DNA from: Dokdonella fugitiva
GTDB lineage: Bacteria; Pseudomonadota; Gammaproteobacteria; Xanthomonadales; Rhodanobacteraceae
Length of the DNA: 64,000 nt
NCBI RefSeq assembly: GCF_014138265.1
Contig: NZ_JACGXL010000007.1
Span: forward strand, 1 to 64,000
Reading direction: 5' to 3'
Position 1 is the stretch's first letter. Every line of letters begins with the position of its first letter. Below are positions 1 to 64,000 of this stretch, one piece after another. The translations under genes were made by a program, and so were the position numbers. The notes under the pieces are model-generated. The model had not been told where the DNA came from, searched no databases, and worked only from the letters and a program-made list of their open reading frames with translations.

Positions 1-152
1 TAGACGCGGCCCATGCCGCCTTCGCCGAGCACCGAGCGGATGAGGTAGGGACCGAGCTGCATGCCCGGTTCGAGCGCCGTGGCTTCGCCGCCCGGTGCAG
101 GGCGGCCGAGGAATTCGGTGGCGTCGTTCGCGCCGGGTTCGTCGCCGTGCAT
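1..152 (-). CDS. Serine/threonine protein kinase, N-terminal fragment
   Basis: The reverse strand encodes the first 50 residues of a protein that runs off the left edge. After an acidic, Gly/Ala-rich leader of about 30 residues it reads LGPYLIRSVLGEGGMGRV, the glycine-rich P-loop (GxGxxG then V) that opens bacterial Hanks-type Ser/Thr kinases of the PknB group. The ATG at 152 follows an AGGGGCGG ribosome-binding site. It diverges from the FHA-GGDEF gene at 282; FHA domains bind phosphothreonine, so the neighbour is a reasonable client or partner (inference). Catalytic loop and any sensor domain lie outside the window. Confidence 0.85.
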   Translation of the reverse strand, partial: MHGDEPGANDATEFLGRPAPGGEATALEPGMQLGPYLIRSVLGEGGMGRV

Positions 153-281
153 GTCCGCCCCTGTCCGGAACCGCCGTGCGCGCAGTGTAGTCAGTGCCGG
201 ACGGAATGCCACCGCCGTCCGCCACGCTGGCGGCGAGTCGCGTAAACTCGCGTCCGGCGACGGCGCCCGCAGCGGACTCGC

Positions 282-1196
282 ATGACTTCCCGCCACAACG
301 ATTCCAGCACCACCCAGCGACGCACGATCCGCCCGGCACGCGGTTTCGAGGCGCGCAGCGGTTCCGCCGCCTGCCTGGTCGTCCTGCAGGGGCAGCGCCT
401 CGGCCAGCGCATCGACATCGGCGAGCAGGTCGTCACGCTCGGTCGCGCGCCCGAATGCGATTTCCAGATCATGGAGCGCAGCGTGTCGCGCCAGCACGCG
501 CGGATCTGGAAGGAGCCGAACGGCTACCGCATCAAGGACCTCGACTCGACCAACAAGACGCTGCTCAACGACCAGCCGATCATCGAGGCCGAGCTCAAGG
601 ACGGCGACCACGTTTCGATCGGCGGCTGCGTGCTCAAGTTCATGGAGCGTTCGTCGGTCGAGGCGCGCTACCACGACGAGATCTACCAGCTCGCGACGAT
701 GGATCCGCTGACCGGCCTGTACAACCGCCGGCACTTCCTCGAGCTGCTCGAGCGCGAACTCGCGCGCACCGCGAGCCATCGCCGCATGTTGTCGCTGCTG
801 ATCATCGACCTCGACCACTTCAAGTCGATCAACGACCGCTACGGCCATCCCGCGGGCGACATCGTGCTCAAGCAGGTCGCCGCGACGCTGCAGGTGCTCG
901 CGCGCGGCGAGATCCTCGTCGCGCGCATCGGTGGCGAGGAGTTCGCGGCGATGCTGCCCGAACAGGGCGTCGTCGACGCGAGCGCGTTCGCGCAGCACCT
1001 GTGCGAGTCGATCGCCGCACTCGACCTCGGCGAACAGGCCGGCGTGCGCAACGTGACCGTGAGCATCGGCGTCGCCGGCTGGAACGCCGAGGCGGCGACC
1101 GTCGCGGAACTGCTGCGCGCGGCCGACGCCGAGCTCTACCGCGCCAAGCAGGCCGGCCGCAACCGCGTCTGCGTCGCGGAACAGAGCGGCGCGTAG
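282..1196 (+). CDS. FHA domain-containing diguanylate cyclase (GGDEF)
   Basis: A 304-residue soluble protein. Residues about 50-115 form a forkhead-associated domain (LGRAPECDFQI, then SVSRQHARI and the DLDSTNKT motif), and residues about 135-295 form a GGDEF domain starting DPLTGLYNRRHF with signature GGEEF, so synthesis of cyclic-di-GMP from GTP is expected. The inhibitory I-site (RxxD five residues before GGEEF) reads RGEI, so the acidic residue is missing and product inhibition is probably weak. No membrane segment or signal peptide. It is divergent from a Ser/Thr kinase gene, which suggests control by phosphorylation through the FHA domain (inference). Confidence 0.92.
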   Translation: MTSRHNDSSTTQRRTIRPARGFEARSGSAACLVVLQGQRLGQRIDIGEQVVTLGRAPECDFQIMERSVSRQHARIWKEPNGYRIKDLDSTNKTLLNDQPIIEAELKDGDHVSIGGCVLKFMERSSVEARYHDEIYQLATMDPLTGLYNRRHFLELLERELARTASHRRMLSLLIIDLDHFKSINDRYGHPAGDIVLKQVAATLQVLARGEILVARIGGEEFAAMLPEQGVVDASAFAQHLCESIAALDLGEQAGVRNVTVSIGVAGWNAEAATVAELLRAADAELYRAKQAGRNRVCVAEQSGA

Positions 1197-1197
1197 G

Positions 1198-1213
1198 GCG
1201 GGCTACAGCCCGC
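1198..1213 (+). terminator. GC hairpin after the FHA-GGDEF gene
   Basis: A perfect 7-bp stem (GCGGGCT / AGCCCGC) with a 2-nt loop begins just after the stop codon. There is no T-run. It lies between two convergent genes, and a GGTGGGCCAGGGCC repeat follows at about 1235-1251. It probably acts as a 3' end hairpin. Confidence 0.45.
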
Positions 1214-1252
1214 GCAACGCCATGATCGACGGAGCGGTGGGCCAGGGCCGAC

Positions 1253-1885
1253 CTACGCCCACTCGGTCAGTCCCTCGATGTCGTACAGGCGCTTCCAGCT
1301 CGGGCGCGTCTTCACGCGTTGCGCCAGCGCGGCGACGTGCGGCCAGCTCGTCGCGGGCTTGGGCATGTTGCGCGACCAGCGCATGAGCATGGTCGCGTAG
1401 AAGTCGACGATGCCGACCGCGTCGCCGAGAATGTGCGGCCCGTTCGCGACGAGGTGCGCCTCGAGGCGGTCCCAGGTCGCTTCGATGCGGCGGCGCGCGA
1501 ACTCCTTCGATTCCTTCTCGTGCTCGGCCGGCGCGAAGTCCTGTGGGTAGAACCACTGCCGGTACGCCGGCTGCAGCGTGTTGGCGAAGTGCACCATCCA
1601 CTGCAGCCAGGTCGCGCGCTTCGCGTCGCCGGGCGGCGGCGCCAGCGCGGCTTCGGGATGGCGCTCGGCGAGCAGCATCAGCAGCGCCGCGCATTCGTAC
1701 ACCGGCGCACCGTCGACGATCAGCGTCGGCACCGTGCCGTTTGGGTTCAGGCGCAGGTACTCGGCGCTCTTCTGCGCGTTCGCATCGAGGTCGAGCTTGC
1801 GCAGTTCGTGCGGCGCGCCGATCTCGAGCAGCGCCTGGTGCACCGCCATGCTGGCGGTGCCGGGGGAGTAGTAGAGGATGTACAT
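1253..1885 (-). CDS. Glutathione S-transferase family protein
   Basis: A 210-residue protein with the thioredoxin-fold N-terminal half of glutathione transferases (MYILYYSPGTAS at the start, then the cis-Pro/ES-like region TVPTLIVDGAPVYECAAL) and an all-helical C-terminal half (GDAVGIVDFYATMLMRW resembles the N-capping motif). It would conjugate or reduce electrophiles with glutathione in the cytoplasm; the substrate cannot be told. The start at 1885 was chosen because the fold begins at that ATG; the 41 residues upstream in frame look like non-coding sequence. Monocistronic and convergent with the FHA-GGDEF gene. Confidence 0.88.
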   Translation of the reverse strand: MYILYYSPGTASMAVHQALLEIGAPHELRKLDLDANAQKSAEYLRLNPNGTVPTLIVDGAPVYECAALLMLLAERHPEAALAPPPGDAKRATWLQWMVHFANTLQPAYRQWFYPQDFAPAEHEKESKEFARRRIEATWDRLEAHLVANGPHILGDAVGIVDFYATMLMRWSRNMPKPATSWPHVAALAQRVKTRPSWKRLYDIEGLTEWA

Positions 1886-2010
1886 GCGAGGCTCCGGTCG
1901 ACGCGAGGGCCGGCGGATTCTACCCGTGTGCGCGGCGCCTGCCGTCGTGCATGACGGCGGCCCTCGAAATCGGCGAAACTTGCACTCCTGCCTCACGATC
2001 CGGAGCAAGC

Positions 2011-3372
2011 ATGGCCGTCCAGGAAGCGAAGGTGCCGGACATCGGCAACTACACCAACGTCCCCGTCATCGAAGTGCTGGTGAAGGTCGGCGACACGGTG
2101 ACGCGCGACCAGGGCCTGGTCACGCTCGAGTCGGACAAGGCGACGATGGAAGTGCCTGCGCCGTTCGACGGCGTCGTGCGCGAGATCAAGGTCAAGGTCG
2201 GCGACGAGATCTCCGAAGGCACGGTCGTCGCGCTCGTCGAAGCGGCTGACGCGGGCGCGGCCAAGCCTGCCGCAGACGCGCCCAAGCCTGCGGAAGCGCC
2301 GAAGCCGGCCGCAGCCGCCGCGCCTGCACCGGCAGCGAAGAGCGAGCCGGTCGCGGCAGCACCCGCTGCGGCGGCGCCCGCGAGGAGCGACGCGGGCATG
2401 CCGCGCACGCCGCCGGTCGCGTTCGACGCGAGCGCGGTGATGCCGGACCAGGTGCCGTACGCGAGCCCGGCCGTGCGCGCGTTCGCGCGTGAACTCGGCG
2501 TCGACCTCGCGCACGTGAAGGGCACGGAGCGCAAGGGTCGCATCGCTAAGGAGGACGTGCAGAACTACGTCAAGGCCGCGCTCGCGGGTGGCGCGCCGCG
2601 CACGGCGGCCAGCACCGGCACCGGCGGTGGCGGCCTCAACCTGCTGCCGTGGCCGCAGGTCGACTTCGCCAAGTTCGGCGAGATCGAGACGAAGGCGCTG
2701 TCGAAGATCAAGAAGATCTCCGGCGCCAACCTCGCGCGCAACTGGGTGATGATCCCGCACGTCACGCAGCACGACGACGCCGACGTGACCGAGCTCGAGG
2801 CGCTGCGCGTCGCGCTCAACAAGGAGAACGAGAAGGCGGGCATCAAGCTGACCATGCTCGCGTTCCTGATCAAGGCGGTCGTCGCCGCGCTGAAGAAGTA
2901 CCCGGATTTCAACGCTTCGCTCGACGCGAGCGGCGAGAACCTCGTGTTGAAGAAGTACTTCCACATCGGTTTCGCCGCCGACACGCCGAATGGCCTCGTC
3001 GTGCCCGTACTGCGCGATGCGGACAGGAAGGGCGTGATCGAGATCGCGCAGGAGACCGGCGAGCTCGCCAGGAAGGCGCGCGACGGCAAGCTCGGCCCGG
3101 CGGACATGTCCGGCGGCTGCTTCTCGATCTCCTCGCTCGGCGGCATCGGCGGCACCGCGTTCACGCCGATCGTCAACGCGCCCGAGGTGGCGATCCTTGG
3201 CGTATCGAAGTCGTCGATCAAGCCGCATTGGGACGGCGCCGCGTTCGTGCCGCGCCTGATTCTGCCGCTGTCGCTCAGCTACGACCATCGCGTCATCGAC
3301 GGCGCGTCGGCCGCGCGCTTCACGACCTATCTCGGCCAGGTGCTCGCCGACATGCGACGCGTCTTGCTGTAA
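2011..3372 (+). CDS. aceF: Dihydrolipoyllysine acetyltransferase, E2 of pyruvate dehydrogenase
   Basis: A 453-residue protein. One lipoyl domain (residues 3-78; lipoylated Lys43 in ESDKATME), an Ala/Pro/Lys-rich flexible linker (about 85-135), a peripheral subunit-binding domain (about 150-185, YASPAVRAFARELGV), and a 2-oxoacid dehydrogenase acyltransferase domain to the end with the catalytic DHRVIDG (His426, Asp430). It transfers the acetyl group from E1 to CoA and forms the core of the complex. Many E2 homologues have two or three lipoyl domains; this has one. A DUF2059 gene and lpdA (E3) follow in the same direction; the E1 gene aceE is not in the window. ATG at 2011 follows CGGAGCAAGC. 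Confidence 0.96.
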   Translation: MAVQEAKVPDIGNYTNVPVIEVLVKVGDTVTRDQGLVTLESDKATMEVPAPFDGVVREIKVKVGDEISEGTVVALVEAADAGAAKPAADAPKPAEAPKPAAAAAPAPAAKSEPVAAAPAAAAPARSDAGMPRTPPVAFDASAVMPDQVPYASPAVRAFARELGVDLAHVKGTERKGRIAKEDVQNYVKAALAGGAPRTAASTGTGGGGLNLLPWPQVDFAKFGEIETKALSKIKKISGANLARNWVMIPHVTQHDDADVTELEALRVALNKENEKAGIKLTMLAFLIKAVVAALKKYPDFNASLDASGENLVLKKYFHIGFAADTPNGLVVPVLRDADRKGVIEIAQETGELARKARDGKLGPADMSGGCFSISSLGGIGGTAFTPIVNAPEVAILGVSKSSIKPHWDGAAFVPRLILPLSLSYDHRVIDGASAARFTTYLGQVLADMRRVLL

Positions 3373-3396
3373 CCATCCACGAAGGAGAAGGACACC

Positions 3397-3951
3397 ATGT
3401 TGCGCACGTTCGCGATCCTGTTCACCGGGCTCTGTATTGCGGCGACCGCCTTCGCGGAGGCGCCGGGCAAGGTCGACGCCAAGACCGATCTCGCGATGCA
3501 GCTGATGGCCGTGACGAACCTCGATCGCACGATGCAGCAGATGGCCGATCAGGTGCAGGCGATGATGGAGAAGCAGTTCGAGTCGTACGGCAGTTGCCCT
3601 GCATCGAGCGCCGTCGTGCACGAGATGTCCGCGAAGATCGGCGAAAAGGTCACGGGCGTGCTGAAGTCGGACGCGATGAAGGTCGATATCGCGTCGGTGT
3701 ACGCGGAGGTATTCAGCGAGGACGAGTTGCGCGAGACGATCGCCTTCTACAAATCGCCGCTGGGCCGCAAGCTGCTCGAGCGCATGCCCGACCTGATGCA
3801 GAAGTCGATGCAGATTTCGCAGGACCGCATGAGGGAGGTCATGCCCGAGATGCAGAAGCTCGGTGAGCAGTACGGCGAGCGGATCCGCGAAGCCGCGGCG
3901 ACATGCGACGCCGAGGACACGACCGGCAAGGCGAGCAGCGACAAGAACTGA
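3397..3951 (+). CDS. Secreted DUF2059 family protein
   Basis: A 184-residue protein with a cleavable signal peptide (MLRTFAILFTGLCIAATAFA) and the helical DUF2059 region (about residues 85-150, with the characteristic SEDELRETIAFYKSPLGRKLLE segment). DUF2059 proteins are periplasmic and their function is not established. Strong AAGGAGAAGG ribosome-binding site before the ATG. It sits 24 bp after aceF and 71 bp before lpdA, so it is probably co-transcribed with the pyruvate dehydrogenase genes although it is exported. Confidence 0.85.
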   Translation: MLRTFAILFTGLCIAATAFAEAPGKVDAKTDLAMQLMAVTNLDRTMQQMADQVQAMMEKQFESYGSCPASSAVVHEMSAKIGEKVTGVLKSDAMKVDIASVYAEVFSEDELRETIAFYKSPLGRKLLERMPDLMQKSMQISQDRMREVMPEMQKLGEQYGERIREAAATCDAEDTTGKASSDKN

Positions 3952-4022
3952 ATCGATCCGGCGGCGCGTGCCGCCGGCGAACCACCGCGCGGCCTCGTTG
4001 GGCGCGACGCATGGGAATCCGC

Positions 4023-5813
4023 ATGGCAAACACGATCGAAGTCAAAGTCCCCGACATCGGCAATTTCAGCGGCGTACCGGTCATCGAGATCCTGGTAAAG
4101 CCGGGCGACACGGTCGCCAAGGACCAGGGCCTCGTCACGCTCGAGTCGGACAAGGCGACGATGGAAGTGCCGTCGAGCGTCGCGGGCGTGGTCAAGGAAG
4201 TGCGCGTCAAGCTCAACGACGAAGTCGCCGAAGGCACGATCGTCGCGGTGATCGAGGCCGCCGACGCCGGTGCCGCGAAGACGGCGACGCCTGCGCCGGC
4301 GGCACCTGCCACGGCGGCAGCTGCGCCCGCACCCGCGAGTGCGCCAGCCCTTGCGTCGTCCGCGCCGGCGCCGAAGGCGTCTTCGGCGAGCGGCCGCAAG
4401 GCCGACGTCGAATGCCAGGTCGTCGTGCTCGGCTCGGGTCCGGGCGGCTATACGGCCGCGTTCCGTGCCGCCGACCTCGGCCAGGACACCGTGCTGGTCG
4501 AGCGCTACGCCGCACTCGGCGGCGTCTGCCTCAACGTCGGCTGCATCCCGTCGAAGGCGCTGCTGCACGCGGCGCGCGTGATCGACGAGGCCGCGCATGC
4601 GGCGGACTACGGCGTCGCGTTCGGCGAGCCGAAGATCGACCTGGAGAAGCTGCGCGCGTACAAGGACAAGGTCGTCGCGCAGATGGTCAAGGGCCTCGAC
4701 GGCATGTCGAAGCAGCGCAAGGTGCGCGTCGTCGAAGGCACGGGCACGTTCGTGTCGCCGAACGAGATCGAGGTCGCGACGAAGGACGGCAGCAAGCTCG
4801 TGCGCTTCGAGAAGGCGATCATCGCCGCCGGTTCGCAGGCGCTGAAGCTGCCGGGCTTCCCGTGGGACGACCCGCGCGTGATGGATTCGACCGACGCGCT
4901 GCTGCTCGCCGACATCCCGAAGAAGCTGCTCGTCGTCGGCGGCGGCATCATCGGCCTCGAGATGGCCTGCGTCTACGACGCGCTCGGCAGCGAAGTCACC
5001 GTGGTCGAACTCATGGACCAGCTCATGCCGGGCGCCGATCCCGACCTCGTGCGACCGCTGCAGCAGCGCCTGTCGAAGCGCTATGCAGGCATCCACCTCA
5101 AGGTGAAGGTCGCGAAGATCGAAGCCGAGAAGAAGGGGCTCAAGGCGACGTTCGAAGGCGAGAAGGCGCCGGAACCGCAACTGTACGACCGCGTGCTCGT
5201 CGCGATCGGCCGCACGCCGAACGGCGCGAAGATCGGCGCCGACAAGGCCGGCGTCGTCGTCACCGATCGCGGCTTCATCCCGGTCGACCGCCGGATGCGC
5301 ACGAACGTGCCGCACATCTTCGCGATCGGCGACCTCGTCGGCCAGCCGATGCTCGCGCACAAGGCGACCCACGAAGGCAAGGTCGCGGCCGAAGTCGCCG
5401 CGGGCGAGAAGAGCGAGTTCGTCGCGCGCGTGATCCCGTCGGTCGCCTACACCGATCCCGAGATCGCCTGGGTCGGCCTCACCGAAACCGAGGCGAAGAA
5501 GCAGGGCATCAAGGTCGGCGTCGGCAAGTTCCCGCACGCGGCTTCGGGGCGCGCGGTCGGCATCGGTCGCACCGAAGGCTTCACCAAGCTGCTGTTCGAC
5601 GAGGCGACGCATCGCGTCGTCGGCGGCGGTATCGTCGCGCCGAACGCGGGCGACCTCATCGCCGAAATCGCGCTCGCGATCGAGATGGGCTGCGAAGCCG
5701 CCGACATCGGCCTCACCGTGCACCCGCACCCGACCCTGTCGGAGTCGGTCGGCATGGCGGCCGAGGTCTACGAAGGCACGATCACGGACCTGTACCTGCC
5801 GAAGAAGAAGTGA
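4023..5813 (+). CDS. lpdA: Dihydrolipoamide dehydrogenase with N-terminal lipoyl domain (E3)
   Basis: A 596-residue flavoprotein. Residues 4-80 form a lipoyl domain (lipoyl Lys44 in ESDKATME), followed by an Ala/Pro linker, then the E3 module: FAD-binding GSGPGGYTAA, redox-active disulfide GGVCLNVGCIPSK, NAD-binding GGGIIGLEMA, and the C-terminal HPHPTLSE with the catalytic His-Glu pair. It reoxidises the dihydrolipoamide of the pyruvate dehydrogenase complex with NAD. E3 subunits with their own lipoyl domain are about 120 residues longer than ordinary ones and are known from Neisseria and xanthomonads. ATG at 4023 was chosen because the lipoyl domain starts directly after it; an in-frame ATG at 4011 is the alternative. 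Confidence 0.96.
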   Translation: MANTIEVKVPDIGNFSGVPVIEILVKPGDTVAKDQGLVTLESDKATMEVPSSVAGVVKEVRVKLNDEVAEGTIVAVIEAADAGAAKTATPAPAAPATAAAAPAPASAPALASSAPAPKASSASGRKADVECQVVVLGSGPGGYTAAFRAADLGQDTVLVERYAALGGVCLNVGCIPSKALLHAARVIDEAAHAADYGVAFGEPKIDLEKLRAYKDKVVAQMVKGLDGMSKQRKVRVVEGTGTFVSPNEIEVATKDGSKLVRFEKAIIAAGSQALKLPGFPWDDPRVMDSTDALLLADIPKKLLVVGGGIIGLEMACVYDALGSEVTVVELMDQLMPGADPDLVRPLQQRLSKRYAGIHLKVKVAKIEAEKKGLKATFEGEKAPEPQLYDRVLVAIGRTPNGAKIGADKAGVVVTDRGFIPVDRRMRTNVPHIFAIGDLVGQPMLAHKATHEGKVAAEVAAGEKSEFVARVIPSVAYTDPEIAWVGLTETEAKKQGIKVGVGKFPHAASGRAVGIGRTEGFTKLLFDEATHRVVGGGIVAPNAGDLIAEIALAIEMGCEAADIGLTVHPHPTLSESVGMAAEVYEGTITDLYLPKKK

Positions 5814-5818
5814 CGTCC

Positions 5819-6598
5819 GTGCGGCGTGTCGCGCATGGCATGCTGATCATGCTGTTCGCGAGTGCTTCGGCGCGCGCGGAATGTTCGCACGCGTCGTATG
5901 AGGCGCTGCGCCCGCCCAAGTATCCGGCCGCAGCCGCAGCCGCCCATATGGAAGGCCGCGTGCTGGTGAGCATCATCGTTCACGCCGACGGCCGCGCGAC
6001 GGATGCGTCCGTGCGCGAGAGCAGCGGCCACGACGAACTCGATTTCGCGGCGATGGACGCCGTTTCGTCCTGGCGCTACACGCCGCGCACCTGCGACGGC
6101 AAGACCATGGCCGAGGAGGTGTGGGTGCCGATCGAGTTCGACCTCGGCCGATCGCCGACGGTGGACGCGCCTCGCGACGCCGGCGGATCACCATCCACTA
6201 CACGCGGCGCCCGCGGATACTCGCTCGAGCGGGACGAAACGCCGTTGCCGGGGGTGACGGCTCGGGCGACGCTTCAGTCGCTCCGACAGGACGCGGGGGT
6301 CGAGAGGGCGTTCACGCGAATGTTCGACTTGGAAACCACGAAGACCGTGTACCTATTGCGTCGCACGCGCGAAATGTACGAGGTGTTCGAATCGACCGAA
6401 GGAAACTGGAGTGTCGCGAACGGCGGGTCCCTGTTCGTCCTGCGCCTGCGCGATAGCGAGACGCATACGCTGTTGTATCGCGTGGCGTGCGAAGGTTCGA
6501 GCGTGTGGTGCGAATACGTAGAGCGGCGAGAGGTGGATTTCCTCGCCCGGAATCCACCACCACCGATGCCGCCGGCTCCCGATGAGGATGCGCACTGA
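5819..6598 (+). CDS. Secreted TonB C-terminal domain protein
   Basis: A protein of about 259 residues. Starts GTG at 5819 (or GTG 5810, overlapping the lpdA stop). The n-region VRRVAHG and hydrophobic MLIMLFASASARA form a short signal peptide. Residues about 30-110 are a TonB C-terminal fold: PPKYPAAAAAAHMEGRVLVS and VRESSGHDELDFAAMDAVSSWRY-type strands and helix. The C-terminal half is unrelated to TonB and ends in a Pro-rich tail. There is no N-terminal anchor beyond the signal peptide, so it is unlikely to be a true energy transducer; TonB-C domains without an anchor are common in xanthomonads. The 3' part has fewer GC-rich codons than its neighbours. Confidence 0.7.
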   Translation: MRRVAHGMLIMLFASASARAECSHASYEALRPPKYPAAAAAAHMEGRVLVSIIVHADGRATDASVRESSGHDELDFAAMDAVSSWRYTPRTCDGKTMAEEVWVPIEFDLGRSPTVDAPRDAGGSPSTTRGARGYSLERDETPLPGVTARATLQSLRQDAGVERAFTRMFDLETTKTVYLLRRTREMYEVFESTEGNWSVANGGSLFVLRLRDSETHTLLYRVACEGSSVWCEYVERREVDFLARNPPPPMPPAPDEDAH

Positions 6599-6730
6599 GC
6601 GTGGGCTCGATCGGCGCTGCAGCCCGCGGAGTCGAGCACGCACGCGACCGTCCCTGCGAACTGCCGGCCACGCGGCGCGTGCCCGACCTACGAAGTCCTG
6701 CGCGGTTCGCTGTGCCGAGCCTGTCGAGCG

Positions 6731-7069
6731 TCAGCTCCGCGCCGGCGCGTACTTCGCGAGCTCGGCGTTGATCTTCGCTTCGTCGAAGCCGTTGATCTTC
6801 GCGCTGCCGATCAGGATCAGCGGCGTGCCGACGCCGCCGGCGGCCTTCCATTCCGCCGCGGCCGAGGCCGACTTCTCGATGTCGCGTTCGTCCCATTGCA
6901 CGCCGTGCGCGGTGAACCAGCTGCGCGCCTTCGCGCAGTAGCCGCAGGTCGCAGTCGCGTACATCGTCACCTTCGGTGCGTGGATATCGCTGAGCGCTTC
7001 CTGCGCACCGACGCCGAACGTTCCGGCGCCGGCGACGAGCGCCAGCGCGAGCAGGGTTCTCCGCAACAT
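6731..7069 (-). CDS. Periplasmic glutaredoxin-like protein
   Basis: A 112-residue protein with a signal peptide (MLRRTLLALALVAGAGTFGVGAQ) and a glutaredoxin/thioredoxin fold: strand KVTMYATATCGYCAKAR with a CGYC active site, and the cis-Pro loop GVGTPLILI. It would act as a thiol-disulfide oxidoreductase outside the cytoplasm, where ordinary glutathione-dependent glutaredoxins do not work, so its reductant is unknown. ATG at 7069 follows GGAGGGAATGC. The 130 bases between it and the TonB-C gene hold no further gene. Confidence 0.85.
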   Translation of the reverse strand: MLRRTLLALALVAGAGTFGVGAQEALSDIHAPKVTMYATATCGYCAKARSWFTAHGVQWDERDIEKSASAAAEWKAAGGVGTPLILIGSAKINGFDEAKINAELAKYAPARS

Positions 7070-7086
7070 CGCATTCCCTCCTGAGG

Positions 7087-7106
7087 GCGGCGCCGGCCGG
7101 CGCCGC
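7087..7106 (-). terminator. 20-bp perfect GC palindrome after the SH3 gene
   Basis: GCGGCGCCGGCCGGCGCCGC reads the same on both strands. It lies 47 bp beyond the stop codon of the leftward SH3-domain gene and just upstream of the glutaredoxin gene. No T-run follows. Probably a 3' end hairpin for the SH3 gene, or an intergenic barrier. Confidence 0.4.
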
Positions 7107-7152
7107 TGCGCTTCTCAGAGGATGGACGCGGGCGATAGTTCCCGCGCACGCG

Positions 7153-7893
7153 TCAGCCGGTCTTGTCCTTGTCCTTGCCTTGATCCTTGTCGCGCGGGGC
7201 GGGCGCGGGACGCGGCGTCGGACGCGCCTCGGGGCGTGCCGGCGCCGGTGCCGGCCGCGTCTGCACCGGCGGACGTTGCGCGGCGGGCGGGCGCGTCTGC
7301 GCGGGCGGCCGCGCCACGGGCGGGCGTGGTTGCGCCGGCGGGCGCGTCACGGGCGGACGCGGCTGCACCGGCGGGCGCGGCTGCACGGGTGGGCGTGTCA
7401 CCGGCGGCCGCGGCTTCGGCGGCGTGACCGGCGGCTTCGGGCGTTGCGGCGGCCGATGGCCGATCGGCGGTCGCGGCCGCTGCGGCGGGCGGTACACCGG
7501 CCGCCAATGGCTCCAGCGGTCGCGATAGCGGTACCACGAGCGCGTGCGGTAGTAGCTGTCCCAGTAGCTGGCGAACGTGAACGTGATGATCGGGATGCCG
7601 ATGCGCGCACCGTATTCGGGCAGGTAGACGCGGCGGCCTTCGTAGTCGAAATCGAGATAGTCGCCGGCGACCCAGCCGCGATCGCCGTAGGCGATCACGT
7701 CGCACCAGAGGAAGTCGTCGATGCAGCCCTGCACCGCGAGCGGCGTACCGGGTGCGAGCGTGCGGATGCGTGGATAGCCGCTGTCGGGACCGGTGCGCAA
7801 GGTCATGCGCGTGGTCGTGTACGCATCGGCGGCGAGCGCCGGGACGGCGGCGATGCCGAGCAGCGCGAGGACGAAACCGAGCAGGCGTTTCAT
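7153..7893 (-). CDS. Secreted SH3-domain protein with proline-rich repeat tail
   Basis: A 246-residue protein. Signal peptide [21 protein letters not shown]; a bacterial SH3-like domain at about residues 25-80 ([17 protein letters not shown], then [10 protein letters not shown]); a Tyr/Trp/Arg-rich stretch ([18 protein letters not shown]); then about 120 residues of PxPP repeats (units such as [11 protein letters not shown]) ending in a charged tail. SH3b domains usually bind peptidoglycan and the Pro/Arg repeats may span or coat the wall (inference). The repeat region is rich in near-identical short units and could vary in length between strains. ATG at 7893 is 27 codons into the longest frame and is where the signal peptide begins. 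Confidence 0.8.
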
Positions 7894-7943
7894 GCGCGAA
7901 ACCCTCCAGGACGTCGAATACGGCCCGCCCACGATGCGCCGCC

Positions 7944-7969
7944 GCGCCGCCGCCGGCAAGCGGCGGCGC
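7944..7969 (-). terminator. 10-bp GC hairpin after the choice-of-anchor B gene
   Basis: Perfect arms GCGCCGCCGC and GCGGCGGCGC around a 6-nt loop, 7 bp beyond the stop codon of the large leftward gene at 7976. No T-run. It fits the pattern of GC-only 3' hairpins seen after several genes in this window. Confidence 0.5.
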
Positions 7970-7975
7970 GCCAAA

Positions 7976-10489
7976 TCAGCGTGCCGCGGCGTCGAACCCG
8001 TTGGCGAAGATCGCGTCGCCGCCGATCGTGCACGCGCCGGGCACCTGCGCGTGGGTGAGCGCGATGTCGTCGACGAACCAGCCCTCGCCGGTCTGCGCGG
8101 TGTCGGTGCGATAGAGCCAGCGCAGCTTCACGCTCTGGCCCGCGTAGACCGACAGGTCCACCTGGCGCTGCGTGAACGTGAACTGCGCGGTGCCGGTGAA
8201 CGCGCCCGAACCCTGCGTGATGCCGCACAGCGAGCCGCCGTTGGTGATCGTGCCCGGATAGCCGCCCGCGGGGGTGAGGCGCGTCCAGGTGGTGCCGGCG
8301 TCGGTCGAGATGTCGACCACGCCGCCGTCCCAGCCCTGCTCGATGTCCCACGCGGTCCAGAACGAGAGCTGCGGCGACGTGCCCGCGCTGAGGTCGAGTG
8401 GCGGCGTGACGAGCGTGACGCAGAGGTTGTTCGCCGCGGTCGACCAGAAGCTCTGCACGCCGTCGTGCTTGCGCGCGGTCGACATGTGCCAGCCGGCGTG
8501 GTCGATCTGGCCGGGCGCGAGGCCCGTCGGCGAACCGACGCCTTCGGCGTCGAACACGGGATCGCCGGGCTCGGCGCCCGATGCGAACGTACCGTCGTGG
8601 TTGGGTCCGGTCGGCGTCGCCGACAGGCGGACGAGGTTGCCGTCCTCGCTGCCGTTCGCTGCGTCGCTCGCGCGCACGACGTAGTACTGCGGCGCGCCGC
8701 CGGCGACGACGTCGTCGGCGAAGGCGAGCGCATCGACATCCGCGGCGATGCGATGCGCGAGGTCGGGCACGAAGTCGGACTGGTCGGAGCGGTACACCGA
8801 GTACGACGCGGGTCCGCCACAGGCCGGCTGCGCGCCGGTCCAGGCGAGATCGACGCGGCACTGCGAGGTGCCCGCGTTGGTCGCTGCGGCGATGCCGGCG
8901 AACAGCGGCGGCGCGGTGCAGCTGCCGCTCGTCTGCGCCTCGACGCAGGTCGAGGCCGGTGCGGCGCAGCCGCCGGTCGCGTCGAGCGCGACGACGCGAT
9001 AGCCGTAGGTGACCGCACCCGACGCACTCGTGTCGGAATAGCTGCCCGCGGCGAGGTGGTCGGCGATCGTCTCGAAATGGCCGCCGCAGCCGCCCTGCGC
9101 GCGCTCGACGCGATAGCTCGCGTCCGGCGCGGAGCCGCTCCAGGCGAGGTCGATGCGATGGTCGCCGTTCGGCGTAGCGCCGAGCGTCGGCACCGGCGGA
9201 GCGGTGCACAGGTGCGGATCGAGCACGAAGAAGCCTTCGTCGATGCCGGTCGCGATGACGTGGCCGCTGGCGGGGAAGCGGTAGTTGTTCCAGCTGCCGT
9301 TGAACGCGGCGCTGTTGCTCGCCGGGTACGTGTCGAAGTACGCGACTTCGCTGAGCCCGGCGGCGGACAGGTTGTCCATGCGCAGGATGCGCACGCCCGC
9401 CTCGTAGTTCGACTGGTAGACGTACTGGCCGTGCACGTACTGGTTGTGGTCGATGACGTCGAGCGCGCTGTCGTGGTGGCCGACCAGCACGGGCGCTTCG
9501 AGGTCGGACACGTCCCAGACGTAGGTGCGCGCGGCGTGGCCGAAGTTCGACTCGTCCAGTTCGTCGTCGACGAGCAGGTAGCGGTGGTCCTCGGTCAGCC
9601 AGCCCTGGTGCGGATAGGCGGCGCCGTCGTAGGTCACCGACGACAACGTCACCGGCGCGCTCTTGTTGCTCACGTCGACGATCGCGATCTTGTGCGTCGG
9701 TCCGTTCGAGTCGACGCAGATCTCCTTGCCGACGTGCGCGGTGTCGGGCCCCGCGTAGACCCAGCACTGCGATTCGTGCGTGTAGCCCGCGTCGTTGATG
9801 CAGCCGGCGAACGTCGGCGAATCGGGCACGTGGATGTCGATCATCTGCAGGCCGCCGGTGTGCGAATCGCCGGGGCAGGTGAGATTGCTGCCGGGCACGT
9901 AGGCGAAGCCGGTCGCTTCGTTGATCGAGATCGTGTGGCTGCTGCCGAAAGCGCCGTACCAGGCCGTTTCGGCGAACGTCTGCGCGGTCGTCACGCCACG
10001 CAGGGCGGCCAGGTCGAACACCTGCATGCCGTGGCCGGGGTTGTTGTCGCTGACCACGAACGCGTGGTCCTGGTAGACGCGCACGTCGCGCCAGATCGAA
10101 CTGCCGGTACCCGCGTGCGTCGGCAGCTTGCCGAGGTAGGTCGGATGCGTCGGGTCGGTGAGGCGGTAGAAGGCGACGCCGTTGTCGGCGCCGATCAGCG
10201 CGTATTCGCTGCCGTCGGTGTCGGTCCAGCCCCACAGGCTGTTGGTGTTGCTCGCGGCGAACTCGGCCAGGGGGACGAACGCGAGCAGGTCGATGTTCGA
10301 GCACGGATAGGTGCCGGCCATGCCGTTCACGCACGGCGTCGCATGCATCGGCGCGAGCGGGCGCGGCGCCGACGGGCGTGCCGCACGGATCGCGGCCATC
10401 TCGCGTTGCGCGGCATCGGGCGCGGCGGCGGCCGTGGCGAGGGCGAACGGCAGCAACAGGAAGGCGCAGGATGCGCGCGGCGTGGACAT
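7976..10489 (-). CDS. Secreted choice-of-anchor B family protein with fibronectin-like modules
   Basis: An 837-residue exported protein. Signal peptide to about residue 24; residues about 50-420 form a beta-propeller-like region typical of choice-of-anchor B proteins ([61 protein letters not shown]). Two fibronectin-III-like segments (about 430-620) and a jelly-roll-like domain (about 660-815) follow. The C-terminus [15 protein letters not shown] matches the tail of two other secreted proteins here (see findings). Choice-of-anchor families are defined by variable C-terminal sorting signals. The start at 10489 follows GGGGAG with 7-nt spacing; the longer start at 10507 has no site. Ligand or enzymatic activity unknown. 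Confidence 0.82.
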
Positions 10490-10577
10490 CGGCTTACTCC
10501 CCAGCAAGGTCGGTCCGTGCCGGTCGTCGCGACCGGCGCAAGCGCGGGAGTCTAGCAGGCGCGGCCGCGGTCGACGT

Positions 10578-10919
10578 TCAGCGCGGTCGGCGCTTGTCGC
10601 CGCGCTCGGGCGCGACCGTGCTGTCGACCACGTCGTAGTGGCGCACGAGCGGTTCCATCTCGAGCAGGTAGTTCTCGTCCTCGGGGTAGTACACCGAGCG
10701 CTCGGGGTTCTCGCCGGCGAACGCGCGCACCGCGTCCATCGAATCCCACAGCGAGATCAGCACGATCTCGCTGTGCTCGCCCTGCAGGCGCCGCAGCACG
10801 GTGACGCCGCGGTTGCCCGGCGTCGCGGCGACGTCCTTGAGCAGGGTCTCGTCGAGATGGGCGATGTAGGCGTCCGCCCGTTCGGCCAGCGTGATGCCCC
10901 GCCAGATGCGCGCGATCAT
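10578..10919 (-). CDS. Antibiotic biosynthesis monooxygenase (ABM) family protein
   Basis: A 113-residue ferredoxin-like-fold protein. MIARIWRGITLAERADAYIAHL opens the domain, and the strand EIVLISLWDSMDAVRAFAG is typical of the ABM/DUF4188-like dimeric alpha-beta barrel family. Such proteins include quinol monooxygenases and heme-degrading enzymes, but most are of unknown role; the Asn/Trp/His set of IsdG-type heme oxygenases is not evident. ATG at 10919 precedes the fold; the longer frame upstream is arginine-rich and unlikely to be coding. Monocistronic, divergent from the membrane protein gene at 11064. Confidence 0.75.
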   Translation of the reverse strand: MIARIWRGITLAERADAYIAHLDETLLKDVAATPGNRGVTVLRRLQGEHSEIVLISLWDSMDAVRAFAGENPERSVYYPEDENYLLEMEPLVRHYDVVDSTVAPERGDKRRPR

Positions 10920-11063
10920 GTGCCGTCTCCGATGACGTCGCCGCCATCTTCGCACGGTCCGGGCGCTTTTCGTGACCGAGCCCGGACGACGACGCTAGCG
11001 ACGTCGGGCGCAACTGCGGCCATAATGCGGTGGCCCGCCCCGCGGGCGCGGTGGAGGATCGGG

Positions 11064-11657
11064 ATGGAATGGCTCGGCTGGGTGGTAGCGGTGCTCGTGG
11101 CCGGTGTCGCGGCATGGCTGTTGCGTGCATTGCGCACCGAACGCGGACGCAGCCACGAGCTCCTGTACGAGAAGATCGACCTCGAGAACGAGCTCGACGC
11201 CGCGCGCAGCAGCGCGCCGTCCGACAGCGCCGCGCACGCCGCCGCCCACGACGCGCTCGTCGCGGTCGCCAATCGCCTCGACGCGCCGCTCGGTTCCGCG
11301 CGCGCGCACCTCGAGGACGTCGACGCGCAGATCGCCGACTACCGCGAGCGCGTGCGCCAGTTCGACGCGGCCGTGCAGTACTGCCTGCAGCCGGTCGAGA
11401 TGATCTTCGGCGCCGACAAGGCGACGCTCGACCAGCTCGTGAGCCACGTCGAGGGCGCGCGCCGCAAGCTGTTCGAAGCGCGCGCAACGCTGCAGAAGAG
11501 TCCGCTGCACCTCGCCAAGGGGCCGCTCGACGGCGGCCTTGGCGAGATCGACGTGCTCGCCGACTACGCGCGCGCGTTGCGCATCCCGCCCGCCGACGTC
11601 GCGCCGGCCCCGGCGCCGGCGCCTGCCGCCGACGAACCCACGCTCGCGTCGTCCTGA
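11064..11657 (+). CDS. Membrane-anchored coiled-coil protein of unknown function
   Basis: A 197-residue protein with one N-terminal membrane segment (MEWLGWVVAVLVAGVAAWLL), then a long helical, probably coiled-coil cytoplasmic region (residues about 25-165, charged heptad-like pattern, e.g. ELLYEKIDLENELDAARS), and an Ala/Pro-rich tail. GTGGAGGATCGGG is a good ribosome-binding site. The topology resembles small inner-membrane scaffold or septum-associated proteins, but I do not recognise the family. Its stop is 4 bp from the start of the SDR gene, so the two form an operon. Confidence 0.75.
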   Translation: MEWLGWVVAVLVAGVAAWLLRALRTERGRSHELLYEKIDLENELDAARSSAPSDSAAHAAAHDALVAVANRLDAPLGSARAHLEDVDAQIADYRERVRQFDAAVQYCLQPVEMIFGADKATLDQLVSHVEGARRKLFEARATLQKSPLHLAKGPLDGGLGEIDVLADYARALRIPPADVAPAPAPAPAADEPTLASS

Positions 11658-11661
11658 GGCG

Positions 11662-12540
11662 ATGGCGGTCGCGCTGGTCCTCGGCGCGAGCGGCGCGATC
11701 GGCCGTTTCCTGCTGCCGCGGCTGGTGGTCGCGGGTGACGACGTGCTCGCGCTGAGCCGCGCCGTCCGCACGTCCGATGCGCCGCGATTGCACTGGCTGC
11801 GCGGCGACCTCGAGCAGGCGTTGCCGCCGTTGCCTGCGCTCGACGTGCTCTATAGCTGCGGTCCGCTCGACGCGTTCGCGCGTTGGTACGCGCGCGCGCC
11901 GATGCAGGCGGCGCGCATCGTCGCGATCGGTTCGATGAGCATCGAAAGCAAGCAGGCATCGGCCGATCCGCACGAACGCGCGCTCGCCGCGCGCCTGCAC
12001 GACGCCGAACGATCGCTCGCCGCGACCGCGCGCGAGCGCGGCGCTGCATGGACCGTGCTGCGGCCGACCCTCGTCTACGGCGCCGGCGTCGACCACAGCC
12101 TGACGCCGCTCGTGCGCCGTGCGCGACACTGGCGCGTGTTCCCACGCGTCGCCGGCGCGCGCGGGCTGCGCCAGCCCGTGCATGCGGACGACCTTGCCGC
12201 GGCCTGCGTCGCGGTCGCCGCGCAGCCGCACTGCGCCGGCCGCGCCTACGCGCTCGGCGGTGGCGAGCGGCTCGCATTCGCCGCGATGCTCGAGCGCGTG
12301 CGCGCCTCGCTGCCGTTCCGCACCGTGCCGTTGCCCGTGCCGTTGCCGCTCGTGCGCGGCGTGCTCGCGCTCGCGCGCGCGGCCGGGAGCACGCGCCTGT
12401 CGCCCGCGCTCGTCGATCGACTCGGGCACGATCTCGTCGCCGACGATAGTGCGGCGCGCGTCGATTTCGGCTACGCGCCGCGGCCGTTCCGGCCCGATTC
12501 GGCGTGCTGGGACACGACCGTGCCGTTCAGCGGGGATTGA
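11662..12540 (+). CDS. NAD-dependent epimerase/dehydratase family (extended SDR) protein
   Basis: A 292-residue Rossmann-fold protein. The N-terminal nucleotide-binding loop is GASGAIGRFLL (GxxGxxG). IGSMSIESKQASADPHERALA stands where extended SDRs carry the catalytic Ser and YxxxK, but no Tyr is present there, so it may be an atypical SDR acting as an NmrA-like sensor or with another mechanism. Residues WTVLRPTLVYGAG and the late VHADDLAAAC segment are typical of NAD-dependent sugar epimerase-like enzymes. Substrate unknown. It follows the coiled-coil gene by 4 bp. Confidence 0.8.
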   Translation: MAVALVLGASGAIGRFLLPRLVVAGDDVLALSRAVRTSDAPRLHWLRGDLEQALPPLPALDVLYSCGPLDAFARWYARAPMQAARIVAIGSMSIESKQASADPHERALAARLHDAERSLAATARERGAAWTVLRPTLVYGAGVDHSLTPLVRRARHWRVFPRVAGARGLRQPVHADDLAAACVAVAAQPHCAGRAYALGGGERLAFAAMLERVRASLPFRTVPLPVPLPLVRGVLALARAAGSTRLSPALVDRLGHDLVADDSAARVDFGYAPRPFRPDSACWDTTVPFSGD

Positions 12541-12577
12541 GACCATGTCGGTTATCGCTGCATCCCGGGGGTTTCCG

Positions 12578-13342
12578 ATGAAGCAGTCCATGCGGTTCCT
12601 GTTCGCCCTGCTCGTCGTCGCGTGCGCGACCGCCGCACGCGCGAGCGACCTCGAAGACACCTGCGCGGCGAGCAGCAGCTACGACCTCGTCGTCGGCGCC
12701 GACGCGCTCGTGTTCGAACGCGGTGCCCCGGTGCCGCGACGGATCGAATGGCGCGACGGCCGCCTGCGCGTCGATGGCGCGGGCGTGACCCTCAACACCG
12801 AGGATGCCGATCGCCTCGCCCTGTTCGCGCGCGAGCTGCGCGCGCTGGTGCCGAAGGTGAAGGCGATCGCGCTGCGCGGGCTCGACCTCGCCACCGGCGT
12901 CGTGCGCGACGAGACGCGCCGGCTCGCCACGTCCGCCGCGACGCGCGCCGAGCTCGACCGGCGCATCGGCGAGCACGCGGCCGAACTGCGCCGGCGCATC
13001 GCGTTGAGCAACAGCACGCGCGACTGGCAAGCGGACGCGTTCGAGCGCGACGTCGCGGCATGGTCGGCCGACCTCGCGCCGCTGCTCGCCGCCGACGTCG
13101 GCCGCGGCGCGGTCACCGCCGCGCTCGACGGCGACCTCGACGCCGCGGTCGCGCTGCAGGTGCGCGCGAGCGAACTCGGCAACGGCCTGCAGCCGAAGAT
13201 CGAGCGCCGCCTGCGCGAGCTGCGGCCGCAGATCCAGACGCTGTGCCCGGCGATCCGCCGCCTGCACGAGCTGCAGGACGGCGTGCGCGACGGCAACGGC
13301 CGCGCGCTCGACCTGCTCGAGATCGGCGCGGTGCGGCGCTGA
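12578..13342 (+). CDS. DUF2884 (YggN-like) secreted protein
   Basis: A 254-residue protein with a signal peptide (MKQSMRFLFALLVVACATAARA). The following region (YDLVVGADALVFERG, then ALRGLDLATGVVRDETRRLA) matches the DUF2884/YggN family of periplasmic proteins of unknown function. The rest is strongly helical and charged. ATG at 12578 was taken because the signal peptide starts there; ATG 12545 would add 11 residues. The 208 bases downstream hold no gene that I can support. Confidence 0.75.
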   Translation: MKQSMRFLFALLVVACATAARASDLEDTCAASSSYDLVVGADALVFERGAPVPRRIEWRDGRLRVDGAGVTLNTEDADRLALFARELRALVPKVKAIALRGLDLATGVVRDETRRLATSAATRAELDRRIGEHAAELRRRIALSNSTRDWQADAFERDVAAWSADLAPLLAADVGRGAVTAALDGDLDAAVALQVRASELGNGLQPKIERRLRELRPQIQTLCPAIRRLHELQDGVRDGNGRALDLLEIGAVRR

Positions 13343-13550
13343 CCGCCCGCGCGGGCTTCGTCGCTACGCAACGGTATGCACGCGCGCGGCGCACGGCGCC
13401 GCGCATGCGCTTGTTGCAACGCAGCGGGTCGGATGCGCGCGTTTTTCGCCGCAGTGCAGCGTTGCCAACGCTCGTTTGAACGACCTAAGATGCGGAGCGC
13501 TTCACGCACCACTCGAGCAATCCAGGACGCCAGCCAGAAGGGGCATGCCC

Positions 13551-15656
13551 ATGCAGGTTCGATCGATCACGACCGCGGCCGTCGCCGCGGCGTTGTTTGG
13601 CAGTTTGGCGGCGCACGACGCGCGGGCCTACGACTACACCGCGCCGGTGGTGTTCCACGGTACGGCGAGCTTCGACCCGGCCAACAGCGTCATTCCGTTC
13701 CCGAACAACCTGCTGCTGCTCGGCACGACCGACCTCACGCTCAACATCCCCGTCGCCGACCCGAACGACTACAGCGATCCGAAGGTCGCGATGAACGCGC
13801 TCGACGGCTTCGGCACGTCCACGCCGTGGTCGACCACGTTCAGTGCGCCGATCGACGCGGCCTCGCTCGCCGGCAACGTGCGCATGTTCGAGGTCACGTT
13901 GAGTGGCCCTGGCGGCGCCGTCACCGGCGTCGTGCGCGAACTCGCCTCGCCGGGTGAATTCGTCGCCGCGCTGTCGCCGTCCGACGTGACCCACAAGACG
14001 CTCGCGATCGTGCCGACCAAACCGCTCAAGCAGCGCACGTCGTACATGGCCGTGCTGACGAACGGCATCACGGCCGGCGGCAACGAGATCCGCGGCACGC
14101 TGACCTACCTGCTCTCGACCAGCCCGCACGCGCTCTGCGCGGGCGGCCACTCGACCAACCCGGCGCTGTCGGACGCGCAGGCGTGCCAGCTCGAGCCGCT
14201 GCGCCAGCTCAACAGCTCGCAGGCCGCCGCCGCGGTGTCGGCCGGCGTGCCCGCCGGGCAGATCGCGCTGTCGTGGGTCGCCACGACGCAGAGCATCACG
14301 CCGACGATGCAGGCGCTGACCGCGATCACGCAGGCGTCGCCTCCCGCGCCGACGCACGTCGCGCCGACCGGCAAGACGCTCGCCGACCTCGGCCTCGGCC
14401 TGCCGCCGGTCGCCGACATCTACATCGGCACGATCAGCCTGCCGTACTACCTGTCGGCGCCGAGCGCGTCGAACCCCACGGCGGCGCTGACCGGCTTCTG
14501 GCACGCGGCCGCAGGCGCATACATCGACCAGTGCGCGGGTTTCGGCCTCGATCCGACCTCGACCAACCTCACCGCGTGCAACCCGATCCCGGTCGCGACG
14601 ACGACCGAGACCGTGCCGCTGCTGATGACCTATCCGAACGCGCATTCCGGCCGCACGATGCCCGCCGGCGGCTGGCCGCTCGTGATCTTCCAGCACGGCA
14701 TCACGCGCAACCGCACCGACATGTTCGCGGTCGCCGGCACGCTCGCCGCGCAAGGTTTCGCGGTCGTCGCGATCGACCTGCCGCTGCACGGCCTGACCAG
14801 CACGACCAACCCGTTCTACGTCGGCAACACGCCGTTCGGCGCGATCGCGCACGAGCGCACGTTCGACCTCGACCTGTCCAACAACACGACCGGCGCGCCG
14901 GGTCCTGACGGTGTCATCGATCCGTCGGGCAGCTACACGATCAATCTCTCGAGCCTGCTCACCTCGCGCGACAACCTGCGCCAGGGCGAAGCCGACCTGC
15001 TGCAGCTCTCGCACGCGGCGTCGACGTTCCCGAACGTCGATGCGAGCCATGTCAGCTTCGTCGGCCAGTCGCTCGGCAGCATCGTCGGCACCGTGTTCCT
15101 CGCCAACGATCCGACCGTCGACGTCGGCCTGCTCAGCGTGCCGGGCGGCGGCATCGCGCGCATGCTCGATGCGTCGCCCGCGTTCGGTCCGCGCATCCAC
15201 GCCGGCCTCGCCGCGGCGGGCCTGCAGCAGGGCACGCCCGACTACGACGCGTACTTCGTCGCGACGCAGACCATCATCGACTCCGGCGATCCGATCAACT
15301 TCGCCGGCAACGATACCTTGCTGGCCGGCAAGCGCCTGCTCGTGCACGAAGTCGTCGGCGGCGGCGACGTGCTGCCCGACCAGGTGATCCCGAACAGCGT
15401 GCCGGGCGCGCCGCTGTCGGGCACCGAGCCGCTGATCGCCGCGCTCGGCCTCGCGCCGATCGTCGGCACCACGCAGGATGCCGACGGCATCCGCGGCGCG
15501 ACGCGCTTCCTGCAGGGCGAACACGGTTCGTTGCTCGATCCGACCGACTTCCCGGCCGCGACGGTCGAGATGCAGGGCGAGATGGCGAGTCTGCTCGTCA
15601 CCGGCGGCGCTGCCGTGCAGGTGGCCAACCCGTCGGTCATCGCGACCTCGCCGTAA
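13551..15656 (+). CDS. VolA-like secreted lipase/esterase
   Basis: A 701-residue alpha/beta hydrolase. Signal peptide MQVRSITTAAVAAALFGSLAAHDARA; residues about 30-190 match the bacterial virulence-factor lipase N-terminal region (Ig-like, PFPNNLLLLGTTDLTLNIP); the hydrolase core runs from about residue 380 (PLVIFQHGITRNRTDMFA oxyanion region) with nucleophile elbow GQSLG and a late GEHGSLLDP that supplies the catalytic His. VolA of Vibrio is a surface lysophospholipase; this protein has no lipobox, so it is probably released or held otherwise. ATG at 13551 is preferred over 13545 because of the AGAAGGGG spacing. A strong hairpin follows the stop. Confidence 0.85.
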   Translation: MQVRSITTAAVAAALFGSLAAHDARAYDYTAPVVFHGTASFDPANSVIPFPNNLLLLGTTDLTLNIPVADPNDYSDPKVAMNALDGFGTSTPWSTTFSAPIDAASLAGNVRMFEVTLSGPGGAVTGVVRELASPGEFVAALSPSDVTHKTLAIVPTKPLKQRTSYMAVLTNGITAGGNEIRGTLTYLLSTSPHALCAGGHSTNPALSDAQACQLEPLRQLNSSQAAAAVSAGVPAGQIALSWVATTQSITPTMQALTAITQASPPAPTHVAPTGKTLADLGLGLPPVADIYIGTISLPYYLSAPSASNPTAALTGFWHAAAGAYIDQCAGFGLDPTSTNLTACNPIPVATTTETVPLLMTYPNAHSGRTMPAGGWPLVIFQHGITRNRTDMFAVAGTLAAQGFAVVAIDLPLHGLTSTTNPFYVGNTPFGAIAHERTFDLDLSNNTTGAPGPDGVIDPSGSYTINLSSLLTSRDNLRQGEADLLQLSHAASTFPNVDASHVSFVGQSLGSIVGTVFLANDPTVDVGLLSVPGGGIARMLDASPAFGPRIHAGLAAAGLQQGTPDYDAYFVATQTIIDSGDPINFAGNDTLLAGKRLLVHEVVGGGDVLPDQVIPNSVPGAPLSGTEPLIAALGLAPIVGTTQDADGIRGATRFLQGEHGSLLDPTDFPAATVEMQGEMASLLVTGGAAVQVANPSVIATSP

Positions 15657-15682
15657 GGCGTCGCGCGATCGGGCGATCACGC

Positions 15683-15708
15683 AAGGGCGCGCTGCGAGGC
15701 GCGCCCTT
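15683..15708 (+). terminator. Hairpin terminator after the lipase gene
   Basis: Perfect 10-bp stem AAGGGCGCGC / GCGCGCCCTT with a TGCGAG loop, followed by TGTGCTT. It starts 27 bp after the lipase stop and ends 18 bp before the next start. The T-rich tail is weak but present on the right arm. Confidence 0.65.
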
Positions 15709-15726
15709 GTGCTTCGTGGAGGCAGC

Positions 15727-16191
15727 ATGCGCAGCGTCAACGACTGGTTCGGCAGCTACAGCGCGGACCACCAGAACCCGACCAACCGGCTCATCCACTG
15801 GATCTGCGTACCGGCGATCCTGTGGGCGGTCGTCGCGCTGCTGTGGCTGCTGCCGGTGCCGGCGTCGATCGGTCGCGCCGGCCTCTGGTGCGCGCTGATC
15901 ATGGTCGGCGCGCTCACGTTCTACTGGCGCCTGTCGCGCCCGCTCGGCGCGGCGATGTTCGTCGTGTTCGTGCTGCTCGCACTGCTGACCGAGTGGCTGT
16001 ACCGCGCCTTCGGCGGCCAGCAACTGCTGTGGCTCGCGATCGGCGTGTTCGTCGTCGCGTGGGTCGGCCAGTTCATCGGCCACCTCATCGAAGGCCGCCG
16101 GCCGTCGTTCTTCACCGACCTCGCCTACCTGCTGATCGGCCCCGCGTGGCTGACCGGCAAGGTCATGCGGCGCGTCGGCATCGCCTACTGA
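15727..16191 (+). CDS. Mpo1-like (DUF962) integral membrane protein
   Basis: A 154-residue protein with four hydrophobic segments. The N-terminal DHQNPTNRLIHWICVP and the later GQFIGHLIEGRRPSF carry the His residues typical of the Mpo1/YGL010w family; the yeast member is an Fe(II) 2-hydroxy-fatty-acid dioxygenase, while bacterial members are annotated DUF962. It lies in the inner membrane and may act on long-chain fatty acids (inference from the family). Convergent with purC. Confidence 0.85.
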   Translation: MRSVNDWFGSYSADHQNPTNRLIHWICVPAILWAVVALLWLLPVPASIGRAGLWCALIMVGALTFYWRLSRPLGAAMFVVFVLLALLTEWLYRAFGGQQLLWLAIGVFVVAWVGQFIGHLIEGRRPSFFTDLAYLLIGPAWLTGKVMRRVGIAY

Positions 16192-16198
16192 GCGCCTC

Positions 16199-16275
16199 CC
16201 GCGGGAGCGGCTTCAGCCGCGACGCCTCGCTCTCGCGCCGACGAAAGCGCAGCGCGCCTTCCTGCGCTCCCGCGG
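16199..16275. repeat. REP-like palindromic repeat (GGGAGCGGC family)
   Basis: CCGCGGGAGCG at 16199 pairs with CGCTCCCGCGG at 16265, and the left part continues GGCTTCAGCCGCGACGC, a hairpin typical of xanthomonad REP elements. It lies between the convergent Mpo1-like and purC genes. Directly after it (16286-16360) are two copies of a GGGCC..GGCCCACC motif, also found near 1235. Together they fill this intergenic space. Confidence 0.6.
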
Positions 16276-16382
16276 CGGCGTAGGGGGCGGGCCCCGGCCC
16301 ACCGTCTTTTCTCTCGCGAACACTGCCGTGATGTCATGCGGTGGGCCAGGGCCCACCCTGCGGTGCGTGGCTCGCCGTTCGC

Positions 16383-17309
16383 TCAGTCGAGCGTGATGCC
16401 CGCCAGCCGCTGCAGCGCTTCCGCGTACTTCGCCGCGGTGCCCGCGATGACCTCGGCCGGTACGCGCGGTCCCGGCGCGGTCTTGTTCCAGTCGAGCGTC
16501 TCGAGGTAGTCGCGCACGAACTGCTTGTCGTAGCTCGGCGGGCTGATGCCGACGCGGTACTGGTCGGCCGGCCAGAAGCGCGACGAGTCGGGCGTGAGCA
16601 TCTCGTCCATCACGTACAGCGTGCCGTCGGCGTCGGTGCCGAACTCGAACTTGGTGTCGGCGATGATGATGCCGCGCTCGGCCGCGTAGCCGGCCGCGTA
16701 GCGGTAGATCGCCAGCGTCGCGTCGCGCACGCGTTCGGCCATCTCGCGGCCGACGAGGTCGACCACGTGCGCGAAGCTCACGTTCTCGTCGTGGTCGCCG
16801 ACCGCGGCCTTCGTCGACGGCGTGAAGATCGGCTCCGGCAGGCGCTCGGCCTGGCGCAGGCCCGGCGGCAGCGCGATGCCGCACAGCGAACCGTTCGCCT
16901 GGTAGTCCTTCCAGCCCGAACCGATCAGGTAGCCGCGCGCGATCGCCTCGACCGGCACCGGCTTCAGGCGTTTGGTGATCACGCTGCGCTTCGCGTAGAG
17001 CGCGACGTCGGTACCCGCGGGCAGCACGCTCGCGACGTCCTTGCCGGTCAGGTGGTTCGGCACGAGGTGAGCGGTCTTGCCGAACCAGAAGTTCGAGATC
17101 TGGCAGAGCATCTCGCCCTTGCCCGGGATCGGGTCGGGCAGTACGACGTCGAACGCGGACAGGCGATCGCTCGCGACGATCAGCAGTTCCGTCGGCGACA
17201 GCGCGTAGACGTCGCGCACCTTGCCGCGATGGACGAGGTCGAGGCCGGGCAGGTTCGATTGCGAGAGGACGGTCGGCACGCGCGCGTTCCACGGGTCGAA
17301 AGACGCCAT
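16383..17309 (-). CDS. purC: Phosphoribosylaminoimidazole-succinocarboxamide synthase
   Basis: A 308-residue SAICAR synthetase, which joins CAIR and aspartate with ATP in purine biosynthesis. The N-terminal [11 protein letters not shown] is the family's ATP-binding start, [18 protein letters not shown] and [11 protein letters not shown] with [12 protein letters not shown] are signature motifs. Length matches the eukaryote-like long bacterial form of about 300 residues rather than the 237-residue E. coli form. ATG at 17309 precedes the conserved region; the upstream in-frame part is not conserved-looking. Single gene, divergent from djlA. Confidence 0.96.
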
Positions 17310-17423
17310 TGTAGCGGCGCGCAGCGGCGGTCGGCCGGCCGCGCCGTGATCCGGCGGCCGCGCCGGGCAGCGCGCCGGCGCCGGTGGCGGCCAACGGTGC
17401 GCGCCGGCCCCGGCGACGCGTGC

Positions 17424-17432
17424 TGGTAGAAT
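17424..17432 (+). promoter_or_regulatory. Candidate extended -10 promoter for djlA
   Basis: TGGTAGAAT (TGn plus TAGAAT) stands out in the GC-rich gap between purC and djlA, about 85 bp before the djlA start. No clear -35 hexamer lies 17 bp upstream, as is usual for extended -10 promoters. Confidence 0.45.
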
Positions 17433-17517
17433 CGCGCCGTCCTTCCGCGCCGCCTTCCGACGTGCCGACACCCGTTCCGTTCCTTCCGAGCGCGCCCGCC
17501 GCGCAGCGAGCCGCGCG

Positions 17518-18306
17518 ATGAGCTTCATCGGCAAACTGCTCGGCGCGCTGATCGGCTGGGGCCTGTTCCACAACCCGATCGGCATCGTCATCGGCCTGCT
17601 GCTCGGCCACTTCTACGACAGCGCGGTCGCACGCGCGCGCCCCGGCGCGATCGGCCGCGGCTTCGTCGAACCGCTGTTCGCGTTCGCGGGTGCGCTCGCC
17701 AAGTCCGACGGGCGCGTCTCGCAGGCGGAGATCGACGCGGCCGAGGCGTTGATCACCCGGCTCGGGCTCGATGGCGAGCACCGGCGCGCCGCGATCGAAC
17801 GCTTCACTGCGGGCAAGCAGGCCGAGTTCAACGTGAATTTCGCGATCGGCGAACTCAGCGCCTGGTGCGCTAACCGGCGCGACTCCGCGTTCATCGTGCT
17901 CGACCTGCTGCTCGACCTCGTCTACGCCGAAGGGCCGCTCGCCGGTGCCAAGCTCGAGCTCGTGCGCCGCCTGTGCGCCGCGCTCGGCGTGCGTGAGCAC
18001 GAACTCGCCGCACTCTCGGCGATGAAGGGCTACGGCGGCTGGCAGGGCGCGCGCGGCACCGGCGGCGCCGGCGATGCCGGACGTGCGCCGCCGCGGCCGT
18101 CACAGGTCGATCCGTACGCGGTGCTCGGCATCACGCGCGCGGTGAGCGACCGCGACGTCAAGCAGGCGTATCGCCGCCTCATGAGCAAGCACCACCCGGA
18201 CAAGCTCGGCGACGTGCCGGACGAAGTGAAGCGTCGTTCCGAGCAGCGCGCGCGAGAGATCAACGCGGCCTACGAGCACATCAAGGGCGAACGCGGCATC
18301 ACCTGA
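17518..18306 (+). CDS. djlA: Membrane-anchored co-chaperone DjlA
   Basis: A 262-residue protein. N-terminal membrane segment with glycines ([20 protein letters not shown]), a TerB-like helical domain (about residues 50-160, [20 protein letters not shown]), a Gly/Arg-rich linker, and a C-terminal J domain (about 196-262) with the HPD motif in SKHHPDKLG. This is the order of DjlA, which stimulates DnaK at the inner membrane. 41 bp upstream of rpe in the same direction. It could have an upstream start but the ATG at 17518 places the membrane segment correctly. Confidence 0.92.
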
Positions 18307-18347
18307 GCGCGCGTCGCCGCCTCCATCACGAACCAGGAAGCTCCGTC

Positions 18348-19022
18348 ATGGCCAAGCAATCCCCGATCATCGCCCCGTCGATCCTGTCGGCGAACTTCGC
18401 GCGCCTCGGCGAGGAAGTCGACGCGGTGGTCGCCGCCGGCGCCGGCTGGATCCATTTCGACGTGATGGACAACCACTACGTGCCGAACCTCACGATCGGT
18501 CCGCTCGTCTGCGAGGCGCTGCGCAAGCACGGCGTGACCGCGCCGATCGACGTGCACCTCATGGTCAAGCCGGTCGACCGCATCGTGCCGGACTTCGCCA
18601 AGGCGGGCGCGAGCGTGATCAGCTTCCATCCCGAGGCGAGCGAACACGTCGACCGCACGATCCAGCTGATCAAGGACAGCGGTTGCCAGGCCGGCCTCGT
18701 GTTCAACCCGGCGACGCCGCTGTCCTACCTCGACTACGTGCTCGACAAGCTCGACCTCGTGCTGATCATGTCGGTCAATCCCGGCTTCGGCGGGCAGAGT
18801 TTCATCACCTCGGCGCTCGACAAGCTGCGCCGCGTGCGCGAGATGATCGACGCGAGCGGTCGGCCGATCCGCCTCGAGGTTGACGGCGGCGTGAAGCCGT
18901 CGAACATCGGCGAGATCGCCCGTGCGGGCGCGGACACCTTCGTCGCCGGCTCGGCCGTGTTCAACGAGCCCGACTACGCCGCGGTGATCGCGGCGATGCA
19001 ACGCGCGATCGCCGCTGCCTGA
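18348..19022 (+). CDS. rpe: Ribulose-phosphate 3-epimerase
   Basis: A 224-residue TIM-barrel enzyme, which interconverts ribulose 5-phosphate and xylulose 5-phosphate in the pentose phosphate pathway. [50 protein letters not shown] and EVDGGV hold the metal-binding His/Asp pairs and catalytic Asp residues. Length is standard. GGAAGCTCC lies before the ATG. A long hairpin with a T-run follows, so it ends a transcript. Confidence 0.96.
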
Positions 19023-19032
19023 GGAAAAAGAA

Positions 19033-19098
19033 CCGCGCCGGGCCCGGGGGAGGGAAGGGGACGAAGCACCCGGCGCGGGGGGACAACCCGAGTTTTTT
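19033..19098 (+). terminator. Probable intrinsic terminator after rpe
   Basis: Perfect 10-bp arms CCGCGCCGGG (19033-19042) and CCCGGCGCGG (19069-19078), then a smaller CGGG/CCCG stem (19076-19090) directly before AGTTTTTT (T-run 19093-19098). The two stems share bases, so they are alternative folds; the second gives the classical stem plus T-run. Confidence 0.6.
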
Positions 19099-19186
19099 CC
19101 AGGGGAAACCGTGGTGGACGACCCTTGCGGGACGTCCGTGTTCGAGCGGCACGCATCCGTGACGCCGCCGCATCCTTGCGCTTTCC

Positions 19187-19218
19187 GCGGCATCGACGGC
19201 GGGTGCCGCCGATGCCGC
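19187..19218 (-). terminator. 14-bp hairpin downstream of two small leftward genes
   Basis: GCGGCATCGACGGC pairs with GCCGCCGATGCCGC with one mismatch around a GGGT loop. It lies 50 bp beyond the stop of the small leftward ORF at 19269. No T-run on that strand. No gene is visible between 19098 and 19268. Confidence 0.45.
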
Positions 19219-19268
19219 AGGAGACCCTTCCGTGGGTCACGCGATGACCGTCGGCCGCGGCCGATGAA

Positions 19269-19436
19269 TCAGATCGCTACCCAGGACGGCTCGGCGTCGC
19301 GTTCCGTCGCAGCGCTCGTGCAGGGCCGTTCGGCCAGGGCGGTCGGGGCGACCATCGCCTCGCCGCCGAGCCAGAGGAACTCGGCGATCGCGGCGGGGAT
19401 CGGGTCGGCATGCGGTGCATCGCGGTGGCGGTCCAT
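19269..19436 (-). CDS. Small protein of 55 residues, unknown
   Basis: ATG at 19436 is preceded by GAAGGAGACACCG, one of the best ribosome-binding sites in the window, which is why I call this short frame real. The product starts MDRHRDAPHADPIPAAIAEF, has a short apolar helix (IPAAIAEFLWLGGEAMV) and a Thr/Ala-rich tail ending PSWVAI. No signal peptide, no known domain. It lies downstream of another tiny leftward gene (19551-19664). Both face away from the response regulator at 19869. Function unknown. Confidence 0.5.
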   Translation of the reverse strand: MDRHRDAPHADPIPAAIAEFLWLGGEAMVAPTALAERPCTSAATERDAEPSWVAI

Positions 19437-19550
19437 CGGTGTCTCCTTCGGCAAGGTGTCGGCGCGGTGCCTTCCAGGGCGATCCCGACCGGCATCGATC
19501 GGGCAGCGATCCATCCGTGGATCGCGACAGGCGGAGTGCAGGCGGAGCGG

Positions 19551-19664
19551 CTAGATGTGCACGGCGGCGAGCAGGCCGAGCAGCAGCGAGCCGAGCGCGA
19601 AGACGACGCGCAGGCGTTCGCGGGCATGCAGTTCGGCGTTCGGGTCGGGGCGGCGCGGGTCCAT
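19551..19664 (-). CDS. 37-residue single-pass membrane peptide
   Basis: ATG at 19664 follows CCGGAGACCGACG. The peptide has a charged N-terminal half (MDPRRPDPNAELHARERLRV) and a C-terminal membrane helix (VFALGSLLLGLLAAVHI) that runs to the last residue, the layout of a small inner-membrane protein with cytoplasmic N-terminus. 114 bp upstream of the 55-residue gene in the same direction, so they may be one transcript. Too short for similarity-based assignment; function unknown. Confidence 0.45.
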   Translation of the reverse strand: MDPRRPDPNAELHARERLRVVFALGSLLLGLLAAVHI

Positions 19665-19868
19665 CGTCGGTCTCCGGTGCGGGTGTGCAGCTTCATTGCA
19701 CCGCGCGCGCGAGGACGCACGCCGCCCGGATCGTGCCGCGATCGCGACGAGTTCTGGCAATCCGCGGGCAGCCGCGGCGCGGACGTTGCGTGTTCGCGGC
19801 GACGCTGCGTAAGCTCGCCGCGTCGAACCGGCACCGCGCCGGCGAGGTCGCTTCCAGGAGAGGAATCC

Positions 19869-20558
19869 ATGCCGCGCAGCATCGCCATCGTCGAGGACGA
19901 ACCGCTGATCCGCGCCAACTACGTCGAAGCGCTCACCCGGCTCGGCTACGAAGTGCGCGGCTACGCGTCGCGCGGCGACGCGCAGGCCGCGTTCACGCAG
20001 CGCCTGCCCGAGCTCGTGATCATCGACGTCGGCCTCGGCGACGAACCCGAGGGCGGCTTCGAACTGTGCCGCCACCTGCGCGCGCAGTCGGCGACCTTGC
20101 CGATCCTCTTCCTCACCGCGCGCGACTCCGACTTCGACGTGATCTCCGGCCTGCGCCTCGGCGCCGACGACTACCTCGCCAAGGACATCTCGCTGCACCA
20201 GCTCGCCGCGCGCATCAACGCGCTGCTGCGACGCATGGACGCGCTGCGCAAGCCGGTCGCGGCCGACAGCATCATCGAGCAGGGTCCGCTCAAGCTCGAG
20301 ACCGAACGCATGCGCGTGACCTGGAACGGCGTCGAAGTCCCGCTGACCGTGACCGAGTTCTGGATGGTGCACACGCTCGTGCGCTTCCCCGGCCACGTGA
20401 AGAGCCGCGACCAGCTCATGCGCGACGCGCAGGTCGTCGTCGACGACGCGACGATCACCTCGCACATCAAGCGCATCCGCAAGAAGTTCATCGCGATCGA
20501 TGCCGCCTTCGACGCGATCGACACGGTGCACGGCGCCGGTTACCGCTGGAAGCCGTGA
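19869..20558 (+). CDS. OmpR-family response regulator, resembling the proteobacterial dedicated sortase system regulator
   Basis: A 229-residue two-domain regulator. Receiver domain with acidic pocket VEDE (residues 8-11), phospho-acceptor Asp53 in VIIDVGLGDE and conserved Lys in DDYLAKDIS; C-terminal winged helix (about 130-229) of the OmpR/PhoB type, ending VHGAGYRWKP. The VGLGDEPEGGFELC and TARDSDFDVISGLRLGADDYL stretches recall the regulator described with proteobacterial dedicated sortase systems (family recognition from memory; no sortase is present here). CAGGAGAGGAATCC precedes the ATG. First gene of a three-gene operon that ends with its kinase. Confidence 0.85.
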   Translation: MPRSIAIVEDEPLIRANYVEALTRLGYEVRGYASRGDAQAAFTQRLPELVIIDVGLGDEPEGGFELCRHLRAQSATLPILFLTARDSDFDVISGLRLGADDYLAKDISLHQLAARINALLRRMDALRKPVAADSIIEQGPLKLETERMRVTWNGVEVPLTVTEFWMVHTLVRFPGHVKSRDQLMRDAQVVVDDATITSHIKRIRKKFIAIDAAFDAIDTVHGAGYRWKP

Positions 20559-20574
20559 CCCGCCGCGGGCGCGC

Positions 20575-22359
20575 ATGAACGATCTCGCCCGCGACCTCGC
20601 GTCGACGGCCCGCCTGCCGCTGCCGACGCGTGCCGGTGCGCTCTCGTTCTGGCTGCGCTCGCGCGCGTTCATCCTGCTGCGCGCGCTGCGCGACCTCGGT
20701 GACCGCTCGCACCGGGGCTGGCCGCGTGGCCACGCGCTCGCCGAGGCCGTCGTGCTCGCCGAATCGCGCACGCCGCTGTGGCGCGACGGCCGCGGCGACG
20801 AGTTCGCGCTCGTCGCCGGCAAGGTGCACAACCTGCGCGTGGCGCTGCGCGCGTTCGACGGTGTCGTCGTGCCGGCCGGCGCGACCCTGAGCTTCTGGCG
20901 CCAGCTCGGTCGCCCGAGCGCGCTGCGCGGTTTCGTGCGCGGGCGCGAGCTGCGCGGCGGCTGCATCGTCCCGGTGGTCGCCGGCGGCCTGTGCCAGCTG
21001 TCGAACGCGCTCGCCGACGTCGCCGCGCGCGCCGGCATCGCCTTCGTCGAGCGCCATGCGCACAGTGCGCGCGTCGGCGACGACGGCGCGATCGACGCGA
21101 CCGTGTTCTGGAACTACGTCGACCTGCGCCTGCGCGCGGCGCACGCGTGGCGACTCGAAGTGCAACTCGGAGCCGACGAGCTCGTCGTGCGCGTACGCGC
21201 GGACATGCCGGTGCGTGCAGCGCCGGACGACGACGGTGGCGCATCGTTGCGGTCGCGCGCCGTACGCCCGCTGCGCGGCTGCCTCACCTGTGCGGAGGCG
21301 GCGTGTTTCCGCCACGAGCCGTCGCTGCGCGCCGCGCATGCGCGCGAAGCGTGGCTGCTCGACGCGTGGACGCCCGAGTTCGCTGCACATCTGGCGACGC
21401 GCACCGGCGCGGACGACGTCGATCGGCACGCGCCACCGACCGGCGCGCAATGGCGACAGCCGTGGCGATCGCAGCCGCGGACCTGGGCCGGCGCGCGCAC
21501 GCTGCGCGCGGCGAGCCTGCGCCGACTCGCGTGGCTGCGCTGGAACGCGCACGCGCAAGGGCGACGGCAGGCCGCGATCGTCGACGGCGAACGCTGGATC
21601 GCCGCCGCCTTCGCGCGCCGGCTGCGACCGGAACACGACCGCCTCGTGCTCGCGCAGGGTGCGCTGCCGCACCTGCATCGGCTCGGCGTGCTCGGCGGGC
21701 GCCGCTACCGGGTGCTCGCGAACGCGTTGCCGATGGCGGAGATCGAACGTCGGCTCGACGCGGCTCGGCGCGACGCGGGCGAAGCCGCCGCGGCGACGCT
21801 CGCCGATTTCCGCGTCGACGCGGCGTTGCGCGAGGCGGAACGGCTCGCACTGCACGGCGCCGAGGCGATCGTGACCGCGCACGCGGAAGTCGCGCGCTAC
21901 TGGCGCGCTCGCGGCGTGACCGTGCAACAGCTGTCGTGGAGCATGCCGGCGGTCGCGCCGCGCGGCGCCGTCGCGCGGCCCGGCGCGCCGCTCGTCGTCT
22001 TCGCGGCGAGTGCGCTCGCGCGCAAGGGCGCCTACGAACTCGCCGCCGCGCTGCGCGGCCTGCGCGTCCGCCTGCGCGTGCTCGGTTCGCGCTCGGCCGA
22101 CGCGACGCTGTGGCAGGGCATCGAGGTCGAGCACGCGGGCTACGCGAGCGACTGGCTCGAGCAGGCCTGCGTCGTCGTGCTGCCCGCCCACGTCGAACAC
22201 GCACCGCGTGCGTTGTTGCGCGCGCTCGCGGCCGGCGTGCCGGTGGTCGCGACGCCGGCCTGCGGCATCGATGCGACGCCGCACCTCGAGCTCGTGCCGG
22301 CCGGCGACGTCGAGGCACTGCGCCGGGCGATCATGGATCGCACCGTGGAGGCGCACTGA
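20575..22359 (+). CDS. VanW-domain protein fused to a GT-B glycosyltransferase-like domain
   Basis: A 594-residue cytoplasmic protein. Residues about 75-170 carry the VanW pattern (NLRVALRAFDGVVVPAGATL, GGLCQLSNALADVA, FVERHAHSA). A CLTCAEAAC cysteine cluster follows near residue 240. The C-terminal 250 residues look like a GT-B fold glycosyltransferase: acceptor-side segment (AIVTAHAEVARYWRARGV) and the nucleotide-sugar side (FAASALARKGAYELAAAL, LPAHVEHAPRALLRALAAG, PVVATPACG). No membrane helix. It sits between a response regulator and its kinase with 16-bp and 2-bp gaps, so all three are co-expressed. Substrate unknown; a sugar-transfer role in envelope polysaccharide is inference. Confidence 0.72.
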   Translation: MNDLARDLASTARLPLPTRAGALSFWLRSRAFILLRALRDLGDRSHRGWPRGHALAEAVVLAESRTPLWRDGRGDEFALVAGKVHNLRVALRAFDGVVVPAGATLSFWRQLGRPSALRGFVRGRELRGGCIVPVVAGGLCQLSNALADVAARAGIAFVERHAHSARVGDDGAIDATVFWNYVDLRLRAAHAWRLEVQLGADELVVRVRADMPVRAAPDDDGGASLRSRAVRPLRGCLTCAEAACFRHEPSLRAAHAREAWLLDAWTPEFAAHLATRTGADDVDRHAPPTGAQWRQPWRSQPRTWAGARTLRAASLRRLAWLRWNAHAQGRRQAAIVDGERWIAAAFARRLRPEHDRLVLAQGALPHLHRLGVLGGRRYRVLANALPMAEIERRLDAARRDAGEAAAATLADFRVDAALREAERLALHGAEAIVTAHAEVARYWRARGVTVQQLSWSMPAVAPRGAVARPGAPLVVFAASALARKGAYELAAALRGLRVRLRVLGSRSADATLWQGIEVEHAGYASDWLEQACVVVLPAHVEHAPRALLRALAAGVPVVATPACGIDATPHLELVPAGDVEALRRAIMDRTVEAH

Positions 22360-22361
22360 CG

Positions 22362-24386
22362 ATGTCGCTGCGCTTCAAGCTGCTGCTCGTCGCTCTGTCG
22401 ACGCTCGCGCTGCCGTGGGCGGGCTGGCAGTTCGTGCGCCAGGTCGAACTGCTGCTGCGCCAGGGCCAGGAACAGGCGCTGCTCGCGTCCGCGGGCATGC
22501 TCGCCAAGACGGTCGAGGCGCGCGGCATCGCCTGGCCGCCGTCGGGGCCGGTGCTCTACCTGCAGCGCGCGTCCGAGCGAATCGTCGTCGACGGCTACGC
22601 CGACGACTGGAGCGGGTTGCGCCCGTACGCGCAGGCGCTCGGCCCGAGCCAGGACGCGCAGAAGCTGCGCGTGACGCTCGCACGCGACAAGGACACACTC
22701 TACCTGCTCGCCGAAGTGCGCGACGCGACGCGCGCGCGCTTCGACCCCGCCGATGCGCGCAGCGCGCTCGGCGACCACGTCGAACTGCTGCTCGTCGACG
22801 GCGGCGAGTCGCGCCGTTACCGGCTGACCAGTGCGGCGCCGGGGGCGTTCGACGCGCCGGCGGAAGGCGACGGCGAGCGGCTGCCCCCTCACCTGTCCGG
22901 CATGCTGCAGGAGGACGGCTCCGGCTATCGCATCGAGCTGCGCCTGCCGCGCGGCGTGATGCCCGAGCGCATAGGCCTCGCCGTGCGCGACTCGGCGCAG
23001 GCCGACGCGACACCGCCCGAGCCGCGCCGCCTGATCGCCTACGACGACGGCGCCGCGCGTTCGCTGCAGCCGCTCGTGCCCGCGCACACGCGCACGCGCC
23101 TCGTCGCCGCCGACGGCTGGCTCGTCGCCGACGCCGGCCGGCTCGACACCGCCGGCGTCGCCGCGCGCGACGCGCCGGGCGGCTTCGCCAACTTCGTCTA
23201 CCGCGTGCTCATCGCGCCCGGCTTCGGCGGCTCCGCCGCGCTCGACGGCGAGCGGCCGCGCCTCGATGCGAGCGAGGTCTGGCAGGCGTTGTCCGGCGTG
23301 CCGGCGACGAGCTGGCGCGCGGTCGATCGCGGCGGCGCGGTCGTGCTCACCGCGTCGATCCCGCTGCAGTCGGCCGACGGCCAGCACGGCGCGCTCGTGC
23401 TCGAGCAGGCGAACCGCGCGCTGCCGCTGCTCGCCAACCGCGCACTGGTCGGGCTCGCCGGCTCGACCCTCGTCGCGCTGGCGATCGCGCTGGCCATCCT
23501 GCTCGCGTTCGGCGCTTCGCTGTCGCTGCGCATCCGTCGCCTGCGCAACGCGGCCGAGCGCGCGGTGCGGACGTCCGGACGTCTGGACGGGCCGATGCCG
23601 CTCGCCGACGCGTCGGATGAACTCGGCGACCTCGCGCGCAGCTTCGCCAAGCTCGTCGACGAAGTCGCCGCCTACACCGACTACCTGCGCACGCTCGCCT
23701 CGAAGCTTTCGCACGAACTCAACACGCCGCTCGCGATCGTCAAGTCCTCGCTCGACAACCTCGAGCACCACGACGTGCCCGCCGCCGCGCGGCCGTACCT
23801 CGCGCGCGCGCGCGACGGCGCCGAGCGGCTCGGCTCGATCGTCCGCGCGATGAGCGAGGCGAGCCGCGTCGAGCGCGCGATCGCTTCGGCCGAGGCGGAG
23901 GACTTCGACCTGCGCGCGCTCGTCGCCGGCTGCGCCGACGGCTATCGCGCGCTCTGCGACGGTCGCGAGCTGCGCCTCGAACTGCCGCCGGCGCCGGTGC
24001 CGTTCCACGGCGCGCCCGACCTCGTCGCGCAGGCGCTCGACAAGCTGTTCGACAACGCGTGCTCGTTCACGCCGCCGGGCGGCTGGATCGCGCTGTCGCT
24101 GCAGGTCGACGCGACCGGCGCGGTGGTGCGCCTCGCCAACCAGGGACCGTCGCTGCCCGCGGCGATGCAGGAACGCCTGTTCGACTCACTCGTGTCGATG
24201 CGCGAGGGCAGCACGCGCAGCGGCGGCACACCCCATCTCGGCCTCGGCCTGTACGTCGTGCGCCTCGTCGCCGAACTGCACCAGGGCCGCGCCGGCGCGG
24301 CCAACCTCGCCGACGGCGGTGGCGTCGTGTTCTCGATCGCGATGTCGGGCATGGTGCGTCGCCGCCTCGCCGATGGCGCCGTGTAG
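22362..24386 (+). CDS. Sensor histidine kinase with CBM9-like periplasmic domain
   Basis: A 674-residue kinase. First membrane helix near residues 5-22; a periplasmic region of about 330 residues whose first part (IVVDGYADDWSGLRPYAQAL, DTLYLLAEVRDATR, DHVELLLVDGG) resembles the CBM9-like carbohydrate-binding fold; second membrane helix about 362-388; HAMP-like segment; H-box with His451 in KLSHELNTPLAIV; N-box LDKLFDNACSF and G-box LGLGLYVV. It phosphorylates the regulator at 19869. The architecture resembles the proteobacterial dedicated sortase kinase family, without a sortase here. A sugar or glycan ligand is suggested by the CBM9-like fold and the neighbouring glycosyltransferase (inference). 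Confidence 0.85.
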   Translation: MSLRFKLLLVALSTLALPWAGWQFVRQVELLLRQGQEQALLASAGMLAKTVEARGIAWPPSGPVLYLQRASERIVVDGYADDWSGLRPYAQALGPSQDAQKLRVTLARDKDTLYLLAEVRDATRARFDPADARSALGDHVELLLVDGGESRRYRLTSAAPGAFDAPAEGDGERLPPHLSGMLQEDGSGYRIELRLPRGVMPERIGLAVRDSAQADATPPEPRRLIAYDDGAARSLQPLVPAHTRTRLVAADGWLVADAGRLDTAGVAARDAPGGFANFVYRVLIAPGFGGSAALDGERPRLDASEVWQALSGVPATSWRAVDRGGAVVLTASIPLQSADGQHGALVLEQANRALPLLANRALVGLAGSTLVALAIALAILLAFGASLSLRIRRLRNAAERAVRTSGRLDGPMPLADASDELGDLARSFAKLVDEVAAYTDYLRTLASKLSHELNTPLAIVKSSLDNLEHHDVPAAARPYLARARDGAERLGSIVRAMSEASRVERAIASAEAEDFDLRALVAGCADGYRALCDGRELRLELPPAPVPFHGAPDLVAQALDKLFDNACSFTPPGGWIALSLQVDATGAVVRLANQGPSLPAAMQERLFDSLVSMREGSTRSGGTPHLGLGLYVVRLVAELHQGRAGAANLADGGGVVFSIAMSGMVRRRLADGAV

Positions 24387-24406
24387 CGCCGCAGTCCTCA
24401 GCCTTC

Positions 24407-24479
24407 TGTGGGGGCGGCGGAAGCCGCGATGCTTTCGCAGGGCGGAACGAAGGGCATCGCGGCTTCCGCCGCTCCCACA
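24407..24479. repeat. REP-type palindromic repeat, copy A
   Basis: 26-bp arms TGTGGGGGCGGCGGAAGCCG.. (24407-24432) and its reverse complement (24454-24479) with one mismatch and a 21-bp spacer. Almost identical arms occur at 32861-32939. Each arm itself folds (GGCGGAAGCCGC). It lies 21 bp after the histidine kinase stop, and no gene is visible from 24387 to 24748. Confidence 0.8.
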
Positions 24480-24499
24480 ATGCTCTGCCCGCTTCGAAG

Positions 24500-24604
24500 C
24501 CTCCCCCTTCAAGGGGGAGGTTTGGAGGGGGATGGTGTTTGCCATCGCGGGGTAATCGAGCGACACCGTCCCCACCCAACCCTTCCGTTGAAGGGGAGGG
24601 CCGA
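24500..24604. repeat. Second palindromic repeat pair (CCTCCCCCTT family)
   Basis: CCTCCCCCTT-C-AAGGGGGAGG is a perfect 10-bp hairpin (24500-24520), followed by TTTGGAGGGGGATGGTGT, whose approximate reverse complement ACACCGTCCCCACCCAA appears near 24571, and a second, imperfect hairpin (CCCTTCC..GAAGGGGAGGG) closes the unit. The arrangement is two inverted REP units, a BIME-like element. It resembles the C-rich repeat that has entered soeA at 60396. Confidence 0.6.
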
Positions 24605-24748
24605 ACACCTCGCGGCGCGCCAATGGAAGACAGTTGCTCCCACAGGGGCGGCGCGCGCGTTTGCCGCATCGCGGCGTGTCGTTTCGCGCGTTCGATGTCG
24701 TAATCACGGGTCATCCGCGGGACGGTCCCGCGCCCCTGGGGTCACCGC

Positions 24749-25783
24749 ATGAAGCTTCCCGCCTCCGTCCTTGCCATGCTCTGCGCGGGTGCCGCCGCGA
24801 ACGCGGCCGAACCCGTGACGAGCGGCGACGAGATCGACTACATGCCGTCGGTGATCCATTCGAGCGACGACGGTGCGCGCATCATCGTGTTCGAGCGCCT
24901 CGATCCGTCGACGTTCAACGGCGACCTCTGGATCACGCGCTCGACCGACGGCGGCGCGAGCTGGAGCACGCCGGCCGCGATCATCTCGAGCGCGGCGAAC
25001 GAGCGCCATCCGTCGCTCGTGCAGCTCGGCCCGGCGAGCTATGCGCTGTTCTACCTCAAGGGCAGCGGCGGCCTCACCTCGCTGCGCATCTACCGCGCGA
25101 CGAGCACCGACGGCGTCGCGTTCACCGAGCAAGGTGTCCTCGACCTCGGCTGGGCTGCGGGCGGCCAGTTCAACCCGCACGTGATCCGCCATCCGGGCGG
25201 CACGCTGACGATGAGCTACCAGTACAACAGCGGCGGTTCGTCGGGCTCGTACGTCGCGCAATCGTCCGACGGCGGCTCGACCTGGGACCTCCTGAAGACG
25301 CCGATCGCCTTGGGCAGCCAGCTGCCGCGCATCGCCTTCCGCGCGAGCGACGGGCTCTACCTCGCGAGCTACCAGGTCGGTGGCAGTGCGCTCTCGATGT
25401 ACGTGAAGACGACCACGAGCGTGCACGACTGGAGTGCCGCGCCGCAGGATTTCGCGGTGGCGGGCAACAACCACGACTCGCTGCCGGTCGTCATGCCCGA
25501 CGAGGCGTTCGCGCTGTTCTGGATCCGCGCGAACGGCAGCCAGTTCGATCTCGCCGTGCGCCGTTCCATCGACGGCGTGAACTGGGGCGATGCGATCGCG
25601 CTTTCCGACACGCCGGACGAGGACGACGTCGAACCGCACCCGCTCGTCGGCACGTCGCCGGACACGGTCGAACTCTACTGGGGGCGCGACGTGCCCGCGG
25701 GCAGCCTCACCTACGACATCGTGCGCGAGCCGCGCGCGGTCGTGGTCGACCTCATCTTCGCCGACGGCGTCGAAGCATCGTGA
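24749..25783 (+). CDS. Secreted sialidase-like (BNR/Asp-box) beta-propeller protein
   Basis: A 344-residue exported protein. Signal peptide MKLPASVLAMLCAGAAANA; the body has repeated Asp-box motifs (STDGGASWS, SSDGGSTWD, SIDGVNWG) typical of six-bladed sialidase/BNR propellers. The catalytic Arg triad of sialidases cannot be confirmed by eye, so it may be a binding protein. The C-terminus VDLIFADGVEAS resembles the IFADGF tail of two other secreted proteins in this window. Single gene between repeats and the convergent lipoprotein gene. Confidence 0.75.
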   Translation: MKLPASVLAMLCAGAAANAAEPVTSGDEIDYMPSVIHSSDDGARIIVFERLDPSTFNGDLWITRSTDGGASWSTPAAIISSAANERHPSLVQLGPASYALFYLKGSGGLTSLRIYRATSTDGVAFTEQGVLDLGWAAGGQFNPHVIRHPGGTLTMSYQYNSGGSSGSYVAQSSDGGSTWDLLKTPIALGSQLPRIAFRASDGLYLASYQVGGSALSMYVKTTTSVHDWSAAPQDFAVAGNNHDSLPVVMPDEAFALFWIRANGSQFDLAVRRSIDGVNWGDAIALSDTPDEDDVEPHPLVGTSPDTVELYWGRDVPAGSLTYDIVREPRAVVVDLIFADGVEAS

Positions 25784-25822
25784 GTCGGTACCGTTCGATC
25801 GCACCGACGCGCGTGCGCGAAT

Positions 25823-26653
25823 TCAAGGGGCGTAGTCGATGGCGTGGTCTTCCCACGCGGTGATGCGCCACTCGCCAGCGGACTTCGCCAGGGTCACGTC
25901 GATGCGGCGAGCGGCCATCGGTCGCTGCATCGACGCATGGTAGAGGTAGCGAAGCACGGTCGCCGTGGCCCTCACGCGTTGACCGGAGACGGTGGCGTCG
26001 CAGATGACCCAGGCGCCTTCGGGATACGAGGCTTCGAACGTCGTTCCGTTGAACATCGGCGATGCGCTCAACGCGCTGCAGGCTCCCATTCCGCTCAGCG
26101 AGGGGATGGCCCGGCCGTCGTCGCGCTCCAGTCGCGAACGGATGACGTCGTCGGGGAACGGTGGTCGCTTCGCTTTCACCTCGATGCGCAGGAGCGCCGG
26201 ACCGTCCTTCGTTGCGCTCGCGTAGTCGATGTCGACGTCGACGCCGTCCTCGGTCCCCGGCATGCTCCTGGTGCCGACGCGCGCGTGCTTCCATTCGTGA
26301 TCGAGGTACTTCCCGGGCGCATAGCCACCGAGGCAGGACAGGGCCGCACCGAAATTGCCGCCGGGAAACTCCGCCGACGAGTTCTGCAGCAGGTAGTCGC
26401 AGAACTTCGCGGCCGGCACGCTCCCGCCGTCCTCGCAGCGCCGCGAGGCGAGCACCGGTTGGCTCGCCGCTTCCGCACCGTCGGCGCAGCGCGGGCCCCA
26501 GTCGACGCACAGTTCGACGCGGGCCTCGTTCCCCGGCTCGATCGCATTGGCGAAGCGCGTCATTTCCGAGCACAGCGGCTCGCGCGCCGGTCGGATGCCC
26601 GTGCATCCGGATGCGAGGATCACCGACGACAACAACAGCAAGCGCGCAATCAT
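25823..26653 (-). CDS. Lipoprotein of unknown function
   Basis: A 276-residue protein with a lipoprotein signal (MIARLLLLSSVILASGCTG; lipobox LASGC) and several further Cys residues (LCSEM, LCVDWGPRCADG, RRCEDGG, KFCDYL, LSCLGGY, GACSAL, VICDATV) that may form disulfides in the periplasm. Globular, mixed alpha/beta; no recognised domain. ATG at 26653 is taken because the lipobox follows at the right distance; upstream frame to 26707 is not needed. Convergent with the sialidase-like gene and divergent from trpE. Fewer strictly GC-ending codons than trpE beside it. Confidence 0.7.
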   Translation of the reverse strand: MIARLLLLSSVILASGCTGIRPAREPLCSEMTRFANAIEPGNEARVELCVDWGPRCADGAEAASQPVLASRRCEDGGSVPAAKFCDYLLQNSSAEFPGGNFGAALSCLGGYAPGKYLDHEWKHARVGTRSMPGTEDGVDVDIDYASATKDGPALLRIEVKAKRPPFPDDVIRSRLERDDGRAIPSLSGMGACSALSASPMFNGTTFEASYPEGAWVICDATVSGQRVRATATVLRYLYHASMQRPMAARRIDVTLAKSAGEWRITAWEDHAIDYAP

Positions 26654-26776
26654 GCGGCAATCCCCATCGTGGACGGTGGCCCCGCTGCCGTACCGGTGCG
26701 CATGCATCGGGGCCGGCGTCGCGCGGCCGCGCGCACCCTGTTATCTTCGAGGGCCGCCTTCTTCGCAGCATACATC

Positions 26777-28252
26777 GTGATCACGCAGGAAGAATTCGCC
26801 GCACTCGCCGAGCAGGGATACAACCGCATCCCGGTCGTGCGCGAGGTGCTTTCCGATCTCGACACGCCGCTGTCGGTCTACCTCAAGCTCGCCGACGGGC
26901 CGTATTCGTACCTGTTCGAATCGGTCGAGGGTGGCGAGAACTGGGGCCGGCATTCGATCATCGGCCTGCCGTGCCGGCGCGTGCACGTGCTGCGCGGGCG
27001 CACGCTGACGATCGAGGAGCTCGGCGAGGTGGTCGAGTCGCGCGAGCTCGACGATCCGCTCGGCGAGATCGAACGCATCCGCGCCGCGTACCAGGTCGCG
27101 AGCGTGCCGGGCCTGCCCGCGTTCAGCGGCGGCCTGGTCGGGCACTTCGGATTCGAGACGATCGGCTGGATCGAGCCGCGCCTCGCGCGCGCGGACAAGC
27201 ACGACGAACTCGGCACGCCCGACGCGCTGCTCATGCTCAGCGAGGAAGTCGCGGTGTTCGACAACCTCAAGGGCCGCCTCTACCTCATCGTGCACGCCGA
27301 TCCGGCGCAGCCGCAGGCGTACGCGCGCGCACGCCGGCGCCTCGACGAACTCGCGTTCCGCCTGCGCCATTCCGGTTCCGGCTATCCCGACGTGCTCGAT
27401 CCGAAGGGGCTCGGCGAGGCGGACTTCGAATCGAGCTTCACGCGCGAGCAGTACGAGGCGATGGTCGAGCGCGCGAAGGAGTACATCCGTGCCGGCGACA
27501 TCTTCCAGGTAGTGCCGTCGCAGCGCCTGTCGGTGCCGTTCCGCGCGCGCCCGGTCGACGTCTACCGCGCGTTGCGCGCGCTCAATCCGTCGCCGTACAT
27601 GTACTTCGTCGACCTCGGCCGCACGCAGATCGTCGGCTCGTCGCCGGAGATCCTCGTGCGCCTCAAGCAGGGACGCGTGGTGGTGCGGCCGATCGCCGGC
27701 ACGCGCCCGCGCGGGAAGACGCCCGAGGAAGACCTCGCGCTCGAGCAGGAGCTGCTCGCCGACACCAAGGAACGCGCCGAGCACCTCATGCTGATCGACC
27801 TCGGCCGCAACGACGTCGGTCGCGTCAGCCGGACCGGCAGCGTCAGGCTCACCGAGAGCTTCGTGATCGAGCGCTACTCGCACGTGATGCACATCGTCAG
27901 CCAGGTCGAAGGCGAGCTGCGCGACGGCCTGTCCTACATGGACGTGCTCAAGGCGACGTTCCCGGCCGGCACGGTGAGCGGCGCGCCGAAGATCCGCGCG
28001 ATCGAGATCATCCAGGAACTCGAACCGCACAAGCGCAACATCTACGCCGGCGCGATCGGCTACATCGGCTGGAACGGCGATGCCGACACCGCGATCGCGA
28101 TCCGCACCGCGGTGATCCAGGATGGACGCCTTTACGTCCAGGCCGGCGGCGGCGTCGTGTACGACTCCGATCCCGCGAAGGAGTGGGAGGAGACGATGAA
28201 CAAGGGGCGCGCGCTGTTCCGCGCGGTCGCCCAGGCCGCCGGCGGCTTGTGA
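26777..28252 (+). CDS. trpE: Anthranilate synthase component I
   Basis: A 491-residue chorismate-binding enzyme, first step of tryptophan synthesis; needs the TrpG amidotransferase (35169). N-terminal FESVEGGENWGRHSIIG belongs to the Trp-binding regulatory region; catalytic core has RAKEYIRAGDIFQVVPSQR, PYMYFVDL, PIAGTRPRG, DLGRNDVGRV, GTVSGAPKIRAIEII, and the C-terminal GGGVVYDSDP. Starts GTG at 26777, the first plausible codon before the conserved region, with a weak ribosome-binding site. It is 6.9 kb from trpG-trpD-trpC, with unrelated genes between. Confidence 0.95.
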   Translation: MITQEEFAALAEQGYNRIPVVREVLSDLDTPLSVYLKLADGPYSYLFESVEGGENWGRHSIIGLPCRRVHVLRGRTLTIEELGEVVESRELDDPLGEIERIRAAYQVASVPGLPAFSGGLVGHFGFETIGWIEPRLARADKHDELGTPDALLMLSEEVAVFDNLKGRLYLIVHADPAQPQAYARARRRLDELAFRLRHSGSGYPDVLDPKGLGEADFESSFTREQYEAMVERAKEYIRAGDIFQVVPSQRLSVPFRARPVDVYRALRALNPSPYMYFVDLGRTQIVGSSPEILVRLKQGRVVVRPIAGTRPRGKTPEEDLALEQELLADTKERAEHLMLIDLGRNDVGRVSRTGSVRLTESFVIERYSHVMHIVSQVEGELRDGLSYMDVLKATFPAGTVSGAPKIRAIEIIQELEPHKRNIYAGAIGYIGWNGDADTAIAIRTAVIQDGRLYVQAGGGVVYDSDPAKEWEETMNKGRALFRAVAQAAGGL

Positions 28253-28265
28253 GCGCGCGCGGCGT

Positions 28266-28290
28266 CGAGGGCGGCGGAGGGCCGCCCTCG
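28266..28290 (+). terminator. 10-bp GC hairpin after trpE
   Basis: CGAGGGCGGC and GCCGCCCTCG form a perfect stem around a 5-nt loop, 13 bp after the trpE stop. No T-run. The remaining 130 bases to the next gene contain nothing else that I can identify. Confidence 0.55.
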
Positions 28291-28422
28291 CGCTCGGCTG
28301 GCCTTCGATCTTCGTCGCCGCGCACATCCACGTCCCGCGGCGCCTTGTAGGTACGCCGGCAGCGGCGCACAATCGCCGCCACCTTCGCTATCGCGCGTCG
28401 CGAGACGCCGCAGGAGGTTGTG

Positions 28423-28668
28423 ATGCACCCGAAGGAACGGCGCCTGCACGCGCAGCGACCGCCCGCGCTGCTCAAGCGCGAACTCAACGACGCGCAGTGC
28501 TTCGCCCTGACCGGGCTGGAACGATTCGGCTGGGAGCTGAAGTTCATCCGCCATCCGCTGTTCCAGGATCCGGTCGCCGTCGTCTTCGACGCCGAGCGCG
28601 GGGTCTACGCGGTGATCGAGCGCGACGGCTCGCTCAACGAGCGGGCGACGGTGGCGTTGCGGCATTGA
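28423..28668 (+). CDS. Small conserved-looking protein, 81 residues
   Basis: The ATG at 28423 follows a consensus CAGGAGGTT ribosome-binding site. The product (MHPKERRLHAQRPPALLKRE at the start, then LTGLERFGWELKFIRHPLFQ and FDAERGVYAVIERDGSL) is soluble, basic at the N-terminus and has alternating strands. Genes like this occur as short hypotheticals in xanthomonads, but I cannot name a function. It lies 20 bp before the MocR regulator and may be co-transcribed with it. Confidence 0.7.
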   Translation: MHPKERRLHAQRPPALLKRELNDAQCFALTGLERFGWELKFIRHPLFQDPVAVVFDAERGVYAVIERDGSLNERATVALRH

Positions 28669-28687
28669 TCCGGTCCCGTCGACCGGC

Positions 28688-30148
28688 TTGATCGCGGCGT
28701 CGCCCGTGCGTCACGCTTCGCGCTTGCGCAGCCGCGACCGTCCATCGAAACGCTACGAAGCCCTCGCCGACGAGATCGAGGCGTCGATCCGTGCGGGCAC
28801 GTTGCGCGCGGGCGACCGCTTGCCGTCGGTGCGCCAGGCCGCGGCGAGCCGCGGCGTGCACGCGTCGACGGTGTTCCAGGCCTACTACCGGCTCGAGGCG
28901 CGCGGGTTGATCCGCGCGCAGGCGCGTTCGGGCTACTATGTCGCCGCGGTGCCGCCGCCGGAGCTCGAGCACGTGTCGGCGCCGGAGGGCGAATCGATCG
29001 CGGTCGACGTCGGCGAGCGCGTGTTCGCGATCCTCAGGGCGACGATGCGGCGCGACGTCGTGCCGCTCGGCTCGGCGTTCCCGAGCCCGCTGCTGTTCCC
29101 GCTCACGCGCCTCGCGCGGACGATGGCCGCGACGGTGCAGCGGCTCGATCCGCGCGCGAGCGTCGACCACCTGCACCAGGGCAACGCGGCATTGCGCCGG
29201 CAGATCGCCTTGCGCTACCTCGTCGACGGTCTCGCCGTCGACGCAGAGGATCTCGTCGTCACCAATGGCGCGATGGAAGCGCTGCACCTCGCCCTCGCCG
29301 CGGTGACGAAGCCGGGCGACGCGGTCGTGGTCGAGTCGCCGACGTTCTACGCCGCCCTGCAGGCGCTCGAGCAGCGCGGCCTGCGCGCCATCGAGGTCGC
29401 CACGCATCCGCGCGAAGGCATCGAGCTCGGCGCACTTGCCGACGTGCTCGAACGGCAACGGCCGGCCGCGTGCTGGCTCATGACGAATTTCCAGAACCCG
29501 CTCGGCAGCCTCATGCCCGAAGCGAAGAAGCGCGAGCTCGTCGAGCTGCTCGCGCGCCACGACACGCCGCTGATCGAAGACGACGTCTACGGCGAACTGT
29601 ACTTCGGCGCGCGCCGGCCGCCGCCGGCGAAGGCCTACGACCGCGCCGGCCTCGTGCTGCACTGCTCGTCGTTCTCCAAATGCCTCGCGCCGGGCTACCG
29701 CATCGGCTGGATCGCGCCGGGGCGCCATCTCGCGACGGTCGCGCGGCTCAAGCTGTCGACCACGCTGACCGCATCGACGCCGGCCGAAGCGACGATCGCG
29801 GCCTATCTCGAGCACGGCGGCTACGACCGCCACCTGCGCAAGCTGCGCCGCGCGCTCGCGCAGCAGCGCGACGCGATGCTCGCGGCGATCGCGCGGCATT
29901 TTCCCGCGGCGACGCGCGCGACGCGGCCCGAGGGCGGCTACTTCCTCTGGCTCGAGCTGCCGCCCGGCGCCGAGGCGCTGGACCTGCACCGGCGCGCGCT
30001 CGCGCAGTCGATCAGCGTCGCGCCCGGGCCGATCTTCTCCTCGCGCGCGCGCTTCGAGCGCCACCTGCGCCTCAACTGCGGCCATCCGCACGACGAACGC
30101 ATCGAGGCCGCGCTGGCGACGCTCGGCCGGCTGGCGACGCTACCCTGA
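28688..30148 (+). CDS. MocR/PdxR-type GntR regulator with aminotransferase domain
   Basis: A protein of up to 486 residues. Residues about 20-85 are a GntR winged helix (KRYEALADEIEASIRAGTLR, RLPSVRQAAASRGVHASTVF), the rest a fold-type I PLP aminotransferase domain with NFQNPLGSLMP, DDVYGELYF and the PLP-binding Lys in HCSSFSKCLAPGYRIGW, and a C-terminal Arg region (RLNCGHPHDERIE). MocR regulators use PLP or an amino acid adduct as a signal. The target is unknown; no divergent partner gene is present. Start uncertain: TTG 28688 or GTG 28706. Confidence 0.9.
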   Translation: MIAASPVRHASRLRSRDRPSKRYEALADEIEASIRAGTLRAGDRLPSVRQAAASRGVHASTVFQAYYRLEARGLIRAQARSGYYVAAVPPPELEHVSAPEGESIAVDVGERVFAILRATMRRDVVPLGSAFPSPLLFPLTRLARTMAATVQRLDPRASVDHLHQGNAALRRQIALRYLVDGLAVDAEDLVVTNGAMEALHLALAAVTKPGDAVVVESPTFYAALQALEQRGLRAIEVATHPREGIELGALADVLERQRPAACWLMTNFQNPLGSLMPEAKKRELVELLARHDTPLIEDDVYGELYFGARRPPPAKAYDRAGLVLHCSSFSKCLAPGYRIGWIAPGRHLATVARLKLSTTLTASTPAEATIAAYLEHGGYDRHLRKLRRALAQQRDAMLAAIARHFPAATRATRPEGGYFLWLELPPGAEALDLHRRALAQSISVAPGPIFSSRARFERHLRLNCGHPHDERIEAALATLGRLATLP

Positions 30149-30257
30149 CTGCGACAATTCGCGCAGGCTGATCCGGTCGTTTCGGCGCCAGCTGATCGGT
30201 ATGCGACGCCCGCGCGCGGGTATCGTTCGCAGCAGTCCCATCGCACCGGAGCCGCCC

Positions 30258-30467
30258 ATGGCTGGCAAGATCCTCATCGTCGCCGCGCTCGCCGCGATCC
30301 TCTACCAGCTCGGCGCAGGCCTGTATTTCATGATGGTCGACCACGGATCGACCGGCCGCACGGTGCGTGCACTGACCTGGCGCATCGGCCTGTCCGTCGG
30401 ACTCATCCTCGTCGTCATGCTCGGCGTCGCCACCGGCTGGATCCAGCCGCACGGCGTCGCGCGGTAA
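30258..30467 (+). CDS. DUF2909 twin-transmembrane protein
   Basis: A 69-residue protein with two membrane helices (KILIVAALAAILYQLGAGLYFMM and WRIGLSVGLILVVMLGVATGW) and the HGSTGRTVRALTWRI connecting loop of the DUF2909 family. These are usually encoded near cytochrome oxidase assembly genes; here it precedes two cytochrome c genes by 14 bp, so it likely belongs to the same respiratory operon. Function unknown. Confidence 0.85.
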   Translation: MAGKILIVAALAAILYQLGAGLYFMMVDHGSTGRTVRALTWRIGLSVGLILVVMLGVATGWIQPHGVAR

Positions 30468-30481
30468 GCGAGGATCGCGCG

Positions 30482-31186
30482 ATGCCTCGCTGCCGGCCCG
30501 CAATCCTGTTCGCGCTCCTGTTCGCGCTGTCGCCGGCGTTCGCCGACGACGGCATCGCCGAGCGCCTCGCCGCGTGCGCGGCGTGCCACGGCGCGCTCGG
30601 CGAAGGCATGCAGGGCGCCGAGTACGTGCCGCACCTCGCCGGCAAGCCGGCCGGCTACCTGTTCGAGCAGCTGGCGGGTTTCCGCGACGGCCGGCGCGTG
30701 AATGCGTCGATGACCTGGCTCGTGCAGTTCGCCGACGACGCGTGGCTGCGCGAGATCGCCACGTACTACGCCGCGTTGCCGCCGCGCACGCACGCGGCCG
30801 ACGCGGGCGCGGCACAGCTGACGCCGGAGCGGCGCGAACGCGCCGAGCGACTCGTGCGCGAAGGCGATCGCGAACACGGCGTGCCCGCGTGCAGCGCCTG
30901 CCACGGCCCCGATCTCGCCGGGCTCGAACCCGGCATCCCGGCGACGCTGGGTTTGCCTGCCGACTACGTCGTCGCGCAGTTCGGCCATTGGCGCAACGGC
31001 TCGCGCCGCGCGCGCGAACCCGATTGCATGCGCGAGGTCGCCCTCGCGCTGTCGCCGCAGGACATCCGCGCAGTGGCGACATGGCTGTCGCAGCAGTCGA
31101 ATGCGGACGGCATCCGGCCCGCACCGGCCGGCGCATTCGTGCCGCCCGCGCGCTGCGGCGCGCTGGACGCGGAGGCCGCGCCGTGA
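30482..31186 (+). CDS. Di-heme cytochrome c4-like protein
   Basis: A 234-residue periplasmic protein. Signal peptide (CRPAILFALLFALSPAFA), then two class I cytochrome domains with heme motifs CAACH and CSACH and distal Met candidates (SMTWLVQF; the second domain's is less clear). The layout resembles cytochrome c4. It overlaps the next cytochrome gene through GTGA, so the two are translationally coupled. Electron transfer to a terminal oxidase is the likely role. Confidence 0.85.
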   Translation: MPRCRPAILFALLFALSPAFADDGIAERLAACAACHGALGEGMQGAEYVPHLAGKPAGYLFEQLAGFRDGRRVNASMTWLVQFADDAWLREIATYYAALPPRTHAADAGAAQLTPERRERAERLVREGDREHGVPACSACHGPDLAGLEPGIPATLGLPADYVVAQFGHWRNGSRRAREPDCMREVALALSPQDIRAVATWLSQQSNADGIRPAPAGAFVPPARCGALDAEAAP

Positions 31187-32457
31187 GCCTGCGGCGCATC
31201 CTGTTCGCGCTTGCCTGCCTGCTGCTGCCGTGCGTGCTCGCCGCGCTCGCGCTCGCGGCCATGCTGTTCGCGCGCCAGGGCGGGATCGAGCCGTTCCGCA
31301 TCCCGCACGGCGACCGCGCCGTCGCGACCGACGCGACGACGATCGCGCGCGGCGAGTACCTCGCGCGCATCGGCAACTGCCGTGCCTGCCACACCGCGCG
31401 CGGCGGCGCGCCGTTCGCGGGCGGGCGCACGTTCTCGACCGGCATCGGCACCGTCTACAGCACGAACATCACGCCCGATCCCGCACGCGGTATCGGCGAC
31501 TGGTCGGCCGACGAGTTCGCGCACGTGATGCGCCACGGCGTGTCGCGCCGCGGTGCGCTCTACCCGGTGTTCCCGTATGCGCATTTCGCCAACGTCGCCG
31601 ACGCCGATCTCGACGCGATCCTCGCGTACCTGCGCACGCAACCGGCGAGCGCGTCGACGCCGCCGCCGAACCGGCTCGAACCGCCCGCGGATTCGCGCCG
31701 TGCGCTCGTCGGCTGGCGCATGCTGCACTACCGGCCCGAGGCGACGCGCATCGACCCGAACGACCGTGGCCGCTATCTCGTCGATGGCCTCGGCCACTGC
31801 GCGATGTGCCACAGCGCGCGCGGCGAGCGCGGCTCGTTGCCGCCCGAAGGCCATTTCGCGGGCGGCCGCATTCCCGGTATCGGCTGGTACGCGCCACCGC
31901 TCGACCGCGTGCAGCTCGAGCGCTACTCGGAACAGCAACTGGCCGACTACCTGCGCACCGGCACGTCCGCGCACGGCAGCGCGTACGGGCCGATGGCGGA
32001 AGTCGTCTACGCGAGCCTGCGCGCGCTCACGCCCGGCGACGCGCTCGCGATCGCGCGGCACCTCAAGCAGGTCGAGCCCGCGCCGCTGCGCGCGACGGTC
32101 GGCAGCGAGGCGAACGACGACGCAGGCAGTCCTGGTGCGCAGGTCTATGCGCACGCGTGCGCCGATTGCCACGGCAAGGACGGCGAGGGCAAGCCGGGTG
32201 CTTATCCGCCGCTGCAGGGCTCGGTCGCCGCGACCGCACCCGACGCGACGAATGCGGTGCGCCTCGTGCTCTACGGCGGCATGCCGGTCACGACCGCGGG
32301 CGCGCCGCGTCCGCATTCGATGCCACCGTTCGTGCAGCGGCTCGACGCGAGCGAGATCGCCGCGGTCGTGAACCACCTGCGACGGCGCTGGGGTGCGCGC
32401 GATTCGCGCCTGACCGCGCAGGACGTCGAATCGATGCAAGGCATCGTGGTCGACTGA
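31183..32457 (+). CDS. Tri-heme cytochrome c, membrane-anchored
   Basis: A 424-residue protein. GTG start at 31183 overlapping the previous stop. One N-terminal membrane helix (ILFALACLLLPCVLAALALAAML) not followed by an obvious cleavage site, then three cytochrome c domains with CRACH, CAMCH and CADCH. This is the architecture of the cytochrome subunit of membrane alcohol/aldehyde or gluconate dehydrogenases, which pass electrons to ubiquinone. No flavoprotein, PQQ or molybdenum partner is encoded nearby, so the donor is unknown. Confidence 0.88.
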   Translation: MSLRRILFALACLLLPCVLAALALAAMLFARQGGIEPFRIPHGDRAVATDATTIARGEYLARIGNCRACHTARGGAPFAGGRTFSTGIGTVYSTNITPDPARGIGDWSADEFAHVMRHGVSRRGALYPVFPYAHFANVADADLDAILAYLRTQPASASTPPPNRLEPPADSRRALVGWRMLHYRPEATRIDPNDRGRYLVDGLGHCAMCHSARGERGSLPPEGHFAGGRIPGIGWYAPPLDRVQLERYSEQQLADYLRTGTSAHGSAYGPMAEVVYASLRALTPGDALAIARHLKQVEPAPLRATVGSEANDDAGSPGAQVYAHACADCHGKDGEGKPGAYPPLQGSVAATAPDATNAVRLVLYGGMPVTTAGAPRPHSMPPFVQRLDASEIAAVVNHLRRRWGARDSRLTAQDVESMQGIVVD

Positions 32458-32466
32458 GCGCGCGCG

Positions 32467-32793
32467 ATGAACGCCTTCTTCGAGACCGGCCTGTCCTTCA
32501 TCCTGTTCCTGCCGACGTTCGCGATCGTCGGTGCGATCTACTGCGCGTGGCCACGCGCGCCGCGCGGCGCGATGCGCTGGCTCGCCGACCTCGCCGTACT
32601 CGCGCTCGCGGCTGCGGCGAGCATCGTCGCGATGCGCTGGGGCTTCGACGCCAGCACCGGCCGCGGCGGCCACCTGTGGCCGCAGATCGTCGCCACCTTG
32701 CTCGCCTACGGCGTGTTCCTCGCCGTGCTTGCGCTCGCCTGGCCGCTGCGTGCGCGCTGGCTGCGGCGCCGCCGGCGAATCGGCGTGCCTTAG
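32467..32793 (+). CDS. Small integral membrane protein following the cytochromes
   Basis: A 108-residue protein with three predicted membrane helices (FFETGLSFILFLPTFAIVGAI; WLADLAVLALAAAASIVAM; IVATLLAYGVFLAVLALAW) and an Arg-rich cytoplasmic tail. It starts 9 bp after the tri-heme cytochrome gene and ends the operon. No recognised family; role in cytochrome maturation or anchoring is only a guess from context. Confidence 0.7.
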   Translation: MNAFFETGLSFILFLPTFAIVGAIYCAWPRAPRGAMRWLADLAVLALAAAASIVAMRWGFDASTGRGGHLWPQIVATLLAYGVFLAVLALAWPLRARWLRRRRRIGVP

Positions 32794-32860
32794 GGCGCAA
32801 GCGACGGGTCCGGCGCTGCGCGCGTTGATTTGCCTGCCGTCCCGATCGTGCGCGGACCCC

Positions 32861-32939
32861 TGTGGGAGCGGCGGAAGCCGCGATGCTTCTCCCGCCCGTT
32901 CGCGCGACGAAGAGCATCGCGGCTTCCGCCGCTCCCACA
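32861..32939. repeat. REP-type palindromic repeat, copy B
   Basis: Perfect 26-bp inverted arms (TGTGGGAGCGGCGGAAGCCG.. at 32861-32886 and the complement at 32914-32939) around a 27-bp spacer. The arms equal those at 24407 except for one base. It lies between the cytochrome operon and ybaL; the rest of 32794-33066 holds no gene. Confidence 0.85.
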
Positions 32940-33066
32940 GATCGCGCACCTCGCGCAGCGCGTGCGGGTTTTTCGGGCACGCCCGATGTGCTAAACATCG
33001 ATCGCGCCGCGGTTCCGCGCGTCGCGGCGGCGATGCGCGCCGCCATCACGCACGCAGGAATCGCGC

Positions 33067-34770
33067 ATGCCGCACAGCACTCCGCTCATCGCGACCCTCG
33101 TTTCCGCGTTCGTGCTCGCCTACGTCGCGGGCATGCTCGCGCAGCGGCTGCGCCTGCCGCCGATCGTCGGCTACCTGCTCGCGGGTGTCGCGATCGGTCC
33201 GTTCACGCCCGGCATCGTCGCCGACCAGGCGCTCGCGCCCGAGCTGTCGGAGATCGGCGTGATCCTGCTCATGTTCGGTGTCGGGCTGCATTTCTCGCTC
33301 GGCGACCTGCTCGCGGTGCGCGCGATCGCCTTGCCCGGCGCGGCCGTGCAGATCGCGATCGCGACCGCGCTCGGCATGCTGCTCGCATGGGCGATCGGCT
33401 GGTCGGCGGGCAGCGGCCTCGTTCTCGGCCTCGCGCTGTCGACCGCGAGCACGGTCGTGCTGCTGCGCGCGCTCGAAGAACGCGGCCTACTCGAAACGCA
33501 GCGCGGGCGCATCGCGATCGGCTGGCTCATCGTCGAGGACCTCGCGATGGTGCTCACCCTCGTGCTGCTGCCCGCGCTCGCGGGCCTGCTCGGCGGCACC
33601 GCGCAGGAGGGCGTGAACCTGTACGCCGCGCTCGGCCTCACGCTCGCCAAGGTCGCCGCGTTCGTCGCGGTGATGCTGGTGGTCGGCCGGCGCGCGATCC
33701 CGTGGCTGCTCGAGCGCACCGCGGGCACCGGTTCGCGCGAACTGTTCACGCTCGCCGTGCTCGGCATCGCCCTCGGCGTCGCCTACGCCTCGGCGATGCT
33801 GTTCGGCGTCTCGTTCGCGCTCGGCGCGTTCTTCGCCGGCATGGTGCTCAACGAGTCGAAGCTGAGCCACCAGGCCGCGCAGGAGTCGCTGCCGTTCCGC
33901 GACGCCTTCGCGGTGCTGTTCTTCGTCTCGGTCGGCATGCTGTTCGACCCGTCGATCCTCGTGCGCGCGCCGCTGCCCGTGCTCGGCGTGCTCGCGATCA
34001 TCCTCGTCGGCAAGTCGATCGGTGCGTTCGCGATCGTGCGCGCGTTCGGCCGTCCGGCCGAGGTCGGCCTGACCATCGCGACGAGCCTCGCGCAGATCGG
34101 CGAGTTCGCCTTCATCCTCGCCGGGCTCGGCATCGAACTCGGCCTGCTGCCGAAGGACGGCCGCGACCTCGTGCTCGCCGGCGCGATCCTGTCGATCTGC
34201 GCGAACCCGCTGCTGTTCGTCGCGCTCGACCGCTGGCTCGCGCGACGCGATGCCGCCGCCGCGGCCGCGGCGCCGCGCGAACCCGACCTGCCGCCCGGGC
34301 CGCCGCTGCCCGAGCGCGACCACGTGATCCTCGTCGGCTTCGGCCGCGTCGGCTCGCTGGTCGGCCAGCGCCTGCACGACGAAGGCACGCCGCTCGCGCT
34401 GATCGAACCCGACGCCGACGCGGTCGAGCGCGCCCGCGCGCTCGGCATTCCCGCGCTGGCCGGCAATGCGGCCGCGGCCGAGCGACTCGCCGCCGTGCAC
34501 GTCGCCGGCGCACGCGCGATCGTCGTCGCGATCCCGCAGGCGCTCGAGGCCGGCCAGATCATCCGCCACGCGCGCGAGGCGAATCCGGCGATCGCGGTGC
34601 TCGCGCGCGCGCATTCGGACGACGAAGTCGCCTACCTGCTCGGCTGCGGCGCCGACGCCGCGGTCATGGGCGAACGCGAGATCGCGCGCAGCATGTGCGA
34701 GTCGATCGACGGTCTCGCGCGCTGGTTCCAGCCGCGCGCCGCCGCCCCGGCCGCTCCCGACGCGGCCTGA
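33067..34770 (+). CDS. ybaL: KefB/YbaL-type monovalent cation:proton antiporter with TrkA-N domain
   Basis: A 567-residue CPA2-family exchanger. Twelve or so membrane helices (residues about 1-390; RLRLPPIVGYLLAGVAIGPF, LLMFGVGLHFSLGDL, LALSTASTVVLLRALEERG, FGVSFALGAFFAGMVLNES) and a cytoplasmic Rossmann NAD-binding domain (about 420-545) opening HVILVGFGRVGSLVGQ. This order matches YbaL and KefB/KefC potassium efflux systems; the KefC glutathione-binding residues cannot be judged. Standalone gene after the REP copy. Confidence 0.88.
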   Translation: MPHSTPLIATLVSAFVLAYVAGMLAQRLRLPPIVGYLLAGVAIGPFTPGIVADQALAPELSEIGVILLMFGVGLHFSLGDLLAVRAIALPGAAVQIAIATALGMLLAWAIGWSAGSGLVLGLALSTASTVVLLRALEERGLLETQRGRIAIGWLIVEDLAMVLTLVLLPALAGLLGGTAQEGVNLYAALGLTLAKVAAFVAVMLVVGRRAIPWLLERTAGTGSRELFTLAVLGIALGVAYASAMLFGVSFALGAFFAGMVLNESKLSHQAAQESLPFRDAFAVLFFVSVGMLFDPSILVRAPLPVLGVLAIILVGKSIGAFAIVRAFGRPAEVGLTIATSLAQIGEFAFILAGLGIELGLLPKDGRDLVLAGAILSICANPLLFVALDRWLARRDAAAAAAAPREPDLPPGPPLPERDHVILVGFGRVGSLVGQRLHDEGTPLALIEPDADAVERARALGIPALAGNAAAAERLAAVHVAGARAIVVAIPQALEAGQIIRHAREANPAIAVLARAHSDDEVAYLLGCGADAAVMGEREIARSMCESIDGLARWFQPRAAAPAAPDAA

Positions 34771-34811
34771 GTGCGTAGCCGTCCATACCCGGGCGTGCTG
34801 CCGTTCGGCCT

Positions 34812-34817
34812 TATACT
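34812..34817 (+). promoter_or_regulatory. Candidate -10 box upstream of the small AT-richer gene
   Basis: TATACT in the context CCTTATACTCGCCC lies 41 bp before the ATG at 34858 and is the best -10 match in this gap. A good -35 is not visible. It may also drive trpG behind it. Confidence 0.4.
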
Positions 34818-34857
34818 CGCCCTCCGGCCACCCGCCCGAGCGTGACGACCATTGGCG

Positions 34858-35112
34858 ATGAAGGATTTCAGAATTGAGTTCCTGACGCGCGATGGGTACG
34901 TGTTCTTGGCTGCCGAAATCGCCTATCGAGAGCAAAGGATATGTCAGCTCTTTCGACGCGTGGAGGACGATGGCATCGAGATCGAAATCCTCGACGAGCG
35001 CTTCGAGCTGAAAGAGTCCGTTCTGCTGAGGTTTCCGTTGGAAGATTTTCTTTCGGTACTGGACCGTACCAAAGCGGAGCTGCTCGCTCTACGACTGGAC
35101 AGACTGACGTAG
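34858..35112 (+). CDS. Small hypothetical protein with atypical base composition
   Basis: An 84-residue soluble protein (MKDFRIEFLTRDGYVFLAAE.., ending LLALRLDRLT), rich in Glu, Arg, Leu and Phe and with a predicted strand-helix mix. Its codons are markedly more AT-rich than those of the flanking genes (AGA, ATA and TTT codons are present, otherwise rare here), a sign of recent acquisition or of an unusual function. No domain recognised. It lies alone between ybaL and trpG. Confidence 0.65.
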   Translation: MKDFRIEFLTRDGYVFLAAEIAYREQRICQLFRRVEDDGIEIEILDERFELKESVLLRFPLEDFLSVLDRTKAELLALRLDRLT

Positions 35113-35168
35113 TCAATGCTCGGACGCACTGACGTCGGTCGATTGAGAATGAACAAGGTGCGAGCTTT

Positions 35169-35765
35169 ATGCTGTTGATGATCGACAACTACGACTCGTT
35201 CACGTTCAACCTCGTGCAGTATTTCGGCGAGCTCGGCGAGGACGTGCGCGTGATCCGCAACGACGAGATGACCCTGCCTGCGCTGCGCGCGCTGCGGCCA
35301 TCGGCGATCGTGATCTCGCCCGGCCCGGGCACGCCCGACGACGCCGGCGTGTCGCTCGAGGTGCTGCAGCGGCTCGGCGGCGAGGTGCCCGTGTTCGGCG
35401 TCTGCCTCGGCCACCAGTCGATCGGCCAGGCGTTCGGCGGGCGGGTGATCCGCGCGAAGGAAATCATGCACGGCAAGACCTCGCCGATCCATCACGCGGG
35501 GCAGGGCGTGTTCCGCGGCTTGCCCGATCCGTTCGAGGCGACGCGCTACCACTCGCTCGTGGTCGAGCAGTCGTCGCTGCCGGATTGCCTCGAAGTCACC
35601 GCGTGGACCGAGCATGCCGACGGTTCGCTCGACGAGATCATGGGCCTGCGCCATCGCAGCCTGCCGATCGAAGGCGTGCAGTTCCATCCCGAATCGATCC
35701 TCACCGAACACGGCCACGCGATGCTGCGCAACTTCCTCGCGCAGGCGTTGCCGAAAGCGGCCTGA
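35169..35765 (+). CDS. trpG: Anthranilate synthase component II (glutamine amidotransferase)
   Basis: A 198-residue class I glutamine amidotransferase: oxyanion motif [13 protein letters not shown], nucleophile [11 protein letters not shown], and catalytic His-Glu in [14 protein letters not shown]. It supplies ammonia to TrpE; such proteins often also serve PabB. First gene of a block with trpD and trpC in the same direction, but a lipoprotein gene stands between trpG and trpD. Confidence 0.94.
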
Positions 35766-35789
35766 CGCCGTCGCACCGGGGAGGGAGCG

Positions 35790-36689
35790 ATGCACGCACG
35801 CCATGTCCTGTCCATTGCCGTCGCGAGCCTGCTGCTCGCGGCGTGCGCGACGAAACCTTCGCGCGAAGCGGCCTTCGAACTCGACGGCGACGCATCGGTG
35901 TTCCTGCCCGGGGTCGTCTCGTCGGAGTATTCGGAGATCCGCGCGGCCGTGAGCCCCGACGGCGCCAGCGTGCTCTGGGGCAGCACGAACCGGCCCGGCG
36001 GCGCGGGTGGCTGGGACATCTGGATGAGCCAGCGTCGCGACGGCGCGTGGAGCGCGCCGGTCGCGGTGGCGTTCGACACGCCCGCGAACGAATTCGATCC
36101 CGCGTTCGCGGCCGACGGCCGCAGCGTCTACTTCTTCTCCAATCGCGCCGGCGGCTACGGCGGCGACGATCTCTGGCAGGCCGCGTTCGATCCCGCGACG
36201 GCGACGTTCGGCACGCCGGTGAACCTCGGCGCGGGCGTCAACTCCGCCGGCGACGAATGGGCGCCGACGCCGTCCGCCGACGGCCGCACGCTGCTGTTCG
36301 CGACGAACGGCCGCGGCGGCGCGGGTCGCCACGACCTGTTCACGAGTACCTGGCGCGACGGCGCGTGGCAGGCGGCAGTGCCGCTCGCCGGCGAAGTCAA
36401 CGGACCCGGCGACGACTTCGACGCGGCCTGGCTCGACGACGGCCGCGTGCTCGTGTTCGCGCGTTCCGACGACGTGGAGAACGCAGCGATCGCGCTCTGG
36501 TCCGCCGTGCGCGACGGTGATCGCTACGTGCGTGCGCAGCGGCTCGACGCGCGCGTCGACGTCGACGGCGGCTGGATCCTCGGCCCGTCGGTCGATCCCG
36601 CGCACCCAGGCATCCTGCTGTTCTCCGGCGAACGCGCGGGAGGGCAGGGGCGTGCGGACATCCATTCCATCCACTACCGCGTGCGCTGA
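35790..36689 (+). CDS. PD40 (TolB-like) beta-propeller lipoprotein
   Basis: A 299-residue protein with lipobox LLAACAT and PD40/WD40-like repeats ([54 protein letters not shown], and a final [13 protein letters not shown]). This is the repeat of the TolB C-terminal propeller, also found in OmpA-associated proteins. Outer-membrane anchored by its N-terminal lipid; likely a protein- or glycan-binding role. It lies 24 bp after trpG and 22 bp before trpD, so it is inside the trp transcript without an obvious link to tryptophan. Confidence 0.85.
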
Positions 36690-36711
36690 GCGCGAGCAAC
36701 GAAACCCGACC

Positions 36712-37755
36712 ATGCCGATCACCCCGCAGGAAGCGCTGCAACGCGCCATCGAGCACCGCGAGATCTTCCACGACGAGATGGTCGAGCTCATGCGCCAGAT
36801 CATGCGCGGCGAGGTCTCGCCGACGCTGGTCGCGGCGATCGTCGCCGGCCTGCGCGTGAAGAAGGAGACGATCGGCGAGATCACCGGCGCCGCGCGCGTG
36901 ATGCGCGAGCTCGCCGCGAAGGTCGACGTCGGCGCGCCCGCGCACTTCGTCGACATCGTCGGCACCGGCGGCGACGGCGCGCACACGTTCAACATCTCGA
37001 CCGCGTCGATGTTCGTCGCCGCGGCCGCGGGCGCGAAGGTCGCCAAGCACGGCAATCGCAGCGTGTCGTCGAAGTCGGGCAGCGCCGACGTGCTCGAGGC
37101 GCTCGGCGCGTCGATCGAGCTCGATCCCGCGCAGGTCGCGCGCTGCTTCGCGCAGACCGGCATCGGCTTCATGTACGCGCCGAACCACCATCCGGCGATG
37201 AAGGTCGTCGCGCCGGTGCGCAAGGAGCTCGGCGTGCGCACGCTGTTCAACATCCTCGGGCCGCTGACCAACCCCGCGGGTGCGCCGAACATCCTCATGG
37301 GCGTGTTCCACCCCGACCTCGTCGGCATCCAGGTGCGCGCGTTGCAGCAGCTCGGCGCGCGCCATGCGCTCGTCGTCTGGGGCCGCGACGGCATGGACGA
37401 GATCTCGCTCGGCGCGGCGACGATGGTCGGCGAACTGCGCGACGGCGCCGTGCGCGAGTACGTGATCGAGCCGGAGGACTTCGGCCTCGTGATGGCGTCG
37501 AGCCGCAACCTGCGCGTCGCGCACGCGCTCGAATCGAAGGCGCTGCTGCTCGAGGCGCTCGACGACACGCCCGGCGTCGCGCGCGACATCGTCCTGCTCA
37601 ACGCGGGTGCGGCGCTGTACGCGGCCGACCTCGCCGGTTCGATCCAGGACGGCATCGAGCGCGCGCGCGCGGTCGTCGCGAGCGGCGCCGCTCGCGCGAA
37701 GCTCGATGCGTTCGTCGCGGCGACGCGCACGCTGGTCGCGGAGGGTCGCGCATGA
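36712..37755 (+). CDS. trpD: Anthranilate phosphoribosyltransferase
   Basis: A 347-residue enzyme joining anthranilate and PRPP. Signature PRPP loop [36 protein letters not shown], and FAPxH-like [11 protein letters not shown], with [12 protein letters not shown]. Length is normal. Its end overlaps trpC by 4 bp (ATGA), so the two are translationally coupled. Confidence 0.96.
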
Positions 37756-38546
37756 GCGACATCCTGCAGCGCATCCTCGCGCGCAAGGCCGAGGAGATCG
37801 CCGAGCGCAGCGCGCGCGTGCCGCTCGCCGAACTCGCCGCGCAGGCCGCCGACCTGCCGCCCACGCGCGGCTTCGCCGCGGCGATCGAGGCGAAGCTCGA
37901 GGCGGGCCTGTCCGCGGTGATCGCCGAAGTGAAGAAGGCGAGCCCGTCGCGCGGCGTGATCCGCGCCGACTTCGATCCGGCGGCGATCGCGGCGAGCTAC
38001 GCCGCGGGCGGTGCCGCCTGCCTGTCGGTGCTCACCGACACCGACTTCTTCCAGGGCAGCGAGGCGTACCTGCAGCAGGCGCGCGCGGCGTGCGCGCTGC
38101 CGGTGCTGCGCAAGGACTTCACCGTCGATCCGTACCAGGTCTACGAGGCGCGCGCGATCGGCGCCGACGCGATCCTGCTCATCGTCGCCGCGCTCGACGA
38201 CGCGGTGCTGCTCGAGCTCGCGCTGCTCGCCGCCGAACTCGACCTCGACGTGCTGGTCGAAGTGCACGACGAGGACGAACTCGAGCGCGCGCTCGACGTG
38301 CCGGCGCCACTGGTCGGCATCAACAACCGCAACCTGCGCACGTTCGAGACCTCGCTCGACACGACCCTGCGCCTGCGCGGGCGCGTCGGCGACGGGCGCG
38401 TGCTCGTCACCGAGAGCGGCATCCACGCCCCCGCCGACGTCGCGCGCATGCGCGAGGCGGGCATCGACGCGTTCCTCGTCGGCGAAGCATTCATGCGCGC
38501 ACCCGATCCGGGAGCGGAGCTCGCGCGCCTGTTCTTCGCACGCTGA
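37752..38546 (+). CDS. trpC: Indole-3-glycerol phosphate synthase
   Basis: A 264-residue TIM barrel. Motifs [13 protein letters not shown] (catalytic Lys), [50 protein letters not shown] and VTESGIH match TrpC. It is a single-function enzyme, not fused to TrpF. Its stop overlaps the start of the HAD gene (TGATG), so that phosphatase-like gene is coupled to it. Confidence 0.96.
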
Positions 38547-39253
38547 TGGGTTCGCCGATGGCCTGCATCGCGTCGCCCGCCGACGCGCCGGGCGGCGCGC
38601 GCCGCGTCGTGCTGTTCGACTTCGACGGCGTGCTCGTGCGCGGCGACTCGTTCACGCGCTTCATGCGAGCGCGCTACGCGAGCGCGTGGCCACGCGCGAT
38701 TCCGTTGCTGCTCGCGGCGCCGCTGCTCGGCCTCGCCGCGACGACCCGGCGCGGCCGCCGCGCGCTCGAGCGCGGCCTCGTGCACTGGGGCCTGCGCGGG
38801 CTCGACGAGCGCGCCTACCACGCGCGCGCGCACGCGTTCGGGCGCAGCCTCGCCGACGACGCGCGCAACCTGCAGCGCGCGGCGTTCACCGCGCTGAGGC
38901 GGCATCGGCATGCGGGCGACCGCGTCGTCGTCGTCACCGGCTGCGAGCACGTACTCGCGCGCGCGATCCTCGACCACCTCGGCCTGCACGACGTCGAACT
39001 CGTCGCGTCGCGCTTCGCGCACGGCGGGGGCGGGCCGCGCATCGCCTGCCGCAACGTCGGGCGCGAGAAGCTGCGCCAGCTCGCCGCACTCGGCATCGAG
39101 CCGACCTGGGACGTCGCCTACAGCGATTCGCTGGTCGACCTGCCGATGCTCGGCGGCGCGGCCGAGGCGGTGCTCGTGAACGTCGAGACGGCGGGTTTCG
39201 AGCGCGCGCGCGCCGTGCTCGGCGAGCGTGTGCGGCGCGTCGATTGGTGGTGA
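38546..39253 (+). CDS. HAD-IB family phosphatase-like protein
   Basis: A 235-residue haloacid dehalogenase fold. Motif I DFDGVLVRGDSF (nucleophile Asp plus acid Asp), motif II VVVVTGCEHVLA, motif III Lys in VGREKLRQL and motif IV AYSDSLVDLPML fit subfamily IB (phosphoserine-phosphatase-like). ATG at 38546 overlaps the trpC stop; ATG 38558 is an alternative. Substrate unknown; other xanthomonads have similar HAD genes near trpC. It ends the trpGDC transcript. Confidence 0.85.
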   Translation: MGSPMACIASPADAPGGARRVVLFDFDGVLVRGDSFTRFMRARYASAWPRAIPLLLAAPLLGLAATTRRGRRALERGLVHWGLRGLDERAYHARAHAFGRSLADDARNLQRAAFTALRRHRHAGDRVVVVTGCEHVLARAILDHLGLHDVELVASRFAHGGGGPRIACRNVGREKLRQLAALGIEPTWDVAYSDSLVDLPMLGGAAEAVLVNVETAGFERARAVLGERVRRVDWW

Positions 39254-39359
39254 CGGCGCCGGCGCGTGTCGCGGACGGTGGGACTCCTGGTCGCACGCTC
39301 CGCGTCCGTGCACGTTTCCGCGAGGCAGCGTCCCGCCCTGTGCGCCGCGTCCGTTCAGG

Positions 39360-39836
39360 TCAAGGCCGGGGCGTGAGGTCGAGCGCGTAGAAGCGGGTAC
39401 CGCTGATATGCGCGTCGCCGTAGGGCGGCGTTTCGACGAAGCCGAGGCGGCGGTAGAGCGCCTGCGCGGCGTTCATGCTCGCGAGCGTGTCGAGCCGCAG
39501 CTCGGCATAGCCCGCCGTGCGCGCGGCGTCGACGATCGCGCCGACCAGGCGCGCGCCGAGGCCGAGCCCGCGGCGCGCGTCGCGCACGTACAGCCGCTTC
39601 ATTTCGCCGCTGCGCGCGTCGTGGCGGCGCAGCGCCGCGCATCCGGCGACCGCGTCGTCGACGAATGCGATGAACAGCGCGCCCTGCGGCGGCAGGTACG
39701 GCGCCGGCAGGCCGGCCGAGAAGCCCTGGTACTCGAGGTCGACGCCGATCGTCGCCGCGTATTCGCGGAACAGCGTGCGCGCGGTCGCGACGAGCGCGTC
39801 GTCGACCTGCCGCAGCACGATCGAAGGGGTCGCCAT
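39360..39836 (-). CDS. GNAT family N-acetyltransferase
   Basis: A 158-residue protein with the acetyl-CoA pocket motif RRGLGLGARLVGAIV (RxxGxG/A) and a C-terminal YRRLGFVETPPYGD segment. Cytoplasmic acetyltransferase of unknown substrate. ATG at 39836 follows a poor site; in-frame upstream sequence does not look coding. Divergent from the MarR-GNAT gene, with a palindrome in between. Confidence 0.88.
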   Translation of the reverse strand: MATPSIVLRQVDDALVATARTLFREYAATIGVDLEYQGFSAGLPAPYLPPQGALFIAFVDDAVAGCAALRRHDARSGEMKRLYVRDARRGLGLGARLVGAIVDAARTAGYAELRLDTLASMNAAQALYRRLGFVETPPYGDAHISGTRFYALDLTPRP

Positions 39837-39934
39837 GACACGTTCCGTACGCCGGCGCGGCGGTTCGCCGCAGGGGAATCCTAGTGCGCCGCGGCCGCGC
39901 GCGGTAGTCTTGCGCGCTCGCTCCGAACGCAGTA

Positions 39935-39950
39935 ACGTAAGCACTTACGT
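39935..39950. promoter_or_regulatory. Palindromic operator, probably for the MarR-type regulator
   Basis: ACGTAAG-CA-CTTACGT, a perfect 7-bp inverted repeat with 2-bp spacer, stands out in the shared promoter region of two divergent acetyltransferase genes, 20 bp before the MarR-GNAT start. MarR proteins bind such 16-20 bp palindromes, so autoregulation is likely (inference). Confidence 0.65.
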
Positions 39951-39969
39951 AATTGCCGACGGACCATCG

Positions 39970-40980
39970 ATGTTCCTGCATGGGCAAGGCGAGCTCGCGC
40001 TCGGCAGCCGGCTCAAGGCGGTCAGCGAAAGCCTGTACGCGGCGGCCAACGTCGCGTATCGCGAAACGGGGCACGACCTCGACGCGCACTGGTTCCCCGT
40101 GCTGCGCTACCTGCAGGTGCGCGGGCCCGCCTCGGTCACCGAAATCGCCGCGGCGATCGGGCAGACACACCCGGCGGTGAGCCAGCTCGCGGCGAAGCTG
40201 CGCGCGCAAGGTTGGATCACGCGCCGCGCCGATCGCAGCGACGCGCGGCGCGGCGTGCTCGAACTGTCCGCCGATGCCGAGCGCAAGCTCGACCGTCTCG
40301 GTCCCGTCTGGTGCGCCATCCGTCGCGCGGCCGCCGCGGCGGCCGCGCGGGGCGGCGGTACGCTGCTCGACGCGCTCGGTGCATTCGAGGCGGACATCGC
40401 GAGCGGGCGCCTCGCCGCCGACATCCGCTCGCACCATGCGCGCCTGAAGAAGGCGAAGATCGACATCGCGCCGTACCGGAGCGACTGGGCGCCGCACTTC
40501 GAGCGCCTCAACGTCGAGTGGCTGCAGCGCTGGTTCACGCTCGAGGACGTCGACCGCGCCGTGCTCGGCGATCCGCAGACGCACGTGATCGAGCCGGGCG
40601 GCGCGATCCTGTTCGCGACGCTCGACGGCGAAGTGATCGGCACGTGCGCGCTGCTGAAGGAGGCGCCCGGCGTGTACGAGTTGTCGAAGATGGCGGTCGA
40701 AAGCGGCTTTCGCGGCTTCGGCGCGGGCCGCAGGCTGCTCGACGGCGTGATCGCCGAGTTCGAACGCCGGCGCGGCCGCACGTTGTTCCTCGAATCGAGC
40801 AAGCGCCTCGGTCCCGCGCTGCAGCTGTACGAGAGCGGTGGCTTCGTCCATCATCCCGCGCCGCGGCCGGGCAGCCACTACCAGCGCGCGGATGTCTACA
40901 TGGTGTACGAGCCGGGGAAAACCGCCGGCCGGCGTGCGAAGGCGGCGCCGCGCAAGCACTTGCGCGTGGTGGGGCGCTGA
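39970..40980 (+). CDS. MarR-family regulator fused to a GNAT acetyltransferase
   Basis: A 336-residue protein. Residues about 1-145 are a MarR winged helix (RYLQVRGPASVTEIAAAIGQ, then HPAVSQLAAKLRAQGWITRR and a wing RSDARRGVLELS); residues about 165-315 are a GNAT domain with GFRGFGAGRRLLDGVI. This fusion is a known family annotated as bifunctional helix-turn-helix transcriptional regulator/GNAT. Ligand and acetyl acceptor unknown. It faces the GNAT gene at 39360 across a palindrome at 39935. Confidence 0.9.
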   Translation: MFLHGQGELALGSRLKAVSESLYAAANVAYRETGHDLDAHWFPVLRYLQVRGPASVTEIAAAIGQTHPAVSQLAAKLRAQGWITRRADRSDARRGVLELSADAERKLDRLGPVWCAIRRAAAAAAARGGGTLLDALGAFEADIASGRLAADIRSHHARLKKAKIDIAPYRSDWAPHFERLNVEWLQRWFTLEDVDRAVLGDPQTHVIEPGGAILFATLDGEVIGTCALLKEAPGVYELSKMAVESGFRGFGAGRRLLDGVIAEFERRRGRTLFLESSKRLGPALQLYESGGFVHHPAPRPGSHYQRADVYMVYEPGKTAGRRAKAAPRKHLRVVGR

Positions 40981-41050
40981 GCCTACATATCTTCGCTACG
41001 CGTACGGCACCTGCAACGGCCGGTGCTCGAGTTGCCCTGCACGCTCCGCG

Positions 41051-41499
41051 TCAGAAGACGATGCGTTCGATCGCGCCGAGGTACTGCCAGGTGTCGCCGG
41101 CGCGAACGAAACGCGCGACCTCGCCGTAACCGTTCGGCCAGCCGCAGTGTACGGTCAACTGCGCGACCGCTTCGTCGGGGGAGCGCAACAGGAAGTCGCT
41201 CACATCGATGATGCAGGCCGGAGTCGCCGCCGACGTGCGCTCGCACCGATGCGTCGATTCCGTCTCGATGCATTCGCAGTCCTTCGGTCCGCCGATCGCG
41301 TGGTGAGCGGCGCCAGGGAGCCGAGCCCGCACTTCGTCACCCGGCACAGCGCCTTCGACGCCGACGCAGAGGTATGCATGCGGGAGGAGGGCGTCGGCGT
41401 CGAGCGCTGCATGCACGGCATTGCGGGCCGCTGCGACGTCGGCCGGCGTCGGCGGGTTGCGACGATCGTTGCAGCGATGGCCAGCGCGATGCCGAGCAT
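41051..41499 (-). pseudogene. Probable exported protein gene with a frameshift near its start
   Basis: Leftward. An ATG at 41499 after GGGGATTTCCC begins a membrane/signal-like segment (MLGIALAIAATIVAT), but this frame becomes meaningless after about 15 codons. From there another frame carries a plausible 135-residue protein (NPPTPADVAAARNAVHAALD.., with DCECIETESTH and a final DTWQYLGAIERIVF) that ends at 41051. A one-base shift would join them. Either the gene is broken, or the assembly has an indel, or translation starts inside the second frame. Cys residues (YLCVG, DCECIE, HRCER, ACIID, HCGW) suggest a periplasmic disulfide protein. Unknown function. Confidence 0.45.
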
Positions 41500-41690
41500 G
41501 GGAAATCCCCGACCGACCCGTCGTGCCGGAGTCTAGCCTCCCTCGGAATGCCGCGCATGCACGGCACCCGCGCGGCGCCCGGCGTCGCAAGCCTCGCTCG
41601 TCGCGCCTCGGTCGTACACGCACAGCAGCGCGAAAAATCGATGGCGCGATACCGCACGCGCGGTATCGCGCCGAACCGGCGGCTCGCGCT

Positions 41691-42326
41691 TCAGGCGGGA
41701 TCCACGACGACACCAGGCAGGAGATGGCCGTCGCGCCACGCGGCCGCGGCGTCGCGCAGTTCGAGCGCCGAGCGCAGTCCGAGCTTGTGCTTGAGTGCCT
41801 CGCGATGCGAATCCACGGTCTTGACCTGCAAGCCGAGTGATCGCGCGATCGCGCTCGGGCCCTCGCCCCAGCCGAGGCGTTCGAAGACTTCCGTCTCGCG
41901 ATCGCTCAGTGGCAGGCGCGGCCTCCGGTGCGAACGGGCCACGGGACAGGCCTGGCAACGTTCCGCGCCGGCCCGTTCCTCCGTGCAGCGCGCTACGTGG
42001 GTGAGTCCGTCCGAAATTTCCGGCCAGGCGACGCGCTCGTTGAAGTAGCCGCACGTGCACTCGCGACCGAACGAGGGTCGCGTGCCGGAATGCGCGCGGT
42101 CGCCGACGATCACGACGCGCGGCACGCGATAGCGCGGGCGATGGAGCGCGCGCAGGGGTTCGACCAGCCGAAGGTCGAGAACGAGCATGTCGGGCTGCAT
42201 TTCTTCGAGTGCGCCGAGTGCGTCCCGCGCCGTTTCCGACACGCCCACCAGCTCGACTCCGCGAAGGCCTTCGACCAGATGGAGGAAGCCGGTCAGCCAG
42301 ATCGGGTTCGTCGAGGCGACGACCAT
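41691..42326 (-). CDS. LuxR/NarL-type response regulator with a cysteine-rich linker
   Basis: A 211-residue protein. N-terminal receiver-like domain with Asp51 in LVLDLRL but degenerate acidic pocket (VASTNPIW replaces the usual DD), and a C-terminal LuxR helix-turn-helix (about 138-200, LSDRETEVFERLG, then VKTVDSHREALKHKLG). Between them five Cys fall in 38 residues (C90, C92, C114, C124, C127), including CTC and CQAC. The spacing suggests a metal or Fe-S binding site. ATG at 42326 follows CAGGAACGCC. It is divergent from the six-gene operon at 42625 and likely controls it; no kinase is adjacent. Confidence 0.75.
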   Translation of the reverse strand: MVVASTNPIWLTGFLHLVEGLRGVELVGVSETARDALGALEEMQPDMLVLDLRLVEPLRALHRPRYRVPRVVIVGDRAHSGTRPSFGRECTCGYFNERVAWPEISDGLTHVARCTEERAGAERCQACPVARSHRRPRLPLSDRETEVFERLGWGEGPSAIARSLGLQVKTVDSHREALKHKLGLRSALELRDAAAAWRDGHLLPGVVVDPA

Positions 42327-42379
42327 CTTTGGCGTTCCTGGAACTCGATCCTGATGCAAATGATTGTGACGCATGCACG

Positions 42380-42500
42380 GCGCCCCCGGGGCTCATCTAC
42401 GATAAAAATAACAGATAAATCAGTATCTTATAGATTATTCGACTATGAATAATTCCATTGTGCACGGGTGATTCTCCTAGGTGATTCACCGATTCCCTAG
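42380..42500. promoter_or_regulatory. AT-rich divergent control region with repeated GGTGATTC
   Basis: The only clearly AT-rich stretch in the window (about 42398-42455) lies between the LuxR-type gene and the GTPase operon. It contains candidate -10 boxes such as TATAGAT. GGTGATTC occurs at 42467 and 42480, 13 bp apart, and the second copy is part of a GGTGA-T-TCACC palindrome; CGATTC follows at 42490. These look like regulator-binding sites. The remaining 120 bases to 42624 carry no gene. Confidence 0.5.
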
Positions 42501-42624
42501 CTCCGCAGCCCGCCTGAAACTACAGCGATAATCACAATCCTTGCGCAGCCCCGTTGAGCATGCGGATGCGCATGGAGGCCGAGTGTAATCGTTTGCAGAG
42601 CACGCCGCCGGAGTTCGACGAAGG

Positions 42625-43068
42625 ATGAGCATTTCGCCATCGCGGGAGGATGTCCCCCGGGAAGCCTTGCGTGCCTGGCAGCCCGAAGCCGAGCGCTACC
42701 TCGCTGCGCTCCTCGATCGCTCGGACGCCTTGCGCTTCGCCTGCATCGGCACGGCCGACGGACGCGTGCTGGCCAATGCGGCGCGTGCGAATGCGCATTC
42801 GACCGGCGACCGCATCGCGGCGATGACGAGTTCCCTCGTCGCACTGAGCGAGTCGTTCTCGAAGGACGCGCTGCGCAGCCATTGCACGCATTCGGTCGTG
42901 TCGACCGGCCACGGGGCGATCGTCGTCGTGCGCGTTCCCGAGCCTGCGCGCGGTTACGTGCTGTCCGTCGCCTCGGACGGCTCCGAGCTCATGGCGCTCA
43001 CGCTTCGCTCGGCGCTCGATGGCGCGGATCGACTGGCACAGATCATCGGCGGTTTCGCGCCGCGCTGA
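42625..43068 (+). CDS. Roadblock/LC7-like protein, first
   Basis: A 147-residue soluble protein. The core (RYLAALLDRSDALRFACIGT, then RIAAMTSSLVALSESFSKDA, GHGAIVVVRVPEPARGYVLS and a closing helix LRSALDGADRLAQIIGG) has the strand-helix-strand order of roadblock/LC7 proteins, the partner/GAP family of small GTPases such as MglB. First gene of a six-gene operon with a GTPase at 44435. ATG at 42625 after CGAAGG. Assignment is from pattern, so moderate. Confidence 0.68.
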   Translation: MSISPSREDVPREALRAWQPEAERYLAALLDRSDALRFACIGTADGRVLANAARANAHSTGDRIAAMTSSLVALSESFSKDALRSHCTHSVVSTGHGAIVVVRVPEPARGYVLSVASDGSELMALTLRSALDGADRLAQIIGGFAPR

Positions 43069-43134
43069 CGCCGCGCGGGCCACGCGTGTTTCCGCGGGCG
43101 GCGGTACCGCCCACTCAACAGGGGTAGCAGCACC

Positions 43135-43491
43135 ATGGCAAAGATCAGTCTCGAACCACTCCGTTCGCTCGACGGCTACGTCGCCGCCGCGCTCGTCGAC
43201 GCCGACAGCGGCATGCTCCTCGCCGGCGACGGCACGGGCGTCAACCTCGAACTCGCCGCGGCCGGCAATGCCGAGGTCGTGAAGGCCAAGCGCAAGGTGG
43301 CCAACAACCTCAAGCTCAACGACACGATCGAAGACATCCTGATCAGCCTCACCAAGCAGTACCACGTCATCCGCCCGCTCGAGTCGAACCAGAAGCTGTT
43401 CCTGTACGTCGTGCTCGATCGCGCGAAGTCGAACCTGGGCATGGCGCGCCACGAACTGCGCACGTTCGAGAAGTCGCTCGACTTCTCCTGA
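43135..43491 (+). CDS. Roadblock/LC7-like protein, second
   Basis: A 118-residue protein starting MAKISLEPLRSLDGYVAAAL with DADSGMLLAGDGTGVNLELA, NAEVVKAKRKVANNLKLNDT, and IEDILISLTKQYHVIRPLES then LFLYVVLDRAKSNLGMARHE. Same two-layer roadblock-like pattern as the preceding protein but a different sequence, so probably a second partner of the GTPase, or a heterodimer partner. Preceded by AGGGGTAGCAGCACC. 66 bp after the first roadblock gene. Confidence 0.7.
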   Translation: MAKISLEPLRSLDGYVAAALVDADSGMLLAGDGTGVNLELAAAGNAEVVKAKRKVANNLKLNDTIEDILISLTKQYHVIRPLESNQKLFLYVVLDRAKSNLGMARHELRTFEKSLDFS

Positions 43492-43526
43492 CGCCGGGCT
43501 CCGCACACCCGCCGAAGAGATCGCTT

Positions 43527-44438
43527 ATGCCGCTCGAACTTCGCTACGCGGGACTCGACACCGCCATGGAGCAGCGCCTGCGTCTGGCCACGCAGGCGCT
43601 CGCGGCACACCGGTTGCAGGCCCGCGCGGCCGCATGGGACGGCACGCGTTGCGATATCGTCGCAGCCGATCCGCACGATGCCTACGGGCGCCGCGTGATC
43701 GACATCGCGCGGCGCCGCGGTACGCCGGTACTGGAGATCGTCGAAGCCCTCGCGACGGTCGCTCGCCTGACGCGCGCCCTGCACGACCTGCTGTCGCGCG
43801 CAGCGCCTCCGTCGACGCAGAGCACGGCGACGGCGGCGCCGACCACCTCGGCATCGTCGACCCCGGCATCGTCACCGCTGCTGAAGATGGCGACGGATCC
43901 GACGCTGCGGGGCGCCGACGTCGAACTGCGGCGGGACGGCGCCGTGGTCTGGCTGCTCGCCTCCACGAGTCGCGTCGTGTCGGCGAGCGTGAGCGACCGC
44001 CTGCGCGCCTGCGAGCAGCTGGCGTCGAATGCGTGGTCGATCGCCGCGATCGGCGATCGGCAGCGTTCGCGGCCGCCGGGCGAGATCAGCGCCAGCCTCG
44101 ACGCTTTCCTGTTGATGGGTGCATGGTCGGCGCGTGCGCATCTGCCGTCGTATCCCGACGACGATGTCGGCTTGCGCGACTGGCCCGATCTCGGCGCGGC
44201 CGGCACGATCGCCGAGGCCCTGGTCGTCGTGCAATCCCTCCAGCGCTTCCGCGGCACGCCGGAGCGGATCGCCCATCGCCATGGCCTCGCGCGCGCCGAC
44301 GTCGACGCCTGCCTGTGGGCATTCCAGGCGGCTGGCCTGCTCGATCGAAGCGCGACGCCCTCCGCGGTGCCGCCACCCACGCGCCCGGGCGGCCTGTTCT
44401 CGCGTCTCGCGGCGCATTTCGGCTTGCGCGTCGCATGA
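43527..44438 (+). CDS. Uncharacterised 303-residue protein of the GTPase operon
   Basis: Begins with a ~95-residue domain (MPLELRYAGLDTAMEQRLRL, then VIDIARRRGTPVLEIVEALA), a Ser/Thr/Ala/Pro linker (about 92-115) and a second domain of about 170 residues that ends in a winged-helix-like segment (RIAHRHGLARADVDACLWAF, LLDRS) and an Arg-rich C-terminus. No membrane segment. I do not recognise the family. The linker and the C-terminal helical module suggest an adaptor that links the switch to an output. It overlaps the GTPase gene by 4 bp (ATGA). Confidence 0.7.
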   Translation: MPLELRYAGLDTAMEQRLRLATQALAAHRLQARAAAWDGTRCDIVAADPHDAYGRRVIDIARRRGTPVLEIVEALATVARLTRALHDLLSRAAPPSTQSTATAAPTTSASSTPASSPLLKMATDPTLRGADVELRRDGAVVWLLASTSRVVSASVSDRLRACEQLASNAWSIAAIGDRQRSRPPGEISASLDAFLLMGAWSARAHLPSYPDDDVGLRDWPDLGAAGTIAEALVVVQSLQRFRGTPERIAHRHGLARADVDACLWAFQAAGLLDRSATPSAVPPPTRPGGLFSRLAAHFGLRVA

Positions 44439-44989
44439 GCCATCCGATGCCCGATACGGCTTCCGAATCCCTCGTCGCCAAGCTCGTGTTCGCGGGCCCG
44501 GTGGGCGCCGGAAAGACTACCGCGATCCGCAGCGTCACCGACAGCGAGCCGATCAGCACCGAGATGACGCTGAGCGAGCCGGCGATGGGCGAGAAGACCA
44601 CGACGACGGTCGCCCTGGACTTTTCGGCGGCGACGCTCGACGACGGCACGCCGCTGCTCGTCTACGGCTTGCCGGGGCAGGAGCGCTTCGCGCACATGCG
44701 GCCGATCGTGCTCGAAGGCGCCTTCGGCGTCGTGGTGGTGCTCGACGGCAGCGCGATCGACATCGCCGATCAATGCGAACACTGGCTGCGCGAGATCCGT
44801 GCGCATCGCGCCGGCATGCCGATGGTCATCGGCATCACGCATACGGACGCGGTGGCGGAGTTCTCGCTCGGTCCGGTGCGCGCCGCCATCCGGCGTTGCG
44901 GTGCGCCGGTGCCGACGTTCACGTTCGACGCGCGTGATCGCGAGCAGGTGGCTCACCTGGTGCGCGCCTTGCTCGTCACGATGGAGTGA
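44435..44989 (+). CDS. Small Ras-like GTPase (COG2229 type)
   Basis: A 184-residue P-loop protein. Walker A GPVGAGKT (residues 21-28), a switch II segment YGLPGQERF (about 77-85) in which the usual Asp of DxxG is Gly, and a THTD motif (135-138) in place of NKxD. These departures from Ras are typical of the COG2229 GTPases found beside roadblock proteins in other bacteria. It switches between GTP and GDP states; the roadblock proteins are the natural regulators. Overlaps both neighbours by 4 bp. Confidence 0.85.
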   Translation: MSHPMPDTASESLVAKLVFAGPVGAGKTTAIRSVTDSEPISTEMTLSEPAMGEKTTTTVALDFSAATLDDGTPLLVYGLPGQERFAHMRPIVLEGAFGVVVVLDGSAIDIADQCEHWLREIRAHRAGMPMVIGITHTDAVAEFSLGPVRAAIRRCGAPVPTFTFDARDREQVAHLVRALLVTME

Positions 44990-45927
44990 CCCGCGTGGCG
45001 CACGAAGTCGTCGAACGATTGCGCGAGCGCGGCCTTCCGCTCCAGGCGAAACTCATCGAGATGCTCGACGAGCATCCGAGCCATCGCACGGAGCGGCGCG
45101 GCTGCGGCTATACGCAGGCGACGCGCTTCCTCTCGACCTTCGTCAATCGCCCCGCGAGTGCGCAGGATGCGAGCGACCTCGACGTCTTCGCCGACTGGCC
45201 GCTGCGCGAGACCGGCTACCTCGCGGCGATCATGCTCGCATCGGGCTGGCGCCCCGGTTGGCGGCGCGCGGACGCCGCGCCGGCGGACGTGCATGCGGGC
45301 GTGCGCCAGTACGGCGACGTGCTCGACGCGCTGCGTTCGCTCGGGCCGCGTCTGCGCGCCGCGGCGGGTGGGCTCGAGCGCACGGAGAGCCGCTTGTTCG
45401 CGGCGATGCTGCGCCAGGTGATCGAACGGGACGCGACCAGCATCGATGCCGTCGCGCCGATGCCCTGCAAGCCGGAGATCGGCAGCTGCTCGCAGGCGGA
45501 GGAATTCTTCCTCGAACTCGCACACGGGCGCGTGCGCCGCGGCGGCAGTGTCAACGTCGTGGTGGGCCGCGCCGGTATCCCGGTCATGATCGAGAAGATG
45601 AACCTCGGTGAATCGCATTCGGCGATCGTGCTCGAATCGATCGCGCTCGCAGGCGTGGACCTTCCGCCGGGGTCGTTGTGCGCGCTCGCGCACGTTGCCG
45701 GAGCAAGCGGAGCGCCCACCGCGAACGGAATGCGCCTCCCGCTCGACGCGATCGCGTCCGCGCGCTTCCTGCGCCTGACCACGCTCGCGGTAGCGCCGGT
45801 CGACCGCCAACGCGCCTTTTCGGCGCAGTTCGAGGCCCAACTCCGCTCGCGCATGCTGTCACCCGCGAGTACCACGCTCGACGACCTGCGCGCGTTCGCC
45901 CACGGCGAAGCGGCTCGCGCCGCATGA
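44986..45927 (+). CDS. Uncharacterised 313-residue protein of the GTPase operon
   Basis: GTG start overlapping the GTPase stop. An all-alpha N-terminal region (HEVVERLRERGLPLQAKLIE, then RFLSTFVNRPASAQDASDLD), a middle part with several helices and a Cys pair near CKPEIGSCS, and a mixed C-terminal part (GSVNVVVGRAGIPVMIEKMN, then SIALAGVDLPPGSLCALAHV). No membrane helix and no recognised domain. Its place next to the GTPase suggests an effector or regulator. Its stop overlaps the deacetylase start by 4 bp. GTG 44995 is an alternative start. Confidence 0.7.
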   Translation: MTRVAHEVVERLRERGLPLQAKLIEMLDEHPSHRTERRGCGYTQATRFLSTFVNRPASAQDASDLDVFADWPLRETGYLAAIMLASGWRPGWRRADAAPADVHAGVRQYGDVLDALRSLGPRLRAAAGGLERTESRLFAAMLRQVIERDATSIDAVAPMPCKPEIGSCSQAEEFFLELAHGRVRRGGSVNVVVGRAGIPVMIEKMNLGESHSAIVLESIALAGVDLPPGSLCALAHVAGASGAPTANGMRLPLDAIASARFLRLTTLAVAPVDRQRAFSAQFEAQLRSRMLSPASTTLDDLRAFAHGEAARAA

Positions 45928-46799
45928 AGCTGGACGTCTTCTACGACGACGCCTACGCGCCGTCGGACGTGCCGAGCCTCGCGCGGCTCGGTGTCGCCGC
46001 GCGTGCGCTGCAGGACGCCGGCATCGCCGACCTGCACACGCCGCCCCCGTTCGATCCGCGGCTGCTGCGCGGCCTGCATACCGACGCCTACCTGGACGCT
46101 TTCGAGGCGGGACTGGAGCCGCTCGCATCCAGCCAGGGCATCCGCTGGAACGCACGCCTGCGCGATGCGACGTACGCAATGCTCGCGGGCCAGCTCGCCG
46201 CGGCGCGTCACGCGTGGTCGCACGGCCTGGCGATGAACCTCGCGCGGGGTTTCCATCACGCCGTACCGGAACGCGGCTCCGGCTTCTGCGCGCTGAATGG
46301 GCTTGCCTTGCTGGCGCACGTCTGGCCGACCATGAAGGTCTTCGTGATCGACTGCGACGAACACGGCGGCAACGGAACCGAGGAGTTCGCGGCCCGGTTG
46401 CCGAACCTCTACAACGCTTCGATGTTCGGTACCCGCTTCGGCTGTCTCGGCCACGAGCGTTCATGGCCGTACGAAGTCCGCCTGGCCCGTGACGGTCGCC
46501 GCGCGCACCTGCGGGCGCTCGCCGCGATCGAACAGCGGCTCGCGCGCGTCGCGCCGGATCTGGTGGTCTACCAGGCGGGCGCCGACAGCCACGAAAGCGA
46601 TCCGAAGAACCGCAGCGGCTTCAGTGCGAGGGCCCTGGCCGAACGCGATCTGGCGGTGTTCCGCATGGCACGACGGGCCGGCGTGCCGCTGGTGTTCGTG
46701 GTCGCAGGCGGATATCAGCGCGCTGCCGACATCGCTCGCATCAACCTGACGACGGCGCGCTGCGCATTGCGCGTGTTCACGCCCCGCCGTCTCCGCTAG
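45924..46799 (+). CDS. Histone deacetylase family (HDAC-fold) zinc deacetylase
   Basis: A 291-residue enzyme with the arginase-deacetylase fold. General-base His pair HH (111-112) in GFHHAVPERGSGFCALN, zinc ligands Asp145 and His147 in DCDEHGGNGTEEF, Asp221 in AGADSHESDPKN, and VVAGGY near the end. It would remove acetyl groups from lysine side chains, polyamines or small molecules. ATG overlaps the preceding stop (ATGA). Last gene of the GTPase operon; its stop overlaps the convergent gene's stop at 46796 by 4 bp. Confidence 0.88.
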   Translation: MKLDVFYDDAYAPSDVPSLARLGVAARALQDAGIADLHTPPPFDPRLLRGLHTDAYLDAFEAGLEPLASSQGIRWNARLRDATYAMLAGQLAAARHAWSHGLAMNLARGFHHAVPERGSGFCALNGLALLAHVWPTMKVFVIDCDEHGGNGTEEFAARLPNLYNASMFGTRFGCLGHERSWPYEVRLARDGRRAHLRALAAIEQRLARVAPDLVVYQAGADSHESDPKNRSGFSARALAERDLAVFRMARRAGVPLVFVVAGGYQRAADIARINLTTARCALRVFTPRRLR

Positions 46800-47227
46800 A
46801 ACGCGGCGCAGACCGCGCCGCGCTCACGCAGCACCGCTTGCTGGTGGAACCGCTCGCGATAGGCAGCGACGACCGTGCGCAGCGCCACCTCGCTCGCGGC
46901 GTCGCGTGCGTGCACGATCACGACGAGCCGACTGGCCTCGCTGACCGGCGCACCGCCGTCGCCGAGCCAGTGGCCGCGCGCGTCGAGCGTCGTGTAGCCG
47001 CGCGGGAACGCGGGCGCGAGTACTTCGGCGTCGAAGCGTTGCCAGGCCGTTTCGTCGACCTCGCCGCCGCCGGGGATCGCGCGACCGAAGTAGAGCGTGT
47101 CGCGCAGCAGCGCCTGCTCGTCGCTGCGGCAGCCGAGCGGATGGTCGCGCGCCCACTCGACCTGGCAGCCCGCGAGCGCGGCGAGCGTGCCGGCGAGGCT
47201 GAGCCGTGCGAGTGCGCGCCGGCTCAT
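46796..47227 (-). CDS. DUF3574 lipoprotein
   Basis: A 143-residue lipoprotein (lipobox LAALAGC) with the DUF3574 pattern: LYFGRAIPGGGEVDETAW, FPRGYTTLDARGHWL, EASRLVVIV and FHQQAVLRER. Function unknown. It overlaps the stop of the upstream S9 peptidase by 4 bp (ATGA), so it is co-translated with it. Confidence 0.85.
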   Translation of the reverse strand: MSRRALARLSLAGTLAALAGCQVEWARDHPLGCRSDEQALLRDTLYFGRAIPGGGEVDETAWQRFDAEVLAPAFPRGYTTLDARGHWLGDGGAPVSEASRLVVIVHARDAASEVALRTVVAAYRERFHQQAVLRERGAVCAAF

Positions 47228-49677
47228 CTGAGGTTGGCCTGGAACAGCTTGTGGATGCGCTTGTATTCGTCGAGCCACGAGTCGGCATGGGTGAAGCCGT
47301 GGCGGTCGAGCGGGTAGCCGGCGAGTTCGAAGTCGTCCTTGTGCAGCTCGATCAGGCGCTGGTAGAGGCGCACCGAATCCTCGAACAGCACGTTGTCGTC
47401 GATCATGCCGTGCGCGATCAGCAGCGGGCCGCGCAGGCCGTCGGCGAACTCGATCGGCGACGAGCGCTCGTAGGCGATCGGATCGAGCTGCGGCGTGTTG
47501 AGGATGTTCGAGGTGTACTCGTGGTTGTACTGCGTCCAGTCGGTGACCGGGCGCAGCGCGGCGCCGGCGCGGAACACCTCGGGCGCGCGGAACATCGCCA
47601 TCAGGGTCATGAAGCCGCCGTACGAGCCGCCGTAGACGCCGACGCGCTGCGGGTCGACCGCCGCGTTCTGCTCGAGCCAGTGCACGCCGTCGACGAGGTC
47701 CTCGAGTTCGGGGTGACCCATCTGCCGGTAGATCGCCGTGCGCCAGTCGCGGCCGTAGCCTTCGCTCGCGCGGTAGTCCATGTCGAGCACGACGTAGCCT
47801 TCCTCGACGAGCAGGTTGTGGAACATCTGCTCGCGGAAGTAGTACGGGAACTGCTCGTGCACGTTCTGCGTGTAGCCGGCACCGTGCACGAACAGCACCG
47901 CGGGATGCTTCTTCGACGCGTCGAAGTCCTTCGCTTGGTAGAACTTCGCGTAGATCGGCTGCTTCACGTGCGTCGACGGCACCTCGACGATGCGCGGCTC
48001 GATCCACGTGCGTGCCTTGTAGGCGAGCGTGCGCGTGTCGGTGAGTTCGCGCACGGCGCCGCCGTCGATCGTGACGACGGCGAGCTGCGCGGGCACGTAC
48101 GCGCCCGAATGCAGGGCGGCGACGCGGCTGCCGTCGGGCGACAGCGCGAACTGCTGCAGGCCACGCAGGTTCGTCACGCGCTCGAGCTTGCCGCCGGCGA
48201 TCGCGACGCGGTAGACGTCGTAGCGGTACGGCGCTTCCGCGTTCGAACGCAGGTAGAACCAGCGCCCGTCCGGCGACGGCACCGGCGCCGACACTTCGAA
48301 GCGGCCGCTGGTCAGCGCGCTCGCCTTGCCGCCCGGCTGCTTCGCGTAGAGCTGCGCGTACCCGCTTTCCTCCGACACGTACCAGAGCGTGCGGTCGTCG
48401 CGTTCCCAGCCGAACTCGTTGAAGTTCCAGTTGATCCAGGCGGGATCGGTGAGGCGATGCTGGCCCACGAGCCTGGCGCGATCGAAGTCGACCGTGGCGA
48501 TCCAGCGATCCTTGTTGTCGATCGCGCGGATCTGGATCGCCAGCGACGCGCCGTCCGCGCTCCACGCGATGCCGCCGCCACCACCGTCCTCGGCGTCGGC
48601 GACGATGCGCACCGCGCGCGTCTTCGGTTCGTCCTTGCCCTCGTCCTTCTTCGCCTTCGCCTTGGCGTCGTGCGAATCGGCGTCCTTCGTCGCGTCGAGT
48701 GCGCGCGTGCGCTGCGCGTTCTCCTCGCGCACCGCTTTCAGCGGGTCGTCATGGATGCCGGGCAGGTCCTCGCTCGCTAGCGCATGCTGCGCATGCCGTT
48801 CGAGGTCGAGCAGCACGAGCGACTGCGGCGCGGGATCGTTGCGGCCGACGCGCGTGCGTTCGTCCTCCTGCTCCTCGTAGCCGGACTCGGTCACGAAGCG
48901 CTGCAGCTTGCCCTGCTTGCCGCGCTCGTAGGCCTTCGGCGACGTGACCACGAGCAGCCAGCGGCCGTTCGGCGACAGCGACGTGCCTTCGATGCGGACC
49001 TCGTCGCCGAGGTAGAACGGCAGCGGCGCGCGGGTCGGATCGCCCTTGGCGAACTCTTCGCCGTGCTGCTTGCGCGCGTCGCGATCGGCCTTGTCCTTGC
49101 GCAGGGTCGAGAACCAGCGCAACTGGTCCTGGCCGAGGTCGTCCGGCTTCTTCGCTTCCGGATCCTTCTCCGCCTTGACGATCGCGGCCGGTCCGCCGAT
49201 CGCACCGGCGATGTCGTAGCGGAACCACGCGCTGCCGACGCGGTACTGCAGGCTGCGACCGTCGGCGGAGAACTGCGGCGCCGCCTCCTCGTCCGGCGTG
49301 CGCGTGACCTGCACGAGGCGGCCGCTGGAGAGTTCGCGCAGGAACACGTCGCCGTTGCGCACGAACGCGGCGCGCGTGCGCGCGCGGTCGAACACCGCTT
49401 CGCCGCCGTCGGCGCCGGCCATCGCGGCCGGGTCGACGACCGCATCGCGCCCGTCGCCGAGGTCGATGCGATGGCGGTCGCGCACGGGCGAACCACTGCG
49501 CTTGAGGTCGTAGTAGACGCTGCGTCCGTCGACGCTCCAGTACGGGTTCTCGACCGGCGCACCGATCCAGTCCGGATCGGCCATCGCTTGCTCGAGCGTG
49601 ATCGACGGGGCCGCCTCGGCGGGCGCGGCGGCGAAGCCGAGCAGGGCGACGAGGCAGGCGACGGCAAGACGATCCAT
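47224..49677 (-). CDS. Secreted S9 family prolyl oligopeptidase
   Basis: An 817-residue exported peptidase. Signal peptide MDRLAVACLVALLGFAAAPAEA; a beta-propeller region with DPP4-like repeats (about 30-560; DGRSLQYRVGSAW, SPDGRWFYLRSN, LSPDGSRVAAL); and the alpha/beta hydrolase domain with nucleophile GVYGGSYGGFMT, ATxYD-like DDNVLFE near the acid, and a DRHGFTHADSW catalytic His. A charged insertion (KDADSHDAKAKAKKDEGKDE) breaks the propeller. It likely cleaves dipeptides from peptides in the periplasm. ATG 49677 follows GGAGCCTCGT; the 49695 start has no site. Confidence 0.93.
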   Translation of the reverse strand: MDRLAVACLVALLGFAAAPAEAAPSITLEQAMADPDWIGAPVENPYWSVDGRSVYYDLKRSGSPVRDRHRIDLGDGRDAVVDPAAMAGADGGEAVFDRARTRAAFVRNGDVFLRELSSGRLVQVTRTPDEEAAPQFSADGRSLQYRVGSAWFRYDIAGAIGGPAAIVKAEKDPEAKKPDDLGQDQLRWFSTLRKDKADRDARKQHGEEFAKGDPTRAPLPFYLGDEVRIEGTSLSPNGRWLLVVTSPKAYERGKQGKLQRFVTESGYEEQEDERTRVGRNDPAPQSLVLLDLERHAQHALASEDLPGIHDDPLKAVREENAQRTRALDATKDADSHDAKAKAKKDEGKDEPKTRAVRIVADAEDGGGGGIAWSADGASLAIQIRAIDNKDRWIATVDFDRARLVGQHRLTDPAWINWNFNEFGWERDDRTLWYVSEESGYAQLYAKQPGGKASALTSGRFEVSAPVPSPDGRWFYLRSNAEAPYRYDVYRVAIAGGKLERVTNLRGLQQFALSPDGSRVAALHSGAYVPAQLAVVTIDGGAVRELTDTRTLAYKARTWIEPRIVEVPSTHVKQPIYAKFYQAKDFDASKKHPAVLFVHGAGYTQNVHEQFPYYFREQMFHNLLVEEGYVVLDMDYRASEGYGRDWRTAIYRQMGHPELEDLVDGVHWLEQNAAVDPQRVGVYGGSYGGFMTLMAMFRAPEVFRAGAALRPVTDWTQYNHEYTSNILNTPQLDPIAYERSSPIEFADGLRGPLLIAHGMIDDNVLFEDSVRLYQRLIELHKDDFELAGYPLDRHGFTHADSWLDEYKRIHKLFQANLR

Positions 49678-49799
49678 ACGAGGCTCCGCGGGCACGTAAA
49701 GCCCACAGGATAGCGGCTCGCGCCCGTCGCGTACCGGCCCGGAAGTAAGCGTCGTGCAAAGGGGGCGATCGTGGGCCCTTGGCAGTGTCCGGAAGCAAA

Positions 49800-49995
49800 A
49801 AAGCCTTCGACACGAAGGACACGAAGGAAAAGCCTAGAGCGAAAAAAGCCTGAAACACGGAGCACACGGAGCGCACGGAGAAAGCAAAGGCAGGAAAGCT
49901 TTTCATCTGAAAGCTGTTCCTCCGTGTGCTCCGTGTGCTCCGTGCTTCAATCTCTTCTTCCACTTCTCCTTCGTGTCCTTCGTGTCGAAGGCTTT
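49800..49995. repeat. Nested long inverted repeat, copy 1
   Basis: Outer arms of 29 bp (49800-49828 and 49967-49995), perfectly complementary, contain CACGAAGGACACGAAGGA. Inner arms of 30 bp (49851-49880 and 49920-49949) contain units CACGGAGCACACGGAG with two mismatches. An AGCTTT/AAAGCT hairpin is at the centre. It fills the gap between the peptidase and the esterase genes. Same family as 55258-55441. Not recognised as an IS or phage end. Confidence 0.9.
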
Positions 49996-50002
49996 GGCTT
50001 GG

Positions 50003-50038
50003 CTCCAGCTCCAGCTCCAGCTCTAGCTCTAGCTCTGG
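50003..50038. repeat. Six-unit hexamer repeat
   Basis: Three CTCCAG, two CTCTAG and one CTCTGG in tandem, directly after the long inverted repeat and 19 bp before the stop of the esterase gene. It could expand or contract. It is not inside a gene. Confidence 0.85.
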
Positions 50039-50057
50039 CTTCGGCTCCGAGCCCGCC

Positions 50058-51596
50058 TCAGCCGTCGAAGCCGTCCGCGAAGATCGAGTCGCCGCCGGCG
50101 CGGATCACGCGGATCGCGTCGATGCGCGCACTGCCGGCGCTGCCGTTGCTGAACGCCAGGTCGAGCATGCCGTCGCCGACGTCGACGTCGAAACGGCGCA
50201 CCGTCGCGACGTCGGCGCCGACGCTCGCGATGATGTCGAAGTCGTGCAGCACGGTCGTGCCCTCGATCGCGACGTCGAAGATGCGCTGTCCCGCCGCGCT
50301 GTTGTACGTGTCGGCGAACTGCAGCTCGACCGTGTACGGACCGTCGAACACGGGGATGTGGTAGGCGAAGTTGCCGTAGCGCCAGTCGTTGTAGAGCGCG
50401 TCGTCGTCGCTGCCCGCGACCGCGTGCGTCGACACCTGGGTGCTGCCGCCGACGAACAGGCCGTCGGCCGCGTACGGCGTGCCGTCCGCGGCGACGTAGG
50501 CGCCACCGCCCGCATTGATCGCCGCGACGATGCTGCCTGGCTGCGGCGGCGGCCCGGTACGCGTCACGCGCAGGCTGTCGTTGAACGTCGTGTGGCCGCC
50601 CCAGGCCGCGTGTCCGCTCGGCGTCGTCGCGGTCACGCGCAGGAGGTTCGCGCCTTCGACGAGCGAAATGCCGTCCGCGCTCCACGCCGTCGTGCCCGTC
50701 GCCGCGCCCGATGCACCACCCGCGCGATCCCAGTCCACCGATTCGATCGGCTCGCCGTCGTTGTCGGCGCTGCCACCGAGGTCGATCATCGGGTCTTGCG
50801 TCGACCATGCGCCCGCGGCGGTCGGCGCGGTGATGCGCAACACCGGCGGCAGCGGCGAACCCGAGCCGCCGCGCACCTGAGAGACGAGCCACGGGAACAG
50901 CAGCGGGTGCGCGTAGGCGACGCTCCAGATGCCGTGGCCGCCGCTGTCGTAGCGCGTATAGACCGTGTTCGCGCCGGCGTTGCGCAGCGCGGCGACGAGG
51001 TTGTCGGACCCGTCGACGCCGACCGTCGGGTCGTTCGCCGCGTGGAAGAACCACAGCGGCAGGCTCGCCACCGCGGCCGCCGCGTTGGTGTCGCCGTTGC
51101 CCGACATCGGCACCGCGGCGGCGAAGCGGTCCGGTTGCGCGGTCACCGCGCTCCACGTGCCCATGCCGCCCATCGACAGACCCGTCACGTATACGCGGTC
51201 GGGATCGATGTGATACGCGGCCGCGACCTGGTCGACGAGGCCGATCGCACTGGCCAGCGTCGCGCCGCTCCACCAGCCGTCGGTCGGGCATTGCGGCGCG
51301 ATCATGAAGACCGGCTGCAGCGCGAGCTGCGCGTCGCCGAGCAGTTGCAGCGCGCCGTTCGCGTTGTTGCCGAGCTGCGCCTCGTTGTCGTTGCCGCGTT
51401 CGCCCGCGCCGTGCAGGAACAGGACCAGCGGATACGCCTGCGCGTCGTCGTAGCCGGGCGGCACGAAGTAGCGGAACGGCAAGTTGCTGCCATCGGTCGC
51501 GTGGCCGTAGAGGAAGTCGGCGGGCGAGGTCGCCGCGGCGCTGCCGGCCGCGAGCAGCGAGAACACGGTTGCGAAGAAGCCGGTTCGGGCGGACAT
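50058..51596 (-). CDS. PHB-depolymerase-like secreted esterase with malectin domain
   Basis: A 512-residue exported protein. Signal peptide to about residue 22; alpha/beta hydrolase domain (residues about 28-265; PLVLFLHGAGERG oxyanion region, GLSMGGMGTW nucleophile elbow, late GGHGIW His); Ig-like segment (about 270-350); malectin-type carbohydrate-binding domain (about 358-495; AINAGGGAYVAADGTPYAAD, FDGPYTVELQFAD). The C-terminus GGDSIFADGFDG recurs in another secreted protein here. It likely cleaves an ester in a plant or microbial polysaccharide (inference). Confidence 0.85.
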   Translation of the reverse strand: MSARTGFFATVFSLLAAGSAAATSPADFLYGHATDGSNLPFRYFVPPGYDDAQAYPLVLFLHGAGERGNDNEAQLGNNANGALQLLGDAQLALQPVFMIAPQCPTDGWWSGATLASAIGLVDQVAAAYHIDPDRVYVTGLSMGGMGTWSAVTAQPDRFAAAVPMSGNGDTNAAAAVASLPLWFFHAANDPTVGVDGSDNLVAALRNAGANTVYTRYDSGGHGIWSVAYAHPLLFPWLVSQVRGGSGSPLPPVLRITAPTAAGAWSTQDPMIDLGGSADNDGEPIESVDWDRAGGASGAATGTTAWSADGISLVEGANLLRVTATTPSGHAAWGGHTTFNDSLRVTRTGPPPQPGSIVAAINAGGGAYVAADGTPYAADGLFVGGSTQVSTHAVAGSDDDALYNDWRYGNFAYHIPVFDGPYTVELQFADTYNSAAGQRIFDVAIEGTTVLHDFDIIASVGADVATVRRFDVDVGDGMLDLAFSNGSAGSARIDAIRVIRAGGDSIFADGFDG

Positions 51597-51740
51597 GGCG
51601 AGCGTCGGCCTTGCGCGGGAGGGGGCGCAGGCACGCTAGCACAGGCGTCCCGTGCAATCCGGCACTGCGTCGCAGCCGCGCCGCTTGGCAAACCCGCGCC
51701 GCACGGGCAGCCTACGCGCCTCACCGTGCCGGAGCCTGCC

Positions 51741-52406
51741 GTGACCCTGTTGCCTTGCGTCGAAACCGAAACCGCCGCGAATCCGACCCACGCGGTGATC
51801 TGGCTGCACGGCCTCGGCGCCGACGGCAACGACTTCGCGCCGATCGTGCCCGAACTCGTCGACCGCGCCTGGCCGCCGCTGCGTTTCGTGTTCCCGCACG
51901 CGCCGGTGCGCCCGGTCACGATCAACGGCGGCATGCGCATGCGCGCGTGGTACGACATCAAGGGCGCGCGCATCGAGGACAAGCAGGACGAGCCCGGCAT
52001 CCGCGAATCGATCGGCCAGCTCGATGCGCTGATCGCACGCGAAGGCGAGCGCGGCATCGCGCCCGCGCGCGTGCTGCTCGCGGGCTTCTCGCAGGGTGGC
52101 GCGATCGTGCTCGCCGGCGGCGTGCGCCATGCGCAGCGCCTCGCCGGCATCGTCGCGTTGTCGACCTACCTGCCACTGCTCGAACGCACCGCGGCGGAAC
52201 GCAGCGAGGCGAACGCGGGCGTGCCGGTCTTCATGGCGCACGGCAGCCACGACCCGGTCGTGCCGGAGCCGCTCGGCGCGGCGGGCCGCGATGCGCTCGC
52301 CTGGCTCGGCTACGCGGTCGACTGGCACAGCTACCCGATGGCGCACCAGGTCTGTGCGCAGGAGATCGCCGACCTGCGCGCGTGGATCGGCGCGCGCCTC
52401 GCCTGA
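51741..52406 (+). CDS. Carboxylesterase/phospholipase family alpha/beta hydrolase
   Basis: A 221-residue cytoplasmic hydrolase of the EstB / acyl-protein-thioesterase-like family. WLHGLGADGNDFAPI (oxyanion), nucleophile GFSQGGAIVL, AHGSHDPVVP (acid) and SYPMAHQV (His) make a complete catalytic triad. GTG at 51741 follows CCGGAGCCTGCC, a better site than for the GTG at 51726. Substrate unknown. Single gene. Confidence 0.92.
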   Translation: MTLLPCVETETAANPTHAVIWLHGLGADGNDFAPIVPELVDRAWPPLRFVFPHAPVRPVTINGGMRMRAWYDIKGARIEDKQDEPGIRESIGQLDALIAREGERGIAPARVLLAGFSQGGAIVLAGGVRHAQRLAGIVALSTYLPLLERTAAERSEANAGVPVFMAHGSHDPVVPEPLGAAGRDALAWLGYAVDWHSYPMAHQVCAQEIADLRAWIGARLA

Positions 52407-52430
52407 TCGACCCCGGCGGATCTTGGTAAT

Positions 52431-52485
52431 GTAGGAGCGGCCTCCGCCGCAATGGCGTTCGTCGCCCTGCGGAGGCCACGAACGC
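52431..52485 (+). repeat. REP-like element with interleaved inverted repeats upstream of algZ
   Basis: GTAGGAGCGGCCTCCGCCGC resembles the GGGAGCGGC repeat family. Within it GGCCTCCGC (52439) pairs with GCGGAGGCC (52469), while GCGTTCGT (52455) pairs with ACGAACGC (52478). The pairs cross, as in an H-type pseudoknot. The element lies between the carboxylesterase stop and the algZ start, and could be in the algZ leader. Confidence 0.4.
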
Positions 52486-52503
52486 GCAGGCGAGGGGGAT
52501 GCG

Positions 52504-53562
52504 GTGCGACAGGGCAGCACCACCACGACGACCACGGCCACGCCGAACTGGCTGCCGCAGTTCTGCAGCGGTCCGACGCTGTTCGCAGTGATGGTCGTCG
52601 CCGAACTCGTCGCGCTCGTGATCGTGCTCGTACCGGACGTGGCCGAACGCGGCTGGCTGCCGCGCCTGGGTGTGCTCAGCGTCTACGTGCAGTGGCTCGC
52701 GCTGCTCAACGCGGTCGTGCTCTGTTCGATGCGCGTGTTCCTGCAGCGGCTGCCCGAGCGCGCCGGCTTCGTCACCGCGTGGGCGATCGGCGTCGCGGTC
52801 ACGGCGCTCGGCAGCGCCGTCGTGCTGCGCCTCGACCAGGCGCTCGGCCTGCGCCTGACCGCGCCGGTCGGCGAGGGCGCGCGCTTCGTGTTCGTCAACG
52901 CGGCGATCTGCGCGCTGATCGCCGCCGCGCTGCTGCGCTACCTGTTCGTGCTCGAGCGCTGGCGCGAGCGCGTGCGCGCGGCGGCGAAGGCACAGGTCGA
53001 CGCGCTGCAGGCGCGCATCCGGCCGCATTTCCTCTTCAACAGCATGAACACGATCGCGAGCCTGATCCGTTCGCGGCCGGCCGACGCCGAACGCACGGTC
53101 GAGGACCTGTCCGAACTGTTCCGCGCCGCGCTCGGCGCCGACGACGGCCACGGCACGCTCGGCGACGAGCTCGATCTGGTCGGGCGCTACCTCGACATCG
53201 AGCGACTGCGCCTTGGCGATCGCCTGCGGGTCGAGATCGACGTCGACGCCGCGCCGCGCGCGTTCCGCCTGCCGCGCCTGCTGTTGCAGCCGCTCGTCGA
53301 GAACGCGATCTACCACGGCATCCAGCCGCGCGCGGAAGGCGGCACGCTGCACCTGCGTGGACGGCCGCTCGGCGCCGGCATCGAGATCGTACTGACCAAT
53401 CCGTTGCCGCCGCACGCGCCCGTGCGCGGCAACGGCGTCGCGCTCGCCAACATCCGTGCGCGCATCGAGTACCATTTCGGCGCGCGCGGCGAGCTCCGCG
53501 TGGAACCGGGACCCGACGTGTACACCGTGAGCGTGCGCCTGCCCGAGGCAGCTGTCCGATGA
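52504..53562 (+). CDS. algZ: LytS/AlgZ-family histidine kinase
   Basis: A 352-residue membrane kinase with four to five N-terminal membrane helices (about residues 20-150), then the His-kinase domain (RIRPHFLFNSMNTIASLIRS with the phospho-acceptor His and LLLQPLVENAIYHGI N-box) and an ATPase domain whose G-box is GNGVALANIRARIE. It belongs to the LytS/YehU group and precedes algR and hemC, as algZ (fimS) does in Pseudomonas. GTG start at 52504 after GAGGGGGATGCG. Its stop overlaps algR (ATGA). Confidence 0.9.
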   Translation: MRQGSTTTTTTATPNWLPQFCSGPTLFAVMVVAELVALVIVLVPDVAERGWLPRLGVLSVYVQWLALLNAVVLCSMRVFLQRLPERAGFVTAWAIGVAVTALGSAVVLRLDQALGLRLTAPVGEGARFVFVNAAICALIAAALLRYLFVLERWRERVRAAAKAQVDALQARIRPHFLFNSMNTIASLIRSRPADAERTVEDLSELFRAALGADDGHGTLGDELDLVGRYLDIERLRLGDRLRVEIDVDAAPRAFRLPRLLLQPLVENAIYHGIQPRAEGGTLHLRGRPLGAGIEIVLTNPLPPHAPVRGNGVALANIRARIEYHFGARGELRVEPGPDVYTVSVRLPEAAVR

Positions 53563-54293
53563 GAGCGCTGGTCGTCGACGACGAGCCGCTGGCGCGCGAG
53601 CGCATGCGCGCGCTGCTCGCCGAGATCGGCGACGTCGAGGTCGTCGGCGAGGCCGGCAACGGTCGCGACGCGCTCGACGCGGTCGCGCGGCTCGCGCCGG
53701 ACGTGCTGCTGCTCGACATCCGCATGCCGGTCATGGACGGCATCGAGGCGGCGCGCCACCTCGGCGCGCTCGAAGCGCCGCCTGCGCTGATCTTCTGCAC
53801 CGCCTACGGTGACCACGCACTCGCCGCGTTCGACGCGAACGCGGTCGACTACCTGCTCAAGCCCGTGCGCGCCGATCGCCTGCAGGCGGCGCTCGCGAAG
53901 GCGCGACGCTGGAGCGGCGAGGAAGCGAACAGGGTCGAACACGCGCTCGGCGCCGACCGCACGCGTACGCACCTGTGCGCGCGCGTGCGCGGCAGCCTCG
54001 TGCTCGTGCCGGTCGCCGAGGTCGCCTACCTGCTCGCCGAAGACAAGTACGTCGTCGTGCACCACGCACGCGGCGAGGTGCTCATCGAGGAACCACTGAA
54101 GGCGCTCGAGGAGGAGTTCGAGGAGCGCTTCGTGCGCATCCACCGCAACTGCCTCGTCGCGCGCGCGAAACTGACCGGCCTCACGCGCACGCCGGACGGG
54201 CGCCTGTTCGCCAACGTCGAAGGCGTGACCGCGTCGCTCGAGGTGAGTCGCCGCAACCTGCCCGCGCTGCGCAAGCTGATCCGTACCCTATGA
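53559..54293 (+). CDS. algR: LytTR-family response regulator
   Basis: A 244-residue regulator: receiver domain with DDEP (7-10) and phospho-acceptor Asp in [12 protein letters not shown], Thr/Lys in CTAYGD and YLLKPV; LytTR DNA-binding domain at the C-terminus (about 140-240; [32 protein letters not shown]). In Pseudomonas AlgR regulates alginate, twitching and virulence; here the target is inferred only from homology and the position next to algZ. Overlaps both neighbours by 4 bp. Confidence 0.92.
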
Positions 54294-55207
54294 AGAAGAC
54301 CCTGCGCATCGCCACCCGCCAGAGCGCGCTCGCCCTGTGGCAGGCCGAACACGTCGCCGCGCGCCTGCGCGCGCTGCATGCGGACCTCGCGGTCGAGCTC
54401 GTGCCGATGACCACGCGCGGCGACGAGATCATCGACCGGCCGCTTGCCGCGATCGGCGGCAAGGGCCTGTTCCTCAAGGAGCTGGAAGTCGCGATGCTCG
54501 AGCGGCGCGCCGACATCGCGGTGCACTCGTTCAAGGACGTGCCGATGGAACTCGAGCCCGGCTTCGCGATCGGCGCCGTGCTCGAGCGCGCCGATGCGGC
54601 CGACGCCTACATCAGCAACCGCTGGCCGCGCCTCGCGCAGCTGCCGCGCGGCGCGCGCGTCGGCAGCTCGTCGCTTCGCCGGCAGTCGCAGCTGCGCGCG
54701 CTGCGGCCCGACCTCGAGCTCGCCGACCTGCGCGGCAACGTCAACACGCGCCTCGCCAAGCTCGACGCGGGCGACTACGACGCGATCATCCTCGCCTGCG
54801 CGGGCGTCGAGCGGCTCGGCCTCGGTACGCGCATCGCCGAGCGGCTCGCCGCACCGGCCTGGCTGCCCGCGGTCGCGCAAGGTGCGATCGCGATCGAGTG
54901 CCGCGCCGGCGACGCCGACGTGCTCGATCTCGTGCGCGGCCTCGACGACGCCGACACGCATCGTTGCGTCGCCGCCGAGCGCGCGATGAACCTCGACCTG
55001 CACGGCAGCTGCAACGTGCCGATCGCCGGCTACTGCGTCGAAACGGAAACCGGCCTCGCGCTGTGGGGGCTCGTCGGCGACGCCGCCAGCGGCCGCGTCA
55101 TCCGCGCCGAAGCGCGAGGTCCGCGCGATGCACCGGAAGCGCTCGGCCGCGAGGTCGCCGCATTGCTGCGCGAGCGCGGCGCGGACGAGATCCTCGGGGC
55201 GGCGTGA
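54290..55207 (+). CDS. hemC: Porphobilinogen deaminase (hydroxymethylbilane synthase)
   Basis: A 305-residue enzyme of heme synthesis, linking four porphobilinogens. [58 protein letters not shown] and [14 protein letters not shown] are conserved, and Cys in [13 protein letters not shown] holds the dipyrromethane cofactor. ATG overlaps the algR stop. This algR-hemC adjacency is also found in Pseudomonas. Confidence 0.96.
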
Positions 55208-55257
55208 ACGGCGGCAAGCGGAAAGCGGAAAGATTGAAACACAAAGGACACGAAGGA

Positions 55258-55441
55258 CACGAAGGACACGAAGGAAAAGCAGAATCAAGGTAAAAGCTTG
55301 AAACACGGCGCACACGGAGCACACGGAGGAAAAGCTTTCATAATGAAAAGCTCTTCTCGTCTTTGACTTTCTCCGTGTGCTCCGTGTGCGCCGTGTTTCA
55401 AGCTCTTCCTCTCCTTTCGCTTTTCCTTCGTGTCCTTCGTG
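55258..55441. repeat. Nested long inverted repeat, copy 2
   Basis: Inner arms of 34 bp (55295-55328 and 55371-55404) are perfectly complementary and consist of CACGGCGCACACGGAGCACACGGAG-type units. Outer arms of 23 bp (55258-55280 and 55419-55441), also perfect, carry CACGAAGGACACGAAGGAAA. On the left an extra CACGAAGGA unit extends to about 55240. An imperfect AGCTTTCAT/ATGAAAAGCT hairpin lies at the centre. It sits between hemC and the DUF481 gene. Confidence 0.9.
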
Positions 55442-55500
55442 TTTCAGGCTTTGGCTTTTCGAGGCCCGGCGCCGCGTGCGGCGGCGCCGGTGAGAGACGA

Positions 55501-56313
55501 TCAACCGCCGCCGAAGTTGTAGACGAGGTTGGTCGTGATCAGCTGGTCGGTCTTCTTGATGCCGGGCGCGACGTCGGAGTTGTGGCGCACCTGGTAGCCG
55601 GCCTTGAGCGCGAACGACTTGTTGATCGCGACCTGCAGGCCCGCGTCGTTCTGCAGGAACGTGTTGTCGCTGCCGGCTTCGACGAGCAGCGTGTCGATGA
55701 ACGACGTCGTCTCGGTGAACGCGTGCTTGTAGGCGACGAGGCCGCGGCCGACGACTTCACCTTCGGAGTCGAACGAGTGGCGCACCGGCGCCGGCGGATC
55801 GCCCGCCGTTTCCGGGCCGAGCACGTCGACCGGCTTGTAGCGCTTGTAGCCGGGGCCGATCTCGACCGACAGCTCGTCGCTGGCGTTCTTGAGCACGGTG
55901 TAGCCGTAGCCGAGCGACACGACCGCCTGGTATTCGAACGGCGAGAAATCGTCGTTCTCGTAACGCAGCGCGCCGACGAGGTAGCTGCGCTCGTCGAACT
56001 TGTAGCCGACCGACGCGCCCGCTTCGTAGCGGTTCGCGGTCGTCTCGTAGTTCTTCACGTTCTGGATCTGGCCGTCGGCGCCGACCGTCGCGACGGTGAT
56101 TTCACCCTTGCTGCGCAGCGCGGTCAGGTAGAAGTTGTCCTTCCACTGGTCGTCTTCCTTCTTGAACGTGAGCTTCGCGTTGAGGTTCTCCGACTTCGCG
56201 TTGCCGCGCGCGGCGGCGAAGCCGAGCTCGCCCGCACCCGACCAGCCGTCGTCGGCGAATGCGCAGGCCGGCAGCGCCGCGAGCACGGCGGCGGTCAGCA
56301 GGATCTTCTTCAT
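55501..56313 (-). CDS. DUF481 outer-membrane beta-barrel protein
   Basis: A 270-residue protein with a signal peptide (MKKILLTAAVLAALPACAFA) and a body of alternating hydrophobic/polar strands ending with a Phe-containing NLVYNFGGG, typical of an outer-membrane barrel. DUF481 (YdiY-like) pattern: GAGELGFAAARGNAKSENLN at the start, YEAGASVGYKFDERSY and GYQVRHNSDVAPGIKKTDQL later. Acid-inducible in E. coli; function unknown. RBS AGAGAGGAACACG. Confidence 0.88.
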   Translation of the reverse strand: MKKILLTAAVLAALPACAFADDGWSGAGELGFAAARGNAKSENLNAKLTFKKEDDQWKDNFYLTALRSKGEITVATVGADGQIQNVKNYETTANRYEAGASVGYKFDERSYLVGALRYENDDFSPFEYQAVVSLGYGYTVLKNASDELSVEIGPGYKRYKPVDVLGPETAGDPPAPVRHSFDSEGEVVGRGLVAYKHAFTETTSFIDTLLVEAGSDNTFLQNDAGLQVAINKSFALKAGYQVRHNSDVAPGIKKTDQLITTNLVYNFGGG

Positions 56314-56340
56314 ACGTGTTCCTCTCTCCTCGGGGACATG

Positions 56341-56361
56341 AAAAAGGCCGCATCAGCGGCC
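56341..56361 (-). terminator. Intrinsic terminator of the soe operon
   Basis: On the reverse strand GGCCGC-TGAT-GCGGCC is followed by TTTTT, a textbook stem plus T-run. It lies 86 bp beyond the soeC stop and 28 bp before the DUF481 start. It marks the end of the soeA-transporter-soeB-soeC transcript. Confidence 0.8.
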
Positions 56362-56446
56362 CCGGGGAGCGGATGGTAGGCAGATGCATTGAATCGGGCG
56401 TGAACGTTGGTGACCCTGCGGTCAACTTTGGTGTCGACGCGGCCGC

Positions 56447-57385
56447 TCAGCGCTGGTAATAGGCGGTCACCGCGTGCTTCGCCTCGGCGAAGAAGAGCCA
56501 GCGCTCGACGAACAGGCCGGCGAGGCCGCTCGCGAGCGCGCACGCGGCGCACGCGATGCGCAGCGACGGCAGCATGAGCGCGAGCAGAGCGAGGGCGACG
56601 GGCGCCGCGAAACCGAGGCCGAGGGTGATCCCGCGCAACCTTCGCGCGTGCTTGCGCGCGAGCACGAAGCCCATTTCGTGCAACAGGTAGTTCTCTTCGG
56701 TGTGCGGTTGCTCGAACGAGCGCACGTCGCCGAATCGCGCGAGCCCGGTCGCATGGTTTGCGTCGATGGGCGGCTGACGATCGATCGCATGCCAGTAGCG
56801 CACCTTGAGCAGCGCCGACGCGACGGCGACGCCGGCGACCGCGGTCTCGAGGGAGCGTCCACCGGGAGACGCGTCGACCATCGGCCAGAGGCAGAGCAGG
56901 CCACCGTACAGGCCGAACAACGCGTAGCCCGGGACCACCAGGGGCTGGCTCCATGCGCGGATCGTCGCGAGGCTCGCGTAGATGTGCGCGGTGCAATACA
57001 CCGTCGCGAATGCTCCCGCGATGAGCGCAGGTGCGGCGACGCGTGCGGCGGCCGCGGGCGCCGCCCCGGACGCGGCGCCGGTCAGCAGCATCGCCGGCAC
57101 GAAGGTCGCGATTGCAGCGACGCCTTCGCGCGACAGCCACGAGCTGCGCCATTGCGACAGCGCGCGCCACGCGCGCGCAGGCTTGCCGAGATGGCCGAGC
57201 GAGCTCAGCAGGCCGACGCCGACGAGCACCAAGCCGAGCAGCAGGGCGGTGACGACGAAGGACGGCCAGGGCGGCCCGTCCCCTCCCATGCGCGAGAGCG
57301 TGAGTACGATGCCGAGCAGGAACCACAGCCCGTAGCCGGTGCCGGACAAGACCGTGAACGCGATGATCGAGAAGGTCGGTCGCAT
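56447..57385 (-). CDS. soeC: DmsC-like membrane anchor subunit, probable SoeC
   Basis: A 312-residue protein with eight or so membrane helices (PTFSIIAFTVLSGTGYGLWF, FVVTALLLGLVLVGVGLLSS, PLVVPGYALFGLYGGLLCLW and others), matching the DmsC/NrfD-like anchor that passes electrons to quinone. The central KVRYWHAIDRQPP and EENYLLHEMGFVLARKHARR segments are typical of SoeC-like subunits. ATG at 57385, 10 bp after soeB. Operon and subunit pattern support the assignment. Confidence 0.75.
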   Translation of the reverse strand: MRPTFSIIAFTVLSGTGYGLWFLLGIVLTLSRMGGDGPPWPSFVVTALLLGLVLVGVGLLSSLGHLGKPARAWRALSQWRSSWLSREGVAAIATFVPAMLLTGAASGAAPAAAARVAAPALIAGAFATVYCTAHIYASLATIRAWSQPLVVPGYALFGLYGGLLCLWPMVDASPGGRSLETAVAGVAVASALLKVRYWHAIDRQPPIDANHATGLARFGDVRSFEQPHTEENYLLHEMGFVLARKHARRLRGITLGLGFAAPVALALLALMLPSLRIACAACALASGLAGLFVERWLFFAEAKHAVTAYYQR

Positions 57386-57395
57386 CGTCGTCGTC

Positions 57396-58154
57396 TCAGC
57401 GCGACAGCACGCGGTCGAGCCAGCGCAGCACGCCGGGCAGTTGCGCGGTGTCGAGCGACTCCGTCGGCGCGGCCTTCGTCTTCGCGTCTGCGCAGCCGTC
57501 GCGACGCGGTCGCGGCGGCAGGTAGCGGTTGACCGGCTTGTAGTCGTACTCGGGCATGAGCGCATAACCCTCGCGCTCGGCGACGAGCTTCGACACCGGC
57601 GAGTTCGCGTCGCCGAGGTCTCCGAAATGGCGGGCGCGCGTCGGGCAGGCCATCACGCAGGCGGGCTGGCGGTCGGCTTCGTCGAGCGTCTCGTTGTAGA
57701 TGCGGTCGACGCAGAGCGTGCACTTCTGCATCGTGCCGCGCTCCATGTTGAACTCGCGCGCACCGTACGGGCATGCCCACGCGCACAGCTGGCAGCCGAT
57801 GCACTTGTCGGCGTCGACGAGCACGATGCCGTCCTCGGCGCGCTTGTAGCTTGCGCCGGTCGGGCACACGGTCACGCATGCGGGCGTTTCGCAATGCAGG
57901 CAGGACCGCGGGAAATGCACGGTGAGCTCGCGCGTGCCTCGCCCGGTCGCTTGTTCGACCGCGTAGCTGTGCACGCGGTTGAACCAGACACCGTTCGGCT
58001 GTGCACCGTACGGGTCCGCGTCCGGCAGCGGGCCGAATTCGCCGCCGTCGTTCCATTCCTTGCACGCGACCGCGCACGCGTGGCAGCCGACGCAGGTGTC
58101 GAGGTCGATGACGAGGCCGAGCTTCTTCGCGGTCGGCGGCGGCAGGGTGGTCAT
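57396..58154 (-). CDS. soeB: Four-cluster iron-sulfur subunit, probable SoeB
   Basis: A 252-residue ferredoxin-like protein with four Cys clusters: CVGCHACAVAC (from residue 21), CLHCETPACVTVC, CIGCQLCAWAC and CTLC..CVMAC. No Tat signal, so it stays in the cytoplasm together with SoeA. It shuttles electrons from the molybdenum subunit to the membrane anchor. Its ATG overlaps the transporter stop by 4 bp (ATGA). Assignment to Soe rather than another DMSO-reductase-family complex rests on the operon. Confidence 0.78.
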   Translation of the reverse strand: MTTLPPPTAKKLGLVIDLDTCVGCHACAVACKEWNDGGEFGPLPDADPYGAQPNGVWFNRVHSYAVEQATGRGTRELTVHFPRSCLHCETPACVTVCPTGASYKRAEDGIVLVDADKCIGCQLCAWACPYGAREFNMERGTMQKCTLCVDRIYNETLDEADRQPACVMACPTRARHFGDLGDANSPVSKLVAEREGYALMPEYDYKPVNRYLPPRPRRDGCADAKTKAAPTESLDTAQLPGVLRWLDRVLSR

Positions 58155-59917
58155 GGTTGCAGCGGCCAGAATATCGGAATGAGGAACATCGACAACGCGC
58201 AGAACATCGCGATCAGCGGGATGCCGACCTTCATGAAGTCGGTGAAGCGGTAACCGCCCGCATAGTAGACCATCGTGTTGGTCGGATAGCCGACCGGCGT
58301 CGCGAACGAGGTCGCCGCAGCGAACGCGACCGCGACGATGAACGGTCGCGCGTCGGCGTGCACCGCGTGCGCGACCGACACCGCGATGCCGACCATGAGC
58401 ACGACCGACGGGTTGTGGCCCATGAGCTCGGTCAGCAGTGCGGTCAGCAGGTACACCATGAGCAGCGCGCCGAGCGGGCCGTGCGAGCCGATCAGCTGCA
58501 TGCCGCCGTCGACGAGCGCCTTCGACAGGCCGCTGCTCTCTATCGCGGTGCCGAGCGGCAGGATCGCCGCGAGCAGCACGATGATCTTCCAGTCGATGCC
58601 GGCATAGAGGTCGCGCGTGCCGTAGCAGCCGGCGATCGCCATCGCCACCGCGCCGGCGATCGCGGCGACCGGGATCGGCAGCGCGTGCAGTCCCGACAGC
58701 GCGACCACCGCAGCCATGATCGCGATCGCGGCGATCGCACGGCGCGGCGTGCGGCGCACGTCGTCGCGCTCGCTGAGCACCACGAAGCGCTCGTCGTTGC
58801 GCACCGCGGCGACCGATTTCTCGTCGACGAGCAGGAGCAGCACGTCGCCGCCGGCGAGGCGCACGTCCCTGAGCGCGTCGCGCAGCACTTCGCCGCGGCG
58901 GCGGATCGCCAACGCGATCGCGTCGTACTCGCGCGAGACGTCGACGTCGCCGAGCGAGTGGTACTCGATCGCGCTGTCCGGCTTGACCATCGCCTCGACC
59001 AGCACGCGCGTGCGGCCGTGCTCGGGTCCGTAGCGGTCCTCCGGGTCGATGTCGAGCTGGGCGCGCGTGCGCAGATCCTCGATCTTCTCCCAGTCGCCGC
59101 GCACAAGCAGCACGTCCCCCGCGGCGAGGCGCTGCTCGCGCGGCGACCACAGGTGCTGCTCGCCGCGCAGCAGCTCGAGCGGGTAGACGCCATAGCCCTC
59201 GCCGAGCTTCGCCGCGGCGATCGTCTGACCTACCAGTGGCGAGCCCTCGCGCACGCGCAGCTCGGTCACGTACTTGCCGAGTTCGGTGTCGGCCGTGCCC
59301 TCGGCCGGGATGTGCCGTGGCAGCAGCCAACGGCCGACCAGCATGAGGTAGGCGATGCCGACCAGCGCGAGCAGCGCGCCCATGCGCGTGAACTCGAACA
59401 CGCCGAAGGCCGGCAGCCCGTGCTTCTGCGCGAGGCTGTCGGCGAGCAGGTTCGACGAGGTGCCGATCAACGTGCACACGCCGCCCATCTGCGCCGCGTA
59501 CGCCATCGGCAGCAGCACGCGACCGGGCGGCGTCTTCGTGCGCGCGCACACGCGCAGCGCGAGCGGCAGGAACGTCGCGACGAGCGCGATGTTCTTCACG
59601 AACGCACCCATCGGCGCGATCGCGAGCATGAGAGCGAGCGTGAGCAGCCACGGCCGGCGTACGCGCGCGAGCAGGCGGCCGAGCGGCTCGAGCGCGCCCG
59701 AGCGCTCGATGCCGAGGCTGAGCGCGAACATCGCCGCGACGGTCATGGTCGCCTCGTTGCTGAAGCCCGCGAGCGCCTCTTCGGTCGAGACGAGGCCGAG
59801 CACGACGAGCAGCACGAGCACGATCAGCGCGACGAGGTCGATGCGCACCTTCTCGCTCGCGAACAGCGCGATCGCGCCGAGCACGATCGCGAGCGTGGTC
59901 CACGCGGCGCCGCTCAT
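58151..59917 (-). CDS. SLC13/DASS-family anion transporter with two TrkA-C domains
   Basis: A 588-residue membrane protein. Two transporter halves (residues about 1-190 and 405-588; FVKNIALVATFLPLALRVCA, YAAQMGGVCTLIGTSSNLLA, ELMGHNPSVVLMVGIAVSVA and TSFATPVGYPTNTMVYYAGG) enclose a cytoplasmic region with two RCK-C/TrkA-C domains (about 215-300 and 310-395). SLC13 members carry sulfate or di/tricarboxylates. Lying between soeA and soeB with 4-bp overlaps at both ends, it may export sulfate or import sulfite (inference). Confidence 0.85.
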   Translation of the reverse strand: MSGAAWTTLAIVLGAIALFASEKVRIDLVALIVLVLLVVLGLVSTEEALAGFSNEATMTVAAMFALSLGIERSGALEPLGRLLARVRRPWLLTLALMLAIAPMGAFVKNIALVATFLPLALRVCARTKTPPGRVLLPMAYAAQMGGVCTLIGTSSNLLADSLAQKHGLPAFGVFEFTRMGALLALVGIAYLMLVGRWLLPRHIPAEGTADTELGKYVTELRVREGSPLVGQTIAAAKLGEGYGVYPLELLRGEQHLWSPREQRLAAGDVLLVRGDWEKIEDLRTRAQLDIDPEDRYGPEHGRTRVLVEAMVKPDSAIEYHSLGDVDVSREYDAIALAIRRRGEVLRDALRDVRLAGGDVLLLLVDEKSVAAVRNDERFVVLSERDDVRRTPRRAIAAIAIMAAVVALSGLHALPIPVAAIAGAVAMAIAGCYGTRDLYAGIDWKIIVLLAAILPLGTAIESSGLSKALVDGGMQLIGSHGPLGALLMVYLLTALLTELMGHNPSVVLMVGIAVSVAHAVHADARPFIVAVAFAAATSFATPVGYPTNTMVYYAGGYRFTDFMKVGIPLIAMFCALSMFLIPIFWPLQP

Positions 59918-62778
59918 CCGGCGTTCCCGGCGAGCTCGATGCGGTGGCCGGCGCGCCGCGGTTCGGCATCGCGCTCGATGCGCACGCGCAGGTCGAACCA
60001 CGCGGCCTGGCCGGTCACGGGGTCGGCGTTCGCGTAGCGCGCGCGGCCGTCGCGGTCGCGCAGCGATTCGTCGATGAGATGGTTGAGCAGGAAGCCGTCG
60101 ACGTTCTCGGGCGCGTCGGCGGCGAGCTTCCACGCGCCCTTGCGCTTGCCGATCGCGTTCCAGGTCCAGACCGTGCCCGGCGCGGTGCCCGCGTGCGTGC
60201 GCGCCTGCACGCGGATGCGCCCGCGCGGCGCGACGAGCCAGATCCAGTCGCCGTCGGCGACGCCGTTGTCGGCGGCGGTGTGCGGGTTGAGATAGAGGTA
60301 GTTGCGCGTCGCGATCTGCCGCAGCCAGCGGTTCTGCGAACCCCAGGCGTGGTACATGAACATCGGCCGCTGGGTGATCGCGGCGAGCGGGTAGTCCTTC
60401 ACCCCCTCTCCCGCTTGCGCGAGAGGGCCGGGGCGAGGGGAGTCTTGCGACGACGCTTCCCCCGATCCGCCTTCGGCCGCTTCCCCCGCGAGCGGATAGT
60501 GGAACGGCAACGGATCGAAGTAGCGCTCCACCCGCGCGCGATCGCGCTCGGGCGGCTGCATCGCGCCGTGCCCGCGCGCGGCGAGGCGGAAACGCTGCAA
60601 GGTCTCGGCGTAGAACTGCAGCACGATCGGCTGGGTCGAACCGACGAACGCGAGCGACTTCGCCCACTCGAGGTAGTCGCGGTTCGCCATCTTGTAGTAG
60701 CGCCCGGCCGCGGGTACCGCGCGGTGCCAATGGCAGCCGTGCTCGACGTAACGCGCGAGCTGGTCCGGGTTCGGCGTGCCGACGCCGTCGTGCGCGCCAT
60801 CGGCGCCGCGCCAGCCGGCGAGCAGGCCGACGCCGGGTGCGCGTTCGTGCTCGACCATGTACTGCGCGTAGCCGCGCGGATACTTCGCGGCGCCGCGTTC
60901 GTCGACGAGGCCGGGGAGGCGCAGGCGCGCGCCGAGATCGAGCAGCACGTCCTGGAACGGACGCACGTCGCGGTCGAGCGACACGACCGGCTGGCGGATC
61001 GCATCGCTCGCGCCGTCGGCGTCCGAGATCGGCCGGTCGAGCAGGCTGATGCAGTCGTGCCGTTCGAGGTAGGTCGTGTCCGGCAGCACGAGGTCGGCGA
61101 ACGCGACCGTTTCCGAGTCGTACGCGTCGGCGTAGATCAAGTGAGGGATGCGATATTCGCCGCTCGCGGGATCGCGCTCGCACAGCATCGCGCGCGTCGC
61201 GCTCGTGTTCATCGCCGAGTTCCAGCCCATGTTCGCCATGAACAGGAACAGCGTATCGATGCGGTACGGGTCGCCCGCGCACGCGTTCGCGATCACGTTC
61301 TGCAGCATGCCGTGCGCGGCGAACGGGTGTTGCCACGAGAACGCCTTGTCGATGCGGCGCGGCTCGCCGTGCGCGTCGACGACGAGATCCTCGGGCGCGT
61401 GCACGTAGCCGAGCGGACCGGCGTCGAGCGCACCGGTTTCCTTGCGCGCCTTGCCGGGGCGGTTCGGTGGCGGCGCGGATTTCGGATAGGGCGGCTGGTA
61501 GCGGAAGCTGCCCGGCGTGTCGATCGCGCCGAGGATCATCTGCAGCAGGTGCAGGGTGCGGCAGGTGTGGAAGCCGTTCGCGTGCGCGCTGATGCCGCGC
61601 ATCGCGTGCATCGCGACGGGGCGGCCGATCATCTCGGCGTGTTCGCGGCCCCAGGCGTCGGTCCAGCGTTGCGGCAGGCGGATCGCCTGCTCGAACGCGA
61701 CCTCGGCGAGTTCGCGCGCGAGGCGGCGGATCGTCCCCGCGTCGACTCCGCAGGCGTTCGCGACCGCATTGGGCGCGTAGTCGGCGGCCATGTAGCGCTC
61801 GGCGAACAACTGGAACGCGGGCACGGCCGCGCGGCCGTCGGCGAGCCGCGCTTCGCCGACGACGAGCGGGGCGATGCCGATCGCGTCCGCACGCACGATG
61901 CGCGCCTGCGCATCGTCGCCGCGTGCGGCGCACAGCGCGTGGCCGTCGGCATCGCGCGCGACCATGCCGTCGTCGGCCGCGCCCGGCGCGCGGATCACGA
62001 GGTGGTGCGCGTTGGTGTAGCGCACGAGGTAGTCGAGGTCGATGCGGTCGGCGTGCAGCAGCTCGTGGATCAGCGCGCCCGCGAGCAGGCCGTCGGTGCC
62101 CGGATTGATCGGCACCCATTCGTCGGCGATCGCCCCGTAGCCGGTGCGCACCGGGTTGATCGCGACGATCTTCGCGCCGCGCGCCTTGAGCTTGCCGAGG
62201 CCGAGCTTGATCGGATTCGAATCGTGGTCTTCGGCGACGCCCCACAACATGAGGTAGCGCGTGAGATCCCAGTCGGGCTCGCCGAATTCCCAGAAGCTGC
62301 CGCCGAGCGTGTACATGCCCGCCGCGGCCATGTTGACCGAGCAGAAACCGCCGTGCGCGGCGTAGTTGATCGTGCCGAACTGCTGCGCCCACCAGCCGGT
62401 TAGCGCCTGCGACTGGTCGCGTCCGGTGAAGAACGCGAGTTCTTCCGGGTTGCGCGCGCGGATGTCGCCGAGCCATTGCGCCGCGAGCGCGAGCGCTTCG
62501 TCCCACTCGATCTCGCGGAACTCGCGCGCGCCGCGTTCGCCGACGCGCAGCAGCGGCTTCGACAGCCGTGCCGGCGAGTAGTGCTGCATGATGCCGGCCG
62601 AGCCCTTCGCGCAGATAACGCCGCGGTTGACCGGGTGCCGCGGGTTGCCGTCGATGTAGCGGACGCGGCCGTCATCGAGGTGCACGCGGATGCCGCAACG
62701 GCACGCGCACATGTAGCACGTCGTCGTCTTGACGGCGTCGCCGGTCGGCTTGTTGAGATCGAGGCGGGCGTGCGGCAT
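59914..62778 (-). CDS. soeA: Molybdopterin oxidoreductase, probable SoeA (cytoplasmic sulfite dehydrogenase)
   Basis: A 954-residue molybdopterin guanine dinucleotide enzyme. The N-terminal [4Fe-4S] motif C21-x2-C24-x3-C28-x27-C56 (CYMCACRCG) and no Tat signal point to a cytoplasmic enzyme such as SoeA, which oxidises sulfite to sulfate. Probable Mo ligand Cys146 in HGGFCSVNMA. The dinucleotide-binding domain closes the C-terminus. An extra segment at about residues 760-795 comes from an inserted repeat (60383-60500). Gene order A-transporter-B-C with 4-bp overlaps. Other members of the family (thiosulfate or polysulfide reductase) cannot be excluded. Confidence 0.78.
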   Translation of the reverse strand: MPHARLDLNKPTGDAVKTTTCYMCACRCGIRVHLDDGRVRYIDGNPRHPVNRGVICAKGSAGIMQHYSPARLSKPLLRVGERGAREFREIEWDEALALAAQWLGDIRARNPEELAFFTGRDQSQALTGWWAQQFGTINYAAHGGFCSVNMAAAGMYTLGGSFWEFGEPDWDLTRYLMLWGVAEDHDSNPIKLGLGKLKARGAKIVAINPVRTGYGAIADEWVPINPGTDGLLAGALIHELLHADRIDLDYLVRYTNAHHLVIRAPGAADDGMVARDADGHALCAARGDDAQARIVRADAIGIAPLVVGEARLADGRAAVPAFQLFAERYMAADYAPNAVANACGVDAGTIRRLARELAEVAFEQAIRLPQRWTDAWGREHAEMIGRPVAMHAMRGISAHANGFHTCRTLHLLQMILGAIDTPGSFRYQPPYPKSAPPPNRPGKARKETGALDAGPLGYVHAPEDLVVDAHGEPRRIDKAFSWQHPFAAHGMLQNVIANACAGDPYRIDTLFLFMANMGWNSAMNTSATRAMLCERDPASGEYRIPHLIYADAYDSETVAFADLVLPDTTYLERHDCISLLDRPISDADGASDAIRQPVVSLDRDVRPFQDVLLDLGARLRLPGLVDERGAAKYPRGYAQYMVEHERAPGVGLLAGWRGADGAHDGVGTPNPDQLARYVEHGCHWHRAVPAAGRYYKMANRDYLEWAKSLAFVGSTQPIVLQFYAETLQRFRLAARGHGAMQPPERDRARVERYFDPLPFHYPLAGEAAEGGSGEASSQDSPRPGPLAQAGEGVKDYPLAAITQRPMFMYHAWGSQNRWLRQIATRNYLYLNPHTAADNGVADGDWIWLVAPRGRIRVQARTHAGTAPGTVWTWNAIGKRKGAWKLAADAPENVDGFLLNHLIDESLRDRDGRARYANADPVTGQAAWFDLRVRIERDAEPRRAGHRIELAGNAG
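60383..60500. repeat. Repeat insertion with 13-bp direct repeats inside soeA
   Basis: GCGAGCGGGTAGT (60383-60395) and GCGAGCGGATAGT (60488-60500) flank about 92 bases that contain CCCCTCTCCCGCTTGCGCGAGAGGG, a REP-type hairpin, and a C-rich tail. The copies start 105 bp apart, so reading frame is kept. Without it the protein would read FHYPLAAITQRP continuously; with it the YPLA is doubled. Seen directly in the sequence; origin as a mobile repeat is inference. Confidence 0.85.
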
Positions 62779-62938
62779 GGCGAGATGGTAGCGGATGCAT
62801 CATCGGGCCGTGCACGACATGCCGCGCGAGGCGGGCGCCGCCGCGCAGCGCGTGCCGCTCGCGTGCGCCGGCCGAGCCTTCCGTCGCCGGCGGCGCGGCG
62901 CGATGATGGCACCGCGCACCGCGCGAGGGGAGGGGAAC

Positions 62939-63757
62939 ATGGACCAGCCAGCGGGCGGCGGCCACGCCGCGGTCGGCGAGCGGCTGTACTCGGCGTTCGT
63001 CGTGCTCGTCACCAACGCGATCCCGATCTACGGCGTGATCCGCCTGCACTGGTCGGTCGCCAACGTGCTCGTGCTGTTCTGGATCGAGAACCTGCTCGTC
63101 GCCGTGTTCACCTGCCTGCGCATCGCGGTGCACCGCGCGCTCACGCGCAAGCGCGGCCATTGGCGATCGGGCCAGCTCGGCGCCGCGTCGAGCGACGCGG
63201 TCGGGCGCGGCGCGACCCTGCTCGGCGACTACGCGACGATCGCGTTCGTGTTCACCTTCGCGCACGGCGTGTTCGTGCTCGCGATCACCTTCATCCTCGG
63301 CCACAACCTGCCGAACGAGCCGAACTGGCACTTCTCGTTCGACGCGTTGCGACAGGGCGCGCTGCTGCTCGCCGGCGTGCTCGGGGCGGCCTTCCTCGCC
63401 GACCTGCCGGGCATGCGCGGGCGGCCGTTCGCGTGGATCCGCCTCGTCGTGCAGCAGCGCATGGGACGCGTGCTCGTGCTCCATCTCGCGATCATCTTCG
63501 GCATGATGGCGATGGGTGCGACGAACTCGGCGCTCGGCCTCCTGTTCGTGCTGATCGGCCTCAAGACACTGTGGGAGCTCGCGACGACGCGCGCGCCCGC
63601 GCCGATGCCGGACCAGCCGCCCGCATGGGCGCTGCGCCTCGGCGAGCGCTTCGGCAAGGACAAGGGCGGTGCCGAAGGTTTCGCGCGCGAGTGGAAGCGC
63701 GATGCGGAGGCGTCGCGCCGCCGCGCCGCCGAAGACGAGCAGACGATGCCCGTGTAG
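62939..63757 (+). CDS. DUF6498 multi-pass membrane protein
   Basis: A 272-residue protein with six or so membrane helices (LYSAFVVLVTNAIPIYGVIR, VANVLVLFWIENLLVAVFTC, IAFVFTFAHGVFVLAITFIL, GRVLVLHLAIIFGMMAMGAT, SALGLLFVLIGLKTLWELAT) and a charged cytoplasmic tail. The FWIENLLVAVFTCLRI and HFSFDALRQ segments fit DUF6498. No enzyme motif. Strong AGGGGAGGGGAAC site before ATG 62939. Divergent from soeA. Confidence 0.7.
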   Translation: MDQPAGGGHAAVGERLYSAFVVLVTNAIPIYGVIRLHWSVANVLVLFWIENLLVAVFTCLRIAVHRALTRKRGHWRSGQLGAASSDAVGRGATLLGDYATIAFVFTFAHGVFVLAITFILGHNLPNEPNWHFSFDALRQGALLLAGVLGAAFLADLPGMRGRPFAWIRLVVQQRMGRVLVLHLAIIFGMMAMGATNSALGLLFVLIGLKTLWELATTRAPAPMPDQPPAWALRLGERFGKDKGGAEGFAREWKRDAEASRRRAAEDEQTMPV

Positions 63758-63868
63758 CGCGAGGAGAGCCGCATGGCGGCGCGTCCCGCCGCTCGCTCGC
63801 GATCGTGCCCGCGCGCGCCGCGCAATCGGCGGCACGCACGTCCGCGCGTACCGCCCGCGCACGCGGCC

Positions 63869-64000
63869 TTACGGTGCGTCGATGCGGATCGACGGGTCGT
63901 CGAAGCCCGAGTAGCGCACGCGCGTGGTCGCCGTGTGACCCATGAAGGAGCCAGTCGACTCGATCTGGATCGGCAGCCCGCTCTTCTGCGAGATCCACGT
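63869..64000 (-). CDS. C-terminal fragment of an unidentified protein, possibly LolA-like
   Basis: The reverse strand reads 43 residues to a TAA at 63869: begins TWISQKSGLPIQIESTGSFM and ends YSGFDDPSIRIDAP. The W..GLP(I/V) then YSxFDDP pattern is like the last strands of periplasmic LolA/LppX-fold lipoprotein-binding proteins, but too little is visible to be sure. The gene continues beyond the right edge. No gene is visible in the 111 bases between it and the DUF6498 gene. Confidence 0.45.
   Translation of the reverse strand, partial: TWISQKSGLPIQIESTGSFMGHTATTRVRYSGFDDPSIRIDAP

Follow-up and report, generated by a model that had tools for sequence, protein, structure and literature searches.

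What does an HDAC-fold enzyme do at the end of an operon that begins with a roadblock/GTPase switch? The question is raised by six same-strand open reading frames, here called A to F, at 42625–46799 on the forward strand of the window, a stretch of 64 000 nucleotides from Dokdonella fugitiva. A first-pass annotation had described six genes, linked by four overlaps or near-overlaps, that join such a switch to a deacetylase. The six genes were all found where it had placed them and the junction is real and conserved beyond this strain; the 4 nt overlaps number at most three (C/D, D/E and E/F). ATGA overlaps connect C with D at 44435 and E with F at 45924, and a GTGA overlap connects D with E at 44986, provided that this GTG is the start of E. 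The alignment of relatives begins at residue 4 of E, which makes GTG 44995, with a gap of 5 nt after D, the likely start. A and B are separated by 66 nt and B and C by 35 nt.

The first gene encodes A (42625–43068, + strand, 147 residues), a roadblock/LC7-type, MglB-like protein, and the next encodes B (43135–43491, + strand, 118 residues), a second roadblock-type protein. Their Robl_LC7 scores of 21.5 bits (E = 1.9e-4, just short) and 20.1 bits (E = 5.2e-4) fall below the Pfam cut-off of 23. The roadblock identity first assigned to both is borne out for A, where Robl_LC7 hits at E ≤ 0.01 (the strongest at 8.7e-7) occur in 12 of 13 family members; for B the likeness is weaker, with such matches in just five of 28 members and a roadblock chain in the PDB matched by its profile at E = 0.014 only. 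The B alignment (28 rows) has a mean column identity of 79%. D (44435–44989, + strand, 184 residues) is an MglA-type small GTPase by its motifs and by its matches to Pfam (ATP_bind_1, 2.4e-12; Roc, 8e-9; Ras, 6e-6); its profile matched MglA chains in the PDB at 1e-10 to 5e-10, slightly behind some Rab chains (4e-12 at best).

Together, A–D fit the Group 3 MglA systems described in beta- and gammaproteobacteria (Wuichet & Sogaard-Andersen, 2014; PMC4316618). In the excerpts of that survey used here, Group 3 comprises an MglA-type GTPase with threonine replacing arginine beside the G2 threonine, GTPGQ in G3, frequent absence of the usual G4 lysine and DAR as G5; one or two MglB genes within four genes; and a neighbouring protein with a receiver-like N-terminal part, a variable linker and a winged-helix C-terminal part (PMC4316618). 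In D, T57 and T58 are invariant in 25 of 25 members, with threonine in place of the G2 arginine; the G3 motif reads GLPGQ in the window, its G, P, G and Q invariant (25/25) and its second letter variable; and D165 and R167 are invariant (25/25). The motifs GPVGAGKT, YGLPGQ and THTD (G4) were confirmed as first reported and DAR (G5) is also present, while some relatives of D retain the G4 lysine. A and B both lie within four genes of D, B by the weaker match.

C (43527–44438, + strand, 303 residues) resembles the Group 3 neighbouring protein in its AlphaFold elements, its variable linker and its weak winged-helix matches, the receiver likeness itself being weak. Its model (pLDDT 88, pTM 0.60) comprises a receiver-like α/β part (residues ∼1–92), a low-confidence linker (96–111), a middle α/β part, a winged-helix-like part (∼229–271) and a conserved C-terminal helix. 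Profile matches of residues 232–283 to the winged-helix parts of one methyltransferase and one ArsR regulator were weak (best 0.013–0.017), and Foldseek gave nothing at E ≤ 0.001 (best PTS IIB, 0.025, and the receiver ChxR, 0.16). Among 33 members compared for the phospho-acceptor Asp and acidic pair of a phosphorylatable receiver, no position is acidic throughout: Asp occurs at 48 in 13 and at 51 in 22, and at least 15 members have Asp or Glu at 11 and at least 17 have it at 12. Since such a protein is already part of the described Group 3 systems, C is not new. Its winged helix points to gene regulation instead of the polarity or motility role suggested at first, for which nothing was found; there are no motility genes among the identified neighbours of the operon.

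Comparison with described systems sets the last two genes apart. Actinobacterial conservons (Group 2, CvnA–D) also combine a roadblock protein, an MglA-type GTPase and a protein of unknown function in an operon, but the excerpts describe them without the deacylase that the window operon carries (PMC4316618), and none of the six window proteins matched a histidine kinase (CvnA) in Pfam. The Myxococcus MglA/MglB polarity module (Group 1) shares a GTPase and roadblock proteins; its TVPGQ and intrinsic G2 arginine are absent from D, which has GLPGQ and Thr-Thr, and this reading was set aside, as was that of a conservon. Group 3 systems share one or two MglB-type proteins, an MglA-type GTPase with DAR and no G4 lysine, and a C-like protein, but they have GTPGQ where the window has GLPGQ, and in the excerpted survey they are assigned no output beyond the predicted DNA-binding protein, with neither a deacylase nor an E-like protein named. 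The new part of the operon is the attached E–F pair; A–D belong to a known kind of system.

The pair is tightly linked. E (44986–45927, + strand, 310–313 residues) and the F subfamily (F: 45924–46799, + strand, 291 residues) occur in the same nine of 250 genomes of the order and are adjacent in all nine (hypergeometric 1e-16, or 5e-8 when five of 77 genera are counted, kinship being handled by this genus count only); two weak survey hits, in genomes G006 (E-value 7e-4, one stop) and G226 (E-value 4e-4, 65 positions), were taken as chance and excluded. The co-occurrence survey, set beforehand as the refuting test, thus found the pair in other genomes and not the absence that would have counted against the first reading. 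Among 26 named E loci, F directly follows E in 24, and the other two are cut off by the end of the contig within E or directly behind it; where the spacing was measured, with script-chosen starts, it lies between −4 and +20 nt (21 of 21 loci). B is the constant companion, found (on the opposite strand in L070) at every one of the 22 named E loci with enough contig to show it, and the GTPases that adjoin E–F come from different D clades and subtypes while B–E–F stays together. All six parts also occur, in the order B-C-D-A-E-F, in a genome of another gammaproteobacterial order and, with C weakly matched, on an Acinetobacter plasmid (NZ_CP033119.1); this recurrence suggests a working system. Pseudofulvimonas gallinarii DSM 21944 likewise carries the complete set of six (locus L076). 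That E–F might be a two-gene enzyme unit sitting by chance in Group 3 operons and unrelated to the switch is very unlikely: 74 of 83 genomes with a D match do have no E–F, but the association has held through at least five gene orders, another order of bacteria and a plasmid.

F is predicted, from its best matches and catalytic set, to be a class IV-like (cluster 5) zinc-dependent deacylase of the HDAC fold. It matches Hist_deacetyl (3.1e-32), and the full zinc-ligand set first noted was confirmed: H111, H112, D143, D145, H147, D221 and Y264 do not vary across the alignment (26 of 26 members) and the active-site residues are retained in the most distant ones (L114 and L115). The nearest solved relative is VcHdaH (PDB codes 9gkv and 9gky; profile E = 6e-47), followed by chrHDAC11-1/A (5e-34; PDB code 9rje), and the single-sequence match was to a liHDAC11/B chain (60.7 bits). 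These class IV enzymes have the same catalytic set, absence of the RPP motif and a bulky residue before the histidine pair (ARGFHH in the window, SGGYHH in VcHdaH and GGGFHH in HDAC11; excerpts of PMC11532494 and PMC13325672). Before that pair in F, Phe is invariant (26/26) and A-R replaces the Gly/Ser-Gly reported for the glycine-rich foot-pocket motif, the arginine not being invariant; the family motif is A-x-G-F-H-H (x mostly R, otherwise C, N or Q) where class IV HDACs have Gly, and the family differs further in DCD(E/Q)HGG, its partner E and its roadblock/GTPase context.

The regulated acetylation switch first proposed is not established, because the nearest characterised relatives of F either prefer acyl groups of greater length or hardly act on peptides: in the excerpts, one of the two closest solved relatives is only a weak de-decanoylase and the other was inactive on the peptides tried (PMC11532494, PMC13325672). 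Nor was a signalling lysine, also envisaged at first, seen in D or C, in neither of which could a lysine specific to E/F-linked systems be found; as substrates on that ground, both were set aside. The authors of the VcHdaH work allow for small molecules (PMC11532494, PMC13325672), and E–F could be an amidohydrolase of an N-acyl metabolite, acyl-polyamine or similar compound that deacylates no protein and makes or destroys a signal sensed by the roadblock/GTPase/C system, an alternative that we regard as possible though rather unlikely. It agrees with the scant peptide activity of clade A class IV enzymes, with the missing E/F-specific lysine and with the winged-helix-like part of C, which makes a metabolite-to-transcription route plausible; a LigB-type (ring-opening dioxygenase family) gene also follows F on the same strand in five related loci. 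Outside these loci, however, no recurring metabolic gene lies beside E–F in the 27 stretches compared, where no neighbour beyond the six parts and a LuxR gene is common to more than five, and it is the roadblock protein B that the pair keeps as its companion.

E is a conserved, confidently modelled protein (pLDDT 93.6, pTM 0.91) without a match in the structure libraries searched. The window protein belongs to no Pfam family and no family matched more than one of 12 members (best 0.028); its profile gave no significant match in the PDB (best 0.29) and Foldseek none at E ≤ 0.001 (best 1.5 in the PDB and 1.0 in BFVD). Neither these searches nor PHROGs support a known enzyme. There are 49 invariant columns in 25 members, and H30, R34, R35, Q41, R44, C165, E169, R182, E200, K201 and R260 are invariant in 19 diverse members of 27 full-length ones. 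A papain-like pair, C165/H208, was rejected since H208 is absent in two of 25 members; no such fold appears among the matches listed. The enzyme-like invariants, the lack of any E without F among the surveyed genomes of the order, and two lysines of B commoner in E/F-linked copies (K60, 83% versus 27%; K87, 88% versus 23%) would agree with E being a new-fold acyltransferase whose acyl group on the roadblock or another protein is removed by F, reversibly and under GTPase control; given that E resembles no acyltransferase in fold or sequence, that the candidate Cys-His pair is incomplete in two of 25 members and that the lysine bias may reflect relatedness, we consider this improbable. It is a similarly long shot that E founds a new fold and forms with F a self-contained writer/eraser or a GTP-gated eraser of lysine fatty-acylation aimed by B; if true, this would be a bacterial Ras-type switch acting through reversible lipid-like protein marking.

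We tentatively favour, at somewhat under even chances, a Group 3 cassette A–D to which a complex of E and F adds an enzymatic arm, with B as the docking point. E and F would form an obligate two-protein complex in which E holds, activates or aims F, and F would hydrolyse an acyl-amide, probably protein acyl-lysine with an acyl group perhaps longer than acetyl. The complex would dock to the switch via B, the GTP state of D or a related GTPase would set where or when F works, and C may relay the same state to DNA. Counted for this arrangement are the co-occurrence and adjacency of E and F, their tight spacing, the constancy of B, the varied D clades, the recurrence in another order and on a plasmid, the active sites of distant F members and the B tree (46 proteins), in which none of 24 E/F-linked proteins falls in two clades of unlinked B (11 and 6 rows). 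Counted against it are the 29 remaining proteins of that tree, which form no supported clade and include five unlinked ones, the seven changes that the linkage label requires there, the D genomes without E–F, a second Group 3 cassette without E–F in the D. fugitiva genome itself, the missing lysine in D and C, and the low peptide activity of clade A relatives (excerpts of PMC11532494 and PMC13325672). At five loci B–E stands without A, C and D nearby, the genomes having D matches elsewhere (one a fragment only), so that GTPase control of E–F is not proven.

An obligate enzyme arm would give the Group 3 switch a measurable biochemical output, and would provide class IV HDACs of bacteria with a genetic context that has named partners. 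The matches listed from open PMC papers include none that links such a GTPase/roadblock cassette with a deacetylase. Neither a known anti-phage defence system nor a phage origin is supported: PADLOC gave no family for any of the six proteins at E ≤ 0.01, phage records gave no match, and none of 11 pattern matches in viral contigs is a relative. A scan for sigma-70 promoters and terminators found none. A divergent LuxR/GerE-type gene (41691–42374, − strand; GerE, 2.5e-9) adjoins the operon and is possibly its local regulator; relatives (30–50% identity over 108–243 residues) adjoin five other E loci, so that the gene is a neighbourhood component in six of 27 stretches, the window included.

The six genes at 42625–46799 of the window, all on the plus strand, join a signalling cassette of a known kind (A–D) to a new part (E and F). 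They encode two roadblock-type proteins (A, 147 residues; B, 118 residues), a receiver-like/winged-helix protein (C, 43527–44438, 303 residues), an MglA-type GTPase (D, 184 residues), protein E (310–313 residues) and the deacylase F (291 residues). ATGA overlaps join C to D and E to F, and a GTGA overlap joins D to E only if the first GTG is taken as the start of E; an alternative GTG nine bases further on is favoured by the aligned relatives. The remaining gaps, A–B and B–C, measure 66 and 35 nt. The first-pass annotation had counted four overlaps linking the six genes; there are three at most. Downstream of F, an ORF on the minus strand converges on the six genes and terminates at 46796, where its stop codon and that of F overlap.

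A–D fit the description of Group 3 MglA systems, with some cautions. According to the available text of Wuichet and Sogaard-Andersen (PMC4316618), these systems come from beta- and gamma-proteobacteria and combine a GTPase of MglA type with one MglB protein or two and with a further protein that has a receiver-like N-terminal part, a variable linker and a winged-helix C-terminal part; the GTPase often lacks the usual lysine in G4 and has DAR as G5. The G3 motif of D is GLPGQ, whereas that of Group 3 is GTPGQ, and some Rab chains score slightly above MglA chains against the D profile. By sequence, B is weak as a roadblock protein, with a Pfam match at 0.01 in five of 28 members. The likeness of C to a receiver is also weak, and no candidate phospho-acceptor position is fully conserved: of 33 members, 13 have Asp at position 48 and 22 have it at 51. 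The genome also carries a second Group 3 cassette, in the order C-D-A-B, without E and F. Residues 290–303 of C form a conserved short terminal helix, in which A295, F298, G299 and L300 hardly vary among 33 members; it may serve as a docking or membrane peptide.

Protein E of the window has no Pfam match, and when 12 members were compared with families none was matched by more than one member (best E 0.028). An AlphaFold model built from 25 sequences (pLDDT 93.6, pTM 0.91) gave no Foldseek match at E ≤ 0.001 in the PDB (best 1.5) or BFVD (best 1.0); as a result for these two libraries, it does not prove a new fold. Invariant positions, scored over 19 diverse members chosen from 27 full-length sequences, include H30, R34, R35, Q41, R44, C165, E169, R182, E200, K201 and R260.

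F is an HDAC-fold enzyme (E 3.1e-32). All 26 members compared share its catalytic residues, and the two most distant ones keep them too. The nearest solved relatives of F are VcHdaH (9gkv/9gky) and chrHDAC11-1/A (9rje). As far as the available text of PMC11532494 and PMC13325672 goes, both are assigned to class IV clade A, whose enzymes have little or no activity on peptides, VcHdaH showing weak de-decanoylase activity only. In contrast to robust deacetylases, F lacks the RPP motif; its own motif reads ARGFHH, the second letter varying across the family. Acetyl-lysine is no more likely as the substrate than a longer acyl group or a compound other than a peptide. A small-molecule reading could draw on the LigB-type gene (aromatic ring-opening dioxygenase family) that follows F immediately, in the same orientation, at five related loci (L061, at 10640–11656; L062, L063, L066 and L078).

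F-like matches at E ≤ 1e-20 occur in 44 of 250 genomes of the order Xanthomonadales, nine of which hold the window-type subfamily (each above 420 bits, the remaining matches at or below 158 bits). E occurs in the same nine genomes, adjacent to F in all nine, with a tenth, weak E match left out; all nine are among the 83 genomes with a D match. In further surveys E was found in 11 of 147 genomes of the family (one weak match left out), three of 369 of the class (one from outside the order), two of 349 of the phylum (the window's own and one relative) and one of three surveyed from the outsider's order (the outsider itself). A scan of the named genome collection found 26 E loci; it required two peptide patterns and so may miss relatives. 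It also addressed whether the six genes co-occur beyond this strain, as the first-pass annotation had proposed to check: all six stand in the order A–F at 12 of the 26 loci. Three more (L057, L058, L080) have this order cut by contig ends, one (L064) is missing C and its D is short, three (L065, L067, L075) have B-E-F adjoining a different C'-D'-A' cassette, five (L068, L069, L070, L073, L081) have B and E with no nearby A, C or D, and at two (L060, L079) the contig starts within E. In L070 B is on the opposite strand, and in L073 the contig stops after E; the genomes of these five loci have D matches elsewhere, one a fragment only. F directly follows E in 24 of 26, and B is present in all 22 whose contig reaches far enough. 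L059/L017 carries a diverged second C copy after F (A-B-C-D-E-F-C). L064/L018, from a Pseudolysobacter MAG in which an assembly fault is possible, is seemingly decayed, as is L081/L025 of Tahibacter soli, where E is split over two frames.

Outside the order, genome G704 has B-C-D-A-E-F on a single contig. Among 72,556 plasmid records, E matched at 1e-5 only in NZ_CP033119.1 (p1_010062 of Acinetobacter wuhouensis), typed as conjugative. Besides E-F, this plasmid bears a B with 69.5% identity, a protein annotated as roadblock (A), a C-like protein that matches only weakly (E 3e-4) and a GTPase gene crossing the start of the circular record. Insertion sequences split the parts (L115, 8986–14636; L116, 1–510). 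At a distance of about 3.5 kb, the GTPase gene has a neighbour with an EAL-domain annotation.

A tree built from 46 B proteins has two starred clades (11 and 6 rows) made up of B proteins that do not stand beside E and F (unlinked), and all 24 that do (linked) lie outside them; the remaining 29 rows (24 linked, five unlinked) form no supported clade. The linkage label requires seven changes on this tree against 15.6 in shuffles; the bootstrap is unsettled and near-copies help the clustering. Two of these five unlinked proteins come from genomes with E-F elsewhere (G181, G187). A quick tree of 63 GTPases, which carries a long-branch warning, places 17 of 18 linked proteins together with 11 unlinked ones in a group of 28 rows supported at 88. 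The linked GTPase of L114 and those adjoining B-E-F in L065, L067 and L075 fall outside this group, so it seems that the GTPase next to B-E-F was swapped while these three stayed together.

These comparisons establish the composition, conservation and linkage of the six-gene system. E and F may form a complex, given that their genes lie −4 to +20 nt apart at all 21 loci measured and that they co-occur fully in the sample; the complex would be docked via B and gated by GTP, with C providing a DNA output. A substrate lysine specific to E/F-linked systems was sought in D and C and none was found; K60 and K87 of B show a weak bias towards linked proteins. Among the matches listed in a search of open PMC papers, no paper describes the GTPase/roadblock cassette with E-F, a scope that does not prove the combination undescribed.

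Beyond the six parts, a LuxR-type gene is common to six of 27 compared stretches, and UPF0093, LigB-type and PHB-depolymerase-type genes to the same five loci that carry LigB behind F; no further neighbour recurs in more than four of the 27. In the window the LuxR/GerE-type gene (41691–42374, minus strand) lies upstream of A and diverges from A–F. Its relatives adjoin E loci L056, L059, L069, L073 and L081, with or without nearby C-D, and it is possibly a dedicated regulator. Between this gene and A, a perfect palindrome, GGTGA-T-TCACC (42480–42490), has no exact copy in seven related stretches (five loci) and occurs once in the window, against 0.04 expected; a second GGTGATTC lies just upstream of it.
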